A stretch of 64,000 nucleotides of DNA from Brachyspira pilosicoli. Its GTDB lineage: Bacteria > Spirochaetota > Brachyspiria > Brachyspirales > Brachyspiraceae. Every line of letters starts with the position of its first letter. Positions within the stretch are counted from its first letter, which is position 1. The stretch spans positions 186,001 to 250,000 of the forward strand of contig NZ_JAWLPU010000001.1 of NCBI RefSeq assembly GCF_036997485.1, written 5' to 3'. The translations under genes were made by a program, and so were the position numbers. The notes beneath the pieces are model-generated. The model did no database searches. It was not told the origin of the DNA and was given only the letters and a program-made list of their open reading frames with translations. Positions 1 to 64,000 of the stretch are shown here, in pieces.

Positions 1-921
1 AAAAATGTTAGATTAGTTTATAGAAGAACTAAGAGATATATGCCTGCTCACGAAGAAGAATTAAAAGAGGCTTTAGAAGACGGTGTTGAGTTTATGGAAT
101 TACTTGCACCTGTTAAATTAGAAAGCGGCAAACTTTTATGCAAAAAAATGGAATTATCTGACTATGATGAAAAAGGCAGAAGAAACGTTGTTGAAACTAA
201 TGAAACAGTAGAAGTTTCTGCTAACACAGTAATAGCTTCTATAGGTGAACAAATTGAATCTGACTTCTATAAATCTAACGGCATAGATGTTGATGATAAA
301 GGTAAGCCAAAATGCAATGCTAATAATGAATCATCTATCAAAAATGTTTATGTTGCTGGTGATGGATTATACGGAGCTGCTACTATAGTTGAGGCTATAA
401 GAGATGCTAAAGTTGTTGCTGAATCTATTTTAGGTAAAGCAATCGCTCCTGATTTACCTTCTGTTTCTACTGAAGAGATTTCTTACAGCAAAAAAGGTAA
501 CTTAAAAGAAGTATCAAAAGACCCTGAAGCTACAAGATGTTTAAGCTGCGATTATATTTGTGAAAGCTGCACAGAGGTTTGTCCTAACAGAGCAAATGTC
601 TCTATTAAAGTTGAAGGCGGAGCTAAAATATCACAAATTATACACGTTGATTATATGTGTAATGAATGCGGAAACTGTGAAACATTCTGTCCTTATAGTT
701 CTGCTCCTTATAAAGATAAGTTTACATTATTTGCTACTGCAGATGATATGAAAAACTCTAAAAATGACGGCTTCTTGTTTTTAGATAAAGAAGGAAATGC
801 TAAACTTAGAATTGACGGCAAAGAAGAGTCTTATAAGGCTGGAAGTTCTAAAAACTTTAATGGAGTTTATAGCATAGTTGATAGCGTATTTAATAATTAT
901 AAATATTTAATATTAAAATAA
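1..921 (+). CDS. ygfK: YgfK-like putative selenate reductase / oxidoreductase, C-terminal part (5' end outside window)
   Basis: The reading frame is open from base 1, so the gene starts upstream; 306 residues are visible. The visible part begins inside a GltD-like FAD/NAD(P) binding region (the stretch ending in VYVAGDGLYGAATIVEAI is the typical second dinucleotide-site motif). Near the C-terminus it carries two ferredoxin-type cysteine sets, CLSCDYICESC..CP and CNECGNCETFCP, expected to bind two [4Fe-4S] clusters. This order (dinucleotide domain, then two Fe-S clusters) matches the C-terminal half of YgfK, which in Clostridia and E. coli sits beside selenium-dependent molybdenum hydroxylases and is thought to carry electrons for purine or related oxidation. 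The next gene is such a hydroxylase, which supports the call. The substrate is not known from sequence; the name selenate reductase is historical. Confidence 0.8.
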   Translation, partial: KNVRLVYRRTKRYMPAHEEELKEALEDGVEFMELLAPVKLESGKLLCKKMELSDYDEKGRRNVVETNETVEVSANTVIASIGEQIESDFYKSNGIDVDDKGKPKCNANNESSIKNVYVAGDGLYGAATIVEAIRDAKVVAESILGKAIAPDLPSVSTEEISYSKKGNLKEVSKDPEATRCLSCDYICESCTEVCPNRANVSIKVEGGAKISQIIHVDYMCNECGNCETFCPYSSAPYKDKFTLFATADDMKNSKNDGFLFLDKEGNAKLRIDGKEESYKAGSSKNFNGVYSIVDSVFNNYKYLILK

Positions 922-949
922 TTTACTTTATACTAATTGTTGCATAGCG

Positions 950-985
950 AAGGGAATAAAACTATTATTCCCTTTGTTATGTTTA
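950..985 (+). terminator. Hairpin after the ygfK-like gene, probable intercistronic terminator
   Basis: AAGGGAATAA (950-959) and TTATTCCCTT (965-974) form a perfect 10 bp stem with a 5 nt loop, followed by a T-rich but interrupted tract. It lies 28 bases after the ygfK stop and 48 before the xdh start, so it may give partial termination or protect the upstream mRNA. Confidence 0.5.
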
Positions 986-1022
986 TTTTATTAATATATT
1001 ATTAAAATTGGAGGTATCATAT

Positions 1023-3596
1023 ATGGGTGAAAGTGCCAAGATTATAATTAATGGCAAAGAAATGAGCTTTGACTCTGATAGAAAATTAATGGACGTTCTT
1101 AGGAATGATTGTAAATGTAAATCAGTAAAAGACGGCTGCTCTGAAGGAGCTTGCGGAACTTGTACTGTATTAATAGATGGAAAACCTACTAAAGCTTGTA
1201 TACAAACTATAGGAAGACTTCAAGGAAAGAGTGTTCAAACTATAGAAGGATTTACTCAAAGAGAAAAAGATGTTTATTCTCATGCTTTTGCAGTTGCTGG
1301 TGCTGTGCAATGCGGATTCTGTATACCTGGTATGGTGATATGTGCTAAGGGCTTAATTGATAAAAACAATAACCCTACAAGACTTGAAATTGTTGCTGCT
1401 ATAAAAAACAATATTTGCAGATGTACTGGATACAAAAAAATTATTGATGCTATTGAATTAGCAGCTAAAATGATTAGAGAAAATATTGATGTTAAAGAAT
1501 ATAAAGGTAAAGTAAAATTAGGTGACAAAAACATTATAAGAGTGGACGCTAAAGAAAAAGCACTTGGTATTGGTGAATATTGTGATGATGTTGAAATAGA
1601 AGGTATGCTTTATGGTGTTGCGGTTAGAACTAAATACCCAAGAGCTAAAATATTAAAAATAGATATAAGCGAAGCAAAAGCTTTGAAAGGTGTAGTTGAT
1701 GTAATCACTGCTAAAGATTTACCTGGGGCAAAAAAAGTTGGTCATATTTTCCATGACTGGGACGTGCTTATTGGAGAAGGCGAAACTACAAGATTTATTG
1801 CTGACGGTTTAGCTTTGATTGTTGCTGAAGATGAAGCTACTGCTAAAAAAGCAAGAGATTTAGTAAAAATAGAATATGAAGAGTTACCTCTTGTAAGAAA
1901 TCCTCAGGAAGCTATGAAAGAAAACGCTCCTTTAGTTCATGAAGATAGAGAAAGCAATTTACTTACTCATGAAAGATTAGTTAAAGGCAATGCTGATGAA
2001 GTAATAGCTAAATCAAAATATAAAGTTACAAGACATTATGAACTTCCTTGGACAGAGCATGCATTTATGGAAGCAGAAGTTGCTGTTGCTATGCCTTTTA
2101 ATGGAGATGGTATATTTGTATATTCAAGCGATCAAAGTGTTTATGATACAAAAAGAGAAGTAGCTATGGCTTTAGGAATAGACCCTGAAAAGGTTGTAGT
2201 TGAAAATAAATATGTAGGCGGTGGTTTCGGCGGTAAAGAAGATATGAGCGTTCAGCACTATGCTGCTATAATGGCTTATAGAACAAAAAGACCTGTTAAA
2301 TTCAAACTTACAAGACAAGAAAGTATTAACTGGCACCCAAAACGCCACCCTATGAGCATAGATATGACTACTGCCTGCGATGAAAACGGCATACTTACAG
2401 CTATGAAGGCAGTTTTAATAACAGATGCAGGTGCTTATGCTTCATTATCTGGACCTGTACTTCAAAGAGCTTGTACTCATGCTGCCGGTCCTTATAATTA
2501 TCATGTTATAGATATAGAGGGTAAATCTTTCTACACTAATAACCCTCCTACTGGACCATTTAGAGGTTTTGGTGTTCCTCAATCTTGTTTTGCTACGGAG
2601 ATGAACATAAACTTGCTTGCTGAGATGTGCGGTTTAGACCCTTGGGAGATAAGATACAGAAATGCTATTCGTCCTGGTCAGGTGCTTCCTAATTATCAAA
2701 TAGCTGATGATTCTACTGGTCTTGTTGAAACATTAGAGGCTGTTAAAGATATATTCTACAACAACAAATATGTAGGTATAGCTTGTTCTTTGAAAAACTC
2801 TGGTGTTGGTGTTGGGCTTCCTGATACTGGAAGAGTTCGTTTAGTTGTAAAAGATTCAAAAGTTAATGTATATTCTGCTGCTTCTTGTATTGGACAGGGT
2901 ATTGCTACTGTGCTTTATCAAATAGCAGGTGAAACTCTCAATTTGAATGATGATGAGATAATAGTTCATCAGCCTAATACTGCAACTTCTCCAGATTCTG
3001 GTACTACTTCGGGTTCAAGACAAACACTTATTACAGGTGAAGCTTGTAAGAGAGCTTGTGAAGACCTTAAAAAAGATTTAGATTCCGGCAAAACTTTAAA
3101 AGACTTGGAAGGAAAAGAGTATTACGGAGAATGGCTCACAATAACTGACAAAATGGGAGTAGATAAACCTCACCCTGTTTCTCACGTGGCTTATAGTTAT
3201 GCTACTCAAGTATGTATACTTAATGAAGATGGTACAATACAAAAGGTAGTTGCTGCTCATGATATAGGAAAAGCAATTAACCCTATAGCTTTAGAAGGAC
3301 AAATTGAAGGCGGTGTTGTTATGTCTTTGGGCTATGCTTTAACAGAGAAATTCCCGCTTGAAAATTGTGTACCTAAAGTAAAATTTGGTACTTTGGGATT
3401 ATTTAGAGCTGACAAGACTCCTGATGTTGAATCTATTATTATAGAAAAAGAAGGGGTTCCTTATGGTTATGGTGCTACTGGTATAGGAGAGATTTCAAGT
3501 ATACCTACTGCTCCTGCTGTTGCTTTGGCATATTATAAATTTAACGGCGAGTTCCAAACAGAATTGCCGCTTAAAAATACTCCTTATTCAAGATAA
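1023..3596 (+). CDS. xdh: Selenium-dependent xanthine dehydrogenase family molybdenum hydroxylase
   Basis: 857 residues from ATG 1023, which follows GGAGG (1010-1014) by 8 bases. An in-frame TTG at 1008 overlaps this ribosome binding site and is not the start. The N-terminus is a plant-type [2Fe-2S] domain (Cys39, 44, 47, 59), then a second [2Fe-2S] domain (Cys97, 100 and CRC at 132-134). The remainder is the large molybdopterin subunit, with GGGFGGKED, GPFRGFG, a GQG motif in the cofactor loop and a C-terminal GIGE holding the expected catalytic Glu. There is no FAD domain, so electrons must leave through another protein, plausibly the YgfK-like neighbour. The single-chain layout and the YqeB-type gene directly downstream place it in the Se-dependent hydroxylase group. 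In that group selenium is a labile ligand, not selenocysteine. Xanthine as substrate is inferred from the family. Confidence 0.85.
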   Translation: MGESAKIIINGKEMSFDSDRKLMDVLRNDCKCKSVKDGCSEGACGTCTVLIDGKPTKACIQTIGRLQGKSVQTIEGFTQREKDVYSHAFAVAGAVQCGFCIPGMVICAKGLIDKNNNPTRLEIVAAIKNNICRCTGYKKIIDAIELAAKMIRENIDVKEYKGKVKLGDKNIIRVDAKEKALGIGEYCDDVEIEGMLYGVAVRTKYPRAKILKIDISEAKALKGVVDVITAKDLPGAKKVGHIFHDWDVLIGEGETTRFIADGLALIVAEDEATAKKARDLVKIEYEELPLVRNPQEAMKENAPLVHEDRESNLLTHERLVKGNADEVIAKSKYKVTRHYELPWTEHAFMEAEVAVAMPFNGDGIFVYSSDQSVYDTKREVAMALGIDPEKVVVENKYVGGGFGGKEDMSVQHYAAIMAYRTKRPVKFKLTRQESINWHPKRHPMSIDMTTACDENGILTAMKAVLITDAGAYASLSGPVLQRACTHAAGPYNYHVIDIEGKSFYTNNPPTGPFRGFGVPQSCFATEMNINLLAEMCGLDPWEIRYRNAIRPGQVLPNYQIADDSTGLVETLEAVKDIFYNNKYVGIACSLKNSGVGVGLPDTGRVRLVVKDSKVNVYSAASCIGQGIATVLYQIAGETLNLNDDEIIVHQPNTATSPDSGTTSGSRQTLITGEACKRACEDLKKDLDSGKTLKDLEGKEYYGEWLTITDKMGVDKPHPVSHVAYSYATQVCILNEDGTIQKVVAAHDIGKAINPIALEGQIEGGVVMSLGYALTEKFPLENCVPKVKFGTLGLFRADKTPDVESIIIEKEGVPYGYGATGIGEISSIPTAPAVALAYYKFNGEFQTELPLKNTPYSR

Positions 3597-3599
3597 TTT

Positions 3600-4424
3600 A
3601 TGAGTTTAATTAATAATGAACTTGTAATTGTAAGAGGAGCTGGTGATTTAGCTACTGGTGTTGTGTACTCTTTATATAAGGCCCATTTCAAAGTTATTAT
3701 ATTAGAGACGCAGCACCCCTCTGCTATAAGAAGAAAGGTTGCATTATCTGAAGCTGTTTATGATGGTAAAACAAAAGTTGAAGATATTGAAGCTGTACTT
3801 GTAAAAAACTATGAAGAGGCTCTTAATACAATTACAGATTATAAAGAAATTCCTATTCTTATTGACACTAACTGTGAAATATTAAATCATATAAAACCAA
3901 CATTTTTAATTGATGCTATAATCGCTAAAAAAAATCTCGGTACTAACAAATCTATGGCAAAATATACTATAGCATTAGGACCTGGTTTTACTGCTGGTAA
4001 AGACTGCGATATTGTTATAGAGACTATGAGAGGGCATAATCTCGGAAGAATGTATTTAGAAGGCGAAGCAATACCAAACACAGGAATACCTGGAAACATT
4101 GGAGGCAAAGAATCTGAAAGAGTAATACATGCAAGCTCTGACGGCATTATTGAAAACATAAAAAACATAGGTGATTTTGTAAGAGAAAAAGAAGTTATAG
4201 CATACATAAACAACGATAACAAGAAAATAGAAGTAATAGCACCTTTTGAAGGGCTTTTGCGAGGCATTATAAGAGATGGTTTTAAAGTACATAAGGGATT
4301 AAAAATAGCAGATATTGACCCAAGAAAATCAGAATATAATAATTGCTTTACAATTTCAGACAAGGCAAGGAACTTGGGAGGAGCTGTACTTACTGCTATG
4401 ATGTGTTTATATAAAAACAATTAA
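3600..4424 (+). CDS. yqeB: YqeB/EF2563-family selenium-dependent molybdenum hydroxylase maturation protein
   Basis: 274 residues. The N-terminal VIVRGAGDLATGVVYSLY and the following ETQHPSAIRRKVALSEAV are typical of the EF2563 (YqeB) family, always found with Se-dependent Mo hydroxylases. A Rossmann-like start is followed by a beta-rich C-terminal half resembling a biotinyl/lipoyl fold (GDFVREKEVIAYI). The start lies 3 bases after the xdh stop and has no good Shine-Dalgarno of its own, so translation is probably coupled to xdh. It is thought to help install selenium in the molybdenum cofactor of the hydroxylase; the reaction is not established. Confidence 0.82.
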   Translation: MSLINNELVIVRGAGDLATGVVYSLYKAHFKVIILETQHPSAIRRKVALSEAVYDGKTKVEDIEAVLVKNYEEALNTITDYKEIPILIDTNCEILNHIKPTFLIDAIIAKKNLGTNKSMAKYTIALGPGFTAGKDCDIVIETMRGHNLGRMYLEGEAIPNTGIPGNIGGKESERVIHASSDGIIENIKNIGDFVREKEVIAYINNDNKKIEVIAPFEGLLRGIIRDGFKVHKGLKIADIDPRKSEYNNCFTISDKARNLGGAVLTAMMCLYKNN

Positions 4425-4927
4425 TTTCAAATTATAGATTTTTTTATTAAATTAAAAAATTTTGTATATTTTTTATTGTTCTTTTTCCCGCGTACGAGCT
4501 GTACCACCTTGCCGCACGGTAATGTTATGCTTTAATTATAACTTCTTAGAAGTGCGGGGGAATGCCTTTTAATGTACAATTAAATTATAAAATTTATAAT
4601 AAAAATGCAGCCTTTTTGCTTCTTTGTGGCAATACCGAAGGCACTTCCTGCGGTCGCAAAAGAAGTAGGGTGCTACTCTACGGGCACGCTTCGCAGGGGG
4701 GCAAAGCCACCATAAATATTTAACAAAAAAAAATTAAAAATTTTCAGTATAAAAATAACTATATTTTAGAATATAATTTTTTATTCAACTTTTCCCGCCT
4801 TCGCTCTGCAGACTTCGTCAAACTTTTCGCCATTCGGGTACGCTTCGCATGGGGTAAAGCCTCTACAAATAATCAAAATATAAAAACTAGTCTGATAAAA
4901 TACAAACCTTTAGTATATAAATAATTT
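4425..4927. repeat. 503-base intergenic stretch holding two copies of a dispersed GC-rich repeat
   Basis: No gene is visible. GC-rich blocks stand out from the AT-rich background: 4482-4560 (with CCGCAC pairing to GTGCGG 40 bases on), 4602-4711, and 4777-4863. The second runs from ATGCAG and TTTTTGCTTCTTT through AAAAGAAG to ACGCTTCGCAGGGGGG. The third opens with TTATTCAACTTTTCCCGC and ends with TACGCTTCGCATGGGG. The same words recur at 14567-14740, 43559-43647 (minus) and 49041-49109 (minus). Copies sit at gene ends and have no ORF of their own. Confidence 0.75.
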
Positions 4928-5817
4928 TTAAATAATAATATCATATATATTTCTTGTTTCTAATACTTTTACTCCAACCTCATATTCACGCATATATTTA
5001 GCAAGCTTATATCCGTTTATAAGAATTATTTTTATGTCTTTTAATTCCTCTACAACATTCTTTGCTTGAGGTGTATAATCTGAAGTTGTAATAAAAATTC
5101 CTCTGCTTATGCCATTAACATTTTTAAGACCATGTGCAAATTTCGTTATTTCTGTGTCATTAACTTTATTATTTTCTTTGTAGCATTTACATTGTACACC
5201 CACTATATCAAAACCAAATTTATCCATAGTAAGCGTGCCGTCAATTCCTCTATCTCCGCTTCCGCCTGTTCTATACTTTTTACCATAGCCCATTTTTTCA
5301 AGCAAATCTAAACATATATTTTCAAACCTTGTACCCTTATCAACACTGCTCTCCCCCATTAGCTGCAATCTATCTAATACATCTTTTTCTACGCCCTCAT
5401 AATATTCTTCAATACTCTTTTCAACCTCGCTTCTGTTTTCATCTTCTTCTATGTCATCACTATCATCATCATTATTATGGCTTTTGCTGTTTTCTAAATA
5501 TGGAGTTTTTTCTTTTAGTGTTTTGAAATCAAAGTTTGGATTTTCTTCATAGAACTTTTTTCCGAAATCAGTAATTATATATTTGCCTCTATCTACATTT
5601 TCTAAAAGTTCTGCTTTTTTAAATAAAATAAAGACCAATGCACTCTATCTTTAAATTTATAATTTCCATTTTTATGTAATAAATTAAAATCTTCATCTGA
5701 AGTATTAGTATAATCTTTTACAATATTAAAAATATAGTTTATATTAATAGGTTCTGTTGCATTATACAAACATTTAAGAACATATTTATCATAATCTCTG
5801 TACTTCAAAAGTGCCAT
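4928..5817 (-). pseudogene. mrr: Mrr-type restriction endonuclease, broken by a single-base frameshift
   Basis: Two overlapping frames make up one Mrr protein. The N-terminal winged-helix part (ATG 5817, with CGGAG upstream) runs to RVHWSLFYLKK and then stops in the wrong frame. The second frame resumes exactly at KKAELLENVDRGKY. The switch is at a run of six T (5615-5620; A on the coding strand); seven would restore the frame. The downstream part has an acidic linker and the Mrr catalytic domain, a PD-(D/E)XK fold with GDRGIDG and VQCK. Such enzymes cut methylated DNA. The break may be a true inactivation, a slippage switch or a sequencing error. It stands alone, with no modification gene adjacent; an orphan methylase lies about 6 kb away. 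Confidence 0.8.
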
Positions 5818-5995
5818 AATATATACTCCGAAAGCATTATTAAAAAATCATACTTCAATAATCTCTTTTTTACAAGAAAATAATTTTTTTAACAAAACAT
5901 CAAAAACATAGTATTTATTTTTTCCACTAACAAATTTATTTTTTCTACATAAATGATATAATTAATTATTAAATAAGAAAGGACTTATTATTAAT

Positions 5996-6817
5996 ATGCT
6001 TGCAGATTATCATGTACATACAGAGTTTAGTGATGATTCTAACTATCCATTAGAAGATGTTATAAAAGATGCTATCAAACTAAACATAAATGATATTTGC
6101 ATCACAGACCATGTAGACTATGGCATAAAAAAAGATTGGGATGAAATAGAAATAAAAGATAAAGATACAATTACAAATGTTAATTATCCAAAATATATAG
6201 AAGATATTAACAAAATGAAAGAAAAATATTCAAAACAAATTGATATAAAAACAGGGCTTGAATGCGGAATACAAACCTCTACTATTCAAAAATACGAAGA
6301 ACTATTAAAAAAATATTATTTTGATTTTATTATATTTTCTGTTCATCAGGTAGACAATAAAGAATTTTGGACACAGGACTTTCAAAAAAATAAAACACAA
6401 AAAGAATATAATGAAGCATATTATAAAGAAATACTTGAAGTTGTAAAAAAATTTAAAAACTATTCTGTATTAGGACATTTAGATTTAATTATTCGCTATG
6501 ACAAAAAAGGAATATATCCATTTGAAAAAGTAAAACCCATCGTAGAAGAAATACTAAAAATAGTGATAGAAGACGGCAAAGGAATAGAATTAAATACCTC
6601 TTATACAAGATATGGATTAAAAGACACAACCCCTTCTCTTGATATATTAAAACTCTATCATAAATTAGGTGGAAATATTATAACTATAGGAAGCGACAGC
6701 CATCAGCCTTCTCATTTAGGTTTTAATATTAATGAGGCAAAAGATATATTAAAAAATATAGGATTTAAACAATTTTGCACTTACAGTAAAATGATACCTG
6801 CCTTTCATGATTTATAA
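5996..6817 (+). CDS. PHP-domain histidinol-phosphatase-type phosphoesterase
   Basis: 273 residues, close to the usual length of HisK/HisJ-type enzymes. Metal-binding motifs of the PHP fold are clear: DYHVHTEFSDD at the N-terminus, ITDHVDYG near residue 40, a conserved Glu in GLECGIQ, FSVHQVD, GHLDLI, and GSDSHQPSHLG near the C-terminus. The family removes phosphate from L-histidinol phosphate, but related PHP proteins act on other phosphoesters. No histidine-biosynthesis gene is adjacent, so the substrate is not certain. An AAAGGA lies 13 bases before the ATG. Confidence 0.72.
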   Translation: MLADYHVHTEFSDDSNYPLEDVIKDAIKLNINDICITDHVDYGIKKDWDEIEIKDKDTITNVNYPKYIEDINKMKEKYSKQIDIKTGLECGIQTSTIQKYEELLKKYYFDFIIFSVHQVDNKEFWTQDFQKNKTQKEYNEAYYKEILEVVKKFKNYSVLGHLDLIIRYDKKGIYPFEKVKPIVEEILKIVIEDGKGIELNTSYTRYGLKDTTPSLDILKLYHKLGGNIITIGSDSHQPSHLGFNINEAKDILKNIGFKQFCTYSKMIPAFHDL

Positions 6818-6853
6818 AAAACTATACGTTTTAATTTACAGCTTTCAATAAAA

Positions 6854-6881
6854 TTGACAAAGCGTATAATACTGTTATAAT
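6854..6881 (+). promoter_or_regulatory. Sigma-70-type promoter of tRNA-Thr
   Basis: TTGACA at 6854-6859 and TATAAT at 6876-6881 are separated by 16 bases. Transcription would begin a few bases before the tRNA 5' end at 6894. Confidence 0.75.
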
Positions 6882-6893
6882 TATAAAAATAAT

Positions 6894-6966
<73 letters not shown>

Positions 6967-7033
6967 TTTTTAATATTTGTAAATTAGTAAAATATTTTTT
7001 GAAATAATAATTAATTAATTTGTTTATCATAAA

Positions 7034-7987
7034 ATGAAAGAATTTGAACTTATAGAAAAAATAAAACAATTATCAGACAATTTCAATAAAACATCAAACA
7101 TTAATATTGGCGATGACTGCGCTGTATTAAAAAATATTAGTGATAAAAAAGATATTCTTGTAACAACAGATATATTAGTCGAAAATATACATTTTAGTCT
7201 TAAATATTATTCTTTTTATGATGTTGGATGCAAATCTGCACAGGTTAATATTAGTGATATTATATGTAAAGGTGCTTTTCCTAAGAGTGCGTTTGTATCA
7301 TTATCTATACCCAAAAATATTACAGAAGAAAATATTTTACAATGGTATAAAGGTTTTTTGGAAGCATGCAAACCATATAACATAGAGATTTCAGGAGGAG
7401 ATACAACTAGTTCAAATAATGATTTTTTTATATCTATAACATTAATCGGTGAAATAGAAAAAAACAAAGCAATACTTAGAAGCACAGCAAAAGAGAATGA
7501 CAATATTTATGTTTTAGGAATTGTTGGAGAAAGCGACTTAGGATTAAAAAAATTATTATCTGGAAAATACAGCTATGATGATGAAAGTGTAAAAACTCAT
7601 TTAAGACCAAAACTTTTTTTTAATGAGTGGCAAGATATAATAAAAAAATACAAAATAAACTCTTCTATAGATATTAGTGATGGACTCTTACAAGACTTAT
7701 CTCATATAGCAGAGAAGTCTAATTTGTATGCTAAGGTATTTGAAGATTCTAATTGGCAAAAGGTTAATAGATTTTTTAATGATAATAACAAAGAAGTATT
7801 AAACTCAATACTCACAGGCGGTGAAGATTATGCTGTATTATTTACAACTCAGGAAAATATAGAAGAAAAAGATAATCTTATAAAAATAGGAAAAATGACA
7901 TCATTAAATCAAGAAAATAGAGTTTTGTTTATAGATAAAAATAATAAAGCAATAAATTTTAAATATAAAGGATACAATCATATTTAA
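7034..7987 (+). CDS. thiL: Thiamine-monophosphate kinase
   Basis: 317 residues, normal length for ThiL, which phosphorylates thiamine monophosphate to the pyrophosphate cofactor using ATP. AIRS-like motifs are present: INIGDDCAVL for Mg-ATP, VTTDILVENIHF, the basic NISDIICKGAFPKS, EISGGDTTSSN, SIDISDGLLQDL and LTGGEDYAVLF. It stands alone 67 bases after the tRNA, and its end overlaps by 4 bases the end of a convergent glycosyltransferase gene. No other thiamine genes are in the window. Confidence 0.9.
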   Translation: MKEFELIEKIKQLSDNFNKTSNINIGDDCAVLKNISDKKDILVTTDILVENIHFSLKYYSFYDVGCKSAQVNISDIICKGAFPKSAFVSLSIPKNITEENILQWYKGFLEACKPYNIEISGGDTTSSNNDFFISITLIGEIEKNKAILRSTAKENDNIYVLGIVGESDLGLKKLLSGKYSYDDESVKTHLRPKLFFNEWQDIIKKYKINSSIDISDGLLQDLSHIAEKSNLYAKVFEDSNWQKVNRFFNDNNKEVLNSILTGGEDYAVLFTTQENIEEKDNLIKIGKMTSLNQENRVLFIDKNNKAINFKYKGYNHI

Positions 7988-9090
7988 AACTTACTATCAG
8001 CAATTTTATCTAAAGCATATTTTTTATATTTTTCTCTAAGTGTAATAGAAGGTATCCACCAAGCAATAGAAAACACTTTTTTCTTTATAGATTCTATTTT
8101 TTCTTTGTAAATATTATAATCATCATAAGTTTTCATTACATAAACATTATACGAATAAAAAGCATGTTTTTTTCTGTCTATTTCAACATCAAGTCTTTTC
8201 ATTAGATTATGACAAAGTTTATAGAACTCATCTTTATTATCTGCTTTATAATTATTAAAAGTGTGAAGCAAAGAAAAGAAATTATGATAATTACAATCTA
8301 TTAAAAGTTCTTTTTTATTTTCTTTATAGTAATTAAAAATATTTTCAAATACTTCCAATATTGCTAAAGGCATATTTTTTGTATGTGCAATATTTCCTAT
8401 CAAAGAAGTGCTTCTTTGTAAATAATAATATTTGGAATTGTTATTGTAACACATTTTTGGATTATAAACTAAAAATCTATAAAACATATCTACATCTTCA
8501 GCAAGTCTATATTTAGAATATAGTAATTTATATTTAGTTAAAAAAGATTTATTATACAATTTATTCCAAGCAACAACCAAAGGATATTCCGGTGTATTTT
8601 CTTTTTCTGGAGTATTAACATTAAAATTACTAATGCCTTCAATATAAGAGTTTTTAAATTGCTTCTTCCAAATATTTAATCTATTGTGATAATAAGGCTT
8701 TATATTATTAGCAGTTTCATTAACAGTATATATATTATTTGTAAAAACTATGTCAGCATCATTCTGTAAAGCAGTATTATATAACTCTTCAATAAAGTTC
8801 TCAGATACAAAATCATCAGAATCTATAAATGAAACATAATCAGCTCTGCTTTCTAATAAACCGCTATTTCTTGCAAAACCTAAACCTTGATTTTCTTTGT
8901 GATTAATAAGTTTTATTCTGCTATCTTTATTTATATATTCTCTAATAATGCTTTCACAGCTATCTGTAGAGCAATCATTTACACAAATTATTTCTATATC
9001 TTTTAATGTTTGATTAATAACACTATCCAAACATTTTTTTAAATATTTTTCAACATTATAAATTGGTAAAACCACAGAAACTTTAGGCAT
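7984..9090 (-). CDS. Family 2 glycosyltransferase
   Basis: 368 residues. The N-terminal GT-A domain shows VSVVLPIYNVEKYLKKCL, VNDCSTDSC and the metal-binding DxD in SFIDSDDF; the C-terminal third is helical and lacks membrane segments. AGGAG precedes the ATG by 9 bases. The gene starts 12 bases after the stop of pepT, so the two are probably co-transcribed. It likely adds a sugar to lipooligosaccharide, glycolipid or glycoprotein; donor and acceptor cannot be told from sequence. Confidence 0.82.
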   Translation of the reverse strand: MPKVSVVLPIYNVEKYLKKCLDSVINQTLKDIEIICVNDCSTDSCESIIREYINKDSRIKLINHKENQGLGFARNSGLLESRADYVSFIDSDDFVSENFIEELYNTALQNDADIVFTNNIYTVNETANNIKPYYHNRLNIWKKQFKNSYIEGISNFNVNTPEKENTPEYPLVVAWNKLYNKSFLTKYKLLYSKYRLAEDVDMFYRFLVYNPKMCYNNNSKYYYLQRSTSLIGNIAHTKNMPLAILEVFENIFNYYKENKKELLIDCNYHNFFSLLHTFNNYKADNKDEFYKLCHNLMKRLDVEIDRKKHAFYSYNVYVMKTYDDYNIYKEKIESIKKKVFSIAWWIPSITLREKYKKYALDKIADSKF

Positions 9091-9102
9091 TATAAATATC
9101 TC

Positions 9103-10344
9103 CTATTCTTTCATATTATAATTGGAATATATATCTACTATTTTTAGTAAAACCTCGGTCATCTTCTCTAAAGATTGAATAGGAATATATTCAAATCTGC
9201 TATGGAAATTCTCTCCACCCGCAGATAAATTAGGACATGGCAAATTCTTAAATGACAATCTAGCTCCATCAGTGCCTCCCCTAATAGGAACTATTCTTTC
9301 TTTTACACCGCATTCATTAAAAGCCTTTTTAGCATTCTCTATTAAATGCATATGAGGAAGTATTTTTTCTTTCATGTTATAATAGCTATCTTTAAGATTA
9401 ACTACAAATGTATTTTCACCATATTTTTTATTTAGAAATTTAGAAATATTTTTTATAAACTCTTTTTTATTCTCAAACTTTTCTTTATCATGGTCTCTTA
9501 TTATATATTCAAGTTTAACATTTTCTTCATTTCCTTCCATAGATGATAAATGATAAAACCCTTCATAATTTTCTGTATACTCAGGTTTTTCATTTTGAGG
9601 AAGCATATTGTTAAACTCAATAGCAAGAAGCAAAGCATTTTTCATTTTGTTTTTAGCATAACCAGGGTGAACATTAACCCCATTAACAACCACATTACAA
9701 GAAGCGGCATTAAAGTTTTCGTATTCTATCTCTCCCAATTCTCCTCCGTCTATAGTGTATGCAAAATCAGCTCCAAAGCCTTCAACATCAAAATGCTCTA
9801 TGCCAGAACCTATCTCTTCATCTGGAGTAAATGCTATTTTTATTTCACCATGTTCTATACTTTTATCATTCATTATAGTTTCAACCATAGTCATAATCTC
9901 AGCAATACCAGCCTTATCATCGGCGCCCAAAAGCGTTGTACCGTCTGTTACTATTAAATCAGAACCTATATATTTATTTAAATTGTTAAAATCTTTAGCA
10001 CTAAATATTATATTTTTTTCTTTATTTAGAAGTATATCCTTTCCATCATAATTTTTTATTATATTAGCTTTTATATCTTTTCCGCTAACATCTTCAACAG
10101 TATCTAAATGTGCAATAAATCCTATTTTTGGCTTGTCTTCTTTTTCTTTAGTTGCAGGAATAGAAGCATATACAAAAGATTTATCATTAATATAACAATC
10201 ATTAACTCCTAAATCCTTTAACTCTTTTAATAAATACTCAGCAAATATTCTCTGCTCCTTAGAACTCGGAGTTTCACTATTATTATCAGATGATGATGAA
10301 GTATCAAAAGCAGTATATTTTATAAATCTTTCATAAGCTTTCAT
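9103..10344 (-). CDS. pepT: Peptidase T (tripeptide aminopeptidase)
   Basis: 413 residues, the expected length of this M20B zinc exopeptidase, which releases the N-terminal residue of tripeptides in the cytoplasm. Metal and catalytic motifs are intact: IAHLDTVEDV, LLGADDKAGIAEIM, FTPDEEIGSG, YTIDGGELGEIEYEN and a late RGGTDGARLSF with HSRFEYIPI. AGGA lies upstream of the ATG. First gene of a probable two-gene transcript with the glycosyltransferase. Confidence 0.9.
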   Translation of the reverse strand: MKAYERFIKYTAFDTSSSSDNNSETPSSKEQRIFAEYLLKELKDLGVNDCYINDKSFVYASIPATKEKEDKPKIGFIAHLDTVEDVSGKDIKANIIKNYDGKDILLNKEKNIIFSAKDFNNLNKYIGSDLIVTDGTTLLGADDKAGIAEIMTMVETIMNDKSIEHGEIKIAFTPDEEIGSGIEHFDVEGFGADFAYTIDGGELGEIEYENFNAASCNVVVNGVNVHPGYAKNKMKNALLLAIEFNNMLPQNEKPEYTENYEGFYHLSSMEGNEENVKLEYIIRDHDKEKFENKKEFIKNISKFLNKKYGENTFVVNLKDSYYNMKEKILPHMHLIENAKKAFNECGVKERIVPIRGGTDGARLSFKNLPCPNLSAGGENFHSRFEYIPIQSLEKMTEVLLKIVDIYSNYNMKE

Positions 10345-10411
10345 AATATTATCCTAAAAATTAATGTATATATATTATCAAAAATTGTTAAATATTCAAT
10401 ATATTATTTAA

Positions 10412-10440
10412 TTGATATTTTAATTTGTTTATGTTATATT
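10412..10440 (+). promoter_or_regulatory. Probable promoter of the outer-membrane-type protein
   Basis: TTGATA (10412-10417) and TATATT (10435-10440) are 17 bases apart, about 30 bases before the start at 10470. Confidence 0.5.
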
Positions 10441-10469
10441 AGCTAAATTAATAAGTAATGGGTAATATT

Positions 10470-11729
10470 ATGAAAAAATATTTAATAATTGTTATTCTTT
10501 TTTTTAACACATTATATAGTCAAACAACAAATACAAACTCTGGTAAATACGGAGTTTTAAGTGCATCATTAGAATTAACAGCATACGGCAGAATGAGCGA
10601 CTTAATAGAACAAACAGGAAATGAAGATACATTAGGAGTTCTTCTTTATGGCGATTTACATTATATAAAAGAATATAAATATGCATCTATTGAAGCAAAT
10701 ATTAATGCAAGATTTTATGAGCCATTATCGCATAAAGCAAGATTTTATAAGGATATGTCTCCTCCTCTTTTTGATTTTTCTAAGATGAATCTATTTGTAA
10801 ATTTTAAATACATAGGCATAAGAGCTGGAGTGTTAGAGCCATACACAAAAAATATACCTATGACATCATATTTCCCTACCCTATTTTATTTTCATACAGT
10901 AAGCAGCAATAAAGCAACAGTATTGTCAGGACCAAGAGATATGCCTATAGGTTATGAAACACAGCTTATACCAAGATATGATACAGGCATTATGTTAGAG
11001 TCATCTTTTTATGGTGTATTTATTGGAATTGGTATGGTTAATGGGGATATGGGACTTGATGCTAACTCTTCTAAAGGCTTAATGGCTAAAATATCTTACA
11101 GTAATGATTATATAAATACAGGTGTAGCTGGAATAGTTACAGAGTTAGGCTCTATACCTATAAAAGAATGGGGAGACAGTGTTAATGCTTTTTTCTATTT
11201 TAAAAATGGAAGAGACGGAAGATTTACAGTTGGAGTAGAAGGCTTTTGGTTTAGGCATGGCATAAGAAGATATAATGAATATTTTCCGGGAGAAAGTAAT
11301 ACAAATAAACATCACTATAACGAGGGATATTATACAGACTTTTCTGTGCAGACATTTAATGGGAATGAGCCTTATTATGCTATGAGCGGTTTTCTTTTTT
11401 TTGAAGCGAGAAGATTATGGATTATAGATATTACAGCACATGTTGGAGTGCATGATAATAATATTTATTCAAACAGCGAAGATATTTTTCAGCCTAAATA
11501 TAGAGCATTTTTAAGACTCACTTTTAATGTTACAGAAGATTTTAAAATTATGATTTCAGATACATTCACTTATGACCCTGTTTATAAAAACAATTATCAA
11601 TACTATGAACTTGAAAATAGGCAGCAAGTTGGTGTAATTTCATACAATGAAAAAGATGGTCATTATACTGTAGACAATGATTTTTATATAGGTTTGAGTT
11701 TCAAATTCGGAGGAGTTTGGGGCAAATAA
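10470..11729 (+). CDS. Predicted outer-membrane protein, function unknown
   Basis: 419 residues from ATG 10470; a second ATG four codons earlier is possible, but MKKYLIIVILFFNTLYSQ is a clean signal peptide beginning at 10470. The mature part is rich in alternating hydrophobic and aromatic strands with Gly/Asn/Tyr turns and ends in a strand (YIGLSFKFGGVWGK), as beta-barrel proteins do. I recognise no named family. It ends immediately next to the stop of the convergent DNA methylase gene, without a spacer. It may be a porin-like or surface barrel; this is inference from composition. Confidence 0.6.
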   Translation: MKKYLIIVILFFNTLYSQTTNTNSGKYGVLSASLELTAYGRMSDLIEQTGNEDTLGVLLYGDLHYIKEYKYASIEANINARFYEPLSHKARFYKDMSPPLFDFSKMNLFVNFKYIGIRAGVLEPYTKNIPMTSYFPTLFYFHTVSSNKATVLSGPRDMPIGYETQLIPRYDTGIMLESSFYGVFIGIGMVNGDMGLDANSSKGLMAKISYSNDYINTGVAGIVTELGSIPIKEWGDSVNAFFYFKNGRDGRFTVGVEGFWFRHGIRRYNEYFPGESNTNKHHYNEGYYTDFSVQTFNGNEPYYAMSGFLFFEARRLWIIDITAHVGVHDNNIYSNSEDIFQPKYRAFLRLTFNVTEDFKIMISDTFTYDPVYKNNYQYYELENRQQVGVISYNEKDGHYTVDNDFYIGLSFKFGGVWGK

Positions 11730-13343
11730 TTAAGAAACAAAATTATCAATTTCTTTTAAAATATTTTCTCTTAAGATGTTTCTTTTTATTTTTATTTCTT
11801 TTAGAATATTTAATGCAAGAGAGGCATCTTTAAGAGATTTTCTTATCTGCCAAAAACCACTGTCCCAAAGAGATATTTTAAATTTATCAGTATTAATTTT
11901 TTCTACATTACTATAAAAATACTTATAAAGCTCTTTTGAAATATAAATTAAATCTTTAGCTTCTTTTGTAAAAGTAATATTTTTTAAATAATTATATACA
12001 AATCTGCTTTCACCATCATAATTAAAAAAACTATTATTACAAAAAACTTCTTTATAGTCAAATGGATAAAAATGATTAATTATTTTGTAATATTTATTAT
12101 TATAATAAACATTATCCATAGCAGAAGTTTGATTTGAAGTAGAAAATAAACTCCACACTACACAGTCATTTTTAAAATCATTAGAAAAACTTTTTTTTGG
12201 AATAATAAACTGATCGCTTCCATTAAGCCAATTAACTTTCACACTCCTTCTAACAGCATGTATAATCATAGCTTTTTCAAAGTTTTCTTTTGTGATTGAA
12301 AGAGAACCAGCCGAAGCCTGAGGGGCAGAAAATATTGCTGTGAGATTTTGTTTTTGTAAATCACTTCCGCAGCTCATAAGTGAACCTATAAAACCGTCGC
12401 ATATTTTATTTCTTATGTCTTTTCCTTTTTCTTTTACAACTATAGCAGATGATAAAGGCACAAATGACGATGTTGTTCTTATTCTTTTTATCCATTTATT
12501 TAATAACTCTTCTCTTGAAACTACACTATAATTTTTTTTAGTTTTTAATTCTCCATTATCATCAAGTATATCTAATATTATATTTTCTTTTTTTATATTA
12601 AACAATTTTGAAACTTTCCATATTATAAAACTCACAGGAAAAGGAGTTGTTTTTGAAGTGTTGTCAAAATTAGAAGAAGAAAATATAAAACCATTCATAA
12701 ATTTATAATTACAAACATTGTTTCTAAACTTTTCATTGTTATTTGATTTTATATAATTTGTTTTAGAAAATATTGCTAAATAAACTTCTCTATCTAAAAA
12801 TTCTCTGTATATTCTAAACATAAACTGTGCATAAAGCTCTCTTGAAGATTCCCCTAATTTTTCAGAGTGCATAATATCTCTTATTTTGCTAATGCTTACA
12901 TTTTTTTTGCTTTTTGAATTTGTACCTGCAACTTGACTTGTAGCATACGGCGGGTTTATAAATATTAACCATTTTAAGTTTTTATTATTTAAGTCTTTTA
13001 TTAATTTTTTTGGAAGCTTTTGATAGTTAAAAATATTTTCTGAAATAACTATATCATCATTCAAATAATCATATTGAAACAGACAAGCTTCTCTAAACTT
13101 TTCTTTGCAATAATCAATATCATTTTCATCTATTGTAGACATATACAAATATTTATATAGCTCTTTATCTAAATAATATTCTAAATTACCAGTTCCGCAT
13201 GCCATATCCCATATTCTGTAATTGCCGCTTTTTAATTCATCTATAGAAATAATGTCATTAATATACTCTAAAGACTTTTTGGCAAATATCAAAGGCGTAT
13301 AAAACTCACCTAAATATCTTTTTTTGGAATTATATTCACTCAT
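11730..13343 (-). CDS. N6-adenine DNA methyltransferase (orphan)
   Basis: 537 residues. SAM-binding motif I is DMACGTGNLEYYL (about residues 46-58) and the catalytic motif IV is NPPYATS, the signature of amino-methylating DNA methylases. The early GEFYTPLIFAKKS resembles the N-terminus of type IIG/Eco57I-like enzymes. The C-terminal half is probably the target-recognition part. No nuclease motif was seen, and no restriction gene is adjacent, so it looks like a solitary or regulatory methylase. It begins one base after the stop of the PP-loop gene, implying translational coupling. The target site cannot be read from the sequence. Confidence 0.78.
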   Translation of the reverse strand: MSEYNSKKRYLGEFYTPLIFAKKSLEYINDIISIDELKSGNYRIWDMACGTGNLEYYLDKELYKYLYMSTIDENDIDYCKEKFREACLFQYDYLNDDIVISENIFNYQKLPKKLIKDLNNKNLKWLIFINPPYATSQVAGTNSKSKKNVSISKIRDIMHSEKLGESSRELYAQFMFRIYREFLDREVYLAIFSKTNYIKSNNNEKFRNNVCNYKFMNGFIFSSSNFDNTSKTTPFPVSFIIWKVSKLFNIKKENIILDILDDNGELKTKKNYSVVSREELLNKWIKRIRTTSSFVPLSSAIVVKEKGKDIRNKICDGFIGSLMSCGSDLQKQNLTAIFSAPQASAGSLSITKENFEKAMIIHAVRRSVKVNWLNGSDQFIIPKKSFSNDFKNDCVVWSLFSTSNQTSAMDNVYYNNKYYKIINHFYPFDYKEVFCNNSFFNYDGESRFVYNYLKNITFTKEAKDLIYISKELYKYFYSNVEKINTDKFKISLWDSGFWQIRKSLKDASLALNILKEIKIKRNILRENILKEIDNFVS

Positions 13344-13344
13344 A

Positions 13345-14385
13345 TTATAATATCTGTGTAAATTGCGTCTCTTTAGATTTTTTATTATTTATCTCAATTA
13401 TCTCTTTTTCATCATTAACATAAGAAACTGTTATAGATAAAGTTTCACTATCTTCTTTAGAGAAATAACCCATTATGTTTGCAGATTTTAATACTGCTTC
13501 TTTTATATTCTCAACTTCACCATAAAGCTCTAAATAACCAAAAGGTCCTTTATTATAATTTGGTCTAAATGTAATGGCGTTTTTTCTCTCTCTTTTTTCT
13601 AATGCATCATTTTCATTTTCATTTCTTCCGAGTATGAGTTTTGCATTATTATTAATTCTTATATGTCTTCCTATAGCTAAATACTGCATAAGCTCCATAT
13701 TAATAATATCTCTTCCATTATGAGAAACTAACTCCTCATACCTTCTTCCATAACTTTTATCAACTATAGAACAGCACCCGCCAGAAGGAATAGGATAATC
13801 ATCTATACCAAACTCTTTAGCAAGCTCCATCTGTACCTGCCTGCTTCGTCCGTATATATCATAAAGATTTTCTCTGTTTATAAGCCCCTCACTTTCTGCT
13901 ATTGTAATGGGAAGGAGCTTTGCAGATAATGGTCTTAAAAGTTTTCCCTCAAGTCCGCTTTCTCTTATGGAATTAATTAAGTCTTGAGATTTTTGACTCA
14001 TAGGTCTTTGCCCTTTAACCTCTCCGGTAGCAATAAAATCAAAACCCTCTTCTTCCATTATCTTTTTTGCAGTTTTAAGCATAAGTATATGGCAGTCCAA
14101 ACAAGGGTTAATAGAACTTCCATAACCATATTTTGGATTTAAAAACATATCAATATATTTATCTTTCAAAGAAACAAATCTTATTGGAATATTAAGAAAA
14201 TCAGCAGCCTTTTTAGCAGGGTCATCATAATGTATATTCATAAGCTCATTTTTAATTACAGGATATTCAAGCCCAGTAACAAATCTTATAGCAAGAACAT
14301 CAATATTTTCTCTTTTTAATATAGCCCCCACAAGCATACTGTCAAGCCCACCTGAAAGAAGCAAAATAGCCTTAGCTTTTTTCAT
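13345..14385 (-). CDS. PP-loop ATPase of the tRNA thiolase-like group
   Basis: 346 residues. The N-terminal LLSGGLDSMLVGAIL is the PP-loop (SGGxDS) of N-type ATP pyrophosphatases that adenylate tRNA or small molecules before sulfur transfer. Conserved cysteines in NPCLDCHILML and GGCCSIVD and the GEVKGQRPMSQ segment fit a MnmA/ThiI-like sulfurtransferase. The C-terminal part with FGYLELYGEV may be an RNA-binding domain. AAAGG lies upstream of the ATG. The coupled downstream gene is a DNA methylase, an unusual partner. A tRNA 2- or 4-thiouridine role is the best guess, but it is shorter than ThiI and differs from MnmA. Confidence 0.65.
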   Translation of the reverse strand: MKKAKAILLLSGGLDSMLVGAILKRENIDVLAIRFVTGLEYPVIKNELMNIHYDDPAKKAADFLNIPIRFVSLKDKYIDMFLNPKYGYGSSINPCLDCHILMLKTAKKIMEEEGFDFIATGEVKGQRPMSQKSQDLINSIRESGLEGKLLRPLSAKLLPITIAESEGLINRENLYDIYGRSRQVQMELAKEFGIDDYPIPSGGCCSIVDKSYGRRYEELVSHNGRDIINMELMQYLAIGRHIRINNNAKLILGRNENENDALEKRERKNAITFRPNYNKGPFGYLELYGEVENIKEAVLKSANIMGYFSKEDSETLSITVSYVNDEKEIIEINNKKSKETQFTQIL

Positions 14386-14890
14386 TTATATTTTACCTTT
14401 ATTTTAATAATTTTTTTGAGTATATATTTATTTTCTAATTTATTCAATAATAATAATTTGTTGAAAATATTTAGTAGCAATATATATTCTTTTCATTAAA
14501 AAAATACCTATTCTTATAATTGAATTAATATATCTCTAAACAAATATATTTGATTATATAAATTTTTATTTATTCAACTTTTTCCCGCCGCAAAAAGTTG
14601 CAAAAAATGCAAATGTTTTAGCTTTATATGTAAGCAATATGTAATCTAAAATAATATCTATATCTTTGAATAAAAATGCAGTTCTTTTGCTTCTTTTATA
14701 CCAATAAAAGAAGTGGGGGCGTGGGGGCTAGTCCCCACAAATAAAAAATTAAAAAATATTTCTGACAAAATTTATTTATTTTAGTATATATTCATTTTAT
14801 AATTTACTCAATAATAATAATTTGTTGAAAATAAGAAGGCTAATCATAAAAATGATTAACCTTATTTAATAAATCTCTTATTTATAATTT
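14386..14890. repeat. 505-base intergenic stretch with a dispersed repeat copy inside a 51-base direct repeat
   Basis: No gene is visible. A copy of the GC-rich repeat lies at 14567-14740: it opens with TTATTCAACTTTTTCCCGC, contains a hairpin CTTCTTTTAT/ATAAAAGAAG, and ends in GTGGGG(GCTAGT)CCCCAC. It is bracketed by a direct repeat of 51 bases, 14419-14469 and 14783-14833, which differ at only 3 positions. Confidence 0.75.
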
Positions 14891-15601
14891 TTAATCTCTT
14901 CTTCTGTTAGCAAGCATCAAAAGTCTTAGTAAACTGAGTATAGCAGTAACAGCAGCAGCAACATAAGTTAAAGCAGCAGCATTAAGAACTTTTTTTGCTC
15001 CATAAAGTTCTTCAGAATCTAAAAATCCGCCCTTATCCAAAATCTTTATAGCCCTATTAGAAGCATCAAACTCTACAGGCAATGTTATTAAAGAAAAGAA
15101 TACAGCAAAAGCAAATAATATAATTCCTCCCATCATAAGATATTGAGAAATGCTTCCAGCCCCTCCAATAACAATACCAATAAGTACAAGCATAGGTCCA
15201 AATTGATTGCCAATAGCACATAATGGATAAAAACTATTTCTTAAAGTTAAAGGTGCATAGCTTCTATCATGTTGTATAGCATGACCTACTTCATGAGCAG
15301 CAATACCTAAAGCAGCAACATCTGTGCCATTATAAACATTATTAGAAAGTCTTAAAACTTTAGCACTTGGGTCATAATGGTCTGTTAAATGCCCGTTTAT
15401 TCTCTCTATAGGAATATTTAAACCATAAGCATCTAATATATATTTTGCTGTTTGTGCTCCTGTTATTCCTCTTTTGTTTTCTACCCTGCTATACTTTGAA
15501 TAAGCACCATTTACTTTCATCTGTGCCCATAAACCTAATAATATACCAGGTATTAATATCCATATATATCCAAAATAATATTCAAAATATCCGCCAAACA
15601 T
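14891..15601 (-). CDS. YugP-family membrane zinc metallopeptidase
   Basis: 236 residues, typical length for this family (Pfam Zn_peptidase_2). A membrane segment near the N-terminus is followed by AAHEVGHAIQHD, the HExxH zinc site, and two or three further membrane segments. AGGAGG lies seven bases before the ATG. Substrates are unknown; the protein is expected in the inner membrane. Confidence 0.82.
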   Translation of the reverse strand: MFGGYFEYYFGYIWILIPGILLGLWAQMKVNGAYSKYSRVENKRGITGAQTAKYILDAYGLNIPIERINGHLTDHYDPSAKVLRLSNNVYNGTDVAALGIAAHEVGHAIQHDRSYAPLTLRNSFYPLCAIGNQFGPMLVLIGIVIGGAGSISQYLMMGGIILFAFAVFFSLITLPVEFDASNRAIKILDKGGFLDSEELYGAKKVLNAAALTYVAAAVTAILSLLRLLMLANRRRD

Positions 15602-15678
15602 TATTTATCCTCCTAAAATTACTCTAAAATTATAGCATTAAAATATAACAACCTCAATACCAATAAAGTAAAATATTT

Positions 15679-17523
15679 TTACTTCTTTGTAAGAGTTAAT
15701 ATTAAAACTTGAACAACAGACATATCAATTTCAGGAACTCTCAAAGCCTGAGCAATATTATACGGCTTATATTGTTTAAGTTTATTAATAGCATCAATCT
15801 TCACGCTTTTTAAAGTAGAATAATCAAAATCTTCAGGTATACGCATTTTCTCGTATTTTTCTATATCTCTTATTTCGTTTAAATACCTTGCAATATAACC
15901 TTCATATTTTATAGCAATCTCGGCATTCTCCAAAACATTTTTATTGTAATCACCGTCTATTAAATGTGTAATTTTATCTATACTCCATTCAGGACGTTTT
16001 ATTATAGAAGATAAACTCATTGTGCGATATTCTTTAGCCTCTTTTGTAAAACCTAACTCTTCGGTTTCTTTTTGAGTGAGTGTTCGTTTATTTAAGTATT
16101 CCACAAGTATTTGAGTTTTTTGTTTTTTATCTCTCACTTTCTCTAGTCTCTCTTTACTTGCAAGACCTATATTATAAGAAAGCTCGGTTAACCTTTCATC
16201 AGCATTGTCCTGTCTTAAAAGCATTCTATGTTCTGCTTGAGAAGTAAACATTCTATGAGGCTCTTTAGTGCCTTTTGTAGTTAAATCATCAATTAAAACA
16301 CCTATATACCCATCGCTTCTTTTTAATATAAATGGTTCTTCTTTTTTTATTTTCAAACTTGCATTTATTCCAGCCATAATACCCTGACAAGCTGCCTCTT
16401 CATATCCGCTTGTACCGTTAATTTGTCCTGCCAAAAATAAGCCTTCTATTTTTTTAGTTTCCAAAGTTGGCTTTAATTCTATAGGGTTCACATAATCATA
16501 TTCTACCGCATATGCTGGTTTTAATATCTTTACTTCTTCTAAACCTTTTAATGACCTTATCATCTTTATTTGAACATCTTCCGGCAAGCTTGAAGAAAAT
16601 CCATTAATATAAACTTCATTTGTTCTGTAGCTTTCTCTCTCTAAGTGAAGCTGATGACGAGGCTTATCTGCAAACCTTACAACTTTATCTTCTATGCTTG
16701 GGCAGTATCTTGGCCCTATACCTGTTATCACTCCGCTATACATTGGAGATAAATGAATATTGTCTTGAATTATTTTATGTATATTTTCATCTGTGTAAGT
16801 GATATAGCAAGGCTCTTGAACTATATCAATTTTATCGTCCAAAAAAGAAAATGGAGTTATTTCATCATCACCTTTTTGCATTTCTAATATATCAAAGTCA
16901 ATAGAATAATAATCCACTCTCGCAGGTGTTCCTGTTTTTAATCTTCCTACTTCAAGCCCTAATTTTCTTAAATTATCAGAAAGCCCTATTGCTGGAAGCT
17001 CACCAATTCTTCCTGCCTGTTTTTGATATTTACCAATATGAATAAGCCCATTTAAAAATGTTCCTGTTGTTAATATAACTGCTTGGCATTCATACTCTAT
17101 GCCTCTTTCTGTTTTAAGTCCTTTAACTACATTATTTTCAACAACTACTTCTGTTACTATATCCTGATGAAGTGTGAGATTATCCTCGGCGTATAATGTT
17201 TTAGTAGCTTCTTCTTTATATGCATATTTATCTGCCTGTGCACGCGGAGCCCATACTGCTTTTCCTTTGCTTCTGTTGAGCATTCTAAATTGCATCATAG
17301 TTTTATCTATTAATATGCCCATCTCACCGCCGAGTGCATCAATCTCTTTAACAATAGTACCCTTAGCAACTCCTCCTATTGAAGGGTTACAAGACATTTG
17401 ACCTATGGTATCCAAATTAATAGATATAATCAAAGTTTTCATTCCAAGTCTTGCAGAAGAAAGTGCCGCCTCTATACCAGCATGCCCAGCACCAACTACT
17501 ATAACATCATATTTATTATTCAT
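15679..17523 (-). CDS. mnmG: tRNA uridine-5-carboxymethylaminomethyl modification enzyme MnmG
   Basis: 614 residues, standard for MnmG (GidA). The FAD-binding [19 protein letters not shown] opens the protein, followed by [26 protein letters not shown] and the helical C-terminal domain that binds MnmE and tRNA ([20 protein letters not shown]). With MnmE it installs the cmnm5 group on wobble U34 of several tRNAs. It appears monocistronic; mnmE and rsmG are not in the window. Confidence 0.95.
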
Positions 17524-17830
17524 AATTAAGACTTCTCTCTATATTTTTTATTTAATTATTAAAAATGATATATTAAAAATACTATATTGTAAAGCTGCAT
17601 TTTTATAAGTTAATTTTTATATTATATTGACTTCATAGTAATTTTATATTATTATAATTTCATAATTATTTATGAATATACTAAAATTAAAAAACTTTTT
17701 TCAATATATATAATAATTACTATTTTGTATATATTATTACTTAAGTATAAGAATTTAGAAAACTCATAACAAATATAATTATTGATTTATTATAAATAAT
17801 TATAATAAAAATATATATCTTAGGTTTTTT
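17524..17830. other. 307-base intergenic stretch between divergent genes, no gene seen
   Basis: Extremely AT-rich. It must hold the promoters of mnmG and of the lipoprotein at 17831. A TTGACT at 17627-17632 has AT-rich -10 candidates at poor spacing (14 or 20 bases), so no promoter is assigned. Confidence 0.5.
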
Positions 17831-18433
17831 ATGATTAAAAATATATTATTAATAGCTTTTTTTATGCTCTCTATGATTTCTTGCAGTAATGTAAAAATAT
17901 TAGACCCTAATGAAAGAGATGTTGAAGTTCAGTATATAGCAATCGTAAAAAATGGTTCAGAAATTTACAGGTATGTCTCTAAAAATGTAACTAGTTCTAT
18001 GAAGTTTAAATTAAAGGATTTCGCTGATGATTTTACAAATATATGGTGTTTAGAATTGTATGATGGTAAGACATATTTTACATCATCTGATTTATATATA
18101 AATAAATATAGATTTGGTATACTTTTTGATAGATATGACTATAAAAAGATAAAAAATATTTCTTATTTGTTTTCTAATACAATGCTTGAAGTTGTTTTTA
18201 GTGTTACTAATGTAAGTGTAAACGGCAGTCAATTAACATTAACTTTTGACAAACAAATTAATGGTAGCAATACTGCAATAATAGATTTGGGGGCAGATTT
18301 AGATACAATTATGAACGGTATCAAAACTTACAGCTATTTATCAGATAAAGAAAATTATAATTATAAAATAGTTATACTTACAATACTTATATATGCATCA
18401 CTTCAAGCAAACGGTATAATACCTGTTTCTTGA
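17831..18433 (+). CDS. Hypothetical lipoprotein
   Basis: 200 residues. The N-terminus MIKNILLIAFFMLSMISC has a signal peptide ending in a lipobox (MISC), so Cys18 is probably lipidated. The rest is mixed alpha/beta without a recognised domain. It may form a unit with the beta-barrel candidate 88 bases downstream. Confidence 0.65.
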   Translation: MIKNILLIAFFMLSMISCSNVKILDPNERDVEVQYIAIVKNGSEIYRYVSKNVTSSMKFKLKDFADDFTNIWCLELYDGKTYFTSSDLYINKYRFGILFDRYDYKKIKNISYLFSNTMLEVVFSVTNVSVNGSQLTLTFDKQINGSNTAIIDLGADLDTIMNGIKTYSYLSDKENYNYKIVILTILIYASLQANGIIPVS

Positions 18434-18521
18434 ATTTGATATTATCAACAAAGGAGAAAATTAAAATTACAAGCCTATAACAAATTAGATTTTAAGCTTA
18501 CAATTTTTATTAATAATAATT

Positions 18522-19292
18522 ATGAAAGCAGTTATTCTTTTTTTTATTATAAATATAACTTTATTTGCTCAATTTGAAATAAATGCATTTATACCTTTTG
18601 GTATTAATGGAAGCTTACCTTTTATAACATTAAGCAACCCTAATCATACATATCAAAGCATAAAGGGAGATATAGGCGGAGAATTAGGAGTTATTGCTCA
18701 GCTTGGATATAATATAAAATTAAATAAAGATATTCTTATAAAAAGTATAAGTTTTCTTTTTGAAGCAGGATATTATTTTAATGCTAATAGTATAACTTAT
18801 GATTATCCGTATGCTTATTCATATAATTATTTTGAAATTTTTGAAACTTTAGGTATGCATAATATTATTATAGGATTAAACCCTAAAATAAATTTCAATA
18901 ATTTTTCATTAGGGTTAGGTGTAGGAATGAAAATACCATTATCTGCTGATGTATTAGAAAAAAGCGATTATAGAGGCGAAATAATAAAAGAATATACTAT
19001 TTTTGAAGGTTCTTTAATGTATCAGGATAAAAAGCATTGGAATTTTGATGATATAAAAAAAATATATAAAGTTCCAGTGTCTCCTTATATAAAAATAAAC
19101 TTTGACGGATTTTACTATTTTACTGAAAAATTGGCTTTCTTATATGGTGTTTATATAGCTTATGATTTTTCAATGCCTTATAATACAGATTATATACAAA
19201 TAACAGATAAAACTTTAATAAAAAGTTATAGATTATCTTACTTATCATTTGTATTTTATATTGGCATTTCATTTGGAAGAAATAATAGTTGA
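18522..19292 (+). CDS. Predicted small outer-membrane beta-barrel protein
   Basis: 256 residues. MKAVILFFIINITLFAQ is a signal peptide. The mature chain alternates hydrophobic and polar residues with many Tyr, Phe and Gly, and ends in a strand (LSFVFYIGISFGRNNS), as in eight- to ten-stranded barrels. No family is recognised. An AAAGGAG in the upstream spacer (around 18450) has no start codon at a useful distance. Confidence 0.6.
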   Translation: MKAVILFFIINITLFAQFEINAFIPFGINGSLPFITLSNPNHTYQSIKGDIGGELGVIAQLGYNIKLNKDILIKSISFLFEAGYYFNANSITYDYPYAYSYNYFEIFETLGMHNIIIGLNPKINFNNFSLGLGVGMKIPLSADVLEKSDYRGEIIKEYTIFEGSLMYQDKKHWNFDDIKKIYKVPVSPYIKINFDGFYYFTEKLAFLYGVYIAYDFSMPYNTDYIQITDKTLIKSYRLSYLSFVFYIGISFGRNNS

Positions 19293-19311
19293 TTTTTCAA
19301 ATTTACTGTTT

Positions 19312-19520
19312 ACTTACCGCACGCAGAATTAAGCTAAAAAAGATAGAGTTATTTGTAATTAAAATTTTATTATATTATAAATTCTGTTAACCGTGCGTTG
19401 AAGAAATTTTTAATCTAATCAACACTTGGGCGGGCGTTAACAACTCTAATTAAATTAATAAAGAAATTAGAAATACAAATTTATAAATAGATTAATAAAG
19501 AATAAAGGGCGGGGTATGTA
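19312..19520. repeat. GC-rich intergenic element with an inverted repeat
   Basis: ACCGCACGCAGAATT around 19316-19330 faces AATTCTGTTAACCGTGCGTT at 19380-19399; CAGAATT/AATTCTG and GCACG/CGTGC can pair. A second GC-rich patch (GGGCGGGCG near 19428) follows. It shares the CCGCACGGTAA type of word with 4512-4524, so it may be another, less conserved repeat class. Confidence 0.45.
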
Positions 19521-19539
19521 AATAAATTTTAAAAAATTA

Positions 19540-19944
19540 TCATTCGTTTTTGCTTATAGCGTATATATTAAAATATCTCAAAATCAAATTTTCTATAGTG
19601 TTATTACTATTCAAACTAAATCTAATATTAAAACCAATAAAATATTTGTTATTAATTAAAACTTTTCTCTCTTTTTTATAATCATCATGAGAAATATAAT
19701 CATAAATAACCATATCAACTTCTATATGAATATCAGATAAAATATAACTATCTTCAAATATCTCAGCAGTAACAACTTCAAAATTATTATTATAACTATA
19801 CTCACTAACACAAAAAGGAGGATATAATTTTAAAACACTATTATCTAAATAATTTTCAACTTCCTCTTTTATTTTTTTCTCTAAATTTTTATCGCTGTAA
19901 ATCTTTTCTCTAATATAATATTTATCCATTTTATTATTTCTCAT
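19540..19944 (-). CDS. Hypothetical protein, 134 residues
   Basis: Charged protein (rich in Lys, Glu, Asp, Asn, Tyr) without signal peptide or membrane segment. An alternative start five codons later (19929, MDKYYIREK) is equally good; neither has a clear ribosome binding site. No domain recognised. Confidence 0.5.
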   Translation of the reverse strand: MRNNKMDKYYIREKIYSDKNLEKKIKEEVENYLDNSVLKLYPPFCVSEYSYNNNFEVVTAEIFEDSYILSDIHIEVDMVIYDYISHDDYKKERKVLINNKYFIGFNIRFSLNSNNTIENLILRYFNIYAISKNE

Positions 19945-20016
19945 AATATATTTACTTCAAACATTATATACTATATAATACGAAAATCAAAAAACTATAA
20001 GGCAAGAATTACCTTT

Positions 20017-20694
20017 ATGAATGAAAGCTTAGAAACTAAAATTAATAACACAATAGAACAATATAAAACCATTTGCAAATTAGAGCCTAATAACCATAAA
20101 GTGAGAGTAGACTTTGCAATATTCTACACACAATTACAAAAATATAATGAAGCTATAGAAGTATTAAAAACAGCACTTAATATAAATGATAAAGATTATA
20201 CAATATGGCGTTTGATTGGCATATCATATACAAAAATAGAAAATTTCAAAGAAGCAATTTTTTATTTAACAAAAGCATACGAATTAGAAAATAATGATTA
20301 TATAAGTCTAAATTATCTTGGAAACTGTTATATAGAATTAAAAATGTTTAATGAAGCTATAGAGGTATTAAACAAATCTTTTATGATAGCGCCAAAAGAA
20401 TATATTAATTGGCGTTATTTAGGCATTGCTTTACTTAATACAAATAGAATTGATGAAGCAATAGATTCCTTTAATAGAGCATTAGAGCTTAATAAATATG
20501 ATGAAGAGAGTTTGTATTATCTTGGACTATGCTATAAAGAAATAAATGATGATAACAAAGCTATAGAAATATTTGAGAAATGCTTGGAATATAGCGATAA
20601 CAATAAAAAAATATATGCTCTTTTATATGAATTATATAAAAATACAGGCAATGATAAATCAAAAAATATGCTTGAAAAAATAAATAAACTTTAA
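20017..20694 (+). CDS. Tetratricopeptide-repeat protein
   Basis: 225 residues made of about five or six TPR units of 34 residues. Repeated patterns are YNEAIEVLKTALNIN, FKEAIFYLTKAYELE, FNEAIEVLNKSF, IDEAIDSFNRALELN and DNKAIEIFEKCLEY. No signal peptide, so cytoplasmic. TPR arrays bind other proteins; the partner is unknown. Its end is 5 bases from the end of the convergent DUF1232 gene. Confidence 0.85.
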   Translation: MNESLETKINNTIEQYKTICKLEPNNHKVRVDFAIFYTQLQKYNEAIEVLKTALNINDKDYTIWRLIGISYTKIENFKEAIFYLTKAYELENNDYISLNYLGNCYIELKMFNEAIEVLNKSFMIAPKEYINWRYLGIALLNTNRIDEAIDSFNRALELNKYDEESLYYLGLCYKEINDDNKAIEIFEKCLEYSDNNKKIYALLYELYKNTGNDKSKNMLEKINKL

Positions 20695-20699
20695 AGCAC

Positions 20700-21035
20700 T
20701 TACTTAGGATTAATTATTAAATGACCAAATAAACCTACCATAAATATTATTCCTATGATAATAACAACATACTTTATTATTTTAATAGCCCTCCTAATTT
20801 TAGGGTAAAAATAAAAAACTCCATTTTGAATACCATGCAGTATAGTTGCTGTTAATAAAAAACCTTCATCTATTCTTCCAGATAAAGGAAGTATATCAGA
20901 TACTACATCTAATGGAGATGTACAATAAAATACACTAGCCACAAATGGTATCCAAGATATAATATGATGATATTTATCAAATATAGTATCTTTTGTTTTT
21001 ATAGCTTCCTCATCTTTATTAAACCAATTTAACAT
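20700..21035 (-). CDS. DUF1232 (YkvA-like) membrane protein
   Basis: 111 residues. The segment YCTSPLDVVSDILPLSGRIDE matches the DUF1232 signature (SPLDLIPD followed by G..DD). A C-terminal hydrophobic helix (about 86-107) should cross the membrane. AGGGG precedes the ATG. Function unknown for the family. Confidence 0.7.
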   Translation of the reverse strand: MLNWFNKDEEAIKTKDTIFDKYHHIISWIPFVASVFYCTSPLDVVSDILPLSGRIDEGFLLTATILHGIQNGVFYFYPKIRRAIKIIKYVVIIIGIIFMVGLFGHLIINPK

Positions 21036-21103
21036 ATTACCCCTATAACGTACATAAAAATATTATTATCCATAGTCTAACATAATAATAAAAATTTTTA
21101 AAC

Positions 21104-21140
21104 AAAAAAATGATAGTTAATATAGTATTATTAACTATCA
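21104..21140 (-). terminator. Rho-independent terminator, minus strand
   Basis: TGATAGTTAATA (21111-21122) and TATTAACTATCA (21129-21140) form a perfect 12 bp stem with a 6 nt loop. Seven A at 21104-21110 give the U tract on the minus strand. It most likely ends transcripts from the genes at 21329-22747. Confidence 0.75.
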
Positions 21141-21328
21141 TTATGCTATAAAAGTTAAAATATAATAATTTATTTAATATAATTGTTTTTATAGTTTTTA
21201 ATTCATTTTCAGATAATAGAGATATAGCTCATAAAATTAATATATTTTTCCAAAATTATAGAACTTATATTATTCCAATATAAAAAAATACAAAAGCAAA
21301 TTATAACTATAGCAAATAATTATAGTTT

Positions 21329-21844
21329 TCATAAATAAGAAATAAGAAAATCAATATCTTCTTTGTTTAGACAGTTTTTAGGTACTATTATAGCAGACAT
21401 ATCATCAGTATATATAAAAATACATAATTTACTCTGCTCTATTTTTTTAATATCAGATTTATTAAAGTTTTTTATTCCCTTAGTTTCATTAAAAACTATT
21501 TTTTCATCATAAACAGTAAGAATTTTCTCACCAAAAACATCATCAAGCTTTCCAGTTTTAATATAAGACAAAACTTTTTTTACAATATTTTTTTGAACTC
21601 TTTTTTTATAACTAATTATTTGTAAAATAGATACAAGCGTCATTAATACAGCAACTATAAAAAGCATGAATAAACTGCTTTTAAAATATATAAACATTCC
21701 AATAAGCACAATCACATATACGATAATAATCATAATAAGATTTTTCTTTAATGAACTTTGAAGCTCAGGATTAGTTTTCAAATAATGAAGCTGAAAATCA
21801 ATAAAATCATTATGTTTTATATTGTATCTATACTCTCTTTTCAT
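21329..21844 (-). CDS. YcxB-like membrane protein
   Basis: 171 residues. Two adjacent hydrophobic segments (about 38-75) are followed by a C-terminal domain with EKIVFNETKGIKNFNKSDIKKI and IIVPKNCL, the pattern of the YcxB-like domain. AAGGAAAT lies upstream of the ATG. It is 30 bases downstream of the rubrerythrin-VIT gene on the same strand and probably shares its transcript. Confidence 0.62.
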   Translation of the reverse strand: MKREYRYNIKHNDFIDFQLHYLKTNPELQSSLKKNLIMIIIVYVIVLIGMFIYFKSSLFMLFIVAVLMTLVSILQIISYKKRVQKNIVKKVLSYIKTGKLDDVFGEKILTVYDEKIVFNETKGIKNFNKSDIKKIEQSKLCIFIYTDDMSAIIVPKNCLNKEDIDFLISYL

Positions 21845-21874
21845 TTAGAAATAATTTCCTTTTTTAAATACAAA

Positions 21875-22747
21875 TTAAATATCAATACCCAAAAATTGTT
21901 TTACAAGCATTCCCACAAAGAAACTTATAGCAGCAACTGTTAAACTAACTCCCGCCATCTCAAAAAATCTCTCTCTAAAAGAAATACTCTTAGCCACAGC
22001 AATATAGAAAGTAAAACAAAATATTATAGTTATAACAATAATAAGCATGGCAATAAGAGCATAAATAGAAACACTAAATACTAAATAAGGCATTATTAGA
22101 AGACTTACAGTAATTAAATACATTACACCAGTATAAGAACAAGACTTAAAAGCATTTTTACTGCCCTCAGCTTTAGCAGATAAATACTCGGAAGAAGCCA
22201 TAGAAAGTGTAGCAGATATCCCCGTAATTATTCCAGATAAAGCTACTAATCTATTATCTTGCAAAGCAAAAGTAAGCCCAGCCAAAGTTCCGCTAATTTC
22301 AACTAAAGCATCACTCAAACCCAAAACCATAGAACCAACATATTTAAGTCTATCCTCATCTAAAATAGATATAAGTTTATTTTCATGCTCATATTCTTCA
22401 AAGGCAATAGTCTTAGCATCAGGAACTTCATCAACTATCTTAGAATATATATACTCAGCACTCTTCTCTCCAGATTCCATTATTTTAATAACAAATGTAT
22501 AGCCAAATATAAAACTTAAAATAAAAAACTTGAAAACTTTGAATTTTTGAGGTTTTAATTTTACATTAGTATATTTTTCTAATACTTTAGCATGACCCAA
22601 TTCTTCTCTAGCAATATTTAAAAGTATTTTTTTATCATCTTCTTTTTTTACGAACTTTGCAAGATTGAAATATATTGCATGTTCTGTAATCTCATTTTGC
22701 TGTAATTCCAATAAAAACTTAATTGTTTCTTTTGATATTGGTTTCAT
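21875..22747 (-). CDS. Rubrerythrin / VIT1-CCC1 fusion, probable iron or manganese transporter
   Basis: 290 residues. The first 130 are a ferritin-like four-helix domain with diiron ligands in NEITEHAIYF, REELGHAKVLEKY and EEYEHENKL. The rest is a VIT1/CCC1 membrane domain: DALVEISGTLAGLTFAL, then SSEYLSAKAEGSKNAF and three or four further helices. Such fusions sense or oxidise Fe2+ in the cytoplasm and export iron or manganese, giving resistance to metal and peroxide stress. AGGA precedes the ATG. Confidence 0.82.
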   Translation of the reverse strand: MKPISKETIKFLLELQQNEITEHAIYFNLAKFVKKEDDKKILLNIAREELGHAKVLEKYTNVKLKPQKFKVFKFFILSFIFGYTFVIKIMESGEKSAEYIYSKIVDEVPDAKTIAFEEYEHENKLISILDEDRLKYVGSMVLGLSDALVEISGTLAGLTFALQDNRLVALSGIITGISATLSMASSEYLSAKAEGSKNAFKSCSYTGVMYLITVSLLIMPYLVFSVSIYALIAMLIIVITIIFCFTFYIAVAKSISFRERFFEMAGVSLTVAAISFFVGMLVKQFLGIDI

Positions 22748-22836
22748 AATATTAATCCTAAATATTAATTAGTTAATAGTACAATGAAAATTAATTAATT
22801 GCAAAAATTAACATTATTTTATATTAAATTTAGATA

Positions 22837-22864
22837 TTGATTTTCTATTAAATATTTATAAAAT
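22837..22864 (+). promoter_or_regulatory. Possible promoter of the amidohydrolase operon
   Basis: TTGATT (22837-22842) and TAAAAT (22859-22864) with a 16-base spacer, 44 bases before the ATG at 22909; AAAGGAG precedes that start. Confidence 0.4.
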
Positions 22865-22908
22865 ATTATATATAGTATTTTATATATTTTAAAGGAGTAT
22901 AATTCAAA

Positions 22909-24063
22909 ATGGATAACAAAAAACTCAATGACATAATTATTAACATGAGGAGAGAATTACACCAAATACCAGAGATTGGTACAGATTTGCCTCAAACAAA
23001 AAAATATGTCCTTGATAAATTAAAATCATTAGGACTTGAGGTAAAAGAATGTTCTATAGACTCTGGAATAGTATGCGATATAGGAAATGCTAATAGCGGT
23101 AATATAGTTGGTATTAGGGCAGATATGGACGGCTTACCTATAGTTGAAGAAACTGGTGTTGAATATGCTTCAAAAAATGGTAATATGCATGCTTGCGGAC
23201 ATGATGCTCATACTGCTTGTTTATTAGGAGCTGCTCATTATTTATTAGAAAATAAAGACAGATTAAAAAATGGTGCTGTAAGATTAGTTTTTCAAACTGC
23301 TGAAGAGATATCTAAAGGAGCAAATAATTTAATAAAAGATGGTTTATTAGATGGTGTTAGTGCTATAGTTGGTACACATATAGGTACTATAGCTACAGAC
23401 GTACCTAGCGGAGAGTTTGTTCTTCAAGAAGGCCCATTAATGGCATCTAATGATAAATTTGTTATTAAGGTTATAGGAAAAGGTTCTCATGGTGCTTATC
23501 CTCATTCTGGAGTAGACCCTGTATTAACTGCAAGTCAAATAATACAAGGTATATATAATATAAAAAGCAGAGAAATAATAGCTACTGACCCTACAGTAAT
23601 ATCTATATGTATTGTAAACGGCGGAAGTCAATATAATATTATACCTTCAGAAGTAAATATAGAAGGTACTTTTAGAACATTTAGCGAAGAAAACAGAAAA
23701 TTCATAGGAAACAGAATAAAAGAGATATCAGAGTCTATTGCTATAGCTAATAGAGCAAAAGCAGAAGTAAATATGGAATGGGGCTGTCCTCCTGTTATTA
23801 ATGACGGCAAAATAGCTAATGAATTATCAGAAGTATGTAAGGAATTAGGATTTAAAAAGTCAGCACCTTTTACTCCTTCTATGGGCGGAGAAGATTTTGC
23901 TGAATATCAACATAAAATGCCTGGAGTATTTATTTTCTTCTCTACTATGACAGAAAAAAATATTCCGCATCATAATAGTAAATTTGAGATAGATGAATCA
24001 AAATTATATCAGCCTAGTATATTAATGAGCGAATGGGCAATTAAGCGTTTAGGAGGTAAATAA
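22909..24063 (+). CDS. M20 family amidohydrolase (hippurate hydrolase-like)
   Basis: 384 residues, usual for M20D aminoacylases that cut N-acyl or N-aryl groups from amino acids. Metal ligands are in HACGHDAHTACLLG, TAEEISKGA, the HGAYPHSGVDP of the dimerisation lid and SMGGEDFAEY. AAAGGAG gives a strong ribosome binding site. The next gene starts on the last base of its TAA stop, and a third follows 3 bases later, so the enzyme is made with two membrane proteins. Cytoplasmic; the acyl-amino acid or short peptide substrate is presumably delivered by those proteins. Confidence 0.82.
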   Translation: MDNKKLNDIIINMRRELHQIPEIGTDLPQTKKYVLDKLKSLGLEVKECSIDSGIVCDIGNANSGNIVGIRADMDGLPIVEETGVEYASKNGNMHACGHDAHTACLLGAAHYLLENKDRLKNGAVRLVFQTAEEISKGANNLIKDGLLDGVSAIVGTHIGTIATDVPSGEFVLQEGPLMASNDKFVIKVIGKGSHGAYPHSGVDPVLTASQIIQGIYNIKSREIIATDPTVISICIVNGGSQYNIIPSEVNIEGTFRTFSEENRKFIGNRIKEISESIAIANRAKAEVNMEWGCPPVINDGKIANELSEVCKELGFKKSAPFTPSMGGEDFAEYQHKMPGVFIFFSTMTEKNIPHHNSKFEIDESKLYQPSILMSEWAIKRLGGK

Positions 24064-24782
24064 TGAATGAAGAAATTTTAAAATTAGCCAATCAATTAAT
24101 ATTATGGCCATTATGTGCTGTTGTTGTTATTATAAGTTTGGTACAAGCTATATTATATACAAGACTTGCTAATAAAACAGCAAAAACTTTGGGCATTACA
24201 AGTGAGACTTGCCAAAAAGCTTTTAAAGCTGGTTTAATAACTGCAATAGGACCTGCTATATCTGGTTTTATAGTAATGGTAGGAATGATATCTGTTATAG
24301 GAGCACCTATGAGCTGGATGAGACTTTCTATTATTGGTGCTGCTACTACAGAGATGGCTGGAGCACAATTTGGTGCTGAAGCTATGGGGGTACAATTCGG
24401 AGGACCTGATTATAATGAGGTTGCTTTGGTTGTATCTTGGATTACTATGGCTGCTAATGGATGCGGTTGGTTGATATCTGCATCAATTATGGGAAGTAAA
24501 TTAGAGAAATTAAGAACAAAAATTTCCGGAGGTAATCAGGCTGGTTTAGCTTTACTTTCTGCTGCTTCTATGGTTGCGGTATTTGGTAATTTGGCTTCTG
24601 GTTATTTACCTAAAATAGATACTGCTGCTTCTGTTTTAGCTGCTGCTTTAACTATGTTTATATTAGTGAAGTTTGTGTCAAAAACTAAGATTGGACTTAA
24701 AATTCGTGAATACAATTTGGGTATTGCAATGATAGTTGGTATGGCTGTTGCTTTAATTGTAAAAATATCTATTGGAGGTTAA
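24063..24782 (+). CDS. DUF5058-type membrane protein, probable transporter subunit
   Basis: 239 residues with about six hydrophobic segments. It resembles the DUF5058 family (WPLCAVVVIISLVQAILYTR, GPAISGFIVMVGMISVIGAP, SIIGAATTEMAGAQFGAEAMG). Its ATG overlaps the amidohydrolase stop by one base, so translation is coupled. A glycine-rich, small-residue core in the membrane fits a transporter. Pairing with the next gene suggests a heteromeric carrier for the amidohydrolase substrate; this is inference from the operon. Confidence 0.65.
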   Translation: MNEEILKLANQLILWPLCAVVVIISLVQAILYTRLANKTAKTLGITSETCQKAFKAGLITAIGPAISGFIVMVGMISVIGAPMSWMRLSIIGAATTEMAGAQFGAEAMGVQFGGPDYNEVALVVSWITMAANGCGWLISASIMGSKLEKLRTKISGGNQAGLALLSAASMVAVFGNLASGYLPKIDTAASVLAAALTMFILVKFVSKTKIGLKIREYNLGIAMIVGMAVALIVKISIGG

Positions 24783-24785
24783 TAT

Positions 24786-25454
24786 ATGACTGATAAAGAA
24801 TTTCAAAAATTATGGAATGATCCTGTTAATTTAATCGGAAGGGTAACATTATTATCTGCTGTTGTTGCTTCATTTTTCCCTGTTGTATATTTGATGATTA
24901 GCCATAAAATATTTCCGCCTATAGATGTTGTTATAAAAGCTTGGATATTAGTTGCTTCTTCTTATGGGGTTATGTATGTATTAGAGCCTTTGAGCTATTA
25001 TCCTGTTTTAGGTTTGGCTGGTTCTTACATGAACTTCCTTTCTGGAAATGGCGGTAATATGAGAGTGCCTGCCGCTGCTTGTGCATTAGATGTTACAGAT
25101 ACTCCAGAAGGAACTCGTAATGTAGAAATTATTTCTTCTTTGGGAATAGCTGGTTCAATTATCACTAACCTATTCTTTGTTACATTGGCTGCTGTATTAG
25201 GAGCTACTATTCTTAATGTAGTGCCTCCTATAATTGCTGAAGCTTTTAAATCTTATGCTGTGCCTGCTATATTTGGTGCTGTATTGATGCAATTTAGCAT
25301 GAAGTATCCTAAATTATTAGTATTTGGTTTAGGAATACCTTTAGCTTGTAAATTATTAATACCTGCTATGCCTGCTTTTCTTATCACATTATCAGGTTTA
25401 GTGATTACAATCATCGCTTCAAAAATATTATACAAAGTAAAAGTTGAAAATTAA
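24786..25454 (+). CDS. Membrane protein, partner of the DUF5058 protein
   Basis: 222 residues, about five or six membrane segments, with a conserved-looking loop GNGGNMRVPAAACALDVTD in the middle. It starts 3 bases after the preceding stop with GGAGG directly upstream. I cannot name a characterised family. Size, spacing and membrane character suggest it forms one complex with the previous protein. Confidence 0.6.
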   Translation: MTDKEFQKLWNDPVNLIGRVTLLSAVVASFFPVVYLMISHKIFPPIDVVIKAWILVASSYGVMYVLEPLSYYPVLGLAGSYMNFLSGNGGNMRVPAAACALDVTDTPEGTRNVEIISSLGIAGSIITNLFFVTLAAVLGATILNVVPPIIAEAFKSYAVPAIFGAVLMQFSMKYPKLLVFGLGIPLACKLLIPAMPAFLITLSGLVITIIASKILYKVKVEN

Positions 25455-25473
25455 TTGTATTAAAAAATAAAAA

Positions 25474-25507
25474 AGATGTTGGAATAAAAAATCCAGCATC
25501 TTTTTTT
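25474..25507 (+). terminator. Bidirectional rho-independent terminator
   Basis: AGATGTTGGA (25474-25483) pairs with TCCAGCATCT (25492-25501), one G-U, followed by a run of T; A-runs on the other side make it work for the convergent flbB-like gene too. Confidence 0.8.
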
Positions 25508-25530
25508 ATATATTAATTAATAATTTCTAA

Positions 25531-26247
25531 TTAAGCTCCCATATCCATTATGCCGTCATTAAGCATTTCATTATTATCTGGAGTATATGACGGGAAATCA
25601 TTAGGAGATGAAGGCACTGTATTGTTATTAGGATTAGTGCGGGCTTCATACTTCTCTAATATTCTTGCTGCAACTGTAGGGTCCATCAAACTAAGCAAAT
25701 AAGAAGTAGTACTGTTTCTTCCTTCTGCTGCAGCTATAGAATCCATTTCTACTAATACATCAATAATTAAATCATCAGAACCATTAGCTGCTAATTGATT
25801 AAGTAAGGCAACAGAGTTTTGAGGAGGCATGCTGTTAATTTTATTAGCCAAATCTGTAAGTACTAATTGATATTGAGCAGATTCGTCCATAGTAGCCTGA
25901 TAATTAGACCAAGCATTTAATAAGTTTTGTCTGTCTTGTTCTATTAATTCAGATTGCGAATTTAATTCTATAGCCCTGCTAGCTATTAAAGCTTCTTGTG
26001 CTTGTATATCTTTTTCTCTTAAGTTAAAAGATTCTCTCATCTTAGCAAGATCATCTCTAGCCAAAAGAGTCATATCCTCAACTCTTGGCTTTTGTGTAAA
26101 TCTAGTTAAAAAAGAAGGCACATTAGGAGCTATTTTGGTACGCATTAAAGTATAATAATTAACAACTCCAAATATATCAAACATATAAAGTAATGCTATA
26201 AAAGCTATTAAATTAACTACAGTCAATATTGCTATTTTAAATTTCAT
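25531..26247 (-). CDS. flbB: FlbB-like periplasmic flagellar collar protein
   Basis: 238 residues from ATG 26247, which has AGGTG 9 bases upstream; the in-frame ATG two codons earlier is too close to it. One membrane helix near the N-terminus is followed by a long coiled coil (about 70-140, Glu/Gln/Ala rich, with REKDIQAQEALIASRA). The C-terminal domain resembles the MgtE N-domain (LLSLMDPTVAARILEKYEA), then a Pro/Asn tail. This is the layout of spirochaete FlbB, which sits at the base of the periplasmic flagellar collar. It stands alone here, so the call rests on architecture. Confidence 0.65.
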   Translation of the reverse strand: MKFKIAILTVVNLIAFIALLYMFDIFGVVNYYTLMRTKIAPNVPSFLTRFTQKPRVEDMTLLARDDLAKMRESFNLREKDIQAQEALIASRAIELNSQSELIEQDRQNLLNAWSNYQATMDESAQYQLVLTDLANKINSMPPQNSVALLNQLAANGSDDLIIDVLVEMDSIAAAEGRNSTTSYLLSLMDPTVAARILEKYEARTNPNNNTVPSSPNDFPSYTPDNNEMLNDGIMDMGA

Positions 26248-26384
26248 AAACATTCACACCTAAATAACATTATAGTATACATAATACAGAAAAAACTATA
26301 ATATGTCAACTAACAATATTATCGTAATATATACTTTTTTAGTTATCATATTTTTTTTAAAAAAAGATTTTTTTTATTATTAAT

Positions 26385-27551
26385 TTAAGTAGTTCTTTTT
26401 AAAAGAATCATACTAACATCATCTTTTAAAGGTTCTTTTGTGAAAGATTTTATCTCAGTAATAATTTTTTCTTTAATATCATCAACATTGCTTTTAACAT
26501 TTTTAGAAAATATTTGCCTTAGATGTTCATCACCAAACATATTATTATTATCATCAAATATTTCATAAGCTCCATCTGTAAAAACAAATAAAGTATCGTT
26601 TCTGTTCAATTGAATTTCAATCTCTGTATATTCACTCTCATCAATCATTCCAATTAAAGTACCATCTATATCTATAGTATGTATTTCATCTTCACTGTTT
26701 GAATAATAAATAGGTTTTGGAGAGCCGGCAGAAGAACATAATAATTTACCTGTTTCATTATTGTAAAGAGCATAAAATACACATGCAAATAAGTTTTTAT
26801 CAAAGCCCTCTTCTATAAAAAATTTATTAAGCTTATCTAAAAAAACAGCAGGAGAAGTGTTTTTATCATCTATAATAGCATGCGAATCAAAAAAAGATTT
26901 TATTAAAATAGTAAGCATGCTGGCAGCAACCCCATGCCCAGACACATCAGCAAGAAGTATAGCATAATATCCATCATTAATAAGCTTTATTCCGCTATAA
27001 TCACCAGAAACCTCATTAGGCGCATAATGGTATATAGATATTTCATTTTTAGGTATAGAAGTATTCCCATAAGAAAGTATAGTTTTTTGCAATTTGGCAG
27101 CATATTCTATATCTCTTTTTAATATATCCATATACATCATATTAGACTCTATCGCTTTTTTAAGTCTAATATAAGATTTCATTTTAGAAAGAAATAAATC
27201 CGTATCAATAGACTTCTCAAAAAATCCATCAGCACCGCAGTCAAATGCTTTAAGGGATTCTGTTTTATTATCAGAGGCAGTTAAAAAAAGTACGGCTATG
27301 TTTTTTAATAAATTATCAGATTTTATATATCCAGCTAATCTGCAAGCTCCTGCATTAGGAAGCATATAATCAACTAATATACAATCTGGTATTTTTTCAT
27401 AAGTCATATTAATAGCCTCTTCATAAGACAAAGCTATATAACATAAATAATTATTTTTTTTTAAGAATTTTTGAATAAACTTAGCATAATCAATATTAGT
27501 ATCAACTATTAATACTTTCTCTGTTAAAATGTTATTTTTTGTAATAGCCAT
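26385..27551 (-). CDS. Response regulator with PP2C-type (SpoIIE/RsbU) phosphatase output
   Basis: 388 residues. An N-terminal receiver domain has the phosphorylatable Asp in CILVDYMLPNAG and LFLTAS with a late FFEKSI. A short linker helix leads to a PP2C-like phosphatase domain with SGDYSG, LLADVSGHGVAASML, VFTDGAYEIFDD and KDDVSMILL; the usual GDYYD is GDYSG here. Such proteins dephosphorylate anti-sigma-factor antagonists. The start overlaps the rodA stop by one base, so it is the last gene of the mrdA-rodA unit. No anti-sigma partner is nearby. Confidence 0.82.
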   Translation of the reverse strand: MAITKNNILTEKVLIVDTNIDYAKFIQKFLKKNNYLCYIALSYEEAINMTYEKIPDCILVDYMLPNAGACRLAGYIKSDNLLKNIAVLFLTASDNKTESLKAFDCGADGFFEKSIDTDLFLSKMKSYIRLKKAIESNMMYMDILKRDIEYAAKLQKTILSYGNTSIPKNEISIYHYAPNEVSGDYSGIKLINDGYYAILLADVSGHGVAASMLTILIKSFFDSHAIIDDKNTSPAVFLDKLNKFFIEEGFDKNLFACVFYALYNNETGKLLCSSAGSPKPIYYSNSEDEIHTIDIDGTLIGMIDESEYTEIEIQLNRNDTLFVFTDGAYEIFDDNNNMFGDEHLRQIFSKNVKSNVDDIKEKIITEIKSFTKEPLKDDVSMILLKRTT

Positions 27552-28867
27552 TAATGTACATACCTTCTAGCTTCAACATTAAATATAAGCCCAATAGATA
27601 TAGAAAAAGTTAAAATTGAAGAGCCTCCGCTGCTTACAAAAGGCAAAGTTAAACCCGTAATAGGCATCATACCAACCACCATCCCAATATTAATAAGCAC
27701 GTGGCATAAAAACATTGCTATTACTCCCGATATAATCAATGCCCCAAGTCTATCTTTAGCAAAATAAGCAACCGTAATACCCCTCACAAATATAGTAGCA
27801 TAAGCTAATACAACTAAAGCACTTCCTATAAATCCCCACTCCTCACAAATATTAGAGAAAATAAAGTCATTTACCTGCTGAGGTATAAAGTTTAATTGAG
27901 ACTGACTTCCATTAAGAAAGCCCTCCCCAAAAAGCCCGCCGCTTCCAACAGCAATGAGAGATTGAATGATGTTGTACCCCGAACTAAGCCTTGTAAGCTC
28001 TGGGTTCATAAATACTAATAATCTCTCTTTTTGATAAGTTTTTAATCCTATATCAAAAGTTAAAGCAGCACACATACTTAAAAATAAAACAAAAAAAGAA
28101 AATGAAAATAATTCTACATATTTATTATTCATATAGAAGTTTATTGTGAGAAGAAGTATTGATATAAACAAAAATCCTCCGGCAATATAACCTATATAAA
28201 GTCTTTGTGATAAGAAGTTAAAGAGAATATTATTTATATCATCAGACATTCTCTTATATTCCAAAAACATAGGTATAGATAAGCCTATAACCCCTATACT
28301 TAATAATGATATAATATATCTTAAAGGCACCCCTCCAACAAATAGCATAACAAATACTATAAAACAATATACCAAAACAGTACCCAAATCCGGCTGCATT
28401 AAAACTAACCCAATAGGTATAGAAATAAAAATACCAGCTATTAAAAAATATTTTTCCTGTTTTATTTTATCACCTATTTGGTCCAAATAACCAGCCAAAA
28501 ATATAATCATTACTATCTTACCAAACTCTGAAGGCTGCATACCAAAAAGCCAACTACTACTTCCGTTTATTGTAGTACCTACACCAGGAATAAGTACAAG
28601 TATTAAAACAATAAGCATCGGTATATATAAAGACATTCTGTGCTCTGCAAGTTTTGTGTAGTTGATAAACATAGTAATACACATAATAACAAGACCAACA
28701 ACAGAGAAAAATATATATTTTAAAAATATCCAACTCGTTTTACCAGAATCTGGAGAATATGTGGAAGAATATACTGCTATAGCACCTGCTACCATAAGAA
28801 AAAGTATAGAAATAAGTATTCTCCAATCAAATACGAATAATCTTCTTAATTCTTTTTTTTCATTCAT
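27551..28867 (-). CDS. rodA: Rod-shape peptidoglycan glycosyltransferase RodA
   Basis: 438 residues with about ten membrane helices of the SEDS family. Diagnostic stretches are MQPDLGTVLVYCFIVF (catalytic Asp), GSSSWLFGMQPSEFGK, FNGSQSQLNFIPQQVNDFIF-type loop and the C-terminal GLTLPFVSSGGSSIL. With PBP2 it polymerises lateral-wall peptidoglycan. Its ATG overlaps the end of mrdA by 8 bases. SEDS homologues FtsW and SpoVE differ in context; the PBP2 neighbour decides for RodA. Confidence 0.92.
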   Translation of the reverse strand: MNEKKELRRLFVFDWRILISILFLMVAGAIAVYSSTYSPDSGKTSWIFLKYIFFSVVGLVIMCITMFINYTKLAEHRMSLYIPMLIVLILVLIPGVGTTINGSSSWLFGMQPSEFGKIVMIIFLAGYLDQIGDKIKQEKYFLIAGIFISIPIGLVLMQPDLGTVLVYCFIVFVMLFVGGVPLRYIISLLSIGVIGLSIPMFLEYKRMSDDINNILFNFLSQRLYIGYIAGGFLFISILLLTINFYMNNKYVELFSFSFFVLFLSMCAALTFDIGLKTYQKERLLVFMNPELTRLSSGYNIIQSLIAVGSGGLFGEGFLNGSQSQLNFIPQQVNDFIFSNICEEWGFIGSALVVLAYATIFVRGITVAYFAKDRLGALIISGVIAMFLCHVLINIGMVVGMMPITGLTLPFVSSGGSSILTFSISIGLIFNVEARRYVH

Positions 28868-30860
28868 ATTGTATTCTATTATCCTCTTGAGTATTTATAT
28901 TGTTATTAGCATTTTCATTATTTTGAGTATTCTCATTATTTTCAGCATTTTCCAAAGCTTGCTGCTGTCTAGCCATTCTAATTTGTCGGTATATACTTTG
29001 CATTCTTCCATATATAGAGTTTCTAGCTTGTATAGGATCATCTCCGTCTATTATAGAGCGAAGCATAGCAGTAGCAATAGGTCCAGCAGTAGAACCGCCG
29101 CCACCACCACTGTTTTCAAGCATAACTGTTACAGCAATCATATCATCTTTAGGTCTTTGATTATAAGGTCCATAAATGGTAATCCAAGTATGGTCTTTAC
29201 CTTGAGCATTTTGTGCAGTAGAAGTTTTAGCTGCCAATTTTATATTAGGCGACCAAGCACCGTTTCTTGCAGTACCTCCTGCTACAGCCATTCTCATGCC
29301 TTCTTTTATTACTGTAAATATATCTTTGCTTATATCTAATTTTTTCATTACAATCTTATCATTGTTATATATCACCTCATCAGTCTGAGAACTTCTAATC
29401 TCTTTAACAACATGAGGTCTATACATAACGCCGTCATTTATTATAGCAGAAGTAGCCATATGAACCGCTATAGGAGTAGCAGACATATAACCCTGTCCAA
29501 TAGCATATTGAAGCGTATCACCGTCCCACCAATATTCACCAATCTTTCTTCTCTTCCATTCAGAACTAGGAACTGTACCTATTTTCTCACCTGGCAAATC
29601 TATTCCTGTAAGCTCTCCAAAGCCTAATAATTCAGCATATTTCTTTATGAAGTTTGGTCCAAGCTCATAAGCCAAGTTATAAAAATAAGTGTTGCAAGAA
29701 AACTGAATAGCCTTATACATATTAACATAGCCGTGATGACCAGTACATCTATAAAATCTGTTTTCAAGAAGCATACCGCCCGCACAGAATCTTGTAGTAT
29801 AAGCTCCAATTCTTCCCTCAGCAAGAGCACCCAAAGCACTAACAAGCTTGAAAGTAGAACCCGGAGGATATCTTCCCCTTATAGCCTTATTCCAAAACGG
29901 ATTAGCAGGGTTATTAATAAGCTCAGAATATTTTTTAGCATCTATTTTGCCTATAAAAATATTAGGGTCATACCAAGGCGAACTTACCATAGCAAGTATT
30001 TCACCAGTAGTAGGCTTTGATATTATAATAGTTCCAACCTGCCCTCTAAGAAGCTCTTCTGCATCCTTTTGTATTTTAGAATCTATGCTAAGTATTAATT
30101 TTTTACCCGGTATAGGCTTACCAACTGCAGGGGCAATAGTTTCTTTTACTCTGTTTCTTGAGTCCACTATCCACTGCTCATAACCGTCTATTCCTCTAAG
30201 CTCTTTATCATAATACTGCTCAACACCTTCTTTACCTATAACACTGTCTCTTCTATAACCTTCTATTCTTTTGCTTTCATACTCTTCCTGTGAAATATTA
30301 CCTATATACCCTAATATATGCGTCATAGTCTCGCCAAGAGGATAATTTCTTATAGACTTACTGCCGTAATATACACCAGGAAAATCCTCAGAACGCTCTG
30401 CCAAATAACTCATCTGAGACATACTAATGTTATCTGATATCTCTACAGAATCATAACTGTTTTTAGAAACTTTAGATAAGCTTTCTTTTATATAACCTAA
30501 ATCTATATTAAATAGTTTAGAAACCCTATATAGCAGCTCTTCTCTCTCAAAATAATTCTTAGGCAAATAAACAGGTATAATATACATTGTGTAGATTTTG
30601 ATGTTCTCTGCCACAATAACACCATTTCTATCGAATATCTCTCCCCTATAGGCATCTATTGGTATTATTTGTTCTTTATTGTTTCTTGCCAAACTATCAT
30701 AATGGGAGTTCAAAATTATTTGCAAATAAAATAGCCTAATAATAAGCATAGCCGATATTAATACAGAAATAATTAATACTACTATCAGCTTTTTCTTATA
30801 TTTAAAATCTTCGCCTTCGATTTTTTTATCTTTATTTAATTCAATTTCTAAAAAAGTCAT
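28860..30860 (-). CDS. mrdA: Penicillin-binding protein 2 (elongation transpeptidase)
   Basis: 666 residues. One N-terminal membrane helix (about 27-49), a pedestal domain with DRNGVIVAEN, then the transpeptidase domain. The active-site motifs are GSTFKLVS (SxxK), SCNTYFYNLA (SxN) and AAKTSTAQN, where KTS replaces the usual KTG. It crosslinks peptidoglycan in the periplasm with RodA. The C-terminus is a low-complexity Asn/Glu/Gln tail of about 30 residues. Followed directly by rodA. Confidence 0.92.
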   Translation of the reverse strand: MTFLEIELNKDKKIEGEDFKYKKKLIVVLIISVLISAMLIIRLFYLQIILNSHYDSLARNNKEQIIPIDAYRGEIFDRNGVIVAENIKIYTMYIIPVYLPKNYFEREELLYRVSKLFNIDLGYIKESLSKVSKNSYDSVEISDNISMSQMSYLAERSEDFPGVYYGSKSIRNYPLGETMTHILGYIGNISQEEYESKRIEGYRRDSVIGKEGVEQYYDKELRGIDGYEQWIVDSRNRVKETIAPAVGKPIPGKKLILSIDSKIQKDAEELLRGQVGTIIISKPTTGEILAMVSSPWYDPNIFIGKIDAKKYSELINNPANPFWNKAIRGRYPPGSTFKLVSALGALAEGRIGAYTTRFCAGGMLLENRFYRCTGHHGYVNMYKAIQFSCNTYFYNLAYELGPNFIKKYAELLGFGELTGIDLPGEKIGTVPSSEWKRRKIGEYWWDGDTLQYAIGQGYMSATPIAVHMATSAIINDGVMYRPHVVKEIRSSQTDEVIYNNDKIVMKKLDISKDIFTVIKEGMRMAVAGGTARNGAWSPNIKLAAKTSTAQNAQGKDHTWITIYGPYNQRPKDDMIAVTVMLENSGGGGGSTAGPIATAMLRSIIDGDDPIQARNSIYGRMQSIYRQIRMARQQQALENAENNENTQNNENANNNINTQEDNRIQYE

Positions 30861-30933
30861 ATAAAAAAAACCTTATAAAAATTTTTTATACTATTTATAA
30901 GTAACGGTATTTATTACTTAAATTTAAGTAAAT

Positions 30934-30974
30934 AAAAAAATTTAAAAGGTATATACAAAAACTGCATATACCTT
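30934..30974 (-). terminator. Hairpin between ctpA and mrdA
   Basis: AAGGTATAT (30946-30954) pairs with ATATACCTT (30966-30974). On the minus strand it is followed by TTAAATTTTTTT. The tract is interrupted, so read-through from ctpA into mrdA is possible. Confidence 0.5.
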
Positions 30975-30990
30975 AAAATTTACTTAATAA

Positions 30991-32457
30991 TTATTCTTTT
31001 TCATTAGACCAATTTTCTCTTGGTTCTTCTTTATCTTGAGGAGGCTGTTTCCCTGTATTCAAATAATCAATAGCAGATTTAAGCTGCTTATCATATCTAA
31101 GATCAACTATCTCATTATAATTACCCAAATTACGCTCATTATATATTAACCTCTCAAGCAAATAATCACTCGCTATAATATTCTGATTTTTAAGTTCCTC
31201 TTTAAATTGAGGTAAAGCATTTTCATCAGCCTCTTCTTTTGGATATTTTTTTACATATTCTGCAATCTGTCCGCCTTTTCTAAGCTCTGTTAATGCTATT
31301 ACATCTGTATTACTTAATTTAGGCTCAACAACTACAAAATCTGGAGTTAATCCTTTACCATGAAGTCTTCTACCATTAGGTGTATAATAATGTGCTACTG
31401 TAAACTTAAAAGCAGTATTATCTTTTACATCTAAAGGAAGTACATACTGAACACTAAATTTACCAAATGTAGTTTCACCTAATAATTTTGCTCTATTATT
31501 ATCTTGTAAAGCTCCGGCTAAAATCTCTGATGCAGAAGCGCTATACTGATTAACAAGAACCAACATATCTCCATCTACCCACTGATCGCCTTTTACAGTA
31601 GCATAATAGTCCTGATTTTCATTTTTAGTTCTTCCTCTTGTATAAACTATTTTACCATCAGATAAGAACTCTTCCACAATATTAATAGCAGTATCTAATC
31701 TTCCGCCTGGGTTATTTCTTAAATCTAAGATAAGCTTTGTCATACCTTTCTTTTTAAGATCAACTAAAGCCGTATCTAATTCTTTTGAAGTATCATCTCC
31801 AAAGTTTGTTATTCTAATATATCCTATAGTGCTGTCTTCTAACATTTTATATTTTACGCTTTTTATCTCAACTATGGCTCTTGTTAAAGTATATTCTATA
31901 GGATCAACCACCCCTTGTCTTGCTATTTTTAATTTTACTTTAGTGCCAGCCTTTCCGCGCATGATATTAGCAGCATTATCTACAGACATATCTTTAGTGC
32001 TTTCGCCATTTATCTCTATAATAACGTCTCCAGGTAATATTCCAGCCTTTTCACCAGGACCATCTTCTATAGGAGCAACAACCAAAAGACCTCTATCTGG
32101 CTGTTTTGATATAGATAAACCAACTCCGCCATATTTTCCAGACATCTCTGTACTAAGCGCCTCATTTAATTTTTCATCAAGCAAAAATGTAAATGGGTCA
32201 TCGGTAGCCTCAAGCATACCTTTAATAGCACCATACATAAGTTTTTTGGTAGTAACATTATTTGTATCAACAAAGTTCTGCTGTAATGTAGCAAAAACTT
32301 TTTGAAATAATCTGCTGTAATAATAAAAATCATTATCTGATTGAGCCATACCTTGCTGTGCTATCGCTATTGAAGGACTCTTAAAATTAAAAAATGATAT
32401 GGCCAAAACAAATATTAAAAGAAATATCCATAATGCTCGCTCTTTGTTTTTCATCAT
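30991..32457 (-). CDS. ctpA: C-terminal processing peptidase (S41)
   Basis: 488 residues. An N-terminal membrane anchor (about 9-30) is followed by a PDZ domain (GKYGGVGLSISKQPDRG to GKAGTKVKLKI) and the S41 protease domain. The catalytic Ser is in QYSASASEILAGAL, and the Lys in GETTFGKFSVQ. Acts in the periplasm, trimming C-termini of exported proteins such as wall enzymes. It lies upstream of mrdA-rodA on the same strand, with a hairpin between. GAGG precedes the ATG. Confidence 0.9.
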   Translation of the reverse strand: MMKNKERALWIFLLIFVLAISFFNFKSPSIAIAQQGMAQSDNDFYYYSRLFQKVFATLQQNFVDTNNVTTKKLMYGAIKGMLEATDDPFTFLLDEKLNEALSTEMSGKYGGVGLSISKQPDRGLLVVAPIEDGPGEKAGILPGDVIIEINGESTKDMSVDNAANIMRGKAGTKVKLKIARQGVVDPIEYTLTRAIVEIKSVKYKMLEDSTIGYIRITNFGDDTSKELDTALVDLKKKGMTKLILDLRNNPGGRLDTAINIVEEFLSDGKIVYTRGRTKNENQDYYATVKGDQWVDGDMLVLVNQYSASASEILAGALQDNNRAKLLGETTFGKFSVQYVLPLDVKDNTAFKFTVAHYYTPNGRRLHGKGLTPDFVVVEPKLSNTDVIALTELRKGGQIAEYVKKYPKEEADENALPQFKEELKNQNIIASDYLLERLIYNERNLGNYNEIVDLRYDKQLKSAIDYLNTGKQPPQDKEEPRENWSNEKE

Positions 32458-32619
32458 ATTTTGTAACCTCTATTCTAATTAAATATAAAATGATTTATTT
32501 CTATTTTTCTATACAATAATAATTGTTATTATAACATAAATGTAAAAAAAAAGAATATACATATTAATATTATTTAAGTAAATAAAATTTATAATAAAAA
32601 ATCCGATACTCAAAGCAGT

Positions 32620-33552
32620 ATGGAAAATAAAAATCGTTTTATAATTTTTTCTACAGTTATTATTGTATTAATTATCATATCATTCTCTTCTTTAATGATA
32701 ACAGCAAATGATAATATTAATAAAGATATAAACTATAAAAAAATAAATAATAATCAAAATACTTATATAAGCAACAAAAAAGAAAACAAAAAAATTAGAA
32801 TATTAATAGACCCAGGTCATAATGCAGCTACAAAGGGTTCTAAAGGTTTTTTAGGTTATGAATATTACATGACTTTGAGACTTGCAAAACAGCTTACTGC
32901 AATACTCGATAAAGATGACAGATTTGAATATACTCTTAGCAGAACTGGAGCATATTATGACAGACCTATAAAAGAATATATAACAAATAACTACCAAAAG
33001 TTATTAGGCATATACAACACAGAAATAGATGAAGCTGAAAGAACAGGAAATCTAACAAGATATCAAACTATGGAGCTGTATGCTATTAGACATTATGCCA
33101 TAGACAATAATTTTGATGCTTTAATAAGTTTACATTTTGATTATATGCCTTATATAAAACAAAGAGAAAAAACAGAAGGATTTCATATTATAGTTAGTCC
33201 GTATAATGGCGAGTTTCAAACTTCTATGAAAATAGCAAATAAGATATCTGAAAGAATGCAGGAAAGCTATAAAATATCTCCTGTTATAGCAATAGATAAT
33301 ATACTTCCAAATAATGTATGGAAATTCTACAATAAAGAAGATTTATTAAATAAAGGCATAACTTTAAGAGGTTTAGTTTTATTGGGTGACAGCTTTGAAT
33401 ATGAGTACAATAAACAAACATTCAAAAAAGATATACCTTCAGTTATGATAGAATCCGGATTCATACATGATTGGAGACTAGGAAGCACCAAAGAATTAAG
33501 TAATATATCAGATAAAATATATCAAGCTTTAGTAGATGTATACTATAATTAA
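32620..33552 (+). CDS. N-acetylmuramoyl-L-alanine amidase family protein (Amidase_3)
   Basis: 310 residues. One N-terminal membrane helix anchors the protein; a short Asn/Lys-rich linker precedes the catalytic domain. Zinc-ligand signatures are RILIDPGHNAATKG, a Glu in LGYEYYMTLRLAKQL, ISLHFDY and the late catalytic Glu in SVMIESGFI. This enzyme class cuts the sugar-peptide bond in peptidoglycan. The insertion between motifs (about 100-150) is longer than in AmiC. Its end overlaps the convergent ROK gene by 4 bases. Confidence 0.78.
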   Translation: MENKNRFIIFSTVIIVLIIISFSSLMITANDNINKDINYKKINNNQNTYISNKKENKKIRILIDPGHNAATKGSKGFLGYEYYMTLRLAKQLTAILDKDDRFEYTLSRTGAYYDRPIKEYITNNYQKLLGIYNTEIDEAERTGNLTRYQTMELYAIRHYAIDNNFDALISLHFDYMPYIKQREKTEGFHIIVSPYNGEFQTSMKIANKISERMQESYKISPVIAIDNILPNNVWKFYNKEDLLNKGITLRGLVLLGDSFEYEYNKQTFKKDIPSVMIESGFIHDWRLGSTKELSNISDKIYQALVDVYYN

Positions 33553-34502
33553 TTTTTAAAGAACATAGCAGCACAGCCCAATACGCCGGCATCATTTCCT
33601 AAAGAAGCAGGCTTTATTTCAAGGTTGTTTACCATCATTCTAAGTCCGTAATTTCTTACTCCCCTATTAATATGCTCTATCATCATATCAAAATCTTTAC
33701 AAAGCCCGCCGCCTATAAGAACTAAATCCAAATCAAGCATATTCAAAGCCTGCGCTATAGACATACCTAAATAATAAGAACATTCAGCAATAGTTTCCTT
33801 AGCAAGAGCATCACCTTTCTTAGCTGCATCAAATAAAGCCTTAGCCTTTCCTTTATCTAATTCTTCATAAGTTAAATTGGTAGGAAGAACATTTTTATGT
33901 ATTTTTTGTTTAGCCATAGCAATAAAACCAGTAGCAGAAGCATAACGTTCTATACAACCGTTTGAGCCGCAATTACATTTATCTCCATCTGGAACTACAA
34001 ATACATGCCCTACTTCACCAGCTCCTCCTAAAGAACCTGTAAATAATTTTCCGTTAAATACAAACCCTCCGCCTACACCAGTGCCGAGTGTAATAAACAT
34101 TACAGATTTATATTCTTTATCCTTACCGCTTCCATATTTAGCCTCACCCAATGCAGCCATACTCGCATCATTGGCAGTTTTCACAGGTAATCCAAATAAA
34201 TCGCCTATATCAGAAAACTTAATTCCGAATAACCCCGGAACATTCTCTGCCCCGCCCATATGGAGAGTTTCAGAATTCATAACACCCGGACAATCTAAGC
34301 CAATTCCTATAGCATTATATTCTGAAGGCATATTATCTAAAAGATTTTTTATTATGTTTGATATATTTTTCTTATGTTCTTCAGAAGTAAAATTAGCTTC
34401 TATATTAAAATTATCTTTATATAAAATATTTCCCTCTTTGTTAATAATAGCACCCTTTATTGAAGTGCCTCCAATATCTAAAGATATAACTGCATCTTTC
34501 AT
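33549..34502 (-). CDS. ROK-family sugar kinase (glucokinase type)
   Basis: 317 residues. ATP-binding SLDIGGTSIKGAIIN, the sugar-site ANDASMAALGEAKYG, GTGVGGGFV and the ROK zinc motif GHVFV..CNCGSNGCIERYAS are intact. GGAGG lies 10 bases before the ATG. Probably phosphorylates glucose or a related hexose in the cytoplasm; the glucose/galactose importer mglBAC lies elsewhere in the window and could supply it. Members that are repressors have an extra N-terminal HTH, absent here. Confidence 0.85.
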   Translation of the reverse strand: MKDAVISLDIGGTSIKGAIINKEGNILYKDNFNIEANFTSEEHKKNISNIIKNLLDNMPSEYNAIGIGLDCPGVMNSETLHMGGAENVPGLFGIKFSDIGDLFGLPVKTANDASMAALGEAKYGSGKDKEYKSVMFITLGTGVGGGFVFNGKLFTGSLGGAGEVGHVFVVPDGDKCNCGSNGCIERYASATGFIAMAKQKIHKNVLPTNLTYEELDKGKAKALFDAAKKGDALAKETIAECSYYLGMSIAQALNMLDLDLVLIGGGLCKDFDMMIEHINRGVRNYGLRMMVNNLEIKPASLGNDAGVLGCAAMFFKN

Positions 34503-34652
34503 TGTTTATATGCCTCCATAATTTTATAGTCTTATTTTAGTACTAAGATAAAAAATTGTCAATGATTTAACAATTAATAATATATCTATTTAAATTTTAT
34601 AAATTATCAATTATAATAAACATAATAAATAAAAATAATTTAAAGTGTTCCT

Positions 34653-36443
34653 ATGAAAATAAATGAATTAGTATCAATATTAGTACCTGTATATAATATA
34701 GAAAGCACTATAGAAAAAAATATAAATACATTAATAGACAAAGTTTCTCCGTTTTTAATAAATTTTGAGATAATTATTTCTGATGACGGAAGCAGCGACA
34801 ACTCAAAAGAAGAAATAAAAAAAATATGTTTAAACTTTCAAAATAAAAACACAAATCTAAAAAATATAATAGGAGTTTATGCCAAAGAAAATCAAGGCAA
34901 GGGGCATGCATTAAAAAGAGCATGCGAAGTCTCTAATGGACAATACATAATATTTTGTGATGGCGATATGGAAATAGACCCTTCACAATTAGAGAACTTT
35001 TTTAGTATTATGCAAAAAGAAAATGCTGATGTTGTTATAGGCTCTAAGAGGCATAAAGATTCTATTGTTAATTATTCTAATATACGAAAAATTATTTCTT
35101 TTATTTATTTTATGTTTGTGAAAATATTCTTTCATCTTCCAATACAAGACACTCAAACGGGATTAAAACTTTTTAAAAGAAATGCAATAATAAATATTTT
35201 TCCAAGGATACTTGTAAAAGCATTTGCTTATGATTTGGAAGTATTAGTAGCTTGCAATTCTAATAATAAAAAAATAGTTTCTGCTCCTGTAATAGTTAAT
35301 CCAAATAGGCATTTTGGTTTTATTAGATTTCCTATTTTGTGGAGAACATTTATTGACACTTTAGCAATATTTTATAGACTCAATATTGTTCATTTTTATG
35401 ATGATTTGTTTTCAGAATTAAAAGAAAAACCATTGGTAAGCATTATTATACCGCTAAAAAAAATTAATGATTATATAAAAGAAGAAACAGAATATTTACT
35501 TGAACAAATATACAAAAACTTTGAATTGATAATACTCCCAGACAAATATACAAACGAAGAAATTGATATAGAACTTTTTAAAGATGAAAGAATTAAAATA
35601 GTAGAAACAGGGGAACTTCCTCCTGCAATAAAAAGAGCTATTGGAGTGAAAAACTCTAAAGGAAGCATATTAGCATTTTTAGATGATGATACATATCCAG
35701 AAAAAGATTGGCTTTTAAACGCATTAAGAGCAATGGAGAGTAAAAAAGTTTTTGCACTCGGCGGACCAGCTATTAACACTCCAAAAGATAATTTCTCAAA
35801 ACAAATTAGCGGACTTATTTATAGTTCAACACTTATGAGCGGAAAACATAGAGCAAGATATATACCTGATAAGGTTCAATATGTTAATGATTATCCAAGC
35901 TGCAATTTTATAATCACAAGGGAGCTTTATGATAGAGCTGGAGGTTTTGACAGCGAATATTGGCCAGGTGAAGATACTATTCTTTGCAATAACATCATGA
36001 AACAAAAAGAAAAAATATTATATACCCCAGAAGCATTAGTTTATCATCATAGAAGAGATTTATTTTTTGGGCATTTCAAACAACTAAAAGGTTATGCATG
36101 GCATAGAGGTTATTTTGTAAAAAGATTCGGTGGAAACTCATTAGCCTTATCATATTTTATACCGTCAATATTCTTAATCTATACTATTTTTATGCCAATT
36201 GCATTATATTTTAATTTGCCACAAGTTTTAAATAATTTAATACCAGCAATCAATAAAAATATATTTCTTGTTTTGCTATTATTTCCACATAGTTTTTATG
36301 CATTATGTTTACTTGGTAGCTGGGCAAGCACTCTTTCTCTTACTAAAGGTTTTTGCAAAGCTATAGGAATATTTTTATCACACCTCACTTACGGACTTTT
36401 CTTTATAAAAGGTTTTGTACAAGGTTTTATTAGTAAAAAATAA
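34653..36443 (+). CDS. Double-domain family 2 glycosyltransferase with C-terminal membrane segments
   Basis: 596 residues. Domain 1 (1-240) resembles dolichol-phosphate-mannose/polyprenyl-phosphate sugar transferases: VSILVPVYNIEST, IISDDGSSDNSK, FCDGDMEIDP and QDTQTGLKLF. Domain 2 (about 255-480) is a second GT-A fold: VSIIIPLKKIND, FLDDDTYPEKDW and WPGEDTILCN. Two or three membrane helices follow (from about 505). A fusion of a lipid-linked sugar synthase with a second transferase could make and use the same donor. Specificity is unknown. It overlaps the convergent chromate-transporter gene by 14 bases. Confidence 0.8.
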   Translation: MKINELVSILVPVYNIESTIEKNINTLIDKVSPFLINFEIIISDDGSSDNSKEEIKKICLNFQNKNTNLKNIIGVYAKENQGKGHALKRACEVSNGQYIIFCDGDMEIDPSQLENFFSIMQKENADVVIGSKRHKDSIVNYSNIRKIISFIYFMFVKIFFHLPIQDTQTGLKLFKRNAIINIFPRILVKAFAYDLEVLVACNSNNKKIVSAPVIVNPNRHFGFIRFPILWRTFIDTLAIFYRLNIVHFYDDLFSELKEKPLVSIIIPLKKINDYIKEETEYLLEQIYKNFELIILPDKYTNEEIDIELFKDERIKIVETGELPPAIKRAIGVKNSKGSILAFLDDDTYPEKDWLLNALRAMESKKVFALGGPAINTPKDNFSKQISGLIYSSTLMSGKHRARYIPDKVQYVNDYPSCNFIITRELYDRAGGFDSEYWPGEDTILCNNIMKQKEKILYTPEALVYHHRRDLFFGHFKQLKGYAWHRGYFVKRFGGNSLALSYFIPSIFLIYTIFMPIALYFNLPQVLNNLIPAINKNIFLVLLLFPHSFYALCLLGSWASTLSLTKGFCKAIGIFLSHLTYGLFFIKGFVQGFISKK

Positions 36444-37026
36444 CTCCAATTACAGCTGCTATTAATATTATAGCTATAATAGGTACTTTTCTTCCTGCTA
36501 TTTTTATTTTTTTAAGAAAGATGGATAAAGCAAATATAAATAAACCTATTGGGCTTATATAATTAAAAATATTTTTTATAAATGCTATATTATTAAGTAT
36601 AGAGGAGTCAGTTAATTTTACAAAAAAAGCATCTTTACAAAAAGTAATAACTGCAGAAACTATTAAAGCAACAGCACATACCCTAAGTCCATTCATTATA
36701 CTATTAAACTGTTCATTATTTTTTAGGCTGTAAAAAAACTTAGATACAATCATACATATTATAAAAGCAGGTAAAAATATTCCAAATGTAGCAACGGAAG
36801 ACCCTAATACACCCGCAACTTTATACCCCACAAAAGTAGCGGCATTGATAGCTATAGGACCGGGAGTAATTTGAGATATAGCAACGAGATTAGAAAACTC
36901 GCTTGAAGTAATCCAGCCGTACCCTTCCAATATTCCAAGCAGCAGTGCTATAATAGCATACCCTCCGCCATAAGTAAAAATTCCAAGCTTTGCAAATATA
37001 TAAAATAATCTAAAATATATCATCAT
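36430..37026 (-). CDS. Half-size chromate transporter family protein (second of pair)
   Basis: 198 residues with about six membrane helices. The CHR-family half motif is visible: FAKLGIFTYGGGYAIIALL at the N-terminus and ITPGPIAINAATFVGYK. Its ATG overlaps the stop of the partner gene by one base. Pairs of short CHR proteins work as one transporter; chromate, or another anion, cannot be told from sequence. Confidence 0.85.
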   Translation of the reverse strand: MMIYFRLFYIFAKLGIFTYGGGYAIIALLLGILEGYGWITSSEFSNLVAISQITPGPIAINAATFVGYKVAGVLGSSVATFGIFLPAFIICMIVSKFFYSLKNNEQFNSIMNGLRVCAVALIVSAVITFCKDAFFVKLTDSSILNNIAFIKNIFNYISPIGLFIFALSIFLKKIKIAGRKVPIIAIILIAAVIGVIFY

Positions 37027-37607
37027 TAATTCCTAATAAATCTTTTACTAATTAAATAATAAACCCAACCCAAAAAAGCAGAAATAAGTAAAGTATATAT
37101 AACATTAAAATTAAGAAATACAACCAAAATAAAACTTAATATAAAAAGTATAGCTGTAAATTTATTTTTTAAAACACTCTTTCCCATATCATAAGCAGAG
37201 AGAAGTATTAAAGCAGCTATTGCCCCCTTTATGCCTAAAAAAGCTTTATTTACATATTCTAAATTTTGTACTTTTTCAAATATAGGAGCTATTATAAGTA
37301 TAATAATAAAAGAAGGCATCATCACACCAATACCAGCCATTATACCGCCAAAAATACCAGCTATCTTAAAACCAGTGAGAAGCGAGGTATTAACTGCTAT
37401 AACACCAGGTATACTCTGTGCTAATGCAAATACATCTACTATCTCAGCTTTTGTTAAAAATTTCCTCTTATCAACAAACTCCTCCTGCATAATAGGAAGC
37501 ATAGCCAAACCTCCCCCTATCGTAACAAGACCTATATAAAAAAACGAAATAAACATTGTAAGAGCAGAAATTTTATTTGGTTTTTCTTCTTTTTTTTCTT
37601 CTATCAT
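37026..37607 (-). CDS. Half-size chromate transporter family protein (first of pair)
   Basis: 193 residues from ATG 37607. An ATG seven codons upstream (37628) lacks a ribosome binding site and the AGGGAT that serves 37607 lies inside that extension. The CHR motif FYIGLVTIGGGLAMLPIMQEE and SIPGVIAVNTSLLTGFK is present, with about six membrane helices. First gene of a two-gene unit. Confidence 0.85.
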   Translation of the reverse strand: MIEEKKEEKPNKISALTMFISFFYIGLVTIGGGLAMLPIMQEEFVDKRKFLTKAEIVDVFALAQSIPGVIAVNTSLLTGFKIAGIFGGIMAGIGVMMPSFIIILIIAPIFEKVQNLEYVNKAFLGIKGAIAALILLSAYDMGKSVLKNKFTAILFILSFILVVFLNFNVIYTLLISAFLGWVYYLISKRFIRN

Positions 37608-37731
37608 GTTTAAAGTAATCCCTATCATTCATTATTATTTATTTCAATATAAGATAATATTAGTTAAATAAATTGTCAACAATAAAATATAAAGATATTT
37701 TTTATGAAAATTTTAATTTTTTAAACTAAAT

Positions 37732-37770
37732 AAAAAAAGATAATAGCAATCATTAAAAATTGCCATTATC
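37732..37770 (-). terminator. Rho-independent terminator of the lipoprotein gene
   Basis: GATAATAGCAAT (37739-37750) pairs with ATTGCCATTATC (37759-37770), one mismatch, and A-runs at 37732-37738 give the U tract on the minus strand. Confidence 0.75.
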
Positions 37771-37797
37771 TTATAAAATTATATTTTTAATTATAAA

Positions 37798-38694
37798 TTA
37801 ATATTGCACCATTTGTTCATCAACCAATCTATTAGCAGGAACATAATCATTAACTTTTTGAGAGAAAACTAAAGTATCTGCAAATCCGCCTCTTTTAACA
37901 GATAAGAATAAATCATTATATTCATTAGCAGGTCTTCCCATTTTTTTAAGTGTCAAAGCTTTATAGAATATAGCATCATTAGCAAATCTTGTTCTTGGAT
38001 AAGAATTAATAATGTTATCAAATAATGAAACAGCATTTTGTAACTCATTAGGGTCATTAGAATAAGTTTGATATAACATACCATTCCATAACAATGATAA
38101 AGGCTTAAACTTCTCTATTTTTGTAGAAGCTGCAACCATTTTGAATGAATCATTAGCTATAGCAATATTAGATCTGTCAGATTTAGATAAGAAATAATGA
38201 ACTATACCTTTAAATTGATATAACTGACCTAAATCAACATTAGCAGGTAAATTATTAAAATCTAATCTATCTATATAATTTTTAGCTTGAACATATTCTC
38301 TGTTTGCTATCATTACTCTAATTTCTTGTATTATTAAAGGGTCTGTTCTATGTGTATCTGCCCAAGGGCTATAAAAATTATTTACTGTAGCTTTTTTTGG
38401 ACCAGGTTTAACATATGTATTTGGTGTTGTTGATGTATATGTATTAGCTGGCTGCATAGGAGTTTGAGTATAAATATCATTACTCATAGTTGTATCAGAA
38501 TATTGATTATCTGTTAATATTCCTGCATCTTCAATTGTAGTATTATCTGTTTCTAATACTACATTGCTGCCTGTATTTTGATTATATTCATTTTCTATTT
38601 GACTAAGATAATCATTTTGAATATTATCATCTTTTTTATTACAAGATACTATAAAAATTAAACTTAAAACTATTAATAAAGCTTTCTTCATCAT
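37798..38694 (-). CDS. Lipoprotein with TPR-like repeats
   Basis: 298 residues. MMKKALLIVLSLIFIVSCN ends in a lipobox (IVSC). About 100 low-complexity residues rich in Thr, Asn, Pro and Gln follow, then a helical domain with repeat-like pieces (REYVQAKNYIDRL, LQNAVSLFDNIINSYPRTRFANDAIFYKA) of the kind seen in YfiO/YbgF proteins. GGAG precedes the ATG by 8 bases. Possibly an envelope-assembly lipoprotein; not assigned to a family. Confidence 0.65.
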   Translation of the reverse strand: MMKKALLIVLSLIFIVSCNKKDDNIQNDYLSQIENEYNQNTGSNVVLETDNTTIEDAGILTDNQYSDTTMSNDIYTQTPMQPANTYTSTTPNTYVKPGPKKATVNNFYSPWADTHRTDPLIIQEIRVMIANREYVQAKNYIDRLDFNNLPANVDLGQLYQFKGIVHYFLSKSDRSNIAIANDSFKMVAASTKIEKFKPLSLLWNGMLYQTYSNDPNELQNAVSLFDNIINSYPRTRFANDAIFYKALTLKKMGRPANEYNDLFLSVKRGGFADTLVFSQKVNDYVPANRLVDEQMVQY

Positions 38695-38850
38695 TTTTTA
38701 TGCTCCAAAAATATAATTCTGTAATATTTTCGGAAACATATAAAAAAATATTAGAATTTTTAATAATAGTTTTTTATATTTTCAAATTGTTATTCTTAGA
38801 ATAAGTAAATAGTTTTATCAGCAATAATTATTATTTATAGAAATTTTTTA

Positions 38851-38878
38851 TTGACTTTGCATAGACATATCATATAAT
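38851..38878 (+). promoter_or_regulatory. Sigma-70-type promoter of the oppA-like gene
   Basis: TTGACT (38851-38856) and a perfect TATAAT (38873-38878) with a 16-base spacer; the ATG at 38905 follows a TAGGAG ribosome binding site. Confidence 0.75.
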
Positions 38879-38904
38879 GTAAAAAATCTTTAGGAGTATA
38901 AAAA

Positions 38905-40524
38905 ATGAAAAAAATTGCATTAATTATATTTTTTATCTTTATATATACTATATCTTGTACAAAACAAAGCTCAATTGTAAACGAAGCTATATCTATCAAT
39001 ATGGGGCCGGAACCAAAAACTTTAGACCCTACATTAAACTCATTAAATGCTGTATCTTGTTATATACTTCATGCATTTGAAGGCTTAACTAAAATGGATT
39101 CTAATAATAATGTTCAGCCTGGTATGGCAGAAAGATGGGATATATCAGATGATGGACTTACATATACATTTTATTTAAGAACAAACGCTTTATGGTCTGA
39201 CGGAACAAATGTTACTGCTAAAGATTTTGAGTATTCTTGGAAGAGAAGTGTTAATCCGAGCGTTGCTGCTGAATATGCATATATGATGGAAATAGTAAAA
39301 AATGCTAAAGAAATCAATGAAGGCACTATGAACTATAATGAACTAGCAGTAAAAGCTATAGATGATTACACATTTCAAGTAACATTGGCTAATCCTTCAC
39401 CATATTTTCTTGAGTTTATAGCATCTACTGGAATATTTATGCCATTAAGAGAGGATATTATAAATACCTATGGTGATGAATGGACTCTAAATCCAAAAAC
39501 ATATATAGGAAATGGACCTTATAATATGACAGAAAGACTAATAGATGAAAAAATAGTATTTTCTGCAAATAAAAACTATTATAACCCAAATGAACAAGCA
39601 GCAAAAAAAATAAATTTCATATTGATGAGTGAACCAAATACTGCTATGTCTGGTATTAAAAGTTCTTCTATACATTTTTCTGCATTAGAACCGCCTTCTT
39701 CAGAAATAGAGTCTTTAAAAGCTGAAAATTTATTAATTGAAAATAAAGCCATTGGAACTTACTACATAGAATTAAATATTACAAACAATGCTTTAAAAGA
39801 TAAAAGAGTAAGACAGGCTTTATCTTTGGCAATAGATAGAAATTATTTGGTACTAAATGTAACTAAAGGAGGACAAACACCTGCAGGAGCATTTATACCT
39901 CCTACTGTGAGAGGTTCTAATTCTACATTTAGAGTTGAAAATCAAGAATATATAAATAACAAAAATTATTTAGCCAATGTTGAAAAAGCAAAACAATTAA
40001 TGGCTGAAGCAGGTTATCCAAATGGAAAAGATTTCCCTGTTTTAGAATTAAAAGTATCACCTGGTATATATGTATTAGTTGGGGAGACTATACAGCAAAT
40101 GTGGAAAAATAATTTAAATATAGATATTAAATTATTACAAGAAGAGTTCCCTATTACATTACAAACTTTAATAGATAAAGATTATGAAATGGCAAGAATG
40201 GGTTGGACTGGAGATTATAATGACCCTATGACCATGCTTGAAGTAATGCTTAGCTACAGCGGAATTAATCACACAGGTTTTTCAAATTCTAATTATGATA
40301 ACCTTATTAATATAGCAAAAACTTCATCTGATAATAATGTTAGAATGAATGCTATGAAAGAAGCTGAAGCTATACTTATGGATGAAATGCCTATAATACC
40401 TCTCTATTATAGAACAGATTCATTTATGATTAATCCAATACTAAAAAATGTGGTATTAAGTCCTTTAGGAAGGCATAAATTCAATTATTGTTATATAGAG
40501 GTAACTAAAAATACTAATAGATAA
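38905..40524 (+). CDS. oppA: Oligopeptide-binding lipoprotein (OppA type)
   Basis: 539 residues. MKKIALIIFFIFIYTISC is a lipoprotein signal (TISC). The mature chain is a family 5 extracellular solute-binding protein: GPEPKTLDPTLNSLNA, ALWSDGTNVTAKDFEYSWKR, NGPYNMTE, RVRQALSLAIDRNYLV and a late QTLIDKDYEMARMGWTGDYNDP. It captures peptides in the periplasm for an ABC importer. No permease or ATPase genes are adjacent. These proteins occur as several paralogues in gut spirochaetes. Confidence 0.88.
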   Translation: MKKIALIIFFIFIYTISCTKQSSIVNEAISINMGPEPKTLDPTLNSLNAVSCYILHAFEGLTKMDSNNNVQPGMAERWDISDDGLTYTFYLRTNALWSDGTNVTAKDFEYSWKRSVNPSVAAEYAYMMEIVKNAKEINEGTMNYNELAVKAIDDYTFQVTLANPSPYFLEFIASTGIFMPLREDIINTYGDEWTLNPKTYIGNGPYNMTERLIDEKIVFSANKNYYNPNEQAAKKINFILMSEPNTAMSGIKSSSIHFSALEPPSSEIESLKAENLLIENKAIGTYYIELNITNNALKDKRVRQALSLAIDRNYLVLNVTKGGQTPAGAFIPPTVRGSNSTFRVENQEYINNKNYLANVEKAKQLMAEAGYPNGKDFPVLELKVSPGIYVLVGETIQQMWKNNLNIDIKLLQEEFPITLQTLIDKDYEMARMGWTGDYNDPMTMLEVMLSYSGINHTGFSNSNYDNLINIAKTSSDNNVRMNAMKEAEAILMDEMPIIPLYYRTDSFMINPILKNVVLSPLGRHKFNYCYIEVTKNTNR

Positions 40525-40584
40525 TACATTTGTATTTAATTATTATTAATTTTTTAAAATATAATATTTAAGGAAAATAATATT

Positions 40585-41871
40585 ATGTCAGATGAATTAA
40601 AAACAAAAGCATTAGAATATCACTCAAAAGGGAAAGCTGGAAAAATAGAAGTTATAGCTACAAAACCTTGTAAAACTGCTGATGACTTATCATTAGCATA
40701 TACTCCCGGAGTTGCTAAACCTGTACTTGAAATAGCAGAAAATCCAAGCGATGCATACAAATATACTTCTAAAGGAAATTTAGTTGCTGTTATTTCAAAC
40801 GGAACTGCAATACTTGGATTAGGGGACAGAGGGGCTTTAGCTTCAAAACCTGTTATGGAAGGAAAGGGAATATTATTTAAACGCTTTGCGGATATTGATG
40901 TATTTGATATAGAAATCAATGAAAAAAATCCTGATAAAATCATAGAAATAGTAAAAGCATTAGAGCCTACTTTCGGAGGAATCAACCTCGAAGATATAAA
41001 AGCTCCTGAATGCTTCAAAATAGAAAAAACTTTAATAGAAAAATGTGATATACCTGTGTTTCATGATGACCAGCACGGTACGGCTATAATATGTTCTGCT
41101 GCTTTGATTAATGCTTTAGAAATTGCAAATATAGATAAAAGAAATGCTAAGATAGTATTTAATGGTGCGGGTTCTGCAGGCATTTCTTGTGCTAAAATGT
41201 TTGTAGCGTTGGGAGTACCTAAAGAAAATATTATTATGTGCGACAGTAAAGGCGTTATCACTAAAGATAGAATAGAATCAGTTACCGAAGAGAAAAAGGA
41301 GTTTGCAACAGACTTAAAAGTAAAAAATCTTGAAGAGGCTATGAAAGGAGCTAATGTATTTGCTGGGCTTTCTGTTGCTGATTGTGTTAGTGAGGATATG
41401 GTTAAATCTATGGCTAAAAAACCTATAATATTTGCTATGGCTAACCCTAACCCTGAGATACAATACGAAAAGGCGGTAGCTGTTAGAAATGATTTAATTA
41501 TGGCTACAGGAAGAAGCGATTATCCTAATCAGATTAACAATGTGTTGGGTTTTCCTTTTATATTTAGAGGTGCTTTAGATGTGAAGGCAAAAGCTATATC
41601 AGAAAAAATGAAAATGGCTGCTTCATTAGCATTGGCTGCCCTTGCTAAAGAAAAAGTACCTGAAGAGGTTTTCAAAGCTTATGGAAATAAAACTTTTGAG
41701 TTTGGTAAAAATTATATAGTGCCAAAACCTTTTGACCCAAGGGTTATTGAGTGGGTATCTCCTGCTGTTGCTAAGGCTGCATGCGATGAGGGGCTTGCTC
41801 GAGAGCCTATTAATGATTTTGAAAAATATAAGGCTTCTCTAAAAAATAGAATGAAAAAATATTGGAATTAA
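40585..41871 (+). CDS. maeB: Malic enzyme (NAD(P)-dependent malate dehydrogenase, decarboxylating)
   Basis: 428 residues, the short bacterial form without a phosphotransacetylase domain. Conserved parts: SLAYTPGVAKPVLEIAENP, GNGTAILGLGD-like (SNGTAILGLGDRGALAS), INLEDIKAPECF, FHDDQHGTAI and the dinucleotide site FNGAGSAGISCAKMF. It converts malate to pyruvate and CO2 with NAD(P)H. RBS AAGGA lies upstream. Own terminator follows; no operon partners. Confidence 0.92.
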   Translation: MSDELKTKALEYHSKGKAGKIEVIATKPCKTADDLSLAYTPGVAKPVLEIAENPSDAYKYTSKGNLVAVISNGTAILGLGDRGALASKPVMEGKGILFKRFADIDVFDIEINEKNPDKIIEIVKALEPTFGGINLEDIKAPECFKIEKTLIEKCDIPVFHDDQHGTAIICSAALINALEIANIDKRNAKIVFNGAGSAGISCAKMFVALGVPKENIIMCDSKGVITKDRIESVTEEKKEFATDLKVKNLEEAMKGANVFAGLSVADCVSEDMVKSMAKKPIIFAMANPNPEIQYEKAVAVRNDLIMATGRSDYPNQINNVLGFPFIFRGALDVKAKAISEKMKMAASLALAALAKEKVPEEVFKAYGNKTFEFGKNYIVPKPFDPRVIEWVSPAVAKAACDEGLAREPINDFEKYKASLKNRMKKYWN

Positions 41872-41913
41872 TAAAAATATATTTATTAATTTACAATAAA
41901 TGCAAATAAAAAA

Positions 41914-41951
41914 AGAGAATTTATTTTATTATTATAAATTCTCTTTTTTTA
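41914..41951 (+). terminator. Bidirectional terminator between malic enzyme and the Spy-like gene
   Basis: AGAGAATTTAT (41914-41924) pairs perfectly with ATAAATTCTCT (41934-41944). T-runs follow on both strands. Confidence 0.82.
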
Positions 41952-41972
41952 TTTTTCCTTATTTATTATTAA

Positions 41973-42371
41973 TTACTTACTGCCTTTTATTGCTCTATAT
42001 TTTGCTAAAAACTCATTTGATACATTTTGCAACTCTTTTGCATATTCAATATTTAAATTAATTGAATTATTAATTATCTCAGTATCTGGATTTTCCTTAA
42101 GCATTTCTAAACGCATTTTTGTTTTTTCTGTATTTATTTTTTGTTTTAATTCAGAAATCTTTGGCTGATATTCAGTTTTTAATTTTGTTATTTCAGCTAA
42201 TTGCTCTTTAGTGAGAGAAGCAGAATTATAAATAAAATATCCATAATTATAAACTTCTCCATCATCATAACAATAATAATTATTAGCTTTGTTATAAGAA
42301 GAATAATTCTTAGCAAAAGCTGGTACTGATAAAATTGATACGATAAAAATAATGCTTAAAAACTGTTTCAT
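41973..42371 (-). CDS. Spy/CpxP-like periplasmic protein
   Basis: 132 residues from ATG 42371; the ATG at 42383 overlaps the GGAG ribosome binding site and is rejected. MKQFLSIIFIVSILSVPAFA is a signal peptide with an AxA site. The mature part is helical, with SLTKEQLAEITKLKTEY close to the LTxxQ motif and a following long Lys/Glu helix. This resembles Spy, CpxP or ZraP-type periplasmic chaperone or metal-stress proteins. Confidence 0.6.
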   Translation of the reverse strand: MKQFLSIIFIVSILSVPAFAKNYSSYNKANNYYCYDDGEVYNYGYFIYNSASLTKEQLAEITKLKTEYQPKISELKQKINTEKTKMRLEMLKENPDTEIINNSINLNIEYAKELQNVSNEFLAKYRAIKGSK

Positions 42372-42448
42372 ATTTATCTCCATAAATATTATTTATATAT
42401 TATTAGACGAGCTATTAAATATAAAAGTTCCCTAAAAAACAAATATTA

Positions 42449-43486
42449 TTAAGAGTTTAAAAAGTTTTTTATATATTTTGTCTGCTCATCATTTTTAAGC
42501 AAAAAAGCATCATGACCATAGTTTGATTTTAATTCATGAAACTCAGTATCAATATTAAGTTCTCTATAAGCTTTTACTATATCCTCAGACTGATAACTCG
42601 GATAAAGCCAGTCTGATACAAATGATATTACAAGGACTTTATCTATAGAATGCTTCTTTATTTTTTTTATATTATCTCTCACATCAAATAAATCCATAGC
42701 CTTGGTAAGATACAAAAAACTATTAGCATCAAATCTCTCACTAAATTTTTCACCATTGTAATGCAAATAATTTTCCACTTCAAAAGAAGGAGTAAAATAT
42801 TTTATAGCCTTTTTTCTTCTTCTTCCAAATTTTTTTCTCATATACTCTTCGCTCATGTACGTGATATGCCCAAGCATTCTAGCCAAAGCAAGTCCATTAT
42901 CTGGAGTGGATATGCCGTAATATTTGCCTCCATACCATTCTGAATCTTCTGTTATAGCCTGTCTTGATATTTCATTAAAAGCTATTTGCATAGGTGAATG
43001 AGTCATACAGCTTGCTATAATTATTAATTTGTTCATCATGTTTGGGTATGATGCACTCCACTGCAAAACCTGCATTCCTCCCATAGAGCCGCCTACAACT
43101 GCATAAAGCTTATTTATTTTCAAATAATCTATTAATAATTTTTGAGCCTTTACAATGTCTTTCATAGTAAAACTTGGAAAATCTGTGCCATAGCATAGAT
43201 GACTATTAGGTTTCTTTGATGAAGGACCAGTTGTTCCATAGCAGCCTCCAAGCACATTTGAACATATTACAAAATATTTATCTGTGTCTATAGCTTTTTT
43301 CTTGCCAACAAAATTGCTCCACCAAGTGAGAACATCACTGTCTCCTGTAAAAGCATGGCAAATTAATACGGCATTATCTTTTTTATCATTTAATTTACCA
43401 TTTGTAGTGTATGCTATTTTTAAATTATCTATAGCAGCAGAGTTTTCAAATTTAAAAGTTTTATTATAATCAAAATACTCTATCAT
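42449..43486 (-). CDS. metX: Homoserine O-acetyltransferase
   Basis: 345 residues, alpha/beta hydrolase fold. Motifs: CHAFTGDSDV, SNVLGGCYGTTGPSS, the nucleophile elbow VVGGSMGGMQVLQW, and late acid and base residues in VSDWLYPS and GHDAFLL. It acetylates homoserine, the first committed step to methionine by the sulfhydrylation route. AGGAT precedes the ATG. It lies downstream of metY, separated by 252 bases that contain a repeat copy. Some family members act on serine or use succinyl-CoA. Confidence 0.9.
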   Translation of the reverse strand: MIEYFDYNKTFKFENSAAIDNLKIAYTTNGKLNDKKDNAVLICHAFTGDSDVLTWWSNFVGKKKAIDTDKYFVICSNVLGGCYGTTGPSSKKPNSHLCYGTDFPSFTMKDIVKAQKLLIDYLKINKLYAVVGGSMGGMQVLQWSASYPNMMNKLIIIASCMTHSPMQIAFNEISRQAITEDSEWYGGKYYGISTPDNGLALARMLGHITYMSEEYMRKKFGRRRKKAIKYFTPSFEVENYLHYNGEKFSERFDANSFLYLTKAMDLFDVRDNIKKIKKHSIDKVLVISFVSDWLYPSYQSEDIVKAYRELNIDTEFHELKSNYGHDAFLLKNDEQTKYIKNFLNS

Positions 43487-43558
43487 AACTTATCCTAATT
43501 ATTAAACTTATTTCAAAACTATTAATAATATCTAATAGTATTATTATTAATTTAACGA

Positions 43559-43647
43559 TTGGGGCTTTCCCCCCCTGCGAAGCGTACCCATAGGGTAAAA
43601 CCCCACTTCTTTTGGTGTCCCAAAGAAGCAAAAAGACTGCAATTTTA
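43559..43647 (-). repeat. Dispersed GC-rich repeat copy between metY and metX
   Basis: Read on the minus strand it begins ATGCAG-like (TTGCAGTC), then TTTTTGCTTCTTTGG, a short loop, CCAAAAGAAGTGGGG, and ends TACGCTTCGCAGGGGGG-AAAGCCCC. This is the same element as 4602-4711. A 61-codon frame across it is an artefact of the repeat. Confidence 0.75.
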
Positions 43648-43738
43648 TATACCAAAACTATACTTAAAAAATATATAATACATTATTTTTTTATTAAAAA
43701 AAATTTTGTAATTAATTCTTATCAATAGTTATATATAA

Positions 43739-45037
43739 TCATTTACTCGCTATAGTTAAAGCCTCATCAAGATAATATAATATATCATCTATATGCTCTA
43801 TTCCTATAGAAAGTCTTATAAAGTTTTTAGTAATACCTGCATTTATTAACTCTTCCTCAGACAATTGAGAATGCGTTGTAGAAGCAGGATGTGCCACCAA
43901 ACTCTTAACATCTCCCACATTAACAAGATGAGAAAATAATTTTATATTGTCTATAAACTTAACAGCAGCATCATATCCGCCCTTTATGCCAAATACAACC
44001 ATACCCCCAAATTTATCATCTTTCAAATATTTTTTAGCTATATTATAAGAAGCATCATTTTTAAGCCCAGGATACCTCACCCACTCAACCCTATCATCTT
44101 TTTCTAAAAACTCAGCAACCTTCATAGCATTAAATGAATGCCTATCCATTCTCAAAGGTAAAGACTCCATTCCCTGAATAAATACCCAAGAATTATCAGG
44201 CGACAAACAAGCTCCCAAATTTCTTAAAGGCACAGTTCTAAATCTCATAGTAAAAGCAATATCTCTTAACTCATCAGGTAAATCATAAGCCCATTTTAAA
44301 CCATGATAATTAGCATCAGGCTGAGTAAACAAAGTAAACTTATCATCTTTCCAATTAAACTTACCCGCATCTGTAACAGCCCCTCCAACACTGCTTCCAT
44401 GGCCGCCAATCCATTTAGTAAGAGAATTAATTACTATATCAGCACCATGATTTATAGTTTGAAGCAAATAAGGTGTTGTAAAAGTACCGTCTACTATTAA
44501 TGGTATATTGTTGCTATGTGCTATTTTTGCTACTTCTTCTATATCTGTAAAATCTAATGAAGGGTTTGATATTGTTTCTATATATATTGCCTTTGTATTT
44601 TTAGTAATTGCCTTTTCAAAGTTTTTTGGGTCTTTTGCATCAACAAAGTTTGTATTAATACCAAATTTTGGAAGTATTGCAGCAAACTGTGAATATGTGC
44701 CTCCATACAAACTAAAAGATGATAATATCTCATCGCCTGCCTCGCATATAGTAATCATAGTATTAAATATAGCACTTGTTCCAGAAGACACCGCTATAGA
44801 AGATTTACCGTTTTCCATTGCTGTAATTCTTTTTTCTAATATATCTGTAGTAGGGTCACCTAATCTTGTGTAAATATAGCCTAACTCTTTTAAATCAAAT
44901 AAATCAGCAGCATGCTTAGAGTTTTTAAACATATAAGATGTTGTTTTATATATAGGTACACCTCTGCTTCCAAATACATCATTATTTTCTTGTCCTGCAT
45001 GAACAGATAAAGTCTCAAATTTTAATTGCCTTGACAT
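43739..45037 (-). CDS. metY: O-acetylhomoserine sulfhydrylase (aminocarboxypropyltransferase)
   Basis: 432 residues from ATG 45037, which follows AGGAG by 8 bases; an upstream in-frame ATG at 45082 lies between the leader terminator and this site and is not used. The PLP-fold type I enzyme shows ETLSVHAGQ, the PLP-lysine in NSLTKWIGGHGSSVGG, YTRLGDPTTD and SIGIEHIDDILYYL near the C-terminus. It makes homocysteine from O-acetylhomoserine and sulfide. Its transcript starts with a Met-rich leader peptide and terminator, described separately. Confidence 0.92.
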   Translation of the reverse strand: MSRQLKFETLSVHAGQENNDVFGSRGVPIYKTTSYMFKNSKHAADLFDLKELGYIYTRLGDPTTDILEKRITAMENGKSSIAVSSGTSAIFNTMITICEAGDEILSSFSLYGGTYSQFAAILPKFGINTNFVDAKDPKNFEKAITKNTKAIYIETISNPSLDFTDIEEVAKIAHSNNIPLIVDGTFTTPYLLQTINHGADIVINSLTKWIGGHGSSVGGAVTDAGKFNWKDDKFTLFTQPDANYHGLKWAYDLPDELRDIAFTMRFRTVPLRNLGACLSPDNSWVFIQGMESLPLRMDRHSFNAMKVAEFLEKDDRVEWVRYPGLKNDASYNIAKKYLKDDKFGGMVVFGIKGGYDAAVKFIDNIKLFSHLVNVGDVKSLVAHPASTTHSQLSEEELINAGITKNFIRLSIGIEHIDDILYYLDEALTIASK

Positions 45038-45062
45038 ATAAACTCCTAAAATATTTAAATTT

Positions 45063-45096
45063 AAAAATAAAAAAGCCGCCAAAAAATTTGACGGCT
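45063..45096 (-). terminator. Leader terminator of metY (attenuator)
   Basis: On the minus strand GCCGTCAAA and TTTGGCGGC (45075-45095) form a 9 bp stem (one G-U) with a 3 nt loop, followed by TTTTTTATTTTT. It sits 26 bases upstream of the metY start and downstream of the leader ORF, so it can end transcription before metY. Confidence 0.88.
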
Positions 45097-45129
45097 GAAT
45101 TTAAAAAATTAATATTATTATGCAGCCGT
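45091..45129 (-). promoter_or_regulatory. Predicted antiterminator stem in the metY leader
   Basis: ACGGCTG (minus strand, 45123-45129, in the last leader codons) is exactly complementary to CAGCCGT (45091-45097), the 5' arm of the terminator. Pairing would block the terminator. ATGCAG near the leader start (45174-45179) can instead pair with CTGCAT (45120-45125), freeing the terminator arm. Confidence 0.75.
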
Positions 45130-45186
45130 AACTATTTTTTGCATTTGCATGAGGCAAAGCATGTTCATAATAACTGCATTATTCAT
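45118..45186 (-). CDS. Methionine-rich leader peptide of metY
   Basis: A 22-codon ORF from ATG 45186 to TAA 45118-45120. Met is at codons 1, 7, 9, 13 and 15 and Cys at 11; the core reads MNMLCLMQMQ. AAGGA lies 14 bases before the start, somewhat far. The ORF is within a leader transcript of about 160 bases and ends on the antiterminator sequence. Ribosomes short of Met-tRNA would pause at codons 13-15 and leave that sequence free. This is the logic of trp, his and leu leaders. It is not long enough to be a normal gene, and no homologue is claimed. Confidence 0.75.
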   Translation of the reverse strand: MNNAVIMNMLCLMQMQKIVTAA

Positions 45187-45228
45187 AAATATTTTACAAT
45201 TCCTTAAAATTTTATATTTTAATAATAT

Positions 45229-45257
45229 GTTATATATAAAAAATATACTATTGTCAA
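45229..45257 (-). promoter_or_regulatory. Promoter of the metY leader
   Basis: On the minus strand TTGACA (45252-45257) and TATAAC (45229-45234) are 17 bases apart. Transcription would start near 45222, about 36 bases before the leader peptide. Confidence 0.75.
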
Positions 45258-45384
45258 TAGTAATTATTAAAACTTTTAGAAAAATTATTTTATATATATT
45301 TTTAAAAGCTAAATTATAGTATTGAAATTGGTATATGCTTAATATATAATATAAGTTAACAATAAAATAAAAGGTCTTATAAAA

Positions 45385-45504
45385 ATGAATATTTTAAGAA
45401 AATTTATATTTATTTTTGGATTGTTATTTGCTTTAATTTCTATAGGAACAATAACTACTTATGAAAAAAATAAAAAAGATAAAACTATAGGAAAAGATTA
45501 TTAA
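45385..45504 (+). CDS. Small membrane protein, 39 residues
   Basis: ATG 45385 to TAA 45502-45504, with AAGG about 11 bases upstream. One hydrophobic helix (FIFIFGLLFALISIG, about 7-21) is followed by a Lys/Asp-rich tail. The next gene starts 4 bases after its stop, so it probably opens the operon. Function unknown; it may also act as a translational leader for the CsgG/FlgT-like gene. Confidence 0.55.
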   Translation: MNILRKFIFIFGLLFALISIGTITTYEKNKKDKTIGKDY

Positions 45505-45508
45505 ATAT

Positions 45509-46708
45509 ATGCTCAAATATAAAATTATTTCACTGCTATTTTTATTAACATTATTCAGTTCTAATTTATATAGTGTAAAAGTAACTGTGCTTCCATTTCT
45601 AAGTAAAGAAAAAAAATGGGTAGATGAATATATGGTTGATGATGGTATGCCAAGAGCTTTTGAAATATCTCTCAAAAATACGCACATGTTTGATGTAAGT
45701 GATTATGATTTACTTATATCATATTTTGAATCTTATGATAATGTTGTAAAATATAAAACATTATCTACAAATATCACTGTAGCAGGCAATTTCGTTAAAG
45801 AGACTTTCGAATCTGATTATTTAATTACAGGAGAAGTTCTTGACTTTAATTTAAAACAAGGCGGAAAAGATACAGCTAATGTAGAGTTTAAAGTTAATCT
45901 TATAGATATAAATACTTTAGAAATCTTAAATACTTTCACAAATTCTGCAAGCTATGTGCTTCCTGGAAACAGTGCTGTATATAACTCTGAAGATGCTTTA
46001 TTTTATGAAAGTGCATTAGGCTGGGCTAGCATTTTAGCTTTTAATAATATAGCTAATGATATAGCAGCATTTTTGAAAATCCCTCCTTTAATTGGTAGTA
46101 TTACAAGGATAGAAGATAATAAAATATTTATAAATTTAGGAAAAAGAAATAATATAAAAATAGGAGATGAGTTTGAAATATACAGTTTAGAACGCTATTT
46201 AGATTTGCCTCCTAATAACGATTATCTTATCAATAAAATTAACGAAAGAAAACAAAGTTCTTTGACTAATGGAATATTAACAAATAATATAGACCCTAAT
46301 AATTTTGTTGTTCATAATAATACAAATTTTTATATTACAAATAATTATATTACTAATAATTCTATCAGTAATGCCAATCAAGAAATTACTAATAATACAC
46401 AAACTAATAATCAAAATGCTAATAATCAAAAAAGTAATATATCAAAACAATATAAAAATAATATAATAAATAATAATTATCCTTCTGCCTATCAGCAAAC
46501 TAGAGAAAATGCTCAAGGAGATTTCTGGTATACAAGCGAGATGCTTTACATATATAGATTTTATAAAACTAAAAAAACATTAGTTACAAAAGCAAAGGTA
46601 GTAGAATTATATGACAATTATGCCATATTAGAAAATAAAAGCGATGCAAAAGTTAATATACTTATGGAAGTAAGAATTAATAATGAAAAAGAGGATAAAA
46701 ACTTATGA
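45509..46708 (+). CDS. Exported protein with CsgG-like and FlgT C-terminal-like regions
   Basis: 399 residues. MLKYKIISLLFLLTLFSSNLYS is a signal peptide. Residues 22-180 resemble CsgG-type or LpoB-type periplasmic domains (VTVLPFLSKEKKW..., DYLITGEVLDFNL). Residues about 190-225 have IGSITRIEDNKIFINLGKRN and KIGDEFEIY, like the FlgT C-terminal beta domain. An Asn-rich linker follows (about 255-325). Overlaps the next gene by 4 bases (ATGA). Its role in the envelope is unclear. Confidence 0.55.
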   Translation: MLKYKIISLLFLLTLFSSNLYSVKVTVLPFLSKEKKWVDEYMVDDGMPRAFEISLKNTHMFDVSDYDLLISYFESYDNVVKYKTLSTNITVAGNFVKETFESDYLITGEVLDFNLKQGGKDTANVEFKVNLIDINTLEILNTFTNSASYVLPGNSAVYNSEDALFYESALGWASILAFNNIANDIAAFLKIPPLIGSITRIEDNKIFINLGKRNNIKIGDEFEIYSLERYLDLPPNNDYLINKINERKQSSLTNGILTNNIDPNNFVVHNNTNFYITNNYITNNSISNANQEITNNTQTNNQNANNQKSNISKQYKNNIINNNYPSAYQQTRENAQGDFWYTSEMLYIYRFYKTKKTLVTKAKVVELYDNYAILENKSDAKVNILMEVRINNEKEDKNL

Positions 46709-47688
46709 TAATAAAACAAAATGTTATTTTTAATAAGACAGACAAAAAGGACTATTATATATATATAGATAAAAAAAATAATAGAGGTATATTTACTCCA
46801 TATTTCAAAGGGGCTTACAACAGTTTCTTTTATGATTTTAGTCTTGATAAATGCAGAATATTTCATAAGAATGCTAAATCTTATTCTATATTGGATTTAT
46901 CTTTAGATGGGCAGAAGATAATAACTATATCTGTGGATAATACTAACAACTCAAATAATACATTAAAAATTGTAGAAATAGGTACTAATAAAGTATTTTT
47001 AGAACTATCTGGAATGTATGTTTATGAAGCATATTTTACAGCTAACCCAAAATTAATAATATGCAGAGCAAAAGAATTTAATAGAACAAATGTTTTTATC
47101 TACAATATAGAAGATAAAAAAATAGTATACAGCCTGAAAGAAAATACATTTATATCTGATGGAGCTTTTGATGAAAAAAGAACAATGTTTACATATCCGT
47201 CTGCCGTAAATAATAAAATATTATATCAAGTAAATTTACTCACCTTAAATGATGGTAAAATACAATTAGAAAACCCAAATATGAAAATAACTAATATATA
47301 TTCTGTAGGAAAAGACTTTATATTAACAGAATCAAACAAATCTATTGCTTTCTATAGTAATAGAAAAATAGTATGGAAAGTAGAATTATCATCTGTGTTT
47401 AATTGTGAATATGATGGCGGAATATTTTATTTAGATAAGAAGATATATTTTGATAATCCTGCTATATCAAAAGATAATATGGAAAATGATAAAAACCCAA
47501 AAGAGAGTATGATACTTTATAGAATTGATATAGATACAGGTAATATAGAATATCTCTTATTGCCTGTAAACATAAAATATAAAAGATTTACAACAATGTT
47601 TGGAAGCAAAATTATAGACACCACTGGAAATATATTAGATATTAGAAGCGGAAAAACTTTGACATTTCCATTAAAATTATATAAATAA
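46705..47688 (+). CDS. Hypothetical protein, probable beta-propeller
   Basis: 327 residues, no signal peptide. Regular alternation of short beta strands with patterns such as SILDLSLDGQKIITISVD and VFIYNIEDKKIVYSL suggests WD40-like blades. The start overlaps the preceding stop (ATGA), so the two proteins are made together. No function assigned. Confidence 0.55.
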   Translation: MIIKQNVIFNKTDKKDYYIYIDKKNNRGIFTPYFKGAYNSFFYDFSLDKCRIFHKNAKSYSILDLSLDGQKIITISVDNTNNSNNTLKIVEIGTNKVFLELSGMYVYEAYFTANPKLIICRAKEFNRTNVFIYNIEDKKIVYSLKENTFISDGAFDEKRTMFTYPSAVNNKILYQVNLLTLNDGKIQLENPNMKITNIYSVGKDFILTESNKSIAFYSNRKIVWKVELSSVFNCEYDGGIFYLDKKIYFDNPAISKDNMENDKNPKESMILYRIDIDTGNIEYLLLPVNIKYKRFTTMFGSKIIDTTGNILDIRSGKTLTFPLKLYK

Positions 47689-47773
47689 TTGTAAATATAT
47701 ATTTTTTTATTATATTTATAAGGTGGTATATGATTCTTGTTTAAAAAATAATTTATTTAATAGGAGTTTCAAT

Positions 47774-48298
47774 TTGTATAAAATATTACTTTTAACGATA
47801 TCTATTATATTTGCAGCTTGCAATGAAAAAGAAATGAAAAATATAATAGCACAAACAAATAATATTGCATCAAATAATAATGTTGCTGATGATAAACCTA
47901 ATATAAAAGTATCAACATCAAAATTAACATCAAAAGAATATGAAGTGTTAATAAACAAAGGTACAGAGTTTCCATTTACAGGGGATCTTTTAGATGTAAA
48001 ATCTGATGGAGTATACACTTGTAAATTATGCGGTAATTTACTATTTAAATCTGATGCTAAATTTAATTCTGGTACAGGATGGCCTAGTTTTGATGATGCA
48101 GTTGCAGAAAACATAAAATTAGTAAAAGACGGATGCAGAATAGAAGTGACTTGTGCAAAATGCGGAGGTCATTTAGGACATGTATTTTACAATGAAGGCT
48201 TTACTGATAAACAAACAAGATATTGTATTAATTCTGTATCTTTAAATTTTGTTAATAAAGCAGAATTTGAAGAAACTAATGATAATACAAACAAATAA
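47774..48298 (+). CDS. msrB: Peptide methionine-R-sulfoxide reductase, lipoprotein form
   Basis: 174 residues from TTG 47774, 7 bases after TAGGAG (47761-47766). An upstream ATG at 47723 would add a hydrophilic stretch with no ribosome site. From the TTG the protein starts MYKILLLTISIIFAAC, a lipobox, so it is exported and lipidated. The MsrB domain has zinc pairs CKLC and CAKC, GTGWPSF and the catalytic Cys in RYCINSVSL. It repairs Met-R-sulfoxide in envelope proteins. msrA follows. Confidence 0.85.
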   Translation: MYKILLLTISIIFAACNEKEMKNIIAQTNNIASNNNVADDKPNIKVSTSKLTSKEYEVLINKGTEFPFTGDLLDVKSDGVYTCKLCGNLLFKSDAKFNSGTGWPSFDDAVAENIKLVKDGCRIEVTCAKCGGHLGHVFYNEGFTDKQTRYCINSVSLNFVNKAEFEETNDNTNK

Positions 48299-48314
48299 CG
48301 AGGTAAAACTATAT

Positions 48315-48938
48315 ATGAAAAAAATTGTATTAATGACAATAATTTCCATATTTTCTTTAATATCCTGTAATGAAAAATTAAATAGCGAATCTTCAAATAT
48401 TAAAGAATCTTCAAGTATTAAAGAAAATAAGGAGGAGATAAATATGATTCCAGAAAATGTTAAATATGCTTATTTTTCTTCCGGCTGTTTTTGGGGAACT
48501 GAATATTGGTTTGAAAAGGGAAAAGGAGTGTATGCTGTTGTAAGCGGATATGCAGGCGGGCATAAAATAAACCCAACATATCAAGAAGTTTGTACAGGTC
48601 TTACAGGTCATTTAGAAACTGTACAGGTTGCTTATAACCCTGATGAAACTACTTATGAAGATTTAGTTAAACTATTCTTTGAAACTCATGACTTTACTCA
48701 AAAAAATGGTCAAGGTCCTGATATAGGTTCACAATATTTATCAGCTATTTTTTATCAAACAGAAGAAGAAAAAGAAATAGCTCAAAAATACATAAATATG
48801 CTTAAAGAAAAAGATTATGATGTGGCAACAACTTTAAGAGAATATAAAAACTTTTATCCAGCAGAAGATTATCATCAAGATTATTATGAGAGAAAAGGCT
48901 CTATACCTTATTGCCATTTCTATAACAAAATATTTTAA
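48315..48938 (+). CDS. msrA: Peptide methionine-S-sulfoxide reductase, lipoprotein form
   Basis: 207 residues from ATG 48315, preceded by GAGG at 48300-48303; the longer frame from 48249 overlaps msrB and is rejected. MKKIVLMTIISIFSLISC is a lipoprotein signal (LISC). The MsrA domain starts near residue 47 with the catalytic Cys in SGCFWGTEYWF, then SGYAGGHKINPTY and a conserved late YHQDYYERKG. With MsrB it repairs both sulfoxide forms in the envelope. Co-transcription with msrB is likely. Confidence 0.9.
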   Translation: MKKIVLMTIISIFSLISCNEKLNSESSNIKESSSIKENKEEINMIPENVKYAYFSSGCFWGTEYWFEKGKGVYAVVSGYAGGHKINPTYQEVCTGLTGHLETVQVAYNPDETTYEDLVKLFFETHDFTQKNGQGPDIGSQYLSAIFYQTEEEKEIAQKYINMLKEKDYDVATTLREYKNFYPAEDYHQDYYERKGSIPYCHFYNKIF

Positions 48939-48992
48939 AAATGAATTTTTGTTTAAAAACTGAATTTATAAATATTTATATTGTTTTAAAAT

Positions 48993-49038
48993 AATACTAA
49001 TTATATTACATATAAAATATAATTAGTATTATTTTTTT
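48993..49038 (+). terminator. Rho-independent terminator of msrBA
   Basis: AATACTAATTATATT (48993-49007) pairs perfectly over 15 bases with AATATAATTAGTATT (49016-49030), followed by ATTTTTTT. Confidence 0.85.
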
Positions 49039-49040
49039 AT

Positions 49041-49109
49041 TTGCACTTTTTGGTTCTTTTGACGAAGTCCGCACCGCGAGCTGCGGGAAAAAGTTGAAGA
49101 AAAAATAAA
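49041..49109 (-). repeat. Dispersed GC-rich repeat copy downstream of msrA
   Basis: On the minus strand: TTCAACTTTTTCCCGCAG, CGCGGTGCGGACTTCGTC, then AAAAGAACCAAAAAG. It matches 4777-4825 (TTCAACTTTTCCCGCC and GACTTCGTCAAA) and the start of 14567. Confidence 0.7.
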
Positions 49110-49159
49110 TTACAAAGTATAGTTGTTTAGGTTACATTAAAATTATTTAATAAAATAAA

Positions 49160-49190
49160 AGAGCTATCACTAATTATTAGCAATAGCTCT
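49160..49190. terminator. Imperfect hairpin between msrA and the small membrane gene
   Basis: AGAGCTAT and ATAGCTCT close a stem with inner CTAAT/ATTAG; flanking runs are only T/A-rich, so termination on the minus strand after the mgl operon is plausible but weak. Confidence 0.45.
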
Positions 49191-49210
49191 ATTATTATAT
49201 TAATAAATAA

Positions 49211-49351
49211 CTAAATCAAGCCCTTGATATATCTAATCAATTCAGCAATCACAAAAATTAGAAACACAAATCCAAAAAATATCCAAGACTTGATAGTTCT
49301 TTTTCTTGTCTCTTTTTTATTAAACTCTGTTCTAAAAGGATCATTTTCCAC
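49211..49351 (-). CDS. Small membrane protein, 46 residues, after mglC
   Basis: GTG 49351 begins 6 bases after the mglC stop; AAAGG at the end of mglC (about 11 bases away) may serve as ribosome site. A basic N-terminal half (NKKETRKRTIKSW) is followed by one hydrophobic helix (IFFGFVFLIFVIAELI). Stop at 49211-49213. Probably the last gene of the mgl transcript; function unknown. It is too short for routine detection. Confidence 0.55.
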   Translation of the reverse strand: MENDPFRTEFNKKETRKRTIKSWIFFGFVFLIFVIAELIRYIKGLI

Positions 49352-49357
49352 GATTCA

Positions 49358-50380
49358 TCAAACCTTTTTCAAATATTTTTGAGTATCAACAGCAACAGCA
49401 GCAATGATGATAGCACCTTTAATAATGTATTGCATATAAGGTGAAATACCAACGAAAGTCATACCGTAGTTAATAACTTGGAATATCAAAACCCCAGAAA
49501 CAATACCCAAAATAGAACCAATACCTCCAGAGAAAGAAACACCACCCACAACACAGGCAGCAATAGCATCAAGCTCATAACCATTACCTAAGTTGTTTGT
49601 AGCAGAACCAACACGAGCAACCTCTAAAGAACCAGCTATACCATATAAAGCACCAGCCATAGTATAAACTATCATAAGAGTAAGAGGAATGTTTACACCG
49701 CTTACAGCAGCAGCTTCAGGGTTGCCTCCAACAGCAAATATGTTTTTACCTAATTTAGTTTTATTCCAAATCACCCACATTATAGCGGTTATTATGACAG
49801 CGAATATTATTAAATATGATATTGTAATGCTTCCTAATTTTATACCGCCCTGAGCAAGATTAGTGAAACGAGGGTCGAGTCCTCCGATAGGCTGAGCACC
49901 ATAAGGAGGTCTGTCAAAATAAGTACTAGTAACACCGTAAAGTATTAGCTGCATACCTAAAGTAGCAATAAATGGAGTTACATAAAGTTTAGAAATAATG
50001 AACCCATTTATAAAACCAAATACCATAAGTATAAGCATAACTAAAAGTATAGGTAATATAACAGGAAGTAAAGGCAAATCAGGATACATTCTTGTAGGGT
50101 TAGTAGCAGATTGTAAAAGAGAAGCACTAACAACCGCAGCAAGTCCAACAGCCCTACCAGCACCGAGGTCATTACCTTGAGTTACCAATAAAGTACCAAT
50201 ACCAACAGCAATAATCATACGAGTAGAAGCCTGAGCAAAAATGTTTACAAAGTTGCTAAGTCTAAAGAAAGACGGCTCTTTAATAATAATACCAATAAGT
50301 ATGAGCAAAAGTGCAGCAAATATGGCATTATTCAGTATAAATTTAGAAATTTTGTTTATAGTAGAATTTTTGTCTGACAT
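49358..50380 (-). CDS. mglC: Galactose/methyl-galactoside ABC transporter permease
   Basis: 340 residues, about nine membrane helices of the branched-chain/ribose-type permease family. Typical pieces are VTQGNDLGAGRAVGLAAV, SKLYVTPFIATLGMQ, WNKTKLGKNIFAVGGNPEAA and GGVSFSGGIGSILG. AAGGAAT precedes the ATG. Third transporter gene after mglB and mglA, all on the minus strand. Confidence 0.9.
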   Translation of the reverse strand: MSDKNSTINKISKFILNNAIFAALLLILIGIIIKEPSFFRLSNFVNIFAQASTRMIIAVGIGTLLVTQGNDLGAGRAVGLAAVVSASLLQSATNPTRMYPDLPLLPVILPILLVMLILMVFGFINGFIISKLYVTPFIATLGMQLILYGVTSTYFDRPPYGAQPIGGLDPRFTNLAQGGIKLGSITISYLIIFAVIITAIMWVIWNKTKLGKNIFAVGGNPEAAAVSGVNIPLTLMIVYTMAGALYGIAGSLEVARVGSATNNLGNGYELDAIAACVVGGVSFSGGIGSILGIVSGVLIFQVINYGMTFVGISPYMQYIIKGAIIIAAVAVDTQKYLKKV

Positions 50381-50402
50381 ATATTATTCCTTTATTAATA
50401 AA

Positions 50403-51905
50403 TTATAAATATTTGGCAGATAATGCCATTATTTCTTCTTGATTAGTATTAGCCGTATCAACTATACCCGCAACCCTTCCGTTACTCATAACCATTATCC
50501 TATCGGTTATACCAAGCAACTCAGGCATTTCAGAGCTAACCATAATAATAGTCTTACCTTCCGTAGCTAAATCTATTATAAGTTTATATATATCATATTT
50601 TGCCCCCACATCAATACCCCTTGTAGGTTCATCAAGCATAAGAATATCCGGAGCACTCAAAAGCCATCTTCCCAATATTACCTTCTGCTGATTACCTCCA
50701 GATAATGATTGTATGGCTGTTTTCTCTGAAGGAGTTTTTACCTGCATACTGTCTATTACCCATTTAGTATCCTCTCTCATCTTCTTATTATTTAAAAATC
50801 CAAAATTACCCTTATAATTATCTATATTAGCTATTATAGAATTAAAGTTAATAGAAAGCATACCAAATATACCAGTCTGTCTTCTTTCCTCTGTTACCAA
50901 AGCAAATCCATGCTTAATAGCTTTTCTTGTTGTATTATTTTTAATATCTTTATCATTTTTAATAATACTTCCGCTTGATAAAGTACGCATACCAAATATA
51001 CTTTCAAGTACTTCAGTTCTTTTTGCTCCAACAAGTCCCGCTATACCAAAAATCTCACCCTTTCTCACACTAAAATTAATATCAGTAAGAGAAGGCTGAT
51101 AGAATGCTGTAAAATTTTTAATCTCCAAAATTCCTTCAGCAGGTATATTAGTTTTAGGAGGAAACCTATTAGTTAAATCACGGCCTACCATCTGTTTAAT
51201 AATAAGGTCGGTTGTTAATTCTTTTGCAGGAGTAGTAGAAACAAATTTACCATCGCGCATTATAGTAACTTCATCAGATATCTGCAGTATTTCTTCCATT
51301 TTATGCGAAATATATATCATACCAACACCGCGGCTTTGAAGTTTCCTTATTATTTTAAATAACTTAGCAACCTCTTTTTCTGTGAGCGAGCTGGTAGGCT
51401 CATCTAATACAAGTATTTTAGAATTGTATGATACAGCCTTAGCAATTTCTACCATCTGCATTTCAGATACTGATAATGTAGATACTTTAGTTCTAGGGTC
51501 TAAAGGTATTTCTAAATCATCAAAAATAGCCTTAGTATCATCATACATCTTTTTCTCATCTACAAAACCAAATTTAGTAGGGTATTTACCAAGCCAAATA
51601 TTATCTTGTATATTTCTTTGCCTAACTTGATTAAGTTCCTGATGCACCATTGCTACACCATTGTTTAAAGCCTGCTTTGGAGAAGTGAAATTAACTTCAT
51701 TACCATCTAATAATATAGTTCCTTCATCTTTATGGTAAATACCAAATAAACATTTCATAAGAGTGGATTTTCCAGCACCATTCTCTCCCATAAGGGCAAC
51801 AACACTCCCCTCTCTTACAACAAGCTCAGCCTTATCCAAAGCTTGAACGCCCGGGAAGTATTTTGATATACCCTTCATCTCAAGAATTACTTTTCTCTCT
51901 TCCAT
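50403..51905 (-). CDS. mglA: Galactose/methyl-galactoside ABC transporter ATPase
   Basis: 500 residues from ATG 51905, 10 bases after AAGGA; the upstream ATG at 51932 would put that site inside the gene. Two fused ATPase domains. The first has Walker [14 protein letters not shown], signature LSVSEMQM and Walker [12 protein letters not shown]. The second has the degenerate Walker [12 protein letters not shown] and [14 protein letters not shown] with [13 protein letters not shown]. This asymmetry is normal for the sugar ABC family. It drives galactose or glucose uptake. Confidence 0.92.
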
Positions 51906-51973
51906 AAAAATAAAATCCTTAAAAAATTGCAAAAACTAAATACGATATAAAAAATTAAAATAATACGAAATTA

Positions 51974-52001
51974 GGGGACATTATAAAAACATAATATCCC
52001 C
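51974..52001 (-). promoter_or_regulatory. Intercistronic hairpin between mglB and mglA
   Basis: GGGGACATTAT and ATAATATCCCC (51974-51984, 51991-52001) pair with one mismatch. No U tract follows on the minus strand, so it probably protects the mglB mRNA 3' end and lets the binding protein outnumber the transporter, as in other binding-protein operons. Confidence 0.55.
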
Positions 52002-52019
52002 ATTCATAAATAATAATTA

Positions 52020-53072
52020 TTACTTATAAGCTTCTTCAGCAATAGTAATATTATCTGCAGTTATAGGAACGTAAGGAACACGTACTGCTTTTACTTCATC
52101 TAAAGTCCAAGTAGTACCATCTAAAGGATCTTTACCAGCAGCAACATTCAAAGATAAATCTATAAGAGCCTGAGATTGTCCAACTGGGTCATTAAGAACA
52201 GAACCAAGTATTGTACCTTTTTTGATTTCGTTCAACATATCAGGAATAGCATCTACTCCTACTATAGGAATATATTTAGCTTTATCACCTGTATTATAAC
52301 CTAAAGCTTGTATAGACTGTAAAGCACCTAAAGCCATAGCATCATTATTAGCAAAAATAAACTCTATTTTATCGCCATGTTTTTGTATCCAAGCATCTAC
52401 TATATCTTTAGCTTTTGCAGTATCCCACATAGCTGTTTGTTCTGCCTCTAATCTTTCTACTTTAACACCATTATTAGTAATATACATAGTTACATGAGAA
52501 GTTCTTGCTTCTGCATCTGGGTGACCTGGTTCGCCTTTTAATAATAGATACTGTATAACGCCGTCGCCGTTTTTATCTAAAGCAGGATCTGCTTTCCAAG
52601 CATCTACTACGATTTTTCCTTGCATATCGCCAGACTCTTCAGGTTTAGTACCTACATACCAAGTTTTATCATAGCTAGCCATAGCTTCAGCGCTTGGCTG
52701 TTTATTAAAGAAAATAACTGGTAAATTTTTAGCTTTAGCTTTATCTATGATAGTTTGAGCAGCTTGAGGGTCTACCAAGTTAATAGCTAAAGAATTTACA
52801 TTTTTATTAAGCATAACATCTACTTGGTCATTTTGCTGAGCCTGATTATTTTGAGAATCATTCATAATAAGCTGAGCTTTTCCTGCTATTCTAGTTTCAA
52901 TGTTTCTTCTTAAGAATGACATAAAGTTATCATCATAACGATAAATTGTAACACCAATTAGTGGACCATTAGCATCTGCAGTTGCAGCATTATCTTTATT
53001 GCCGCCGCCGCAAGATATAGTAAAGATTGTAGTTATTATAAGCATAGAACTTATAATGAATATTTTTTTCAT
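52020..53072 (-). CDS. mglB: Galactose/glucose-binding lipoprotein
   Basis: 350 residues. MKKIFIISSMLIITTIFTISCGGG ends in a lipobox (TISC), so it is a membrane-anchored periplasmic protein, unlike soluble E. coli MglB. The fold is a periplasmic binding protein of family 1 with GVTIYRYDDNFMSFLRRN and the EF-hand-like calcium loop DKNGDGVIQ (about residue 168). AAGGAG precedes the ATG. It feeds galactose or glucose to MglAC. Confidence 0.9.
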   Translation of the reverse strand: MKKIFIISSMLIITTIFTISCGGGNKDNAATADANGPLIGVTIYRYDDNFMSFLRRNIETRIAGKAQLIMNDSQNNQAQQNDQVDVMLNKNVNSLAINLVDPQAAQTIIDKAKAKNLPVIFFNKQPSAEAMASYDKTWYVGTKPEESGDMQGKIVVDAWKADPALDKNGDGVIQYLLLKGEPGHPDAEARTSHVTMYITNNGVKVERLEAEQTAMWDTAKAKDIVDAWIQKHGDKIEFIFANNDAMALGALQSIQALGYNTGDKAKYIPIVGVDAIPDMLNEIKKGTILGSVLNDPVGQSQALIDLSLNVAAGKDPLDGTTWTLDEVKAVRVPYVPITADNITIAEEAYK

Positions 53073-53112
53073 AATAGAAAACTCCTTAATTTAATTAATA
53101 TTCTATAATTTT

Positions 53113-53140
53113 AGTATATAAATTTTATGAGCTAAATCAA
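53113..53140 (-). promoter_or_regulatory. Probable mgl promoter
   Basis: On the minus strand TTGATT (53135-53140) and TATACT (53113-53118) are 16 bases apart, about 40 bases before the mglB ATG. Confidence 0.5.
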
Positions 53141-53292
53141 GTTTTTAATAATTAAATAAAAAACCTTTATAGTTCAGTATATGAAGTTTTTCTATACAAA
53201 AAATAAAAAATATTATCTTTTCATATATACTGTAATGAATAATGATGATAAAAATCCGATAATATACATATAAAACATTTAGGAGGTAAAAA

Positions 53293-53481
53293 ATGGAGGT
53301 TTCTATTAATTCTATTTATTCATCTAAAATGTTTCCGTTAACTGGACATATGTATAGTGCAGGGCTTAATGTTTATAATTTATCTGATTCTATAATCAGA
53401 ATAAATGAATTCATCTCTGGACAAGGAACTTCGGTTAAAGTAAATTATAATTTAGGAAAAAATTTGGATGTATATGCTTAA
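53293..53481 (+). CDS. Hypothetical 62-residue protein
   Basis: An AGGAGG lies 7 bases before the ATG, one of the best ribosome sites in the window, and a terminator follows 10 bases after the stop, so this is a monocistronic expressed gene. No signal peptide, membrane segment or cysteine; a mix of Ser, Asn, Gly and Val (SGQGTSVKVNYNLGKNLDV). No family recognised. Confidence 0.65.
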   Translation: MEVSINSIYSSKMFPLTGHMYSAGLNVYNLSDSIIRINEFISGQGTSVKVNYNLGKNLDVYA

Positions 53482-53491
53482 AAAACTTCAT

Positions 53492-53536
53492 ATAAGCCAG
53501 TTGTAAGTTACAATATACAATTGGCTTATTTTTTTA
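53492..53536 (+). terminator. Rho-independent terminator after the 62-residue gene
   Basis: ATAAGCCAGTTGTA (53492-53505) pairs with TACAATTGGCTTAT (53516-53529), one G-U, followed by TTTTTTT. Confidence 0.85.
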
Positions 53537-54436
53537 AATCTCATCTGAAATCAAAAAATCTCTAAAATAATCTGTATAATCAACTTCAAATTTCATAATC
53601 TCGCTGCTAATAGGATGCATGAACTCTATCTCTTTTGCTATAAGCATTAAATTACTATAGTTGGAATAGCTCTTAGAATAAATCTTATCTCCAGCTACAG
53701 GAAAACCTTTATATGAACAATGAACCCTTATTTGATGAGTACGTCCTGTTTTAATATTAACTTCTATTAGAGTATGCTTTTTAAATCTGTTTAATACTTT
53801 TATATAACTCAATGCCTTCTTTCCATCTTCACGAACTGTCATTTTTTTTCTATATACACTATGCCTTCCTATTGGCAAATTAATCTCATAAAAATTCTCT
53901 CTCAATACCCCTACAACTATAGCATGATAAATCTTTTTTATTGTTCTATTTTTAAATTGCTCCTGAATAGCAGAAACTATATCAGCATTCTTTCCAACTA
54001 TCATTATACCAGAAGTATCTTTATCCAACCTATGTATAATACCAGCCCTACTCTTATCGCCAACAAAATTAAAGTCTTTTATATGATAGAGCAAAGCATT
54101 CACTAAAGTGCCGCTCTTTTCAGAAGAAGAACAATGAACGCTCATATTGCAAGGCTTATTTACAACTAATAAATATTCATCTTCATACAAAATTTCCAAA
54201 TCAATATTTTCTGCTAATATATCTTCATCTTCTTTTCTTTTATCATCTGTTTTTATATTTATCTCTACAATATCATTAAGCCTTAAAGAATAAGATAATT
54301 TTTTTACATTGTTATTGACTAATATACAAGATAAATAGTTTTTTACTTGAGACCTGCTTATATTTAATTTCTCACTTACAAATATATCTAATCTCTTATT
54401 TAAATCTTTTTCTTCTATTATTGAGAACTTATACAT
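53534..54436 (-). CDS. rluD: RluD-type 23S rRNA pseudouridine synthase
   Basis: 300 residues. An N-terminal S4 RNA-binding domain (RLDIFVSEKLNISRSQVKNYL) precedes the catalytic domain with the Asp in GIIHRLDKDTSGIMIVGK, then TGRTHQIRVH. It isomerises uridines in 23S rRNA. Directly downstream of lspA (10-base gap), a pairing seen in many bacteria. RluA, RluC and RluD are hard to separate by eye. Confidence 0.82.
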   Translation of the reverse strand: MYKFSIIEEKDLNKRLDIFVSEKLNISRSQVKNYLSCILVNNNVKKLSYSLRLNDIVEINIKTDDKRKEDEDILAENIDLEILYEDEYLLVVNKPCNMSVHCSSSEKSGTLVNALLYHIKDFNFVGDKSRAGIIHRLDKDTSGIMIVGKNADIVSAIQEQFKNRTIKKIYHAIVVGVLRENFYEINLPIGRHSVYRKKMTVREDGKKALSYIKVLNRFKKHTLIEVNIKTGRTHQIRVHCSYKGFPVAGDKIYSKSYSNYSNLMLIAKEIEFMHPISSEIMKFEVDYTDYFRDFLISDEI

Positions 54437-54446
54437 TTATCGTTTA

Positions 54447-55001
54447 TTATTTATTTTCTTTTTTATCTTTTTTCAATGTATTATCAAAATCTTCTTTAAA
54501 GAAAAATACGCCCATAGCTATAACAATAATGCCTATAGTAATGGCAGCATCAGCAATATTATAATTCCAAGGAAATCTAATATTCAAATTAAATCCCATA
54601 TTAATGAAGTCAGTTACAAATCCCCTCATCACTCTATCTAATAAATTACCCATAGCTCCGCCTAACACCATACTAAAACCAACAATAGATATTCTCTGTT
54701 TTTTCTTATCTATTATAGTTATTATATAAAATACAACAATCATTGCCAAAAAAACAACAACCTTTAAAAACTCCGGTATAATATGCTTTATTACCTCAGG
54801 TACATTGTTAAGAAAGCCAAAAGAAACTCCATAATTTCTCGTATATATAAATACTAATATATCACCAATAATATTTTTATAACCAATAACCTGTAAATAT
54901 TTATCAACAAAATATTTTGAAACAGTGTCTGCTATAAATATTAATATAGATATTAAAAAATATATCTTTTTTTCTTTTATCTGCAATAAAATCTTACTCA
55001 T
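54447..55001 (-). CDS. lspA: Lipoprotein signal peptidase
   Basis: 184 residues with four membrane helices. The catalytic aspartates lie in GGAMGNLLDRVMRGFVTDF and WNYNIADAAITIG; NYGVSFGF is the conserved loop. AAGGGAT precedes the ATG. It removes signal peptides from prolipoproteins at the inner membrane, which matters in this lipoprotein-rich organism. Probable operon with the pseudouridine synthase. Confidence 0.93.
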   Translation of the reverse strand: MSKILLQIKEKKIYFLISILIFIADTVSKYFVDKYLQVIGYKNIIGDILVFIYTRNYGVSFGFLNNVPEVIKHIIPEFLKVVVFLAMIVVFYIITIIDKKKQRISIVGFSMVLGGAMGNLLDRVMRGFVTDFINMGFNLNIRFPWNYNIADAAITIGIIVIAMGVFFFKEDFDNTLKKDKKENK

Positions 55002-55231
55002 AAAAAATAAATCCCTTATATAATCAAGTGCTAATGATAATTTATATTAGTAAAAATTACAACCTACAAAAATGAAATTAAAAAAATAATATTTATAAAA
55101 CTCAGAATTTTATACACTGTCAAAAATAAGTCTTTATTATTTGCATAAACTAATTCTATAAAACAAAATATAGTTTTATTTTCTAATAAAATTCAATCGT
55201 TTTAAGTATATGCTAAAATCAAATATGATTA

Positions 55232-55260
55232 TTGCAAAATTTTATTTTTTATTTTAGTAT
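55232..55260 (+). promoter_or_regulatory. Possible promoter of the SPFH gene
   Basis: TTGCAA (55232-55237) and TAGTAT (55255-55260) are 17 bases apart, about 32 bases upstream of the ATG at 55292. Confidence 0.4.
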
Positions 55261-55291
55261 ATAAAAACTATTTTTTAGGAGATTAAAGTTT

Positions 55292-56083
55292 ATGAGAATT
55301 ATTGATATTAATACAAACAAATTGCATTCTATGCTTTTTGTGTTGCTTCCTATTGTTTTAATAGTAGGTTTTTTAATTTTTTCAAGTGTTACAATAGTAT
55401 CAACTGGAGAGGTTGGCATAAGAAGCAGATTGGGGAAGGCAATATCTGAAGAAGAGCCTGGACTTCATTTTAGAATACCTTTTATAGATAAAATCAAAAC
55501 CATAGAAGTGAGAGAGCAAACTGTTGAAAAGACTTATGCTGTATCATCAAAAGATATGCAAACTATATCAATGACTTTGAATGTTCAGTATTCTATAACT
55601 GGTAATGCTTTAGAATTATATAAAAAATTTGGTACAGATTATAAAAATAAATTGGTTAACCCAAGAATATCAGAAAGTCTTAATGCTGTTTCAGCAAGAT
55701 ACACAATAGAAGAATTTATTACAAAAAGAAATGAAATGGCTGGAGAACTTTTAAAAGAGGTTATGGCAGATTTTGAAGATTATGGTATTACAGTTGCAGC
55801 TTGTTCTATTATAGAACATGACTTTTCTGATGAGTTTGATCAAGCAATAGAGAGAAAATTAATAGCCTCCCAAGATGCCCTAACAGCACAAAATGCATTA
55901 GAAAAAGTGAGATATGAAGCTGAAGCTGAAATTACTAAAGCTAAAGGTATAGCCGAAGCTAATAGAATAATGCAGGAATCTTTAACCCCTCTTTTAATAC
56001 AGAGAATGTACATAGAGAAATGGGACGGCAAAATGCCTCAAGTTTCTGGTTCTGGTGTTACACCTATGATACAAGTAAAATAA
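55292..56083 (+). CDS. SPFH/prohibitin-family membrane protein
   Basis: 263 residues. One N-terminal membrane helix (about 14-36) is followed by an SPFH domain: VSTGEVGIRSRLGKAISEEEPGLHF, LNAVSARYTIEEFITKR, and a C-terminal coiled coil rich in Glu/Ala/Lys. Such proteins form large rings in the inner membrane and regulate proteases such as FtsH. TTAGGAG precedes the ATG. FtsH is not in the window. Confidence 0.85.
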   Translation: MRIIDINTNKLHSMLFVLLPIVLIVGFLIFSSVTIVSTGEVGIRSRLGKAISEEEPGLHFRIPFIDKIKTIEVREQTVEKTYAVSSKDMQTISMTLNVQYSITGNALELYKKFGTDYKNKLVNPRISESLNAVSARYTIEEFITKRNEMAGELLKEVMADFEDYGITVAACSIIEHDFSDEFDQAIERKLIASQDALTAQNALEKVRYEAEAEITKAKGIAEANRIMQESLTPLLIQRMYIEKWDGKMPQVSGSGVTPMIQVK

Positions 56084-56188
56084 TTTTTACAATTTAATAT
56101 AAAAAAATCTTACTTTTTTTGTAAAATTTATGTATTTTTCTAAAAAATTGTTATATAATAATTTTATAATAATTTTTTGGAGTTTTAT

Positions 56189-57625
56189 ATGGGACAAGCT
56201 ATTGTTATAGTAATAGTAATTGTATACCTAATAGCTATGCTTTTTATAGGTGTATATTCTAGTAAAAAGATTAGTAATAGTAATGATTTTGCTTTGGCGG
56301 GTAGGAATTTAGGTCCAATACTTTTGGCAGGAACTTTGGCTGCTACAAATATTGGGGGGGGTACTTCGCTTGGTTTGGCAGAGCAGGCTTTCGGTAAATG
56401 GGGATTTTCTGCTGTTTGGTATGTAATTACGGCATCTTTTGCATATTTAGTACTTGCTTTTTTGGCTCAGAGATTTAGAAATGCTATGGTTACTACTGTA
56501 TCTGAGTATTTCTATAATAGATATGGCAAGGCAAATGCATTAGTTACTTCTATTATTATGGGGCTTCCTATGATAGGTATTACTGCTGCCCAAATTATAG
56601 CTTCTGCAAGTATTTTAACTGTTATGACAGGCTGGAATTATAAAGTATCTGTTGTAATAGTTACAGTTGTAGTTACAGCATATTCATCTATGGGAGGTCT
56701 TTGGGGTGTTGCTTTCACTGACTTAATTCAAGGTTCATTAGTATTTATTGGAAGTTTGGTTGCTATACCTTTTGCTTTGAATTATGCTGGAGGTTTTGAG
56801 CATGTAATTGCTAATCTCACACCTGCACAAAAATCGCTTACTGCTGGTATGGGTTGGCCAACTATAATATCACTTACTATAATGTATATAGCTTCATATT
56901 CTGTTGGTCCTGAAATTAGCCAAAGATTCTTTTCTGCAAGAGATTCTAAATCACTTATGATAGGTTCTTTAATGGGTGGGTTAGTTTGTATATTATATTC
57001 TTTATTCCCTGCTTTTTTGGGATTGATTGCTTCAAGTGTTGTAAAAGATGGACTTATGACTTCAGAATTATTAACCTCTGAGGGAAGCAGATATATTTTA
57101 CCAGTGCTTGCAATTCATACTATGCCTCCTGTTATAGTAGGATTATTATTTTCTGCTCTAATATCTGCTACTATGTCTTCCGCTGACTCTGATATGCTTG
57201 CTGTATCTGTAATAGCAACAAATGACATATACAAAAAATACATAAACAAAAATGCTACAGATAAACAATTACTTTTCTTGGGAAGAGCCTGTATGGTTGT
57301 GGTAGGCCTTATATCTATGTTTATAGCTTTTAGGGCTGCTAATTTAATAACTATACTTATGTTTTCATTTAGCTTACGCGCTGCTGGAGTATTTATACCA
57401 TATTTATTTGGAAATTATACTAAGAAAAAATTATCAGCAATAGCAAGCATGGGCTCATTAATAGCTGGAAGCGTTGTTACAATATTCTTTCAATACAATA
57501 AAAGTATTAACTTGTTTGGAGTTGACCCAATAATACCAGGTATTGTTGCAAGCTTAATAGTGTTTTTAATTCTTTCTTCTATAATACAGCCTAAACCTGA
57601 TGCAAAAACTGATGTAAATAATTGA
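56189..57625 (+). CDS. Sodium:solute symporter (SSS family)
   Basis: 478 residues from ATG 56189, which has GGAG at 56179-56182; the TTG at 56177 overlaps that site. About thirteen membrane helices. Family-specific parts are DFALAGRNLGPILLAGTLAATNIGG and GGLWGVAFTDLIQGSLVFIG. It uses the sodium gradient to import a solute such as an amino acid, sugar or carboxylate; the substrate cannot be told. A bidirectional terminator follows. Confidence 0.85.
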   Translation: MGQAIVIVIVIVYLIAMLFIGVYSSKKISNSNDFALAGRNLGPILLAGTLAATNIGGGTSLGLAEQAFGKWGFSAVWYVITASFAYLVLAFLAQRFRNAMVTTVSEYFYNRYGKANALVTSIIMGLPMIGITAAQIIASASILTVMTGWNYKVSVVIVTVVVTAYSSMGGLWGVAFTDLIQGSLVFIGSLVAIPFALNYAGGFEHVIANLTPAQKSLTAGMGWPTIISLTIMYIASYSVGPEISQRFFSARDSKSLMIGSLMGGLVCILYSLFPAFLGLIASSVVKDGLMTSELLTSEGSRYILPVLAIHTMPPVIVGLLFSALISATMSSADSDMLAVSVIATNDIYKKYINKNATDKQLLFLGRACMVVVGLISMFIAFRAANLITILMFSFSLRAAGVFIPYLFGNYTKKKLSAIASMGSLIAGSVVTIFFQYNKSINLFGVDPIIPGIVASLIVFLILSSIIQPKPDAKTDVNN

Positions 57626-57634
57626 TTTAAATAA

Positions 57635-57684
57635 TAAAAAAGAGGAGTATATCAAAATAATATGCTCCTCTTAATTATTTTTTA
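57635..57684 (+). terminator. Bidirectional rho-independent terminator
   Basis: AAGAGGAGTATAT (57640-57652) pairs with ATATGCTCCTCTT (57660-57672), one G-U; T tracts lie on both strands for the convergent symporter and M23 peptidase genes. Confidence 0.82.
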
Positions 57685-57696
57685 TGACTTATTTAT

Positions 57697-58803
57697 TTAA
57701 AATCTTGCACTCAAATAAGGCATAGGGTTTTTATGATCGCCGGCTATTCTCACTTCAAAGTGGCAGTGTATGCCTGTTGTTCTTCCAGTATTTCCAATCA
57801 TAGCAATTTTTTGACCTCTTTTTACTTCCTGACCGGCATGTACCAAAAGCTCTGAATTATGACCATATCCTGTTTGATAACCATTAGCATGCTCTATAAG
57901 TACAAACCAACCATAACCATTTTTCCAGCCTGCAAATGTAACTTTACCATCAGCAGCAGCTAGTATCGGCGTACCATAAGGTCCTGCTATATCAACACCA
58001 TAGTGATAACTTTTTTCTTGAGTAAATGGAGAGAGTCTTGCCCCAAATCCGCTTGATATTCTTCCGCCTCCTGCAACCGGCCAACCTACTGGTATTTCCT
58101 TATGTATTACCGAAGAAACGTCCATAAATGTTAGAATATTTTTTTGATATCTATCTATTTCATTTAAGGTCTTATTTATATCATTATCATTGTTATTATT
58201 ATTAAATGAAGAAGCATTATTATAATCTATTAAATAAGAAATATTTTTTATAGTGTCATTATATTCTTTTAGTGATTTTGAATATCTATTAAGTGAATCT
58301 TTATATTCTGTAATTAAGCTATAAGTTTTAGCTTCTGTAGCTGATAATGTATTATAAAAATCTCTCGCTTCTTTTTGTTTATAGTAAGCATCAAAACCTG
58401 TATAAATCAATGAAGCGAAAATTAATATAAAAAACAATATCATAAAATTATTAATAGGCAAGCTTAATCCTTTTTCTTTATCATTATAAAAAATTAATAT
58501 GCTTCTTTCATTATTTCCTTTTTTAATAATAGCAGATATTATTTTATTTAAAAAAGTTCTTATTGGCAAAAATAAATCATATATTTTATGAAAAAATTTT
58601 TTTAGATGATAGAAATTATCATGAGTCTTTTTATAATTTATTTTTTTATTATTATGAATTTTCACAGGATTTTGTTTGCCTGTATGTTTCAAATTATTAA
58701 TAAATCTATCAGCTATTTTAGTTTTATCTTTAGATGTTTCTTGTATATAATATTCATCTAAACGTATATTAGATTTTGTTTCAAAAGTATTTCTAGTTTG
58801 AAT
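57697..58803 (-). CDS. M23 (LytM-type) peptidase, with a probable ATT start
   Basis: The first standard start in frame is TTG 58692 (331 residues), which lacks a ribosome site. The frame is open upstream to GGAGG at 58810-58814, and an ATT at 58803 lies 6 bases after it, giving 368 residues. The protein has a basic N-terminal part, one membrane helix (NFMILFFILIFASLIYTGF), a coiled coil, and a C-terminal M23 domain with HYGVDIAGPYGTPILAAADG, YGHNSELLV and GIHCHFEV. This is the layout of wall endopeptidases or activators of division amidases. It starts 14 bases after ruvB, suggesting co-transcription. Confidence 0.72.
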   Translation of the reverse strand: MQTRNTFETKSNIRLDEYYIQETSKDKTKIADRFINNLKHTGKQNPVKIHNNKKINYKKTHDNFYHLKKFFHKIYDLFLPIRTFLNKIISAIIKKGNNERSILIFYNDKEKGLSLPINNFMILFFILIFASLIYTGFDAYYKQKEARDFYNTLSATEAKTYSLITEYKDSLNRYSKSLKEYNDTIKNISYLIDYNNASSFNNNNNDNDINKTLNEIDRYQKNILTFMDVSSVIHKEIPVGWPVAGGGRISSGFGARLSPFTQEKSYHYGVDIAGPYGTPILAAADGKVTFAGWKNGYGWFVLIEHANGYQTGYGHNSELLVHAGQEVKRGQKIAMIGNTGRTTGIHCHFEVRIAGDHKNPMPYLSARF

Positions 58804-58817
58804 AATAAACCTCCAGC

Positions 58818-59852
58818 TTATAAATCAAATAAACTATTCTCTTTATAATTATCGTTATTTTTCACATTAATATTTAAATAGCTATACGCTTTTATTGTAG
58901 CAACTCGGCCTTTTGGAGTTCTTTTGATAAAACCAGATTGTATTAAATATGGCTCTATTACATCTTCTATAGTTTCTATCTGTTCGGATAATGAAACAGA
59001 TATAGTATCTACACCAACAGGACCTCCATTATAATTTTTTATTATAGTTGTTAGATACTGTTTGTCAAGAGCTTCAAAGCCATTTTTATCTACACCCAAT
59101 TTCTCCAAAGAGTCAGATGCAAACTTTTCATCTATTTTTAAAACATCAGAAACCGTAGCAAAGTCAAACACCCTTCTAAGTAATCTATTAACTATTCTAG
59201 GTGTTCCTCTTGATCTTGATGCTATAGAAATTGCAGCTGAATCTGTTATATCAATATTAAGAAACTTTGAACTTCTTTTTACTATATCTGCTAAATCTTC
59301 ATTTGTGTAAAACTCAAGTCTCTCCACTATTCCAAATCTGTCATATAATGGTGTGCTTAATAGTCCGCTTCTTGTTGTAGCTCCTATTAAAGTGAATTTT
59401 GGAAGTTTAACTCTAAAGCTTTTAGCAGATGTTCCTTCTCCAACCTTTATATCAACAAAAAAATCTTCCATCGCAGAATAAAGCACTTCTTCAACAACAG
59501 TTCTAAGTCTATGTATTTCATCTATAAATAATATATCTTTTTCGCCTAATGTTGTTAGTATAGATGCTAAATCACCTGGGCGTTCTATTACAGGGGCAGA
59601 TGTTGCTTTGATATTGCTTCCAAGTTCCTCTGCTATTATTTGAGCTAAAGTAGTTTTTCCTAAACCAGGAGGTCCGTAAAATAATATATGATCCAAAGAA
59701 ACATCTCTTTTTTTTGCACTATCTATAAAAACTTTTAATTTTGACTTTATATTTTCCTGCCCTATAAAATCATTGAACCCTTTTGGTCTTATAGAAGAAT
59801 TATTAACATCATAAGAGTTTTCATTGGAGTTAGTTATGCTTTCTTTATCCAA
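58818..59852 (-). CDS. ruvB: Holliday junction branch migration ATPase RuvB
   Basis: 344 residues, with a TTG start at 59852 nine bases after GGA. Walker A is [18 protein letters not shown]; Walker B is [10 protein letters not shown]; sensor 1 is [20 protein letters not shown]; the C-terminal winged helix has [25 protein letters not shown]. It moves Holliday junctions with RuvA during recombination repair. ruvA and ruvC are not in the window. Confidence 0.95.
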
Positions 59853-60015
59853 TATTTAAAATCCATCTTTTTTAAAAGATATTATATTATAAAAAATAAT
59901 TAATAACAAATTTATTTTTTATATAAATATGATTATTTTTATGCAAAAAAATCTAAATATAGTTTTATTAAATTAAATATTAGTTTTTAAGTTATCAATT
60001 ATAAAAATTTACTTT

Positions 60016-62178
60016 CTATTTTCTTTGAGTTCTTTGAGCTTTTTTTAGAATACCTGCAATTTTTCTAAGTTTAAGATTCTCTGCTATATCTAAAGCAGTA
60101 TCTCCATGGTTATCTTCTATATTTACATCGGCTCCTTTTTCTACTAAAAATTTAACATAGGGTTCAGCAAACCTTGAGCCATATGATGAACAAGCCCACA
60201 TTAAAGAAGTGTATCCATTATAATCTTTTGCATTAATATCTGCACCTTTTTCTAATAAAACTTCAGCTAATTTTATACGATATTCCTGAAAACTTTTATT
60301 ATTAAAATTACCTTCACCCATACCAAGATATATCAAAGGAGTATATTCTCGTTTATTCTTTATGTTTACATCAGCACCTTGCTCTATTAAAAAATTAGCT
60401 ATTTCAAAGTCTAGTATATCAATACTGCCTTCATCTGAAGTATCAAGAGTTTTATTTAAAGCTGTGTCTCCTTCATTATCTTGTGCATTTATATTGGCAT
60501 TTTTTGAAACTAAATATTTTATTACATCTATATTTCTTTCATGACTATACTCACATGCTGATATTAAAGCAGTACTTCCTCCTTTATAAAAGTTTACATC
60601 AGCACCGTTTTCAACTAATAATTTTACTGTTTCTAAATTATTTACACCATATATTAAGGCTGTATTTCCATAATTATCGAAAGCATTTATATCAGCACCT
60701 TTTTGTATTAGAAGTTCTACCACTTTTATATTATGAAGTTTGGAAGCATACATTAAAGGTGTCTCTCCATGATTATTTTTTACATTTATATCAGCACCAT
60801 TATTTATTAAAAATTCTGCAACAGATGAATTTTCATCATATCTATATTCAATATGTTCATAATCTAATGAGAGTAATAGAGGAGTTTCTACTGAGCTATA
60901 TTCAGAATGTGTTTTGGCATTTACATCAGCACCTTTTTCAACTAAAAATTTAACCATATCATAGTCATTTCTTAAAGCTGCTATCATTAAAGGAGTATAA
61001 TCATAATCATCAGGAGAATGCTCCCCAGCATTTATTCTTGATTCTAAGTCAAAACCATTTTCTACTAATACTTTAAACATTTCTCTATTTTGTGCCAATG
61101 CTGTTGAAGCTCTATAAGATATATTAAGAAGTGATGCTCCATAATTGTTTTTAGTATTTACATCAGCACCGTATTTTATTAATAAATTAAATATTTTTTT
61201 AGCATTTTCTAGTCTTTCTTCTTCTCCATAATGATCATAGTAAATATTATAATATAATACAGTGTTTCCATAATTGTCTTTAGTATTTGCATCAGCACCA
61301 TTTTCTAATAAAAATTTAACCATTTCATAGTCTCCTCTCATAGCAGCTCTCATTAATGCTGTATAACCATATTCATCTTTTGTGTTTATATTGGCACCTT
61401 GTTGTATAAGTAATTTTGAAATATCAAAATTATTATTAGCAATAGCAATCATTAAAGCTGTTTTGTTTTCATTATTTGCTGTATTAGGATTGGCACCTTT
61501 ATCAAGTAAATATTTAACCATATCATAATCTTTTTTATAAACAGCAATCATTAAAGGAGTATAATCATAATCAGATCTATCCGCCTTTATTCTTGACTCT
61601 AAATCAAAACCATTTTCAACTAATATTTTAAACATTTCTTTATTTTTATCAAAAGATTCTGAAATTCTATAGGATACATCAAGAAGAGATGTTCCTTTAT
61701 CGTTTTTAGTATTTACATCAGCACCGTATTTTATTAATAAATTAAGTATTTTTATAGCATTTTCTGTTTCATTTTCTTGTCCGCGACTATTATGCTCAAT
61801 ACTATAATATAATGCAGTATCTCCTTCTGTATCTCTAATGTTTACATCAGCACCATTTTTTAATAAAAATTCAACCATTTCATAATTTGTATTTCTAGCA
61901 GTATACATTAATGCTGTAGCACCTGCTTTATCTTGAATATTGACATCAGTACCTTCTTCTATGAGCAGTTTTGCTATATCATTATATCCGCTTACAGAAG
62001 CATTTATTAAAGCCGTTCTATCATAAGAATCTAATGCATTACAGTTTGCACCTTGCTCTAAATATGATTTAACTTTTTTTATATTATTATCTTCTACAGC
62101 AGAAAATAACGATTCATCTAAAGTTTTAGAATACAAAAGAATATTAAACAAGAATAATACAGCAAATACTTTTTTCAT
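60016..62178 (-). CDS. Exported ankyrin-repeat protein
   Basis: 720 residues. MKKVFAVLFLFNILLYSK is a signal peptide. The remainder is about 18-20 ankyrin units of 33 residues, consensus NIKDNYGNTALMYA..NYEMVKFLLENGADV. GGAGG lies close before the ATG. Some units are degenerate and longer (for example, SEYSSVETPLLLSLDYEH). It is expected in the periplasm or at the surface and probably binds proteins. The neighbouring gene at 62706 is a close relative. Confidence 0.88.
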   Translation of the reverse strand: MKKVFAVLFLFNILLYSKTLDESLFSAVEDNNIKKVKSYLEQGANCNALDSYDRTALINASVSGYNDIAKLLIEEGTDVNIQDKAGATALMYTARNTNYEMVEFLLKNGADVNIRDTEGDTALYYSIEHNSRGQENETENAIKILNLLIKYGADVNTKNDKGTSLLDVSYRISESFDKNKEMFKILVENGFDLESRIKADRSDYDYTPLMIAVYKKDYDMVKYLLDKGANPNTANNENKTALMIAIANNNFDISKLLIQQGANINTKDEYGYTALMRAAMRGDYEMVKFLLENGADANTKDNYGNTVLYYNIYYDHYGEEERLENAKKIFNLLIKYGADVNTKNNYGASLLNISYRASTALAQNREMFKVLVENGFDLESRINAGEHSPDDYDYTPLMIAALRNDYDMVKFLVEKGADVNAKTHSEYSSVETPLLLSLDYEHIEYRYDENSSVAEFLINNGADINVKNNHGETPLMYASKLHNIKVVELLIQKGADINAFDNYGNTALIYGVNNLETVKLLVENGADVNFYKGGSTALISACEYSHERNIDVIKYLVSKNANINAQDNEGDTALNKTLDTSDEGSIDILDFEIANFLIEQGADVNIKNKREYTPLIYLGMGEGNFNNKSFQEYRIKLAEVLLEKGADINAKDYNGYTSLMWACSSYGSRFAEPYVKFLVEKGADVNIEDNHGDTALDIAENLKLRKIAGILKKAQRTQRK

Positions 62179-62316
62179 ATATACCCCTCCAATGCTTATG
62201 GCATCTGATTGGATTATATAATTATAATTGTTTTATGTCAATTAAAATGGATTTTATAAAATTAATGAATTTGTTTTATGCTTTTTAATGATGTTTATTA
62301 TAATAAGAAATTTTTA

Positions 62317-62654
62317 TTATAGTTTTTCTATTTCTTCTATGCTCAATCCTGTGTTTTCGCTTATAATTTTTATATCTATTCCTGAATTTTTTAAGTTTTT
62401 AGCTATAGATATTGCTTTATTTTTTCTCCTTGTTCTATGCCTTTTTCAAGACCTTTTTTGGTAACTGCCATTACATCAACAATAGACTGTTTATCACTAA
62501 TTGTTTTTTTCAGATTAAAAGTATTAAGTACTTTTACTTCCTCAAAAGGCTCTTGATCGTAGTCAGTTCTTAAATTTAATAAAATATGTTCATGTCCTTC
62601 TTTGGCGAACATATAACGCATAAAATAGTCATTCAAAACATTAATATTTCTCAT
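62317..62654 (-). pseudogene. Rpn-family (PD-(D/E)XK nuclease / transposase-like) remnant
   Basis: The N-terminal part (NVLNDYFMRYMFAKEGHE, NTFNLKKTISDKQSIVDV) is typical of Rpn family proteins of about 290 residues, but the nuclease core is missing: the chain jumps to KKGLEKGIEQGEK, the C-terminal repeat. The usual tail (AKNLKNSGIDIKIISENTGL, ending EIEKL) follows in another frame. Six T at 62420-62425 (A on the coding strand) should be seven. So both an internal deletion and a frameshift have occurred. Confidence 0.75.
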
Positions 62655-62705
62655 AGATTTATTATACTAAATTAAATATAAAGTTACAAGTTTAATCATC
62701 AAAAT

Positions 62706-64000
62706 TTACTTTCCATTTCTTTGAGATTTTTTTAGAATATCTGCAATTTCTCTAAGTTTAAGATTCTCTGCTATATCTAAAGCTGTATCTCCATAGTCAT
62801 TTTCTATATTTACATCGGCTCCTTTTTCTACTAGAAATTTAACAAATGATTCATTAGATTTTCTTGTACAAGCCCACATTAAAGAAGTGTATCCATTATA
62901 ATCTTGAGCATTAATATCTGCACCTTTTTCTAATAAAACTTCAGCTAATTTTATACGATTTTCCTGAAAACTTATATTATAAAAACTACCTTCAAGCATA
63001 CCAAGATGTATCAAAGGAGTATATTGGTTTTTATTCTTTATGTTTACATCAGCACCTTGCTCTATTAAAAAATGAGCTATTTCAAAGTCTGGCATAGTAG
63101 TAAGAGTTTTGTTTAAAGCTGTGTATCCTTCATTATCTTGGGCATTTATATCAGCATTTTTTGAAACTAAATATTTTATTACGTCTATATTTATTTCCAA
63201 ACTAGGTTTACATGCTAATATTAAAGCAGTACTTCCTCCTTTATAAAAGTTTACATCAGCACCGTTTTCAACTAATAATTTTACTGTTTCTAAATTATTT
63301 ACACCATACATTAAGGCTGTATTTCCATAATTATCGAAAGCATTTATATCAGCACCTTTTTGTATTAGAAGTTCTACCACTTTTATATTATGAACTTTGG
63401 AAGCATACATTAAAGGTGTCTCTCCATCCTCATTTGTTACATTTATATCTGCACCTTTTTGTATTAGAAGTTCTGCCACTTTTATATTATGAAGTTTGGA
63501 AGCATACATTAAAGGTGTTTCTCCATCCTCATTTGTTACATTTATATCTGCACCATTATTTATTAAAAATTCTGCAGCGGATGAATTTTCATTTTTATAA
63601 TAATAATATCTATAGTCAGGATGTTCATTATCTAATGAGAGTAATAGGGGAGTTTCTACTGAGCTATGTTCAGAATGTGTTTTAGCATTTACATCGGCAC
63701 CTTTTTCAACTAAAAATTTAACCATATCATAGTCATTTCTTAAAGCTGCTATCATTAAAGGAGTATAATCATAATCAGCAGGAGAATGCTCCCCACCCTT
63801 TATTCTTGATTCTAAGTCAAAACCATTTTCTACTAATACTTTAAACATTTCTCTATTTAGTGCCAATTCTGTTGTATAAGCTGTATCAAGAAGTGATGCT
63901 CCATAATTGTCTTTAGTATTTACATCAGCACCATATTTTATTAATAAATTAAATATTTTTTTAGCATTTTCTAGCATTTCTTCTTTTTCGTAATGATCAT
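62706..64000 (-). CDS. Ankyrin-repeat protein, 5' part outside window
   Basis: The frame is open to base 64000; the ATG at 63977 is internal (the residues before it, DHYEKEE, match the neighbour's DHYGEEE). 431 codons including stop are visible. The sequence is a close relative of the 60016-62178 gene over its full visible length, but has one additional 33-residue unit (GETPLMYASKVHNIKVVELL) around 63430-63530. The C-terminus ends in a final charged unit, as in the relative. It probably also has a signal peptide upstream. Confidence 0.85.
   Translation of the reverse strand, partial: DHYEKEEMLENAKKIFNLLIKYGADVNTKDNYGASLLDTAYTTELALNREMFKVLVENGFDLESRIKGGEHSPADYDYTPLMIAALRNDYDMVKFLVEKGADVNAKTHSEHSSVETPLLLSLDNEHPDYRYYYYKNENSSAAEFLINNGADINVTNEDGETPLMYASKLHNIKVAELLIQKGADINVTNEDGETPLMYASKVHNIKVVELLIQKGADINAFDNYGNTALMYGVNNLETVKLLVENGADVNFYKGGSTALILACKPSLEINIDVIKYLVSKNADINAQDNEGYTALNKTLTTMPDFEIAHFLIEQGADVNIKNKNQYTPLIHLGMLEGSFYNISFQENRIKLAEVLLEKGADINAQDYNGYTSLMWACTRKSNESFVKFLVEKGADVNIENDYGDTALDIAENLKLREIADILKKSQRNGK

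Follow-up and report, generated by a model that had tools for sequence, protein, structure and literature searches.

In a stretch of 64,000 nucleotides from Brachyspira pilosicoli (the window), we identified a three-gene operon that encodes an M20D amidohydrolase, a DUF5058 membrane protein, and a partner membrane protein of an unnamed family. On balance, we slightly favor the reading that the DUF5058 protein and its partner form an importer of two subunits that takes up amide-bonded amino acids, with the M20D enzyme in the cytoplasm and with N-acyl-glycine, hippurate in particular, as the leading substrate in Brachyspira.

An operon of an M20D amidohydrolase and two membrane proteins

All three open reading frames lie on the + strand: the M20D amidohydrolase (384 aa) at 22909-24063, the DUF5058 membrane protein (239 aa) at 24063-24782, and the partner membrane protein (222 aa) at 24786-25454. 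Upstream of the first ATG, AAAGGAG at 22893-22899 (+) resembles a ribosome-binding site. An initial annotation of this DNA had described the genes as tightly packed and as having their own terminator. The coordinates match that packing exactly, with a 1-base overlap between the M20 and DUF5058 genes and a 3-base gap between DUF5058 and its partner, and a terminator-like hairpin with a T-rich tail closes the operon at 25469-25506 (+). This hairpin is the sole terminator-like match in 22600-25700, where shuffled sequence yields 1.0 by chance; it is credible as a terminator because the same hairpin is found directly after M20 in another Brachyspira genome, G151 (locus L214), in which the two membrane protein genes are missing. 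The three-gene operon M20D-DUF5058-partner is confirmed, and there is no ATPase among its genes. DUF5058 and partner are each present as a single copy (E <= 0.001) in the window genome, a member of the B. pilosicoli group with 2,718,741 bases in 10 contigs, whose nearest named relative is T010 (99% over DUF5058).

Two other genes of the window were also observed. The divergent neighbor at 21875-22747 (-) encodes a VIT1 domain with a weak rubrerythrin-like N-terminus; its product recalls an iron exporter, yet scores far under the MbfA cut-off. The homologue of the FtsW/RodA-like gene at 27551-28867 is disrupted in B. pilosicoli P43/6/78 (G132; L260 and L261; G132:C1:1359439-1360753), possibly through a sequencing error.

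The first gene product matches PF01546 (E=1.3e-36) and belongs to the M20D subfamily, scoring 333 bits against TIGR01891 (cut-off 153.75). It contains MHACGHDAHTA, FQTAEE, VGTHIG, MGGEDF, and PHHNSKF, which we take to be the metal and catalytic motifs of M20 enzymes; the M20 motif columns are intact, and no N-terminal hydrophobic segment is present. Among solved structures, YxeP (1ysj, E=2.4e-80) and ILL2 (1xmb) are closest, and the protein is accordingly like the M20D group of YxeP, ILL2, and AgaA, to which the hippurate hydrolase HipO presumably also belongs. The window enzyme itself is a putative hippurate hydrolase, an assignment drawn from the phenotype correlation described below. Assignment as the carboxypeptidase CpsA (NF040868) was rejected, as the score of 355.6 bits is under the equivalog cut-off of 500.

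Sequence and predicted structure of the membrane proteins

The second gene product is a clear member of DUF5058 (PF16481; E=1.7e-57, 195 bits against a cut-off of 28.2, profile positions 1-222 of 222), a family with no assigned function. Its partner matched no Pfam or NCBIfam family, and a Pfam scan of 63 partner relatives gave no convincing match (best E 0.0021). The family calls made initially, an M20 aminoacylase, a DUF5058-type protein, and a second, unnamed membrane protein, agree with these matches. An AbgT-type transporter was excluded, since neither membrane protein matches the AbgT family in Pfam, as was an ABC peptide importer: the operon has no ATPase, and across loci ABC genes are only scattered, distant neighbors. 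A literature search returned no paper naming DUF5058, PF16481, or a hippurate transporter.

Alignment of 62 DUF5058 sequences revealed invariant P64, G80, P82, R87, I91, G92, and E97. In 63 aligned partner sequences, G18, Y81, G87, P95, and S124 are invariant, and E67, N88, N91, and R93 are nearly so. Confident AlphaFold2 models of the two proteins (pLDDT 85.9 for DUF5058 and 87.8 for the partner; pTM 0.72 each) are all-helical with no soluble domain and, by our reading, have roughly 6-8 membrane spans each. Helices break near G80, P82, W85, M86, R87, L88, I91, G92, and E97 in the DUF5058 model and near Y81, G87, N88, N91, R93, and P95 in the partner model.

Neither Foldseek (best E 2.5 and 1.1) nor VIA (best Z 5.3 with rmsd 5.4 over 89 aligned residues, and 4.5 with rmsd 3.0 over 55) found a convincing solved structural relative of either subunit in the PDB, from which a new fold does not follow. 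A profile search of PDB sequences gave nothing for DUF5058 and, for the partner, only MerF at chance level (E 0.36). Homology between the two subunits was not detected by profile comparison (P 0.059), and no fused DUF5058-partner protein was present among the open reading frames of the scanned loci. Helix order and lengths look alike in the two models, suggesting the idea that DUF5058 and its partner may be structurally equivalent subunits.

DUF5058 and its partner occur together

Plasmids, GTDB contigs, and sampled genomes together yielded 140 DUF5058 genes, or 126 after removal of redundancy at 97%; 3 of these had too little downstream DNA and were left out, leaving 123 testable. The partner directly follows DUF5058 in 121 of the 123 genes (85 of 87 at 80% redundancy); in L102 and L211, where it does not, the DUF5058 gene is itself broken. 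Among 247 Spirochaetota genomes, 19 contain DUF5058 over its cut-off and the same 19 match the partner profile strongly, with one extra weak match per family (G104, G011). DUF5058 and its partner are thus an almost obligate pair. The initial annotation had held that its importer would be called into question by membrane proteins occurring mostly apart or beside unrelated enzymes, and the first of these is not the case. Pair-bearing taxa include Spirochaetota, Firmicutes, Synergistota, Proteobacteria, Actinobacteria, and haloarchaea. The spread is patchy: DUF5058 passes its cut-off in 11 of 145 haloarchaeal-class genomes and in 15 of 196 genomes from a clostridial class.

Some arrangements depart from the usual one. 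In the Treponema-like genome G126 (L195, L212), DUF5058 and partner are at distant places on the contig, and in its relatives L196, L197, and L199 the pair is next to gyrB-like genes with no hydrolase. A Lachnospiraceae genome (G248, the genome of L059) has ten DUF5058 genes with differing neighbors, as if specialized per conjugate. At L097:10001-20511, five long M20 genes in tandem come after two DUF5058/partner pairs.

Hydrolases of several folds adjoin the pair

Short flanks removed a further 17 of the 123 loci from the hydrolase count. Of the remaining 106, 95 encode an amide hydrolase no more than 3 kb from the pair (69 of 77 at 80% redundancy); in a range of 3.5 kb, 137 of 141 hydrolases share the strand of the pair. 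Neighbor labels came from home-made profiles in which subtypes are lumped; for example, the 'DAMID' gene of L053 is Xaa-Pro dipeptidase-like, and the 'ARGE' gene of L174 is PepT-like. Representatives scored over cut-off as long M20D (TIGR01891), hydantoinase/carbamoylase amidase, ArgE/DapE deacylase, C45 acyltransferase/hydrolase, PatB C-S lyase, and PepT-like enzymes, while PRK08262-like M20 and PRK09061-type D-aminoacylase-like representatives were below it; short M20D, S58, and M19 dipeptidase were further families seen. The 11 loci with no hydrolase, which count against an importer working with such an enzyme, comprise the three gyrB-adjacent, Treponema-like loci, two degraded plasmid copies (L029, L035), and L084, L088, L093 (first copy), L094, L104, and L209.

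As to enzymes unrelated to one another, the concern raised initially was partly borne out: the folds do vary, but the hydrolysis of an amide bond in N-acyl, N-carbamoyl, or peptidyl amino acids is common to them. Because these families are unrelated by descent, what they share is the reaction rather than ancestry, and the substrate class of the pair should therefore be amino acids held in an amide bond, with their carboxylate free. The variety of folds around one reaction strengthens the importer idea of the initial annotation, which these results support.

The M20, carbamoylase, C45, M19, D-aminoacylase-like, and long M20D neighbors have no hydrophobic N-terminus, except for one in L038 with an over-long start. 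Since most neighbor hydrolases share this lack, their substrate must enter the cell first. Neighbors labeled ArgE or PRK08262 differ, as 11 of 23 have a signal- or anchor-like N-terminus. This is at odds with cleavage after uptake, and in these cases it is uncertain whether import or cleavage comes first.

Several loci have less usual company. In L210, L178, L179, L181, and L182, a PatB-type C-S lyase is close to the pair, joined in several of them by an M19 dipeptidase, an arrangement that looks suited to uptake and degradation of a cysteinyl dipeptide, for example Cys-Gly. In L077, L085, and L087, the pair is followed by a gene resembling the C45 family of autoproteolytic acyltransferases/hydrolases, an unusual partner for a transporter. 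A link to purines or allantoin, raised by PucR regulators and class V aminotransferases near the pair, was dropped when the two aminotransferases tested proved to be cysteine desulfurase types, although the carbamoylase and PucR neighbors are real.

Glycine genes near the pair

On annotated haloarchaeal plasmids, gcvH-gcvPA-gcvPB-lpdA, gcvT, or serine hydroxymethyltransferase is next to the trio. At least 2 gcv genes were present in the fetched flanks of 14 of 106 loci (12 haloarchaeal, 1 Dethiobacter, 1 spirochaete), or 4 of 77 at 80% redundancy, the haloarchaeal cases being related by descent. The Dethiobacter locus (L043) combines the pair with M20, carbamoylase, and gcvT-H-PA-PB, all confirmed by Pfam or NCBIfam; in the spirochaete locus (L207), which has gcvT-H-PA-PB, lpd, pair, and M20, all but gcvT were confirmed in this way.

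Genes of PF03458 ('Glycine transporter'), the family of the haloarchaeal gene labeled 'TRIC' by the trio, occur in 9 loci, every one haloarchaeal. We take PF03458 and UPF0126 to be the same family. A passage of PMC12173739 reports an important role of UPF0126 genes in the use of glycine by 11 bacteria. These predicted glycine transporters adjoin the pair in haloarchaea, but they are a family separate from it. Given the gcv and glycine-transporter neighbors, N-acyl-glycine is our best guess for the M20 branch; with glycine-cleavage genes flanking the pair in three phyla, it is probably the substrate.

Within Brachyspira, GDC-P was found in 0 of 26 genomes, which, like the mostly haloarchaeal spread of the gcv neighbors, counts against the glycine link. 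Glycine reductase B is present in 13 of the 26, including that of the window, and a strict link between it and the pair is excluded by the pair-bearing genomes G132 and G103, from which it is absent.

The pair and the hippurate phenotype of Brachyspira

The pair is present in 7 of 26 Brachyspira genomes (that of the window, B. pilosicoli T010, PC5538III-hc, and P43/6/78, B. alvinipulli ATCC 51933, B. catarrhinii, and one uncultured) and absent from 19, while M20 relatives are present in all 26. B. hyodysenteriae ATCC 27164 (G078), B. intermedia PWS/A (G098), B. murdochii DSM 12563 (G113), B. hampsonii NSH-16 (G118), and B. suanatina AN4859/03 (G072) have no pair and keep an M20 relative (72-74% identity). 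In G072, G098, and G078, this solo M20 adjoins NifU/NifS-like genes, the same ones that lie ahead of M20-DUF5058-partner in B. alvinipulli. In G151, which falls in the pilosicoli group in a single-gene tree, M20 is followed after ~20 bases by the terminator region found after the partner in the window, and tblastn detected no remnant of the pair at this clean empty site. In B. alvinipulli, G171, and G093 (probably B. innocens), some M20 genes, either second copies or solo, are interrupted by in-frame stops (L222, L223, L232).

Table 3 of PMC3857821 gives B. pilosicoli and B. alvinipulli as hippurate-positive and B. hyodysenteriae, B. suanatina, B. intermedia, B. innocens, B. murdochii, and B. 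hampsonii as negative. Negative entries for individual strains are found for B78T and AN4859/03 (PMC4603578) and for 56-150T (PMC3035287), and for B. intermedia as a species in PMC3163572. As far as these entries go, presence of the pair fits the species table for the named genomes with the exception of PC5538III: 2 of 2 positive lineages have the pair vs 0 of 5 negative species, a comparison of weak statistics in which the positives are species-level statements separate from the sequenced strains. In the exception, the assembly PC5538III-hc carries the operon despite a negative entry for the PC5538III culture, which held two isolates (PMC6779451, Table 2). Also at odds with the match, the same source gives B. 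aalborgi W1 as weakly positive, and a title in the reference list of PMC3857821 indicates that hippurate-negative B. pilosicoli exist. Among the titles returned by our literature search, none gave a hippurate result for B. catarrhinii or named a Brachyspira hippurate hydrolase gene.

The single-gene tree separates the two lineages that have both the pair and a positive hippurate result, and the M20 tree unites their paired M20s (0.948). This grouping is as expected if the cassette moves as a unit, modest support that comes from single genes. Paired Brachyspira M20s have MGGEDF, whereas most solo ones, and that of G151, which has a long branch in the M20 tree, have MAGEDF. A change in the enzyme could thus be an alternative cause of the phenotype, or a consequence of importer loss. 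The other two M20 relatives in the window genome (~36% identical) do not explain the trait, because they have counterparts in negative species.

It is possible, though we consider it rather doubtful, that the pair imports some other N-acyl amino acid or a dipeptide, and that the match with the phenotype is coincidental or comes from the M20 sequence. The motif difference between solo and paired M20s and the negative entry for PC5538III are compatible with this, as are the dipeptidases (M19, PepT-like, Xaa-Pro dipeptidase-like) and carbamoylases beside other pairs. The glycine-cleavage and glycine-transporter genes near pairs argue for a glycine conjugate instead, as does the agreement with the species table outside PC5538III. 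We propose, then, that the pair imports hippurate in Brachyspira; importer and enzyme together may account for a positive hippurate test in some Brachyspira species and not in others.

A proposed importer of conjugated amino acids

In the mechanism that we favor, DUF5058 and its partner would form one carrier, a heterodimer, acting as a secondary importer rather than an ATP-driven one. Its substrates would be amino acids in N-acyl, N-carbamoyl, or peptidyl linkage whose carboxylate is free; these would enter intact, and the hydrolase of the same operon would split the amide bond inside the cell. In Brachyspira, with its cytoplasmic M20D, the import would most likely be of N-acyl-glycine, and cleavage of hippurate (benzoyl-glycine), the leading candidate, would yield glycine and benzoate. 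The conserved arginines of both subunits may bind the carboxylate and the conserved glutamates may couple an ion; we infer ion coupling because no ATPase is encoded with the pair.

Movement in the other direction, in which the pair exports or exchanges a product such as free glycine, seems improbable to us. The feature common to the loci is indeed a hydrolase that releases an amino acid, and the PRK08262-type neighbors look membrane-anchored, so their products could arise outside; but most neighbor hydrolases look cytoplasmic, hence their substrate must be brought in, and several haloarchaeal loci already have a separate PF03458 glycine transporter. Models without a solved structural match and a family that no paper in our search names would allow the pair to act instead in the membrane as a sensor or as an assembly factor of the hydrolase. 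We consider this very unlikely: both proteins are polytopic, have helix breaks near invariant G, P, R, and E residues, and lack a soluble domain, and one kind of pair is common to hydrolases of many unrelated folds.

The arrangement of the proposed importer recalls two systems of E. coli. AbgT, with AbgA/AbgB, serves the use of p-aminobenzoyl-glutamate, and AbgT is one large protein (PF03806). The likeness lies in a dedicated transporter encoded with M20D hydrolases and in cytoplasmic cleavage of an acyl amino acid; the difference lies in a single large protein there versus two of ~230 aa here, with no match to the AbgT family. In IadA-YjiG-YjiH, two small membrane proteins adjoin a dipeptide-type metallohydrolase, a similar layout, but the window proteins have no Pfam match to the YjiG and YjiH families.

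More broadly, and as a tentative suggestion, the pair may represent a new and widespread class of bacterial and archaeal heterodimeric secondary transporters for conjugated amino acids, with two structurally equivalent subunits freely combined with a fitting hydrolase, such that the Brachyspira hippurate test would report gain or loss of the importer rather than of the enzyme. If the importer reading is correct, it would assign a function to DUF5058, so far a domain without one, and to its unnamed companion family, from spirochaetes to haloarchaea, and would add a two-subunit type of transporter for which no structural match was found. The adjoining hydrolase would then predict the substrate class of each copy, for example, of all ten that a single Lachnospiraceae genome carries. 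With an importer assigned to hippurate, a co-metabolite of host and microbes, its use by gut bacteria would become testable from sequence. For Brachyspira, the pair would provide the genetic basis of a trait that has long been used to separate its species.

Follow-up and report, generated by a model that had tools for sequence, protein, structure and literature searches.

The metY gene of Brachyspira pilosicoli is preceded by a short open reading frame (ORF) rich in methionine codons and by an intrinsic terminator, and this locus raises the question of whether the two act together as a transcription attenuator responding to methionine. Attenuation by a leader peptide is an established mechanism for several amino acids. 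Methionine is the one amino acid for which this type of control seems to defeat itself, because no leader can be translated without charged initiator Met-tRNA. The DNA analysed here, referred to as the window, is a stretch of 64,000 nucleotides of contig NZ_JAWLPU010000001.1. An earlier note on this DNA had proposed a ribosome-mediated, methionine-sensing attenuator upstream of metY, and the sequence comparisons reported below support that interpretation. The comparison set consisted of 26 Brachyspira genomes, to which 270 genomes sampled from the rest of the phylum were added.

Organization of the leader region

All the elements of the leader are located on the minus strand and are listed in Table 1. 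The promoter described in the earlier note (TTGACA-N17-TATAAC), the 22-codon ORF with its five ATG codons and single TGC codon, and the complementarity of ACGGCTG to CAGCCGT were all recovered at the expected coordinates when the minus strand was reread and the ORF translated. The Met codons of the ORF occupy positions 1, 7, 9, 13 and 15 and the Cys codon position 11. The strong terminator stem followed by a U tract was found as well, with 10 pairs at 45096-45074 and then the T run according to the terminator scan, instead of the 9 pairs claimed. It is the stronger of the two terminator-like sites detected in a scan of 4 kb.

The minimum free energy (MFE) structure of the leader accommodates the 1:2 helix, the inner hairpin and the terminator together, and the fold outperforms 199 of 200 dinucleotide shuffles (z = -2.86). 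The probability of encountering at least four internal Met codons in 21 codons is about 0.0008 at the local base composition. The conservation observed across genomes appears more decisive than either of these two figures.

Table 1. Features of the metY leader and of the genes downstream in the Brachyspira pilosicoli window
Feature	Position	Strand	Basis and remarks
-35 hexamer TTGACA, metY leader promoter	45252..45257	-	Sequence; same site in 22/22 metY leaders
-10 hexamer TATAAC, 17-nt spacer	45229..45234	-	Sequence; mostly TATAAT in relatives
Candidate Shine-Dalgarno AAGGA of the leader ORF	45201..45205	-	Sequence; 14 nt from ATG, which is long
Leader peptide ORF MNNAVIMNMLCLMQMQKIVTAA, then stop	45118..45186	-	22 codons; frame and Met codons conserved
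Segment 1, ATGCAG (45179-45174) and the TTATTAT after it	45167..45179	-	MFE; predicted to pair with segment 2
Internal (putative regulatory) Met codons	45168-45166, 45162-45160, 45150-45148, 45144-45142	-	Translation
Cys codon of the leader ORF	45156-45154	-	Translation
Inner hairpin TTTGC-CTCAT-GCAAA	45144..45158	-	Spans codons Cys-Leu-Met-Gln-Met
Segment 2, ACGGCTG, antiterminator 5' arm	45123..45129	-	Last codons of the leader ORF; GGCTG invariant
CTGCAT, partner of ATGCAG	45125-45120	-	Sequence
Segment 3, CAGCCGT	45091..45097	-	Common to antiterminator and terminator; AGCCGTC invariant in all intact leaders
Intrinsic terminator, stem AGCCGTCAAA-TTT-TTTGGCGGCT and T tract	45069..45096	-	Scan; MFE
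metY, O-acetylhomoserine sulfhydrylase	43739..45037	-	TIGR01326, 600.5 bits (cut-off 495.1)
metX, homoserine O-acetyltransferase	42449..43486	-	NF001209, 432.3 bits (cut-off 331)

The metX gene is presumed to be the second gene of a metY operon; the same leader lies directly before metX in two relatives. No same-strand gene of at least 60 amino acids was found closely upstream of the leader that the terminator could serve, and the upstream neighbour (45509-46708) is divergently oriented. The search of Rfam 15 at gathering thresholds returned no SAM riboswitch or T-box in the window or in the related loci, the sole match in the window being a distant tRNA; the absence of these elements, asserted in the earlier note, is thereby borne out.

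A number of other features were observed in the neighbourhood. A small secreted-looking protein is encoded 3' of metX (41973-42383, minus strand) and matches the zinc resistance sensor ZraP weakly (E 3e-05, far under the cut-off). Tandem repeats of 15 and 11 bases at 46317-46475 give rise to an Asn-rich stretch in a plus-strand ORF. An adjacent pair of plus-strand ORFs at 47723-48938, close to the met operon, encodes what we take, by motif, to be the methionine sulfoxide reductases MsrB and MsrA. Elsewhere in the same genome, metH lacks such a leader; the MetH match (C4:52901-56307) is split over two open frames (L191 and L192), the long one corresponding to model positions 2-870 and the second to 880-1181.

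Conservation across Brachyspira

Of the 26 Brachyspira genomes, 22 contain a full-length orthologue of metY (82-99% identity), the nearest MetY relatives (98%) being labelled B. pilosicoli. The leader is found 5' of metY with all its parts in order in every one of the 22: a TTGA(C/A)A promoter, an ORF of 21-27 codons, GGCTG at the ORF end and a terminator of conserved sequence, AGCCGTC...G(G/A)CGGCT-T6. Between clades, the leaders are 62-81% identical, compared to 33-49% for the 300 nt 5' of the promoter, a value that we take to be about the level produced by gapped alignment of AT-rich DNA. The start codon (ATG, TTG or GTG, each with its own AGGA upstream), the frame and the Met codons survive insertions and deletions of 3 and 6 bases; AGGA is found 5' of nearly all leaders and has been lost in G011, and in the B. 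pilosicoli group the candidate Shine-Dalgarno lies at a long distance from the ATG. The number of internal Met codons ranges from two to six in all 27 intact leaders, the fewest among metY leaders being two (G012 and G016). Within metY leaders, the changes in the codons for CLMQ are all synonymous (TGC/TGT, CTC/CTT).

A one-base deletion in three metY leaders, those of G002, G018 and G020, shifts the C-terminal frame, so that NNDGC becomes IMMAV; segment 2 as RNA and the site of the stop codon are unaffected. Conservation is thus seen at the RNA level for the end of the ORF and at the codon level for Met.

The earlier note had placed the leader upstream of metY. This holds in the 22 genomes, and a covariance model built from their metY leaders (E < 1e-4 in the genus) disclosed six more Brachyspira sites: two before metX, three before metN-metI and one decayed. 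In G001 and G003, the leader directly precedes metX, and the only full-length metY is divergent and located elsewhere. In G002, G018 and G020, it precedes genes for a MetN-like ATPase (best NCBIfam match ABC_MetN, 399 bits, under the strict cut-off of 499.7) and a permease whose best match is MetI. The decayed copy adjoins metY and metX genes broken by stop codons in G017 (L062, L034 and L179), and both its GGCTG antiterminator segment and its terminator are gone. In G019, no full-length metY, metX match or leader match was detected. The metN genes of the other 23 Brachyspira genomes are devoid of such a leader.

The metN-metI loci of G002, G020 and G018 (L063, L064 and L065) apparently possess two tandem promoters, the attenuated one upstream and, 3' of the terminator, one resembling the plain metN promoter of other species. 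Since the leader and its own promoter sit 5' of the metN-type promoter, the arrangement suggests that the attenuator cassette was gained before metN-metI in that clade.

Outside the genus, no Met-rich leader was observed upstream of metY in G027, G028, G029, a Spirochaetia MAG or two Goldiibacteriota MAGs. A DNA match at a second place in the B. pilosicoli genome itself (L002) was discarded as AT-rich sequence that matches by chance and lacks a leader. An unrelated second Met-rich leader ORF, ending in SMMMRV(V/C)AR before the stop, was noticed before the divergent metY of G001 (L027, minus strand) and G003 (L028), whose product is 44-45% identical to that of the window. A short hairpin covers the end of this ORF, no evident intrinsic terminator follows downstream, and the DNA motif is confined to 2 of the 296 phylum genomes.

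RNA helices

The two competing helices were examined in 21 leaders, controls being obtained by displacing the helix columns by 1-3 columns. The antiterminator (2:3) helix contains 93.5% standard pairs (13-62% in the slid controls) and the terminator (3:4) helix 98.1% (31-61%). Covariation is weak: most pairs of both helices are invariant, so that conservation alone does not prove pairing. The invariance of segment 3 may reflect the two partners that it has to fit. A genus-wide alignment had been suggested in the earlier note as a check, and it does recover the terminator, the two competing helices and the Met codons, the last in varying number. The compensatory changes also anticipated there are scarce, since the key segments do not vary.

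The register of the 1:2 helix differs by clade. The pairing of ATGCAG with CTGCAT singled out in the earlier note agrees with the sites and with the MFE structure but is limited to the B. pilosicoli group, most other species displaying CATCGTTAT/ATAATGATG instead, with one pair altered on both sides in five sequences. The 1:2 helix is weak or doubtful in G012, in G016 and in the metN leader of G018.

The computed mean energies of the antiterminator and of the terminator are -14.1 and -14.2 kcal/mol, respectively. With values this close, the winner is likely to be set by which helix forms first. In G000, the equilibrium energies favour the terminator (-13.3 kcal/mol) over the antiterminator (-8.7 kcal/mol), which would have to win by earlier formation.

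Codon spacing and the probable signal

Each of the 27 intact leaders has a Met codon 12, 13, 15 or 17 nt upstream of segment 2, and its stop codon follows the beginning of that segment by 9-15 nt. The footprint of a ribosome reaches about 12-14 nt 3' of the first base of the A-site codon. From this spacing, segment 2 is expected to be accessible when the ribosome awaits Met-tRNA and to be covered once the ribosome has reached the stop codon. Internal Met accounts for 17.6% of the codons in 22 distinct leaders, versus 2.7% Met in MetY and MetX.

Cysteine was a serious rival as the amino acid sensed, alone or jointly with methionine, because a Cys codon is present at the CLM core of every metY leader (three in some of them) and homocysteine synthesis is fed by sulfide and cysteine. 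The metX leaders of G001 and G003 are informative in this respect: they read ...SMMQMRF(E/T)DGC.., with three Met codons and no Cys before segment 2, which favours Met over Cys as the signal. The Cys codons are moreover found at variable distances from segment 2, as opposed to the Met codon that is always present 12-17 nt before it, and the targets, a homoserine acetyltransferase, a homocysteine synthase and a methionine importer, are none of them cysteine-specific. Sensing of cysteine is accordingly considered improbable.

The peptide itself could also be the active element, with free methionine or SAM, and not tRNA limitation, causing the sequence (M)CLMQM to arrest the ribosome. The identity of CLMQM in 21 of the 22 metY leaders, with synonymous changes only, would agree with such a role. 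The core nevertheless differs in CLMQK of G016, in SMMQM before metX and in (N/K)SMQMTM before metN, two Met around a Gln being all that the cores have in common, and GCAAA is also required for the inner hairpin. A stall at that place caused by surplus methionine would furthermore open the operon when it is unneeded. Peptide arrest is regarded as very unlikely.

A terminator controlled by a protein or by an unknown riboswitch, the ORF being incidental, would account for RNA segments conserved as well as the codons, and the 1:2 helix combined with the inner hairpin may resemble an aptamer-like fold. It would not account for the persistence of the start codon, frame and Met codons through the 3- and 6-base indels, with three different start codons each served by its own AGGA. 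The sequence of the 1:2 helix also differs between clades, unlike a ligand pocket, and Rfam contains no match for the leader. We give this explanation hardly any credit.

A chance layout, in a genome where hairpins and short ORFs arise easily in AT-rich intergenic DNA and scans return many promoter-like sites, has practically no probability, as it is refuted by the preservation of the leader in 22 genomes and by its recurrence upstream of three types of methionine gene, and as a second covariance model found no convincing copy in the 270 other phylum genomes, the two marginal matches (G194 and G065) being plain terminators without a leader.

Proposed mechanism

The metY-metX leader is thus very probably an attenuator of transcription in which a translating ribosome gauges the supply of charged elongator Met-tRNA, and its operation can be pictured as follows. 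Transcription would start at about 45222, and the Met-rich ORF would be translated while RNA polymerase produces the leader. When Met-tRNA is scarce, the ribosome is expected to stall while a Met codon occupies the A site, at codons 13-15 at the latest. The stalled ribosome would block the 1:2 helix, keeping segment 2 free to pair with segment 3 before segment 4 is made; no terminator would then form and metY-metX would be transcribed. When methionine is plentiful, the ribosome would proceed to the stop codon and cover segment 2, the 3:4 terminator would form and transcription would end near 45069. If the leader is not translated at all, the 1:2 helix should form and lead to termination too. 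Termination without initiation at the leader, or superattenuation, has been described for other operons (PMC1183508).

As translation of the leader needs initiator Met-tRNA, the switch should fail under complete methionine starvation and work under moderate limitation, unless the initiator tRNA stays charged longer. The same synthetase charges initiator fMet-tRNA and elongator Met-tRNA, and the two shortages must be separated for the device to be useful; the leader would then report how far the two charged pools diverge. That Brachyspira runs a methionine regulon, covering synthesis and in one clade import, on attenuation of this kind is a tentative proposal that we consider possible but doubtful. 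To our knowledge, a difference between the initiator and elongator charged Met-tRNA pools is the signal of no known attenuator.

Comparison with known systems

The trp, his, leu, thr and phe attenuators of Proteobacteria share with the Brachyspira leader a small ORF with many codons for the amino acid produced, three mutually exclusive helices, an intrinsic terminator and the spacing of codons and stop to segment 2. The Brachyspira counterparts of these traits are an ORF between promoter and gene whose start codon and frame are conserved in 27 leaders; Met control codons matching the targets metY, metX and metN-metI; an intrinsic terminator between ORF and gene; an antiterminator that excludes it; and a 1:2 helix, predicted in nearly all leaders, that would sequester the antiterminator segment of a ribosome-free leader. 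The differences are the methionine codons, the phylum (Spirochaetota) and the lack of any sequence relation; the Rfam families, including Trp_leader, His_leader, Leu_leader and Thr_leader, gave no match to the leader. SAM riboswitches (S-box, SAM-II) and Met T-boxes serve the same pathway, often via an intrinsic terminator as well, but bind SAM or tRNA directly; no match to their covariance models was obtained.

A methionine leader peptide has been proposed, though untested, for metL of Streptomyces lividans, 5' of metNIQ (PMC8079986). It likewise contains Met and precedes a methionine importer, but it is described in a single species, is leaderless, has no clear terminator and consists of an unrelated peptide, MSTTSDRTPATEATTTPGARCMCRRMCAF (PMC8079986). 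The leader peptides of cys operons in Mycobacterium and relatives also carry codons for a sulfur amino acid, in the form of Cys codon runs near the stop, with no intrinsic terminator found (PMC1262725). The same survey of Actinobacteria reported no methionine leader-peptide attenuator (PMC1262725), and the main text of a broad survey of premature terminators mentions neither Brachyspira nor spirochaetes (PMC2965389). In the literature searched, from which subscription papers were mostly absent, the S. lividans proposal is the only methionine attenuator that was found, and none was found in Brachyspira. Within those bounds, the novelty lies in methionine as the amino acid of an attenuator, predicted once before in Streptomyces without a terminator, and in the phylum.

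Biological significance

One genome paper, on B. hyodysenteriae, reported no methionine biosynthesis pathway (PMC2650404). The present analysis predicts a methionine regulon in these intestinal spirochaetes and would add the Spirochaetota to the phyla in which classical attenuators occur. A conserved attenuator of methionine genes would also make it testable whether, and over what range, the charging of initiator and elongator Met-tRNA separates in the cell.
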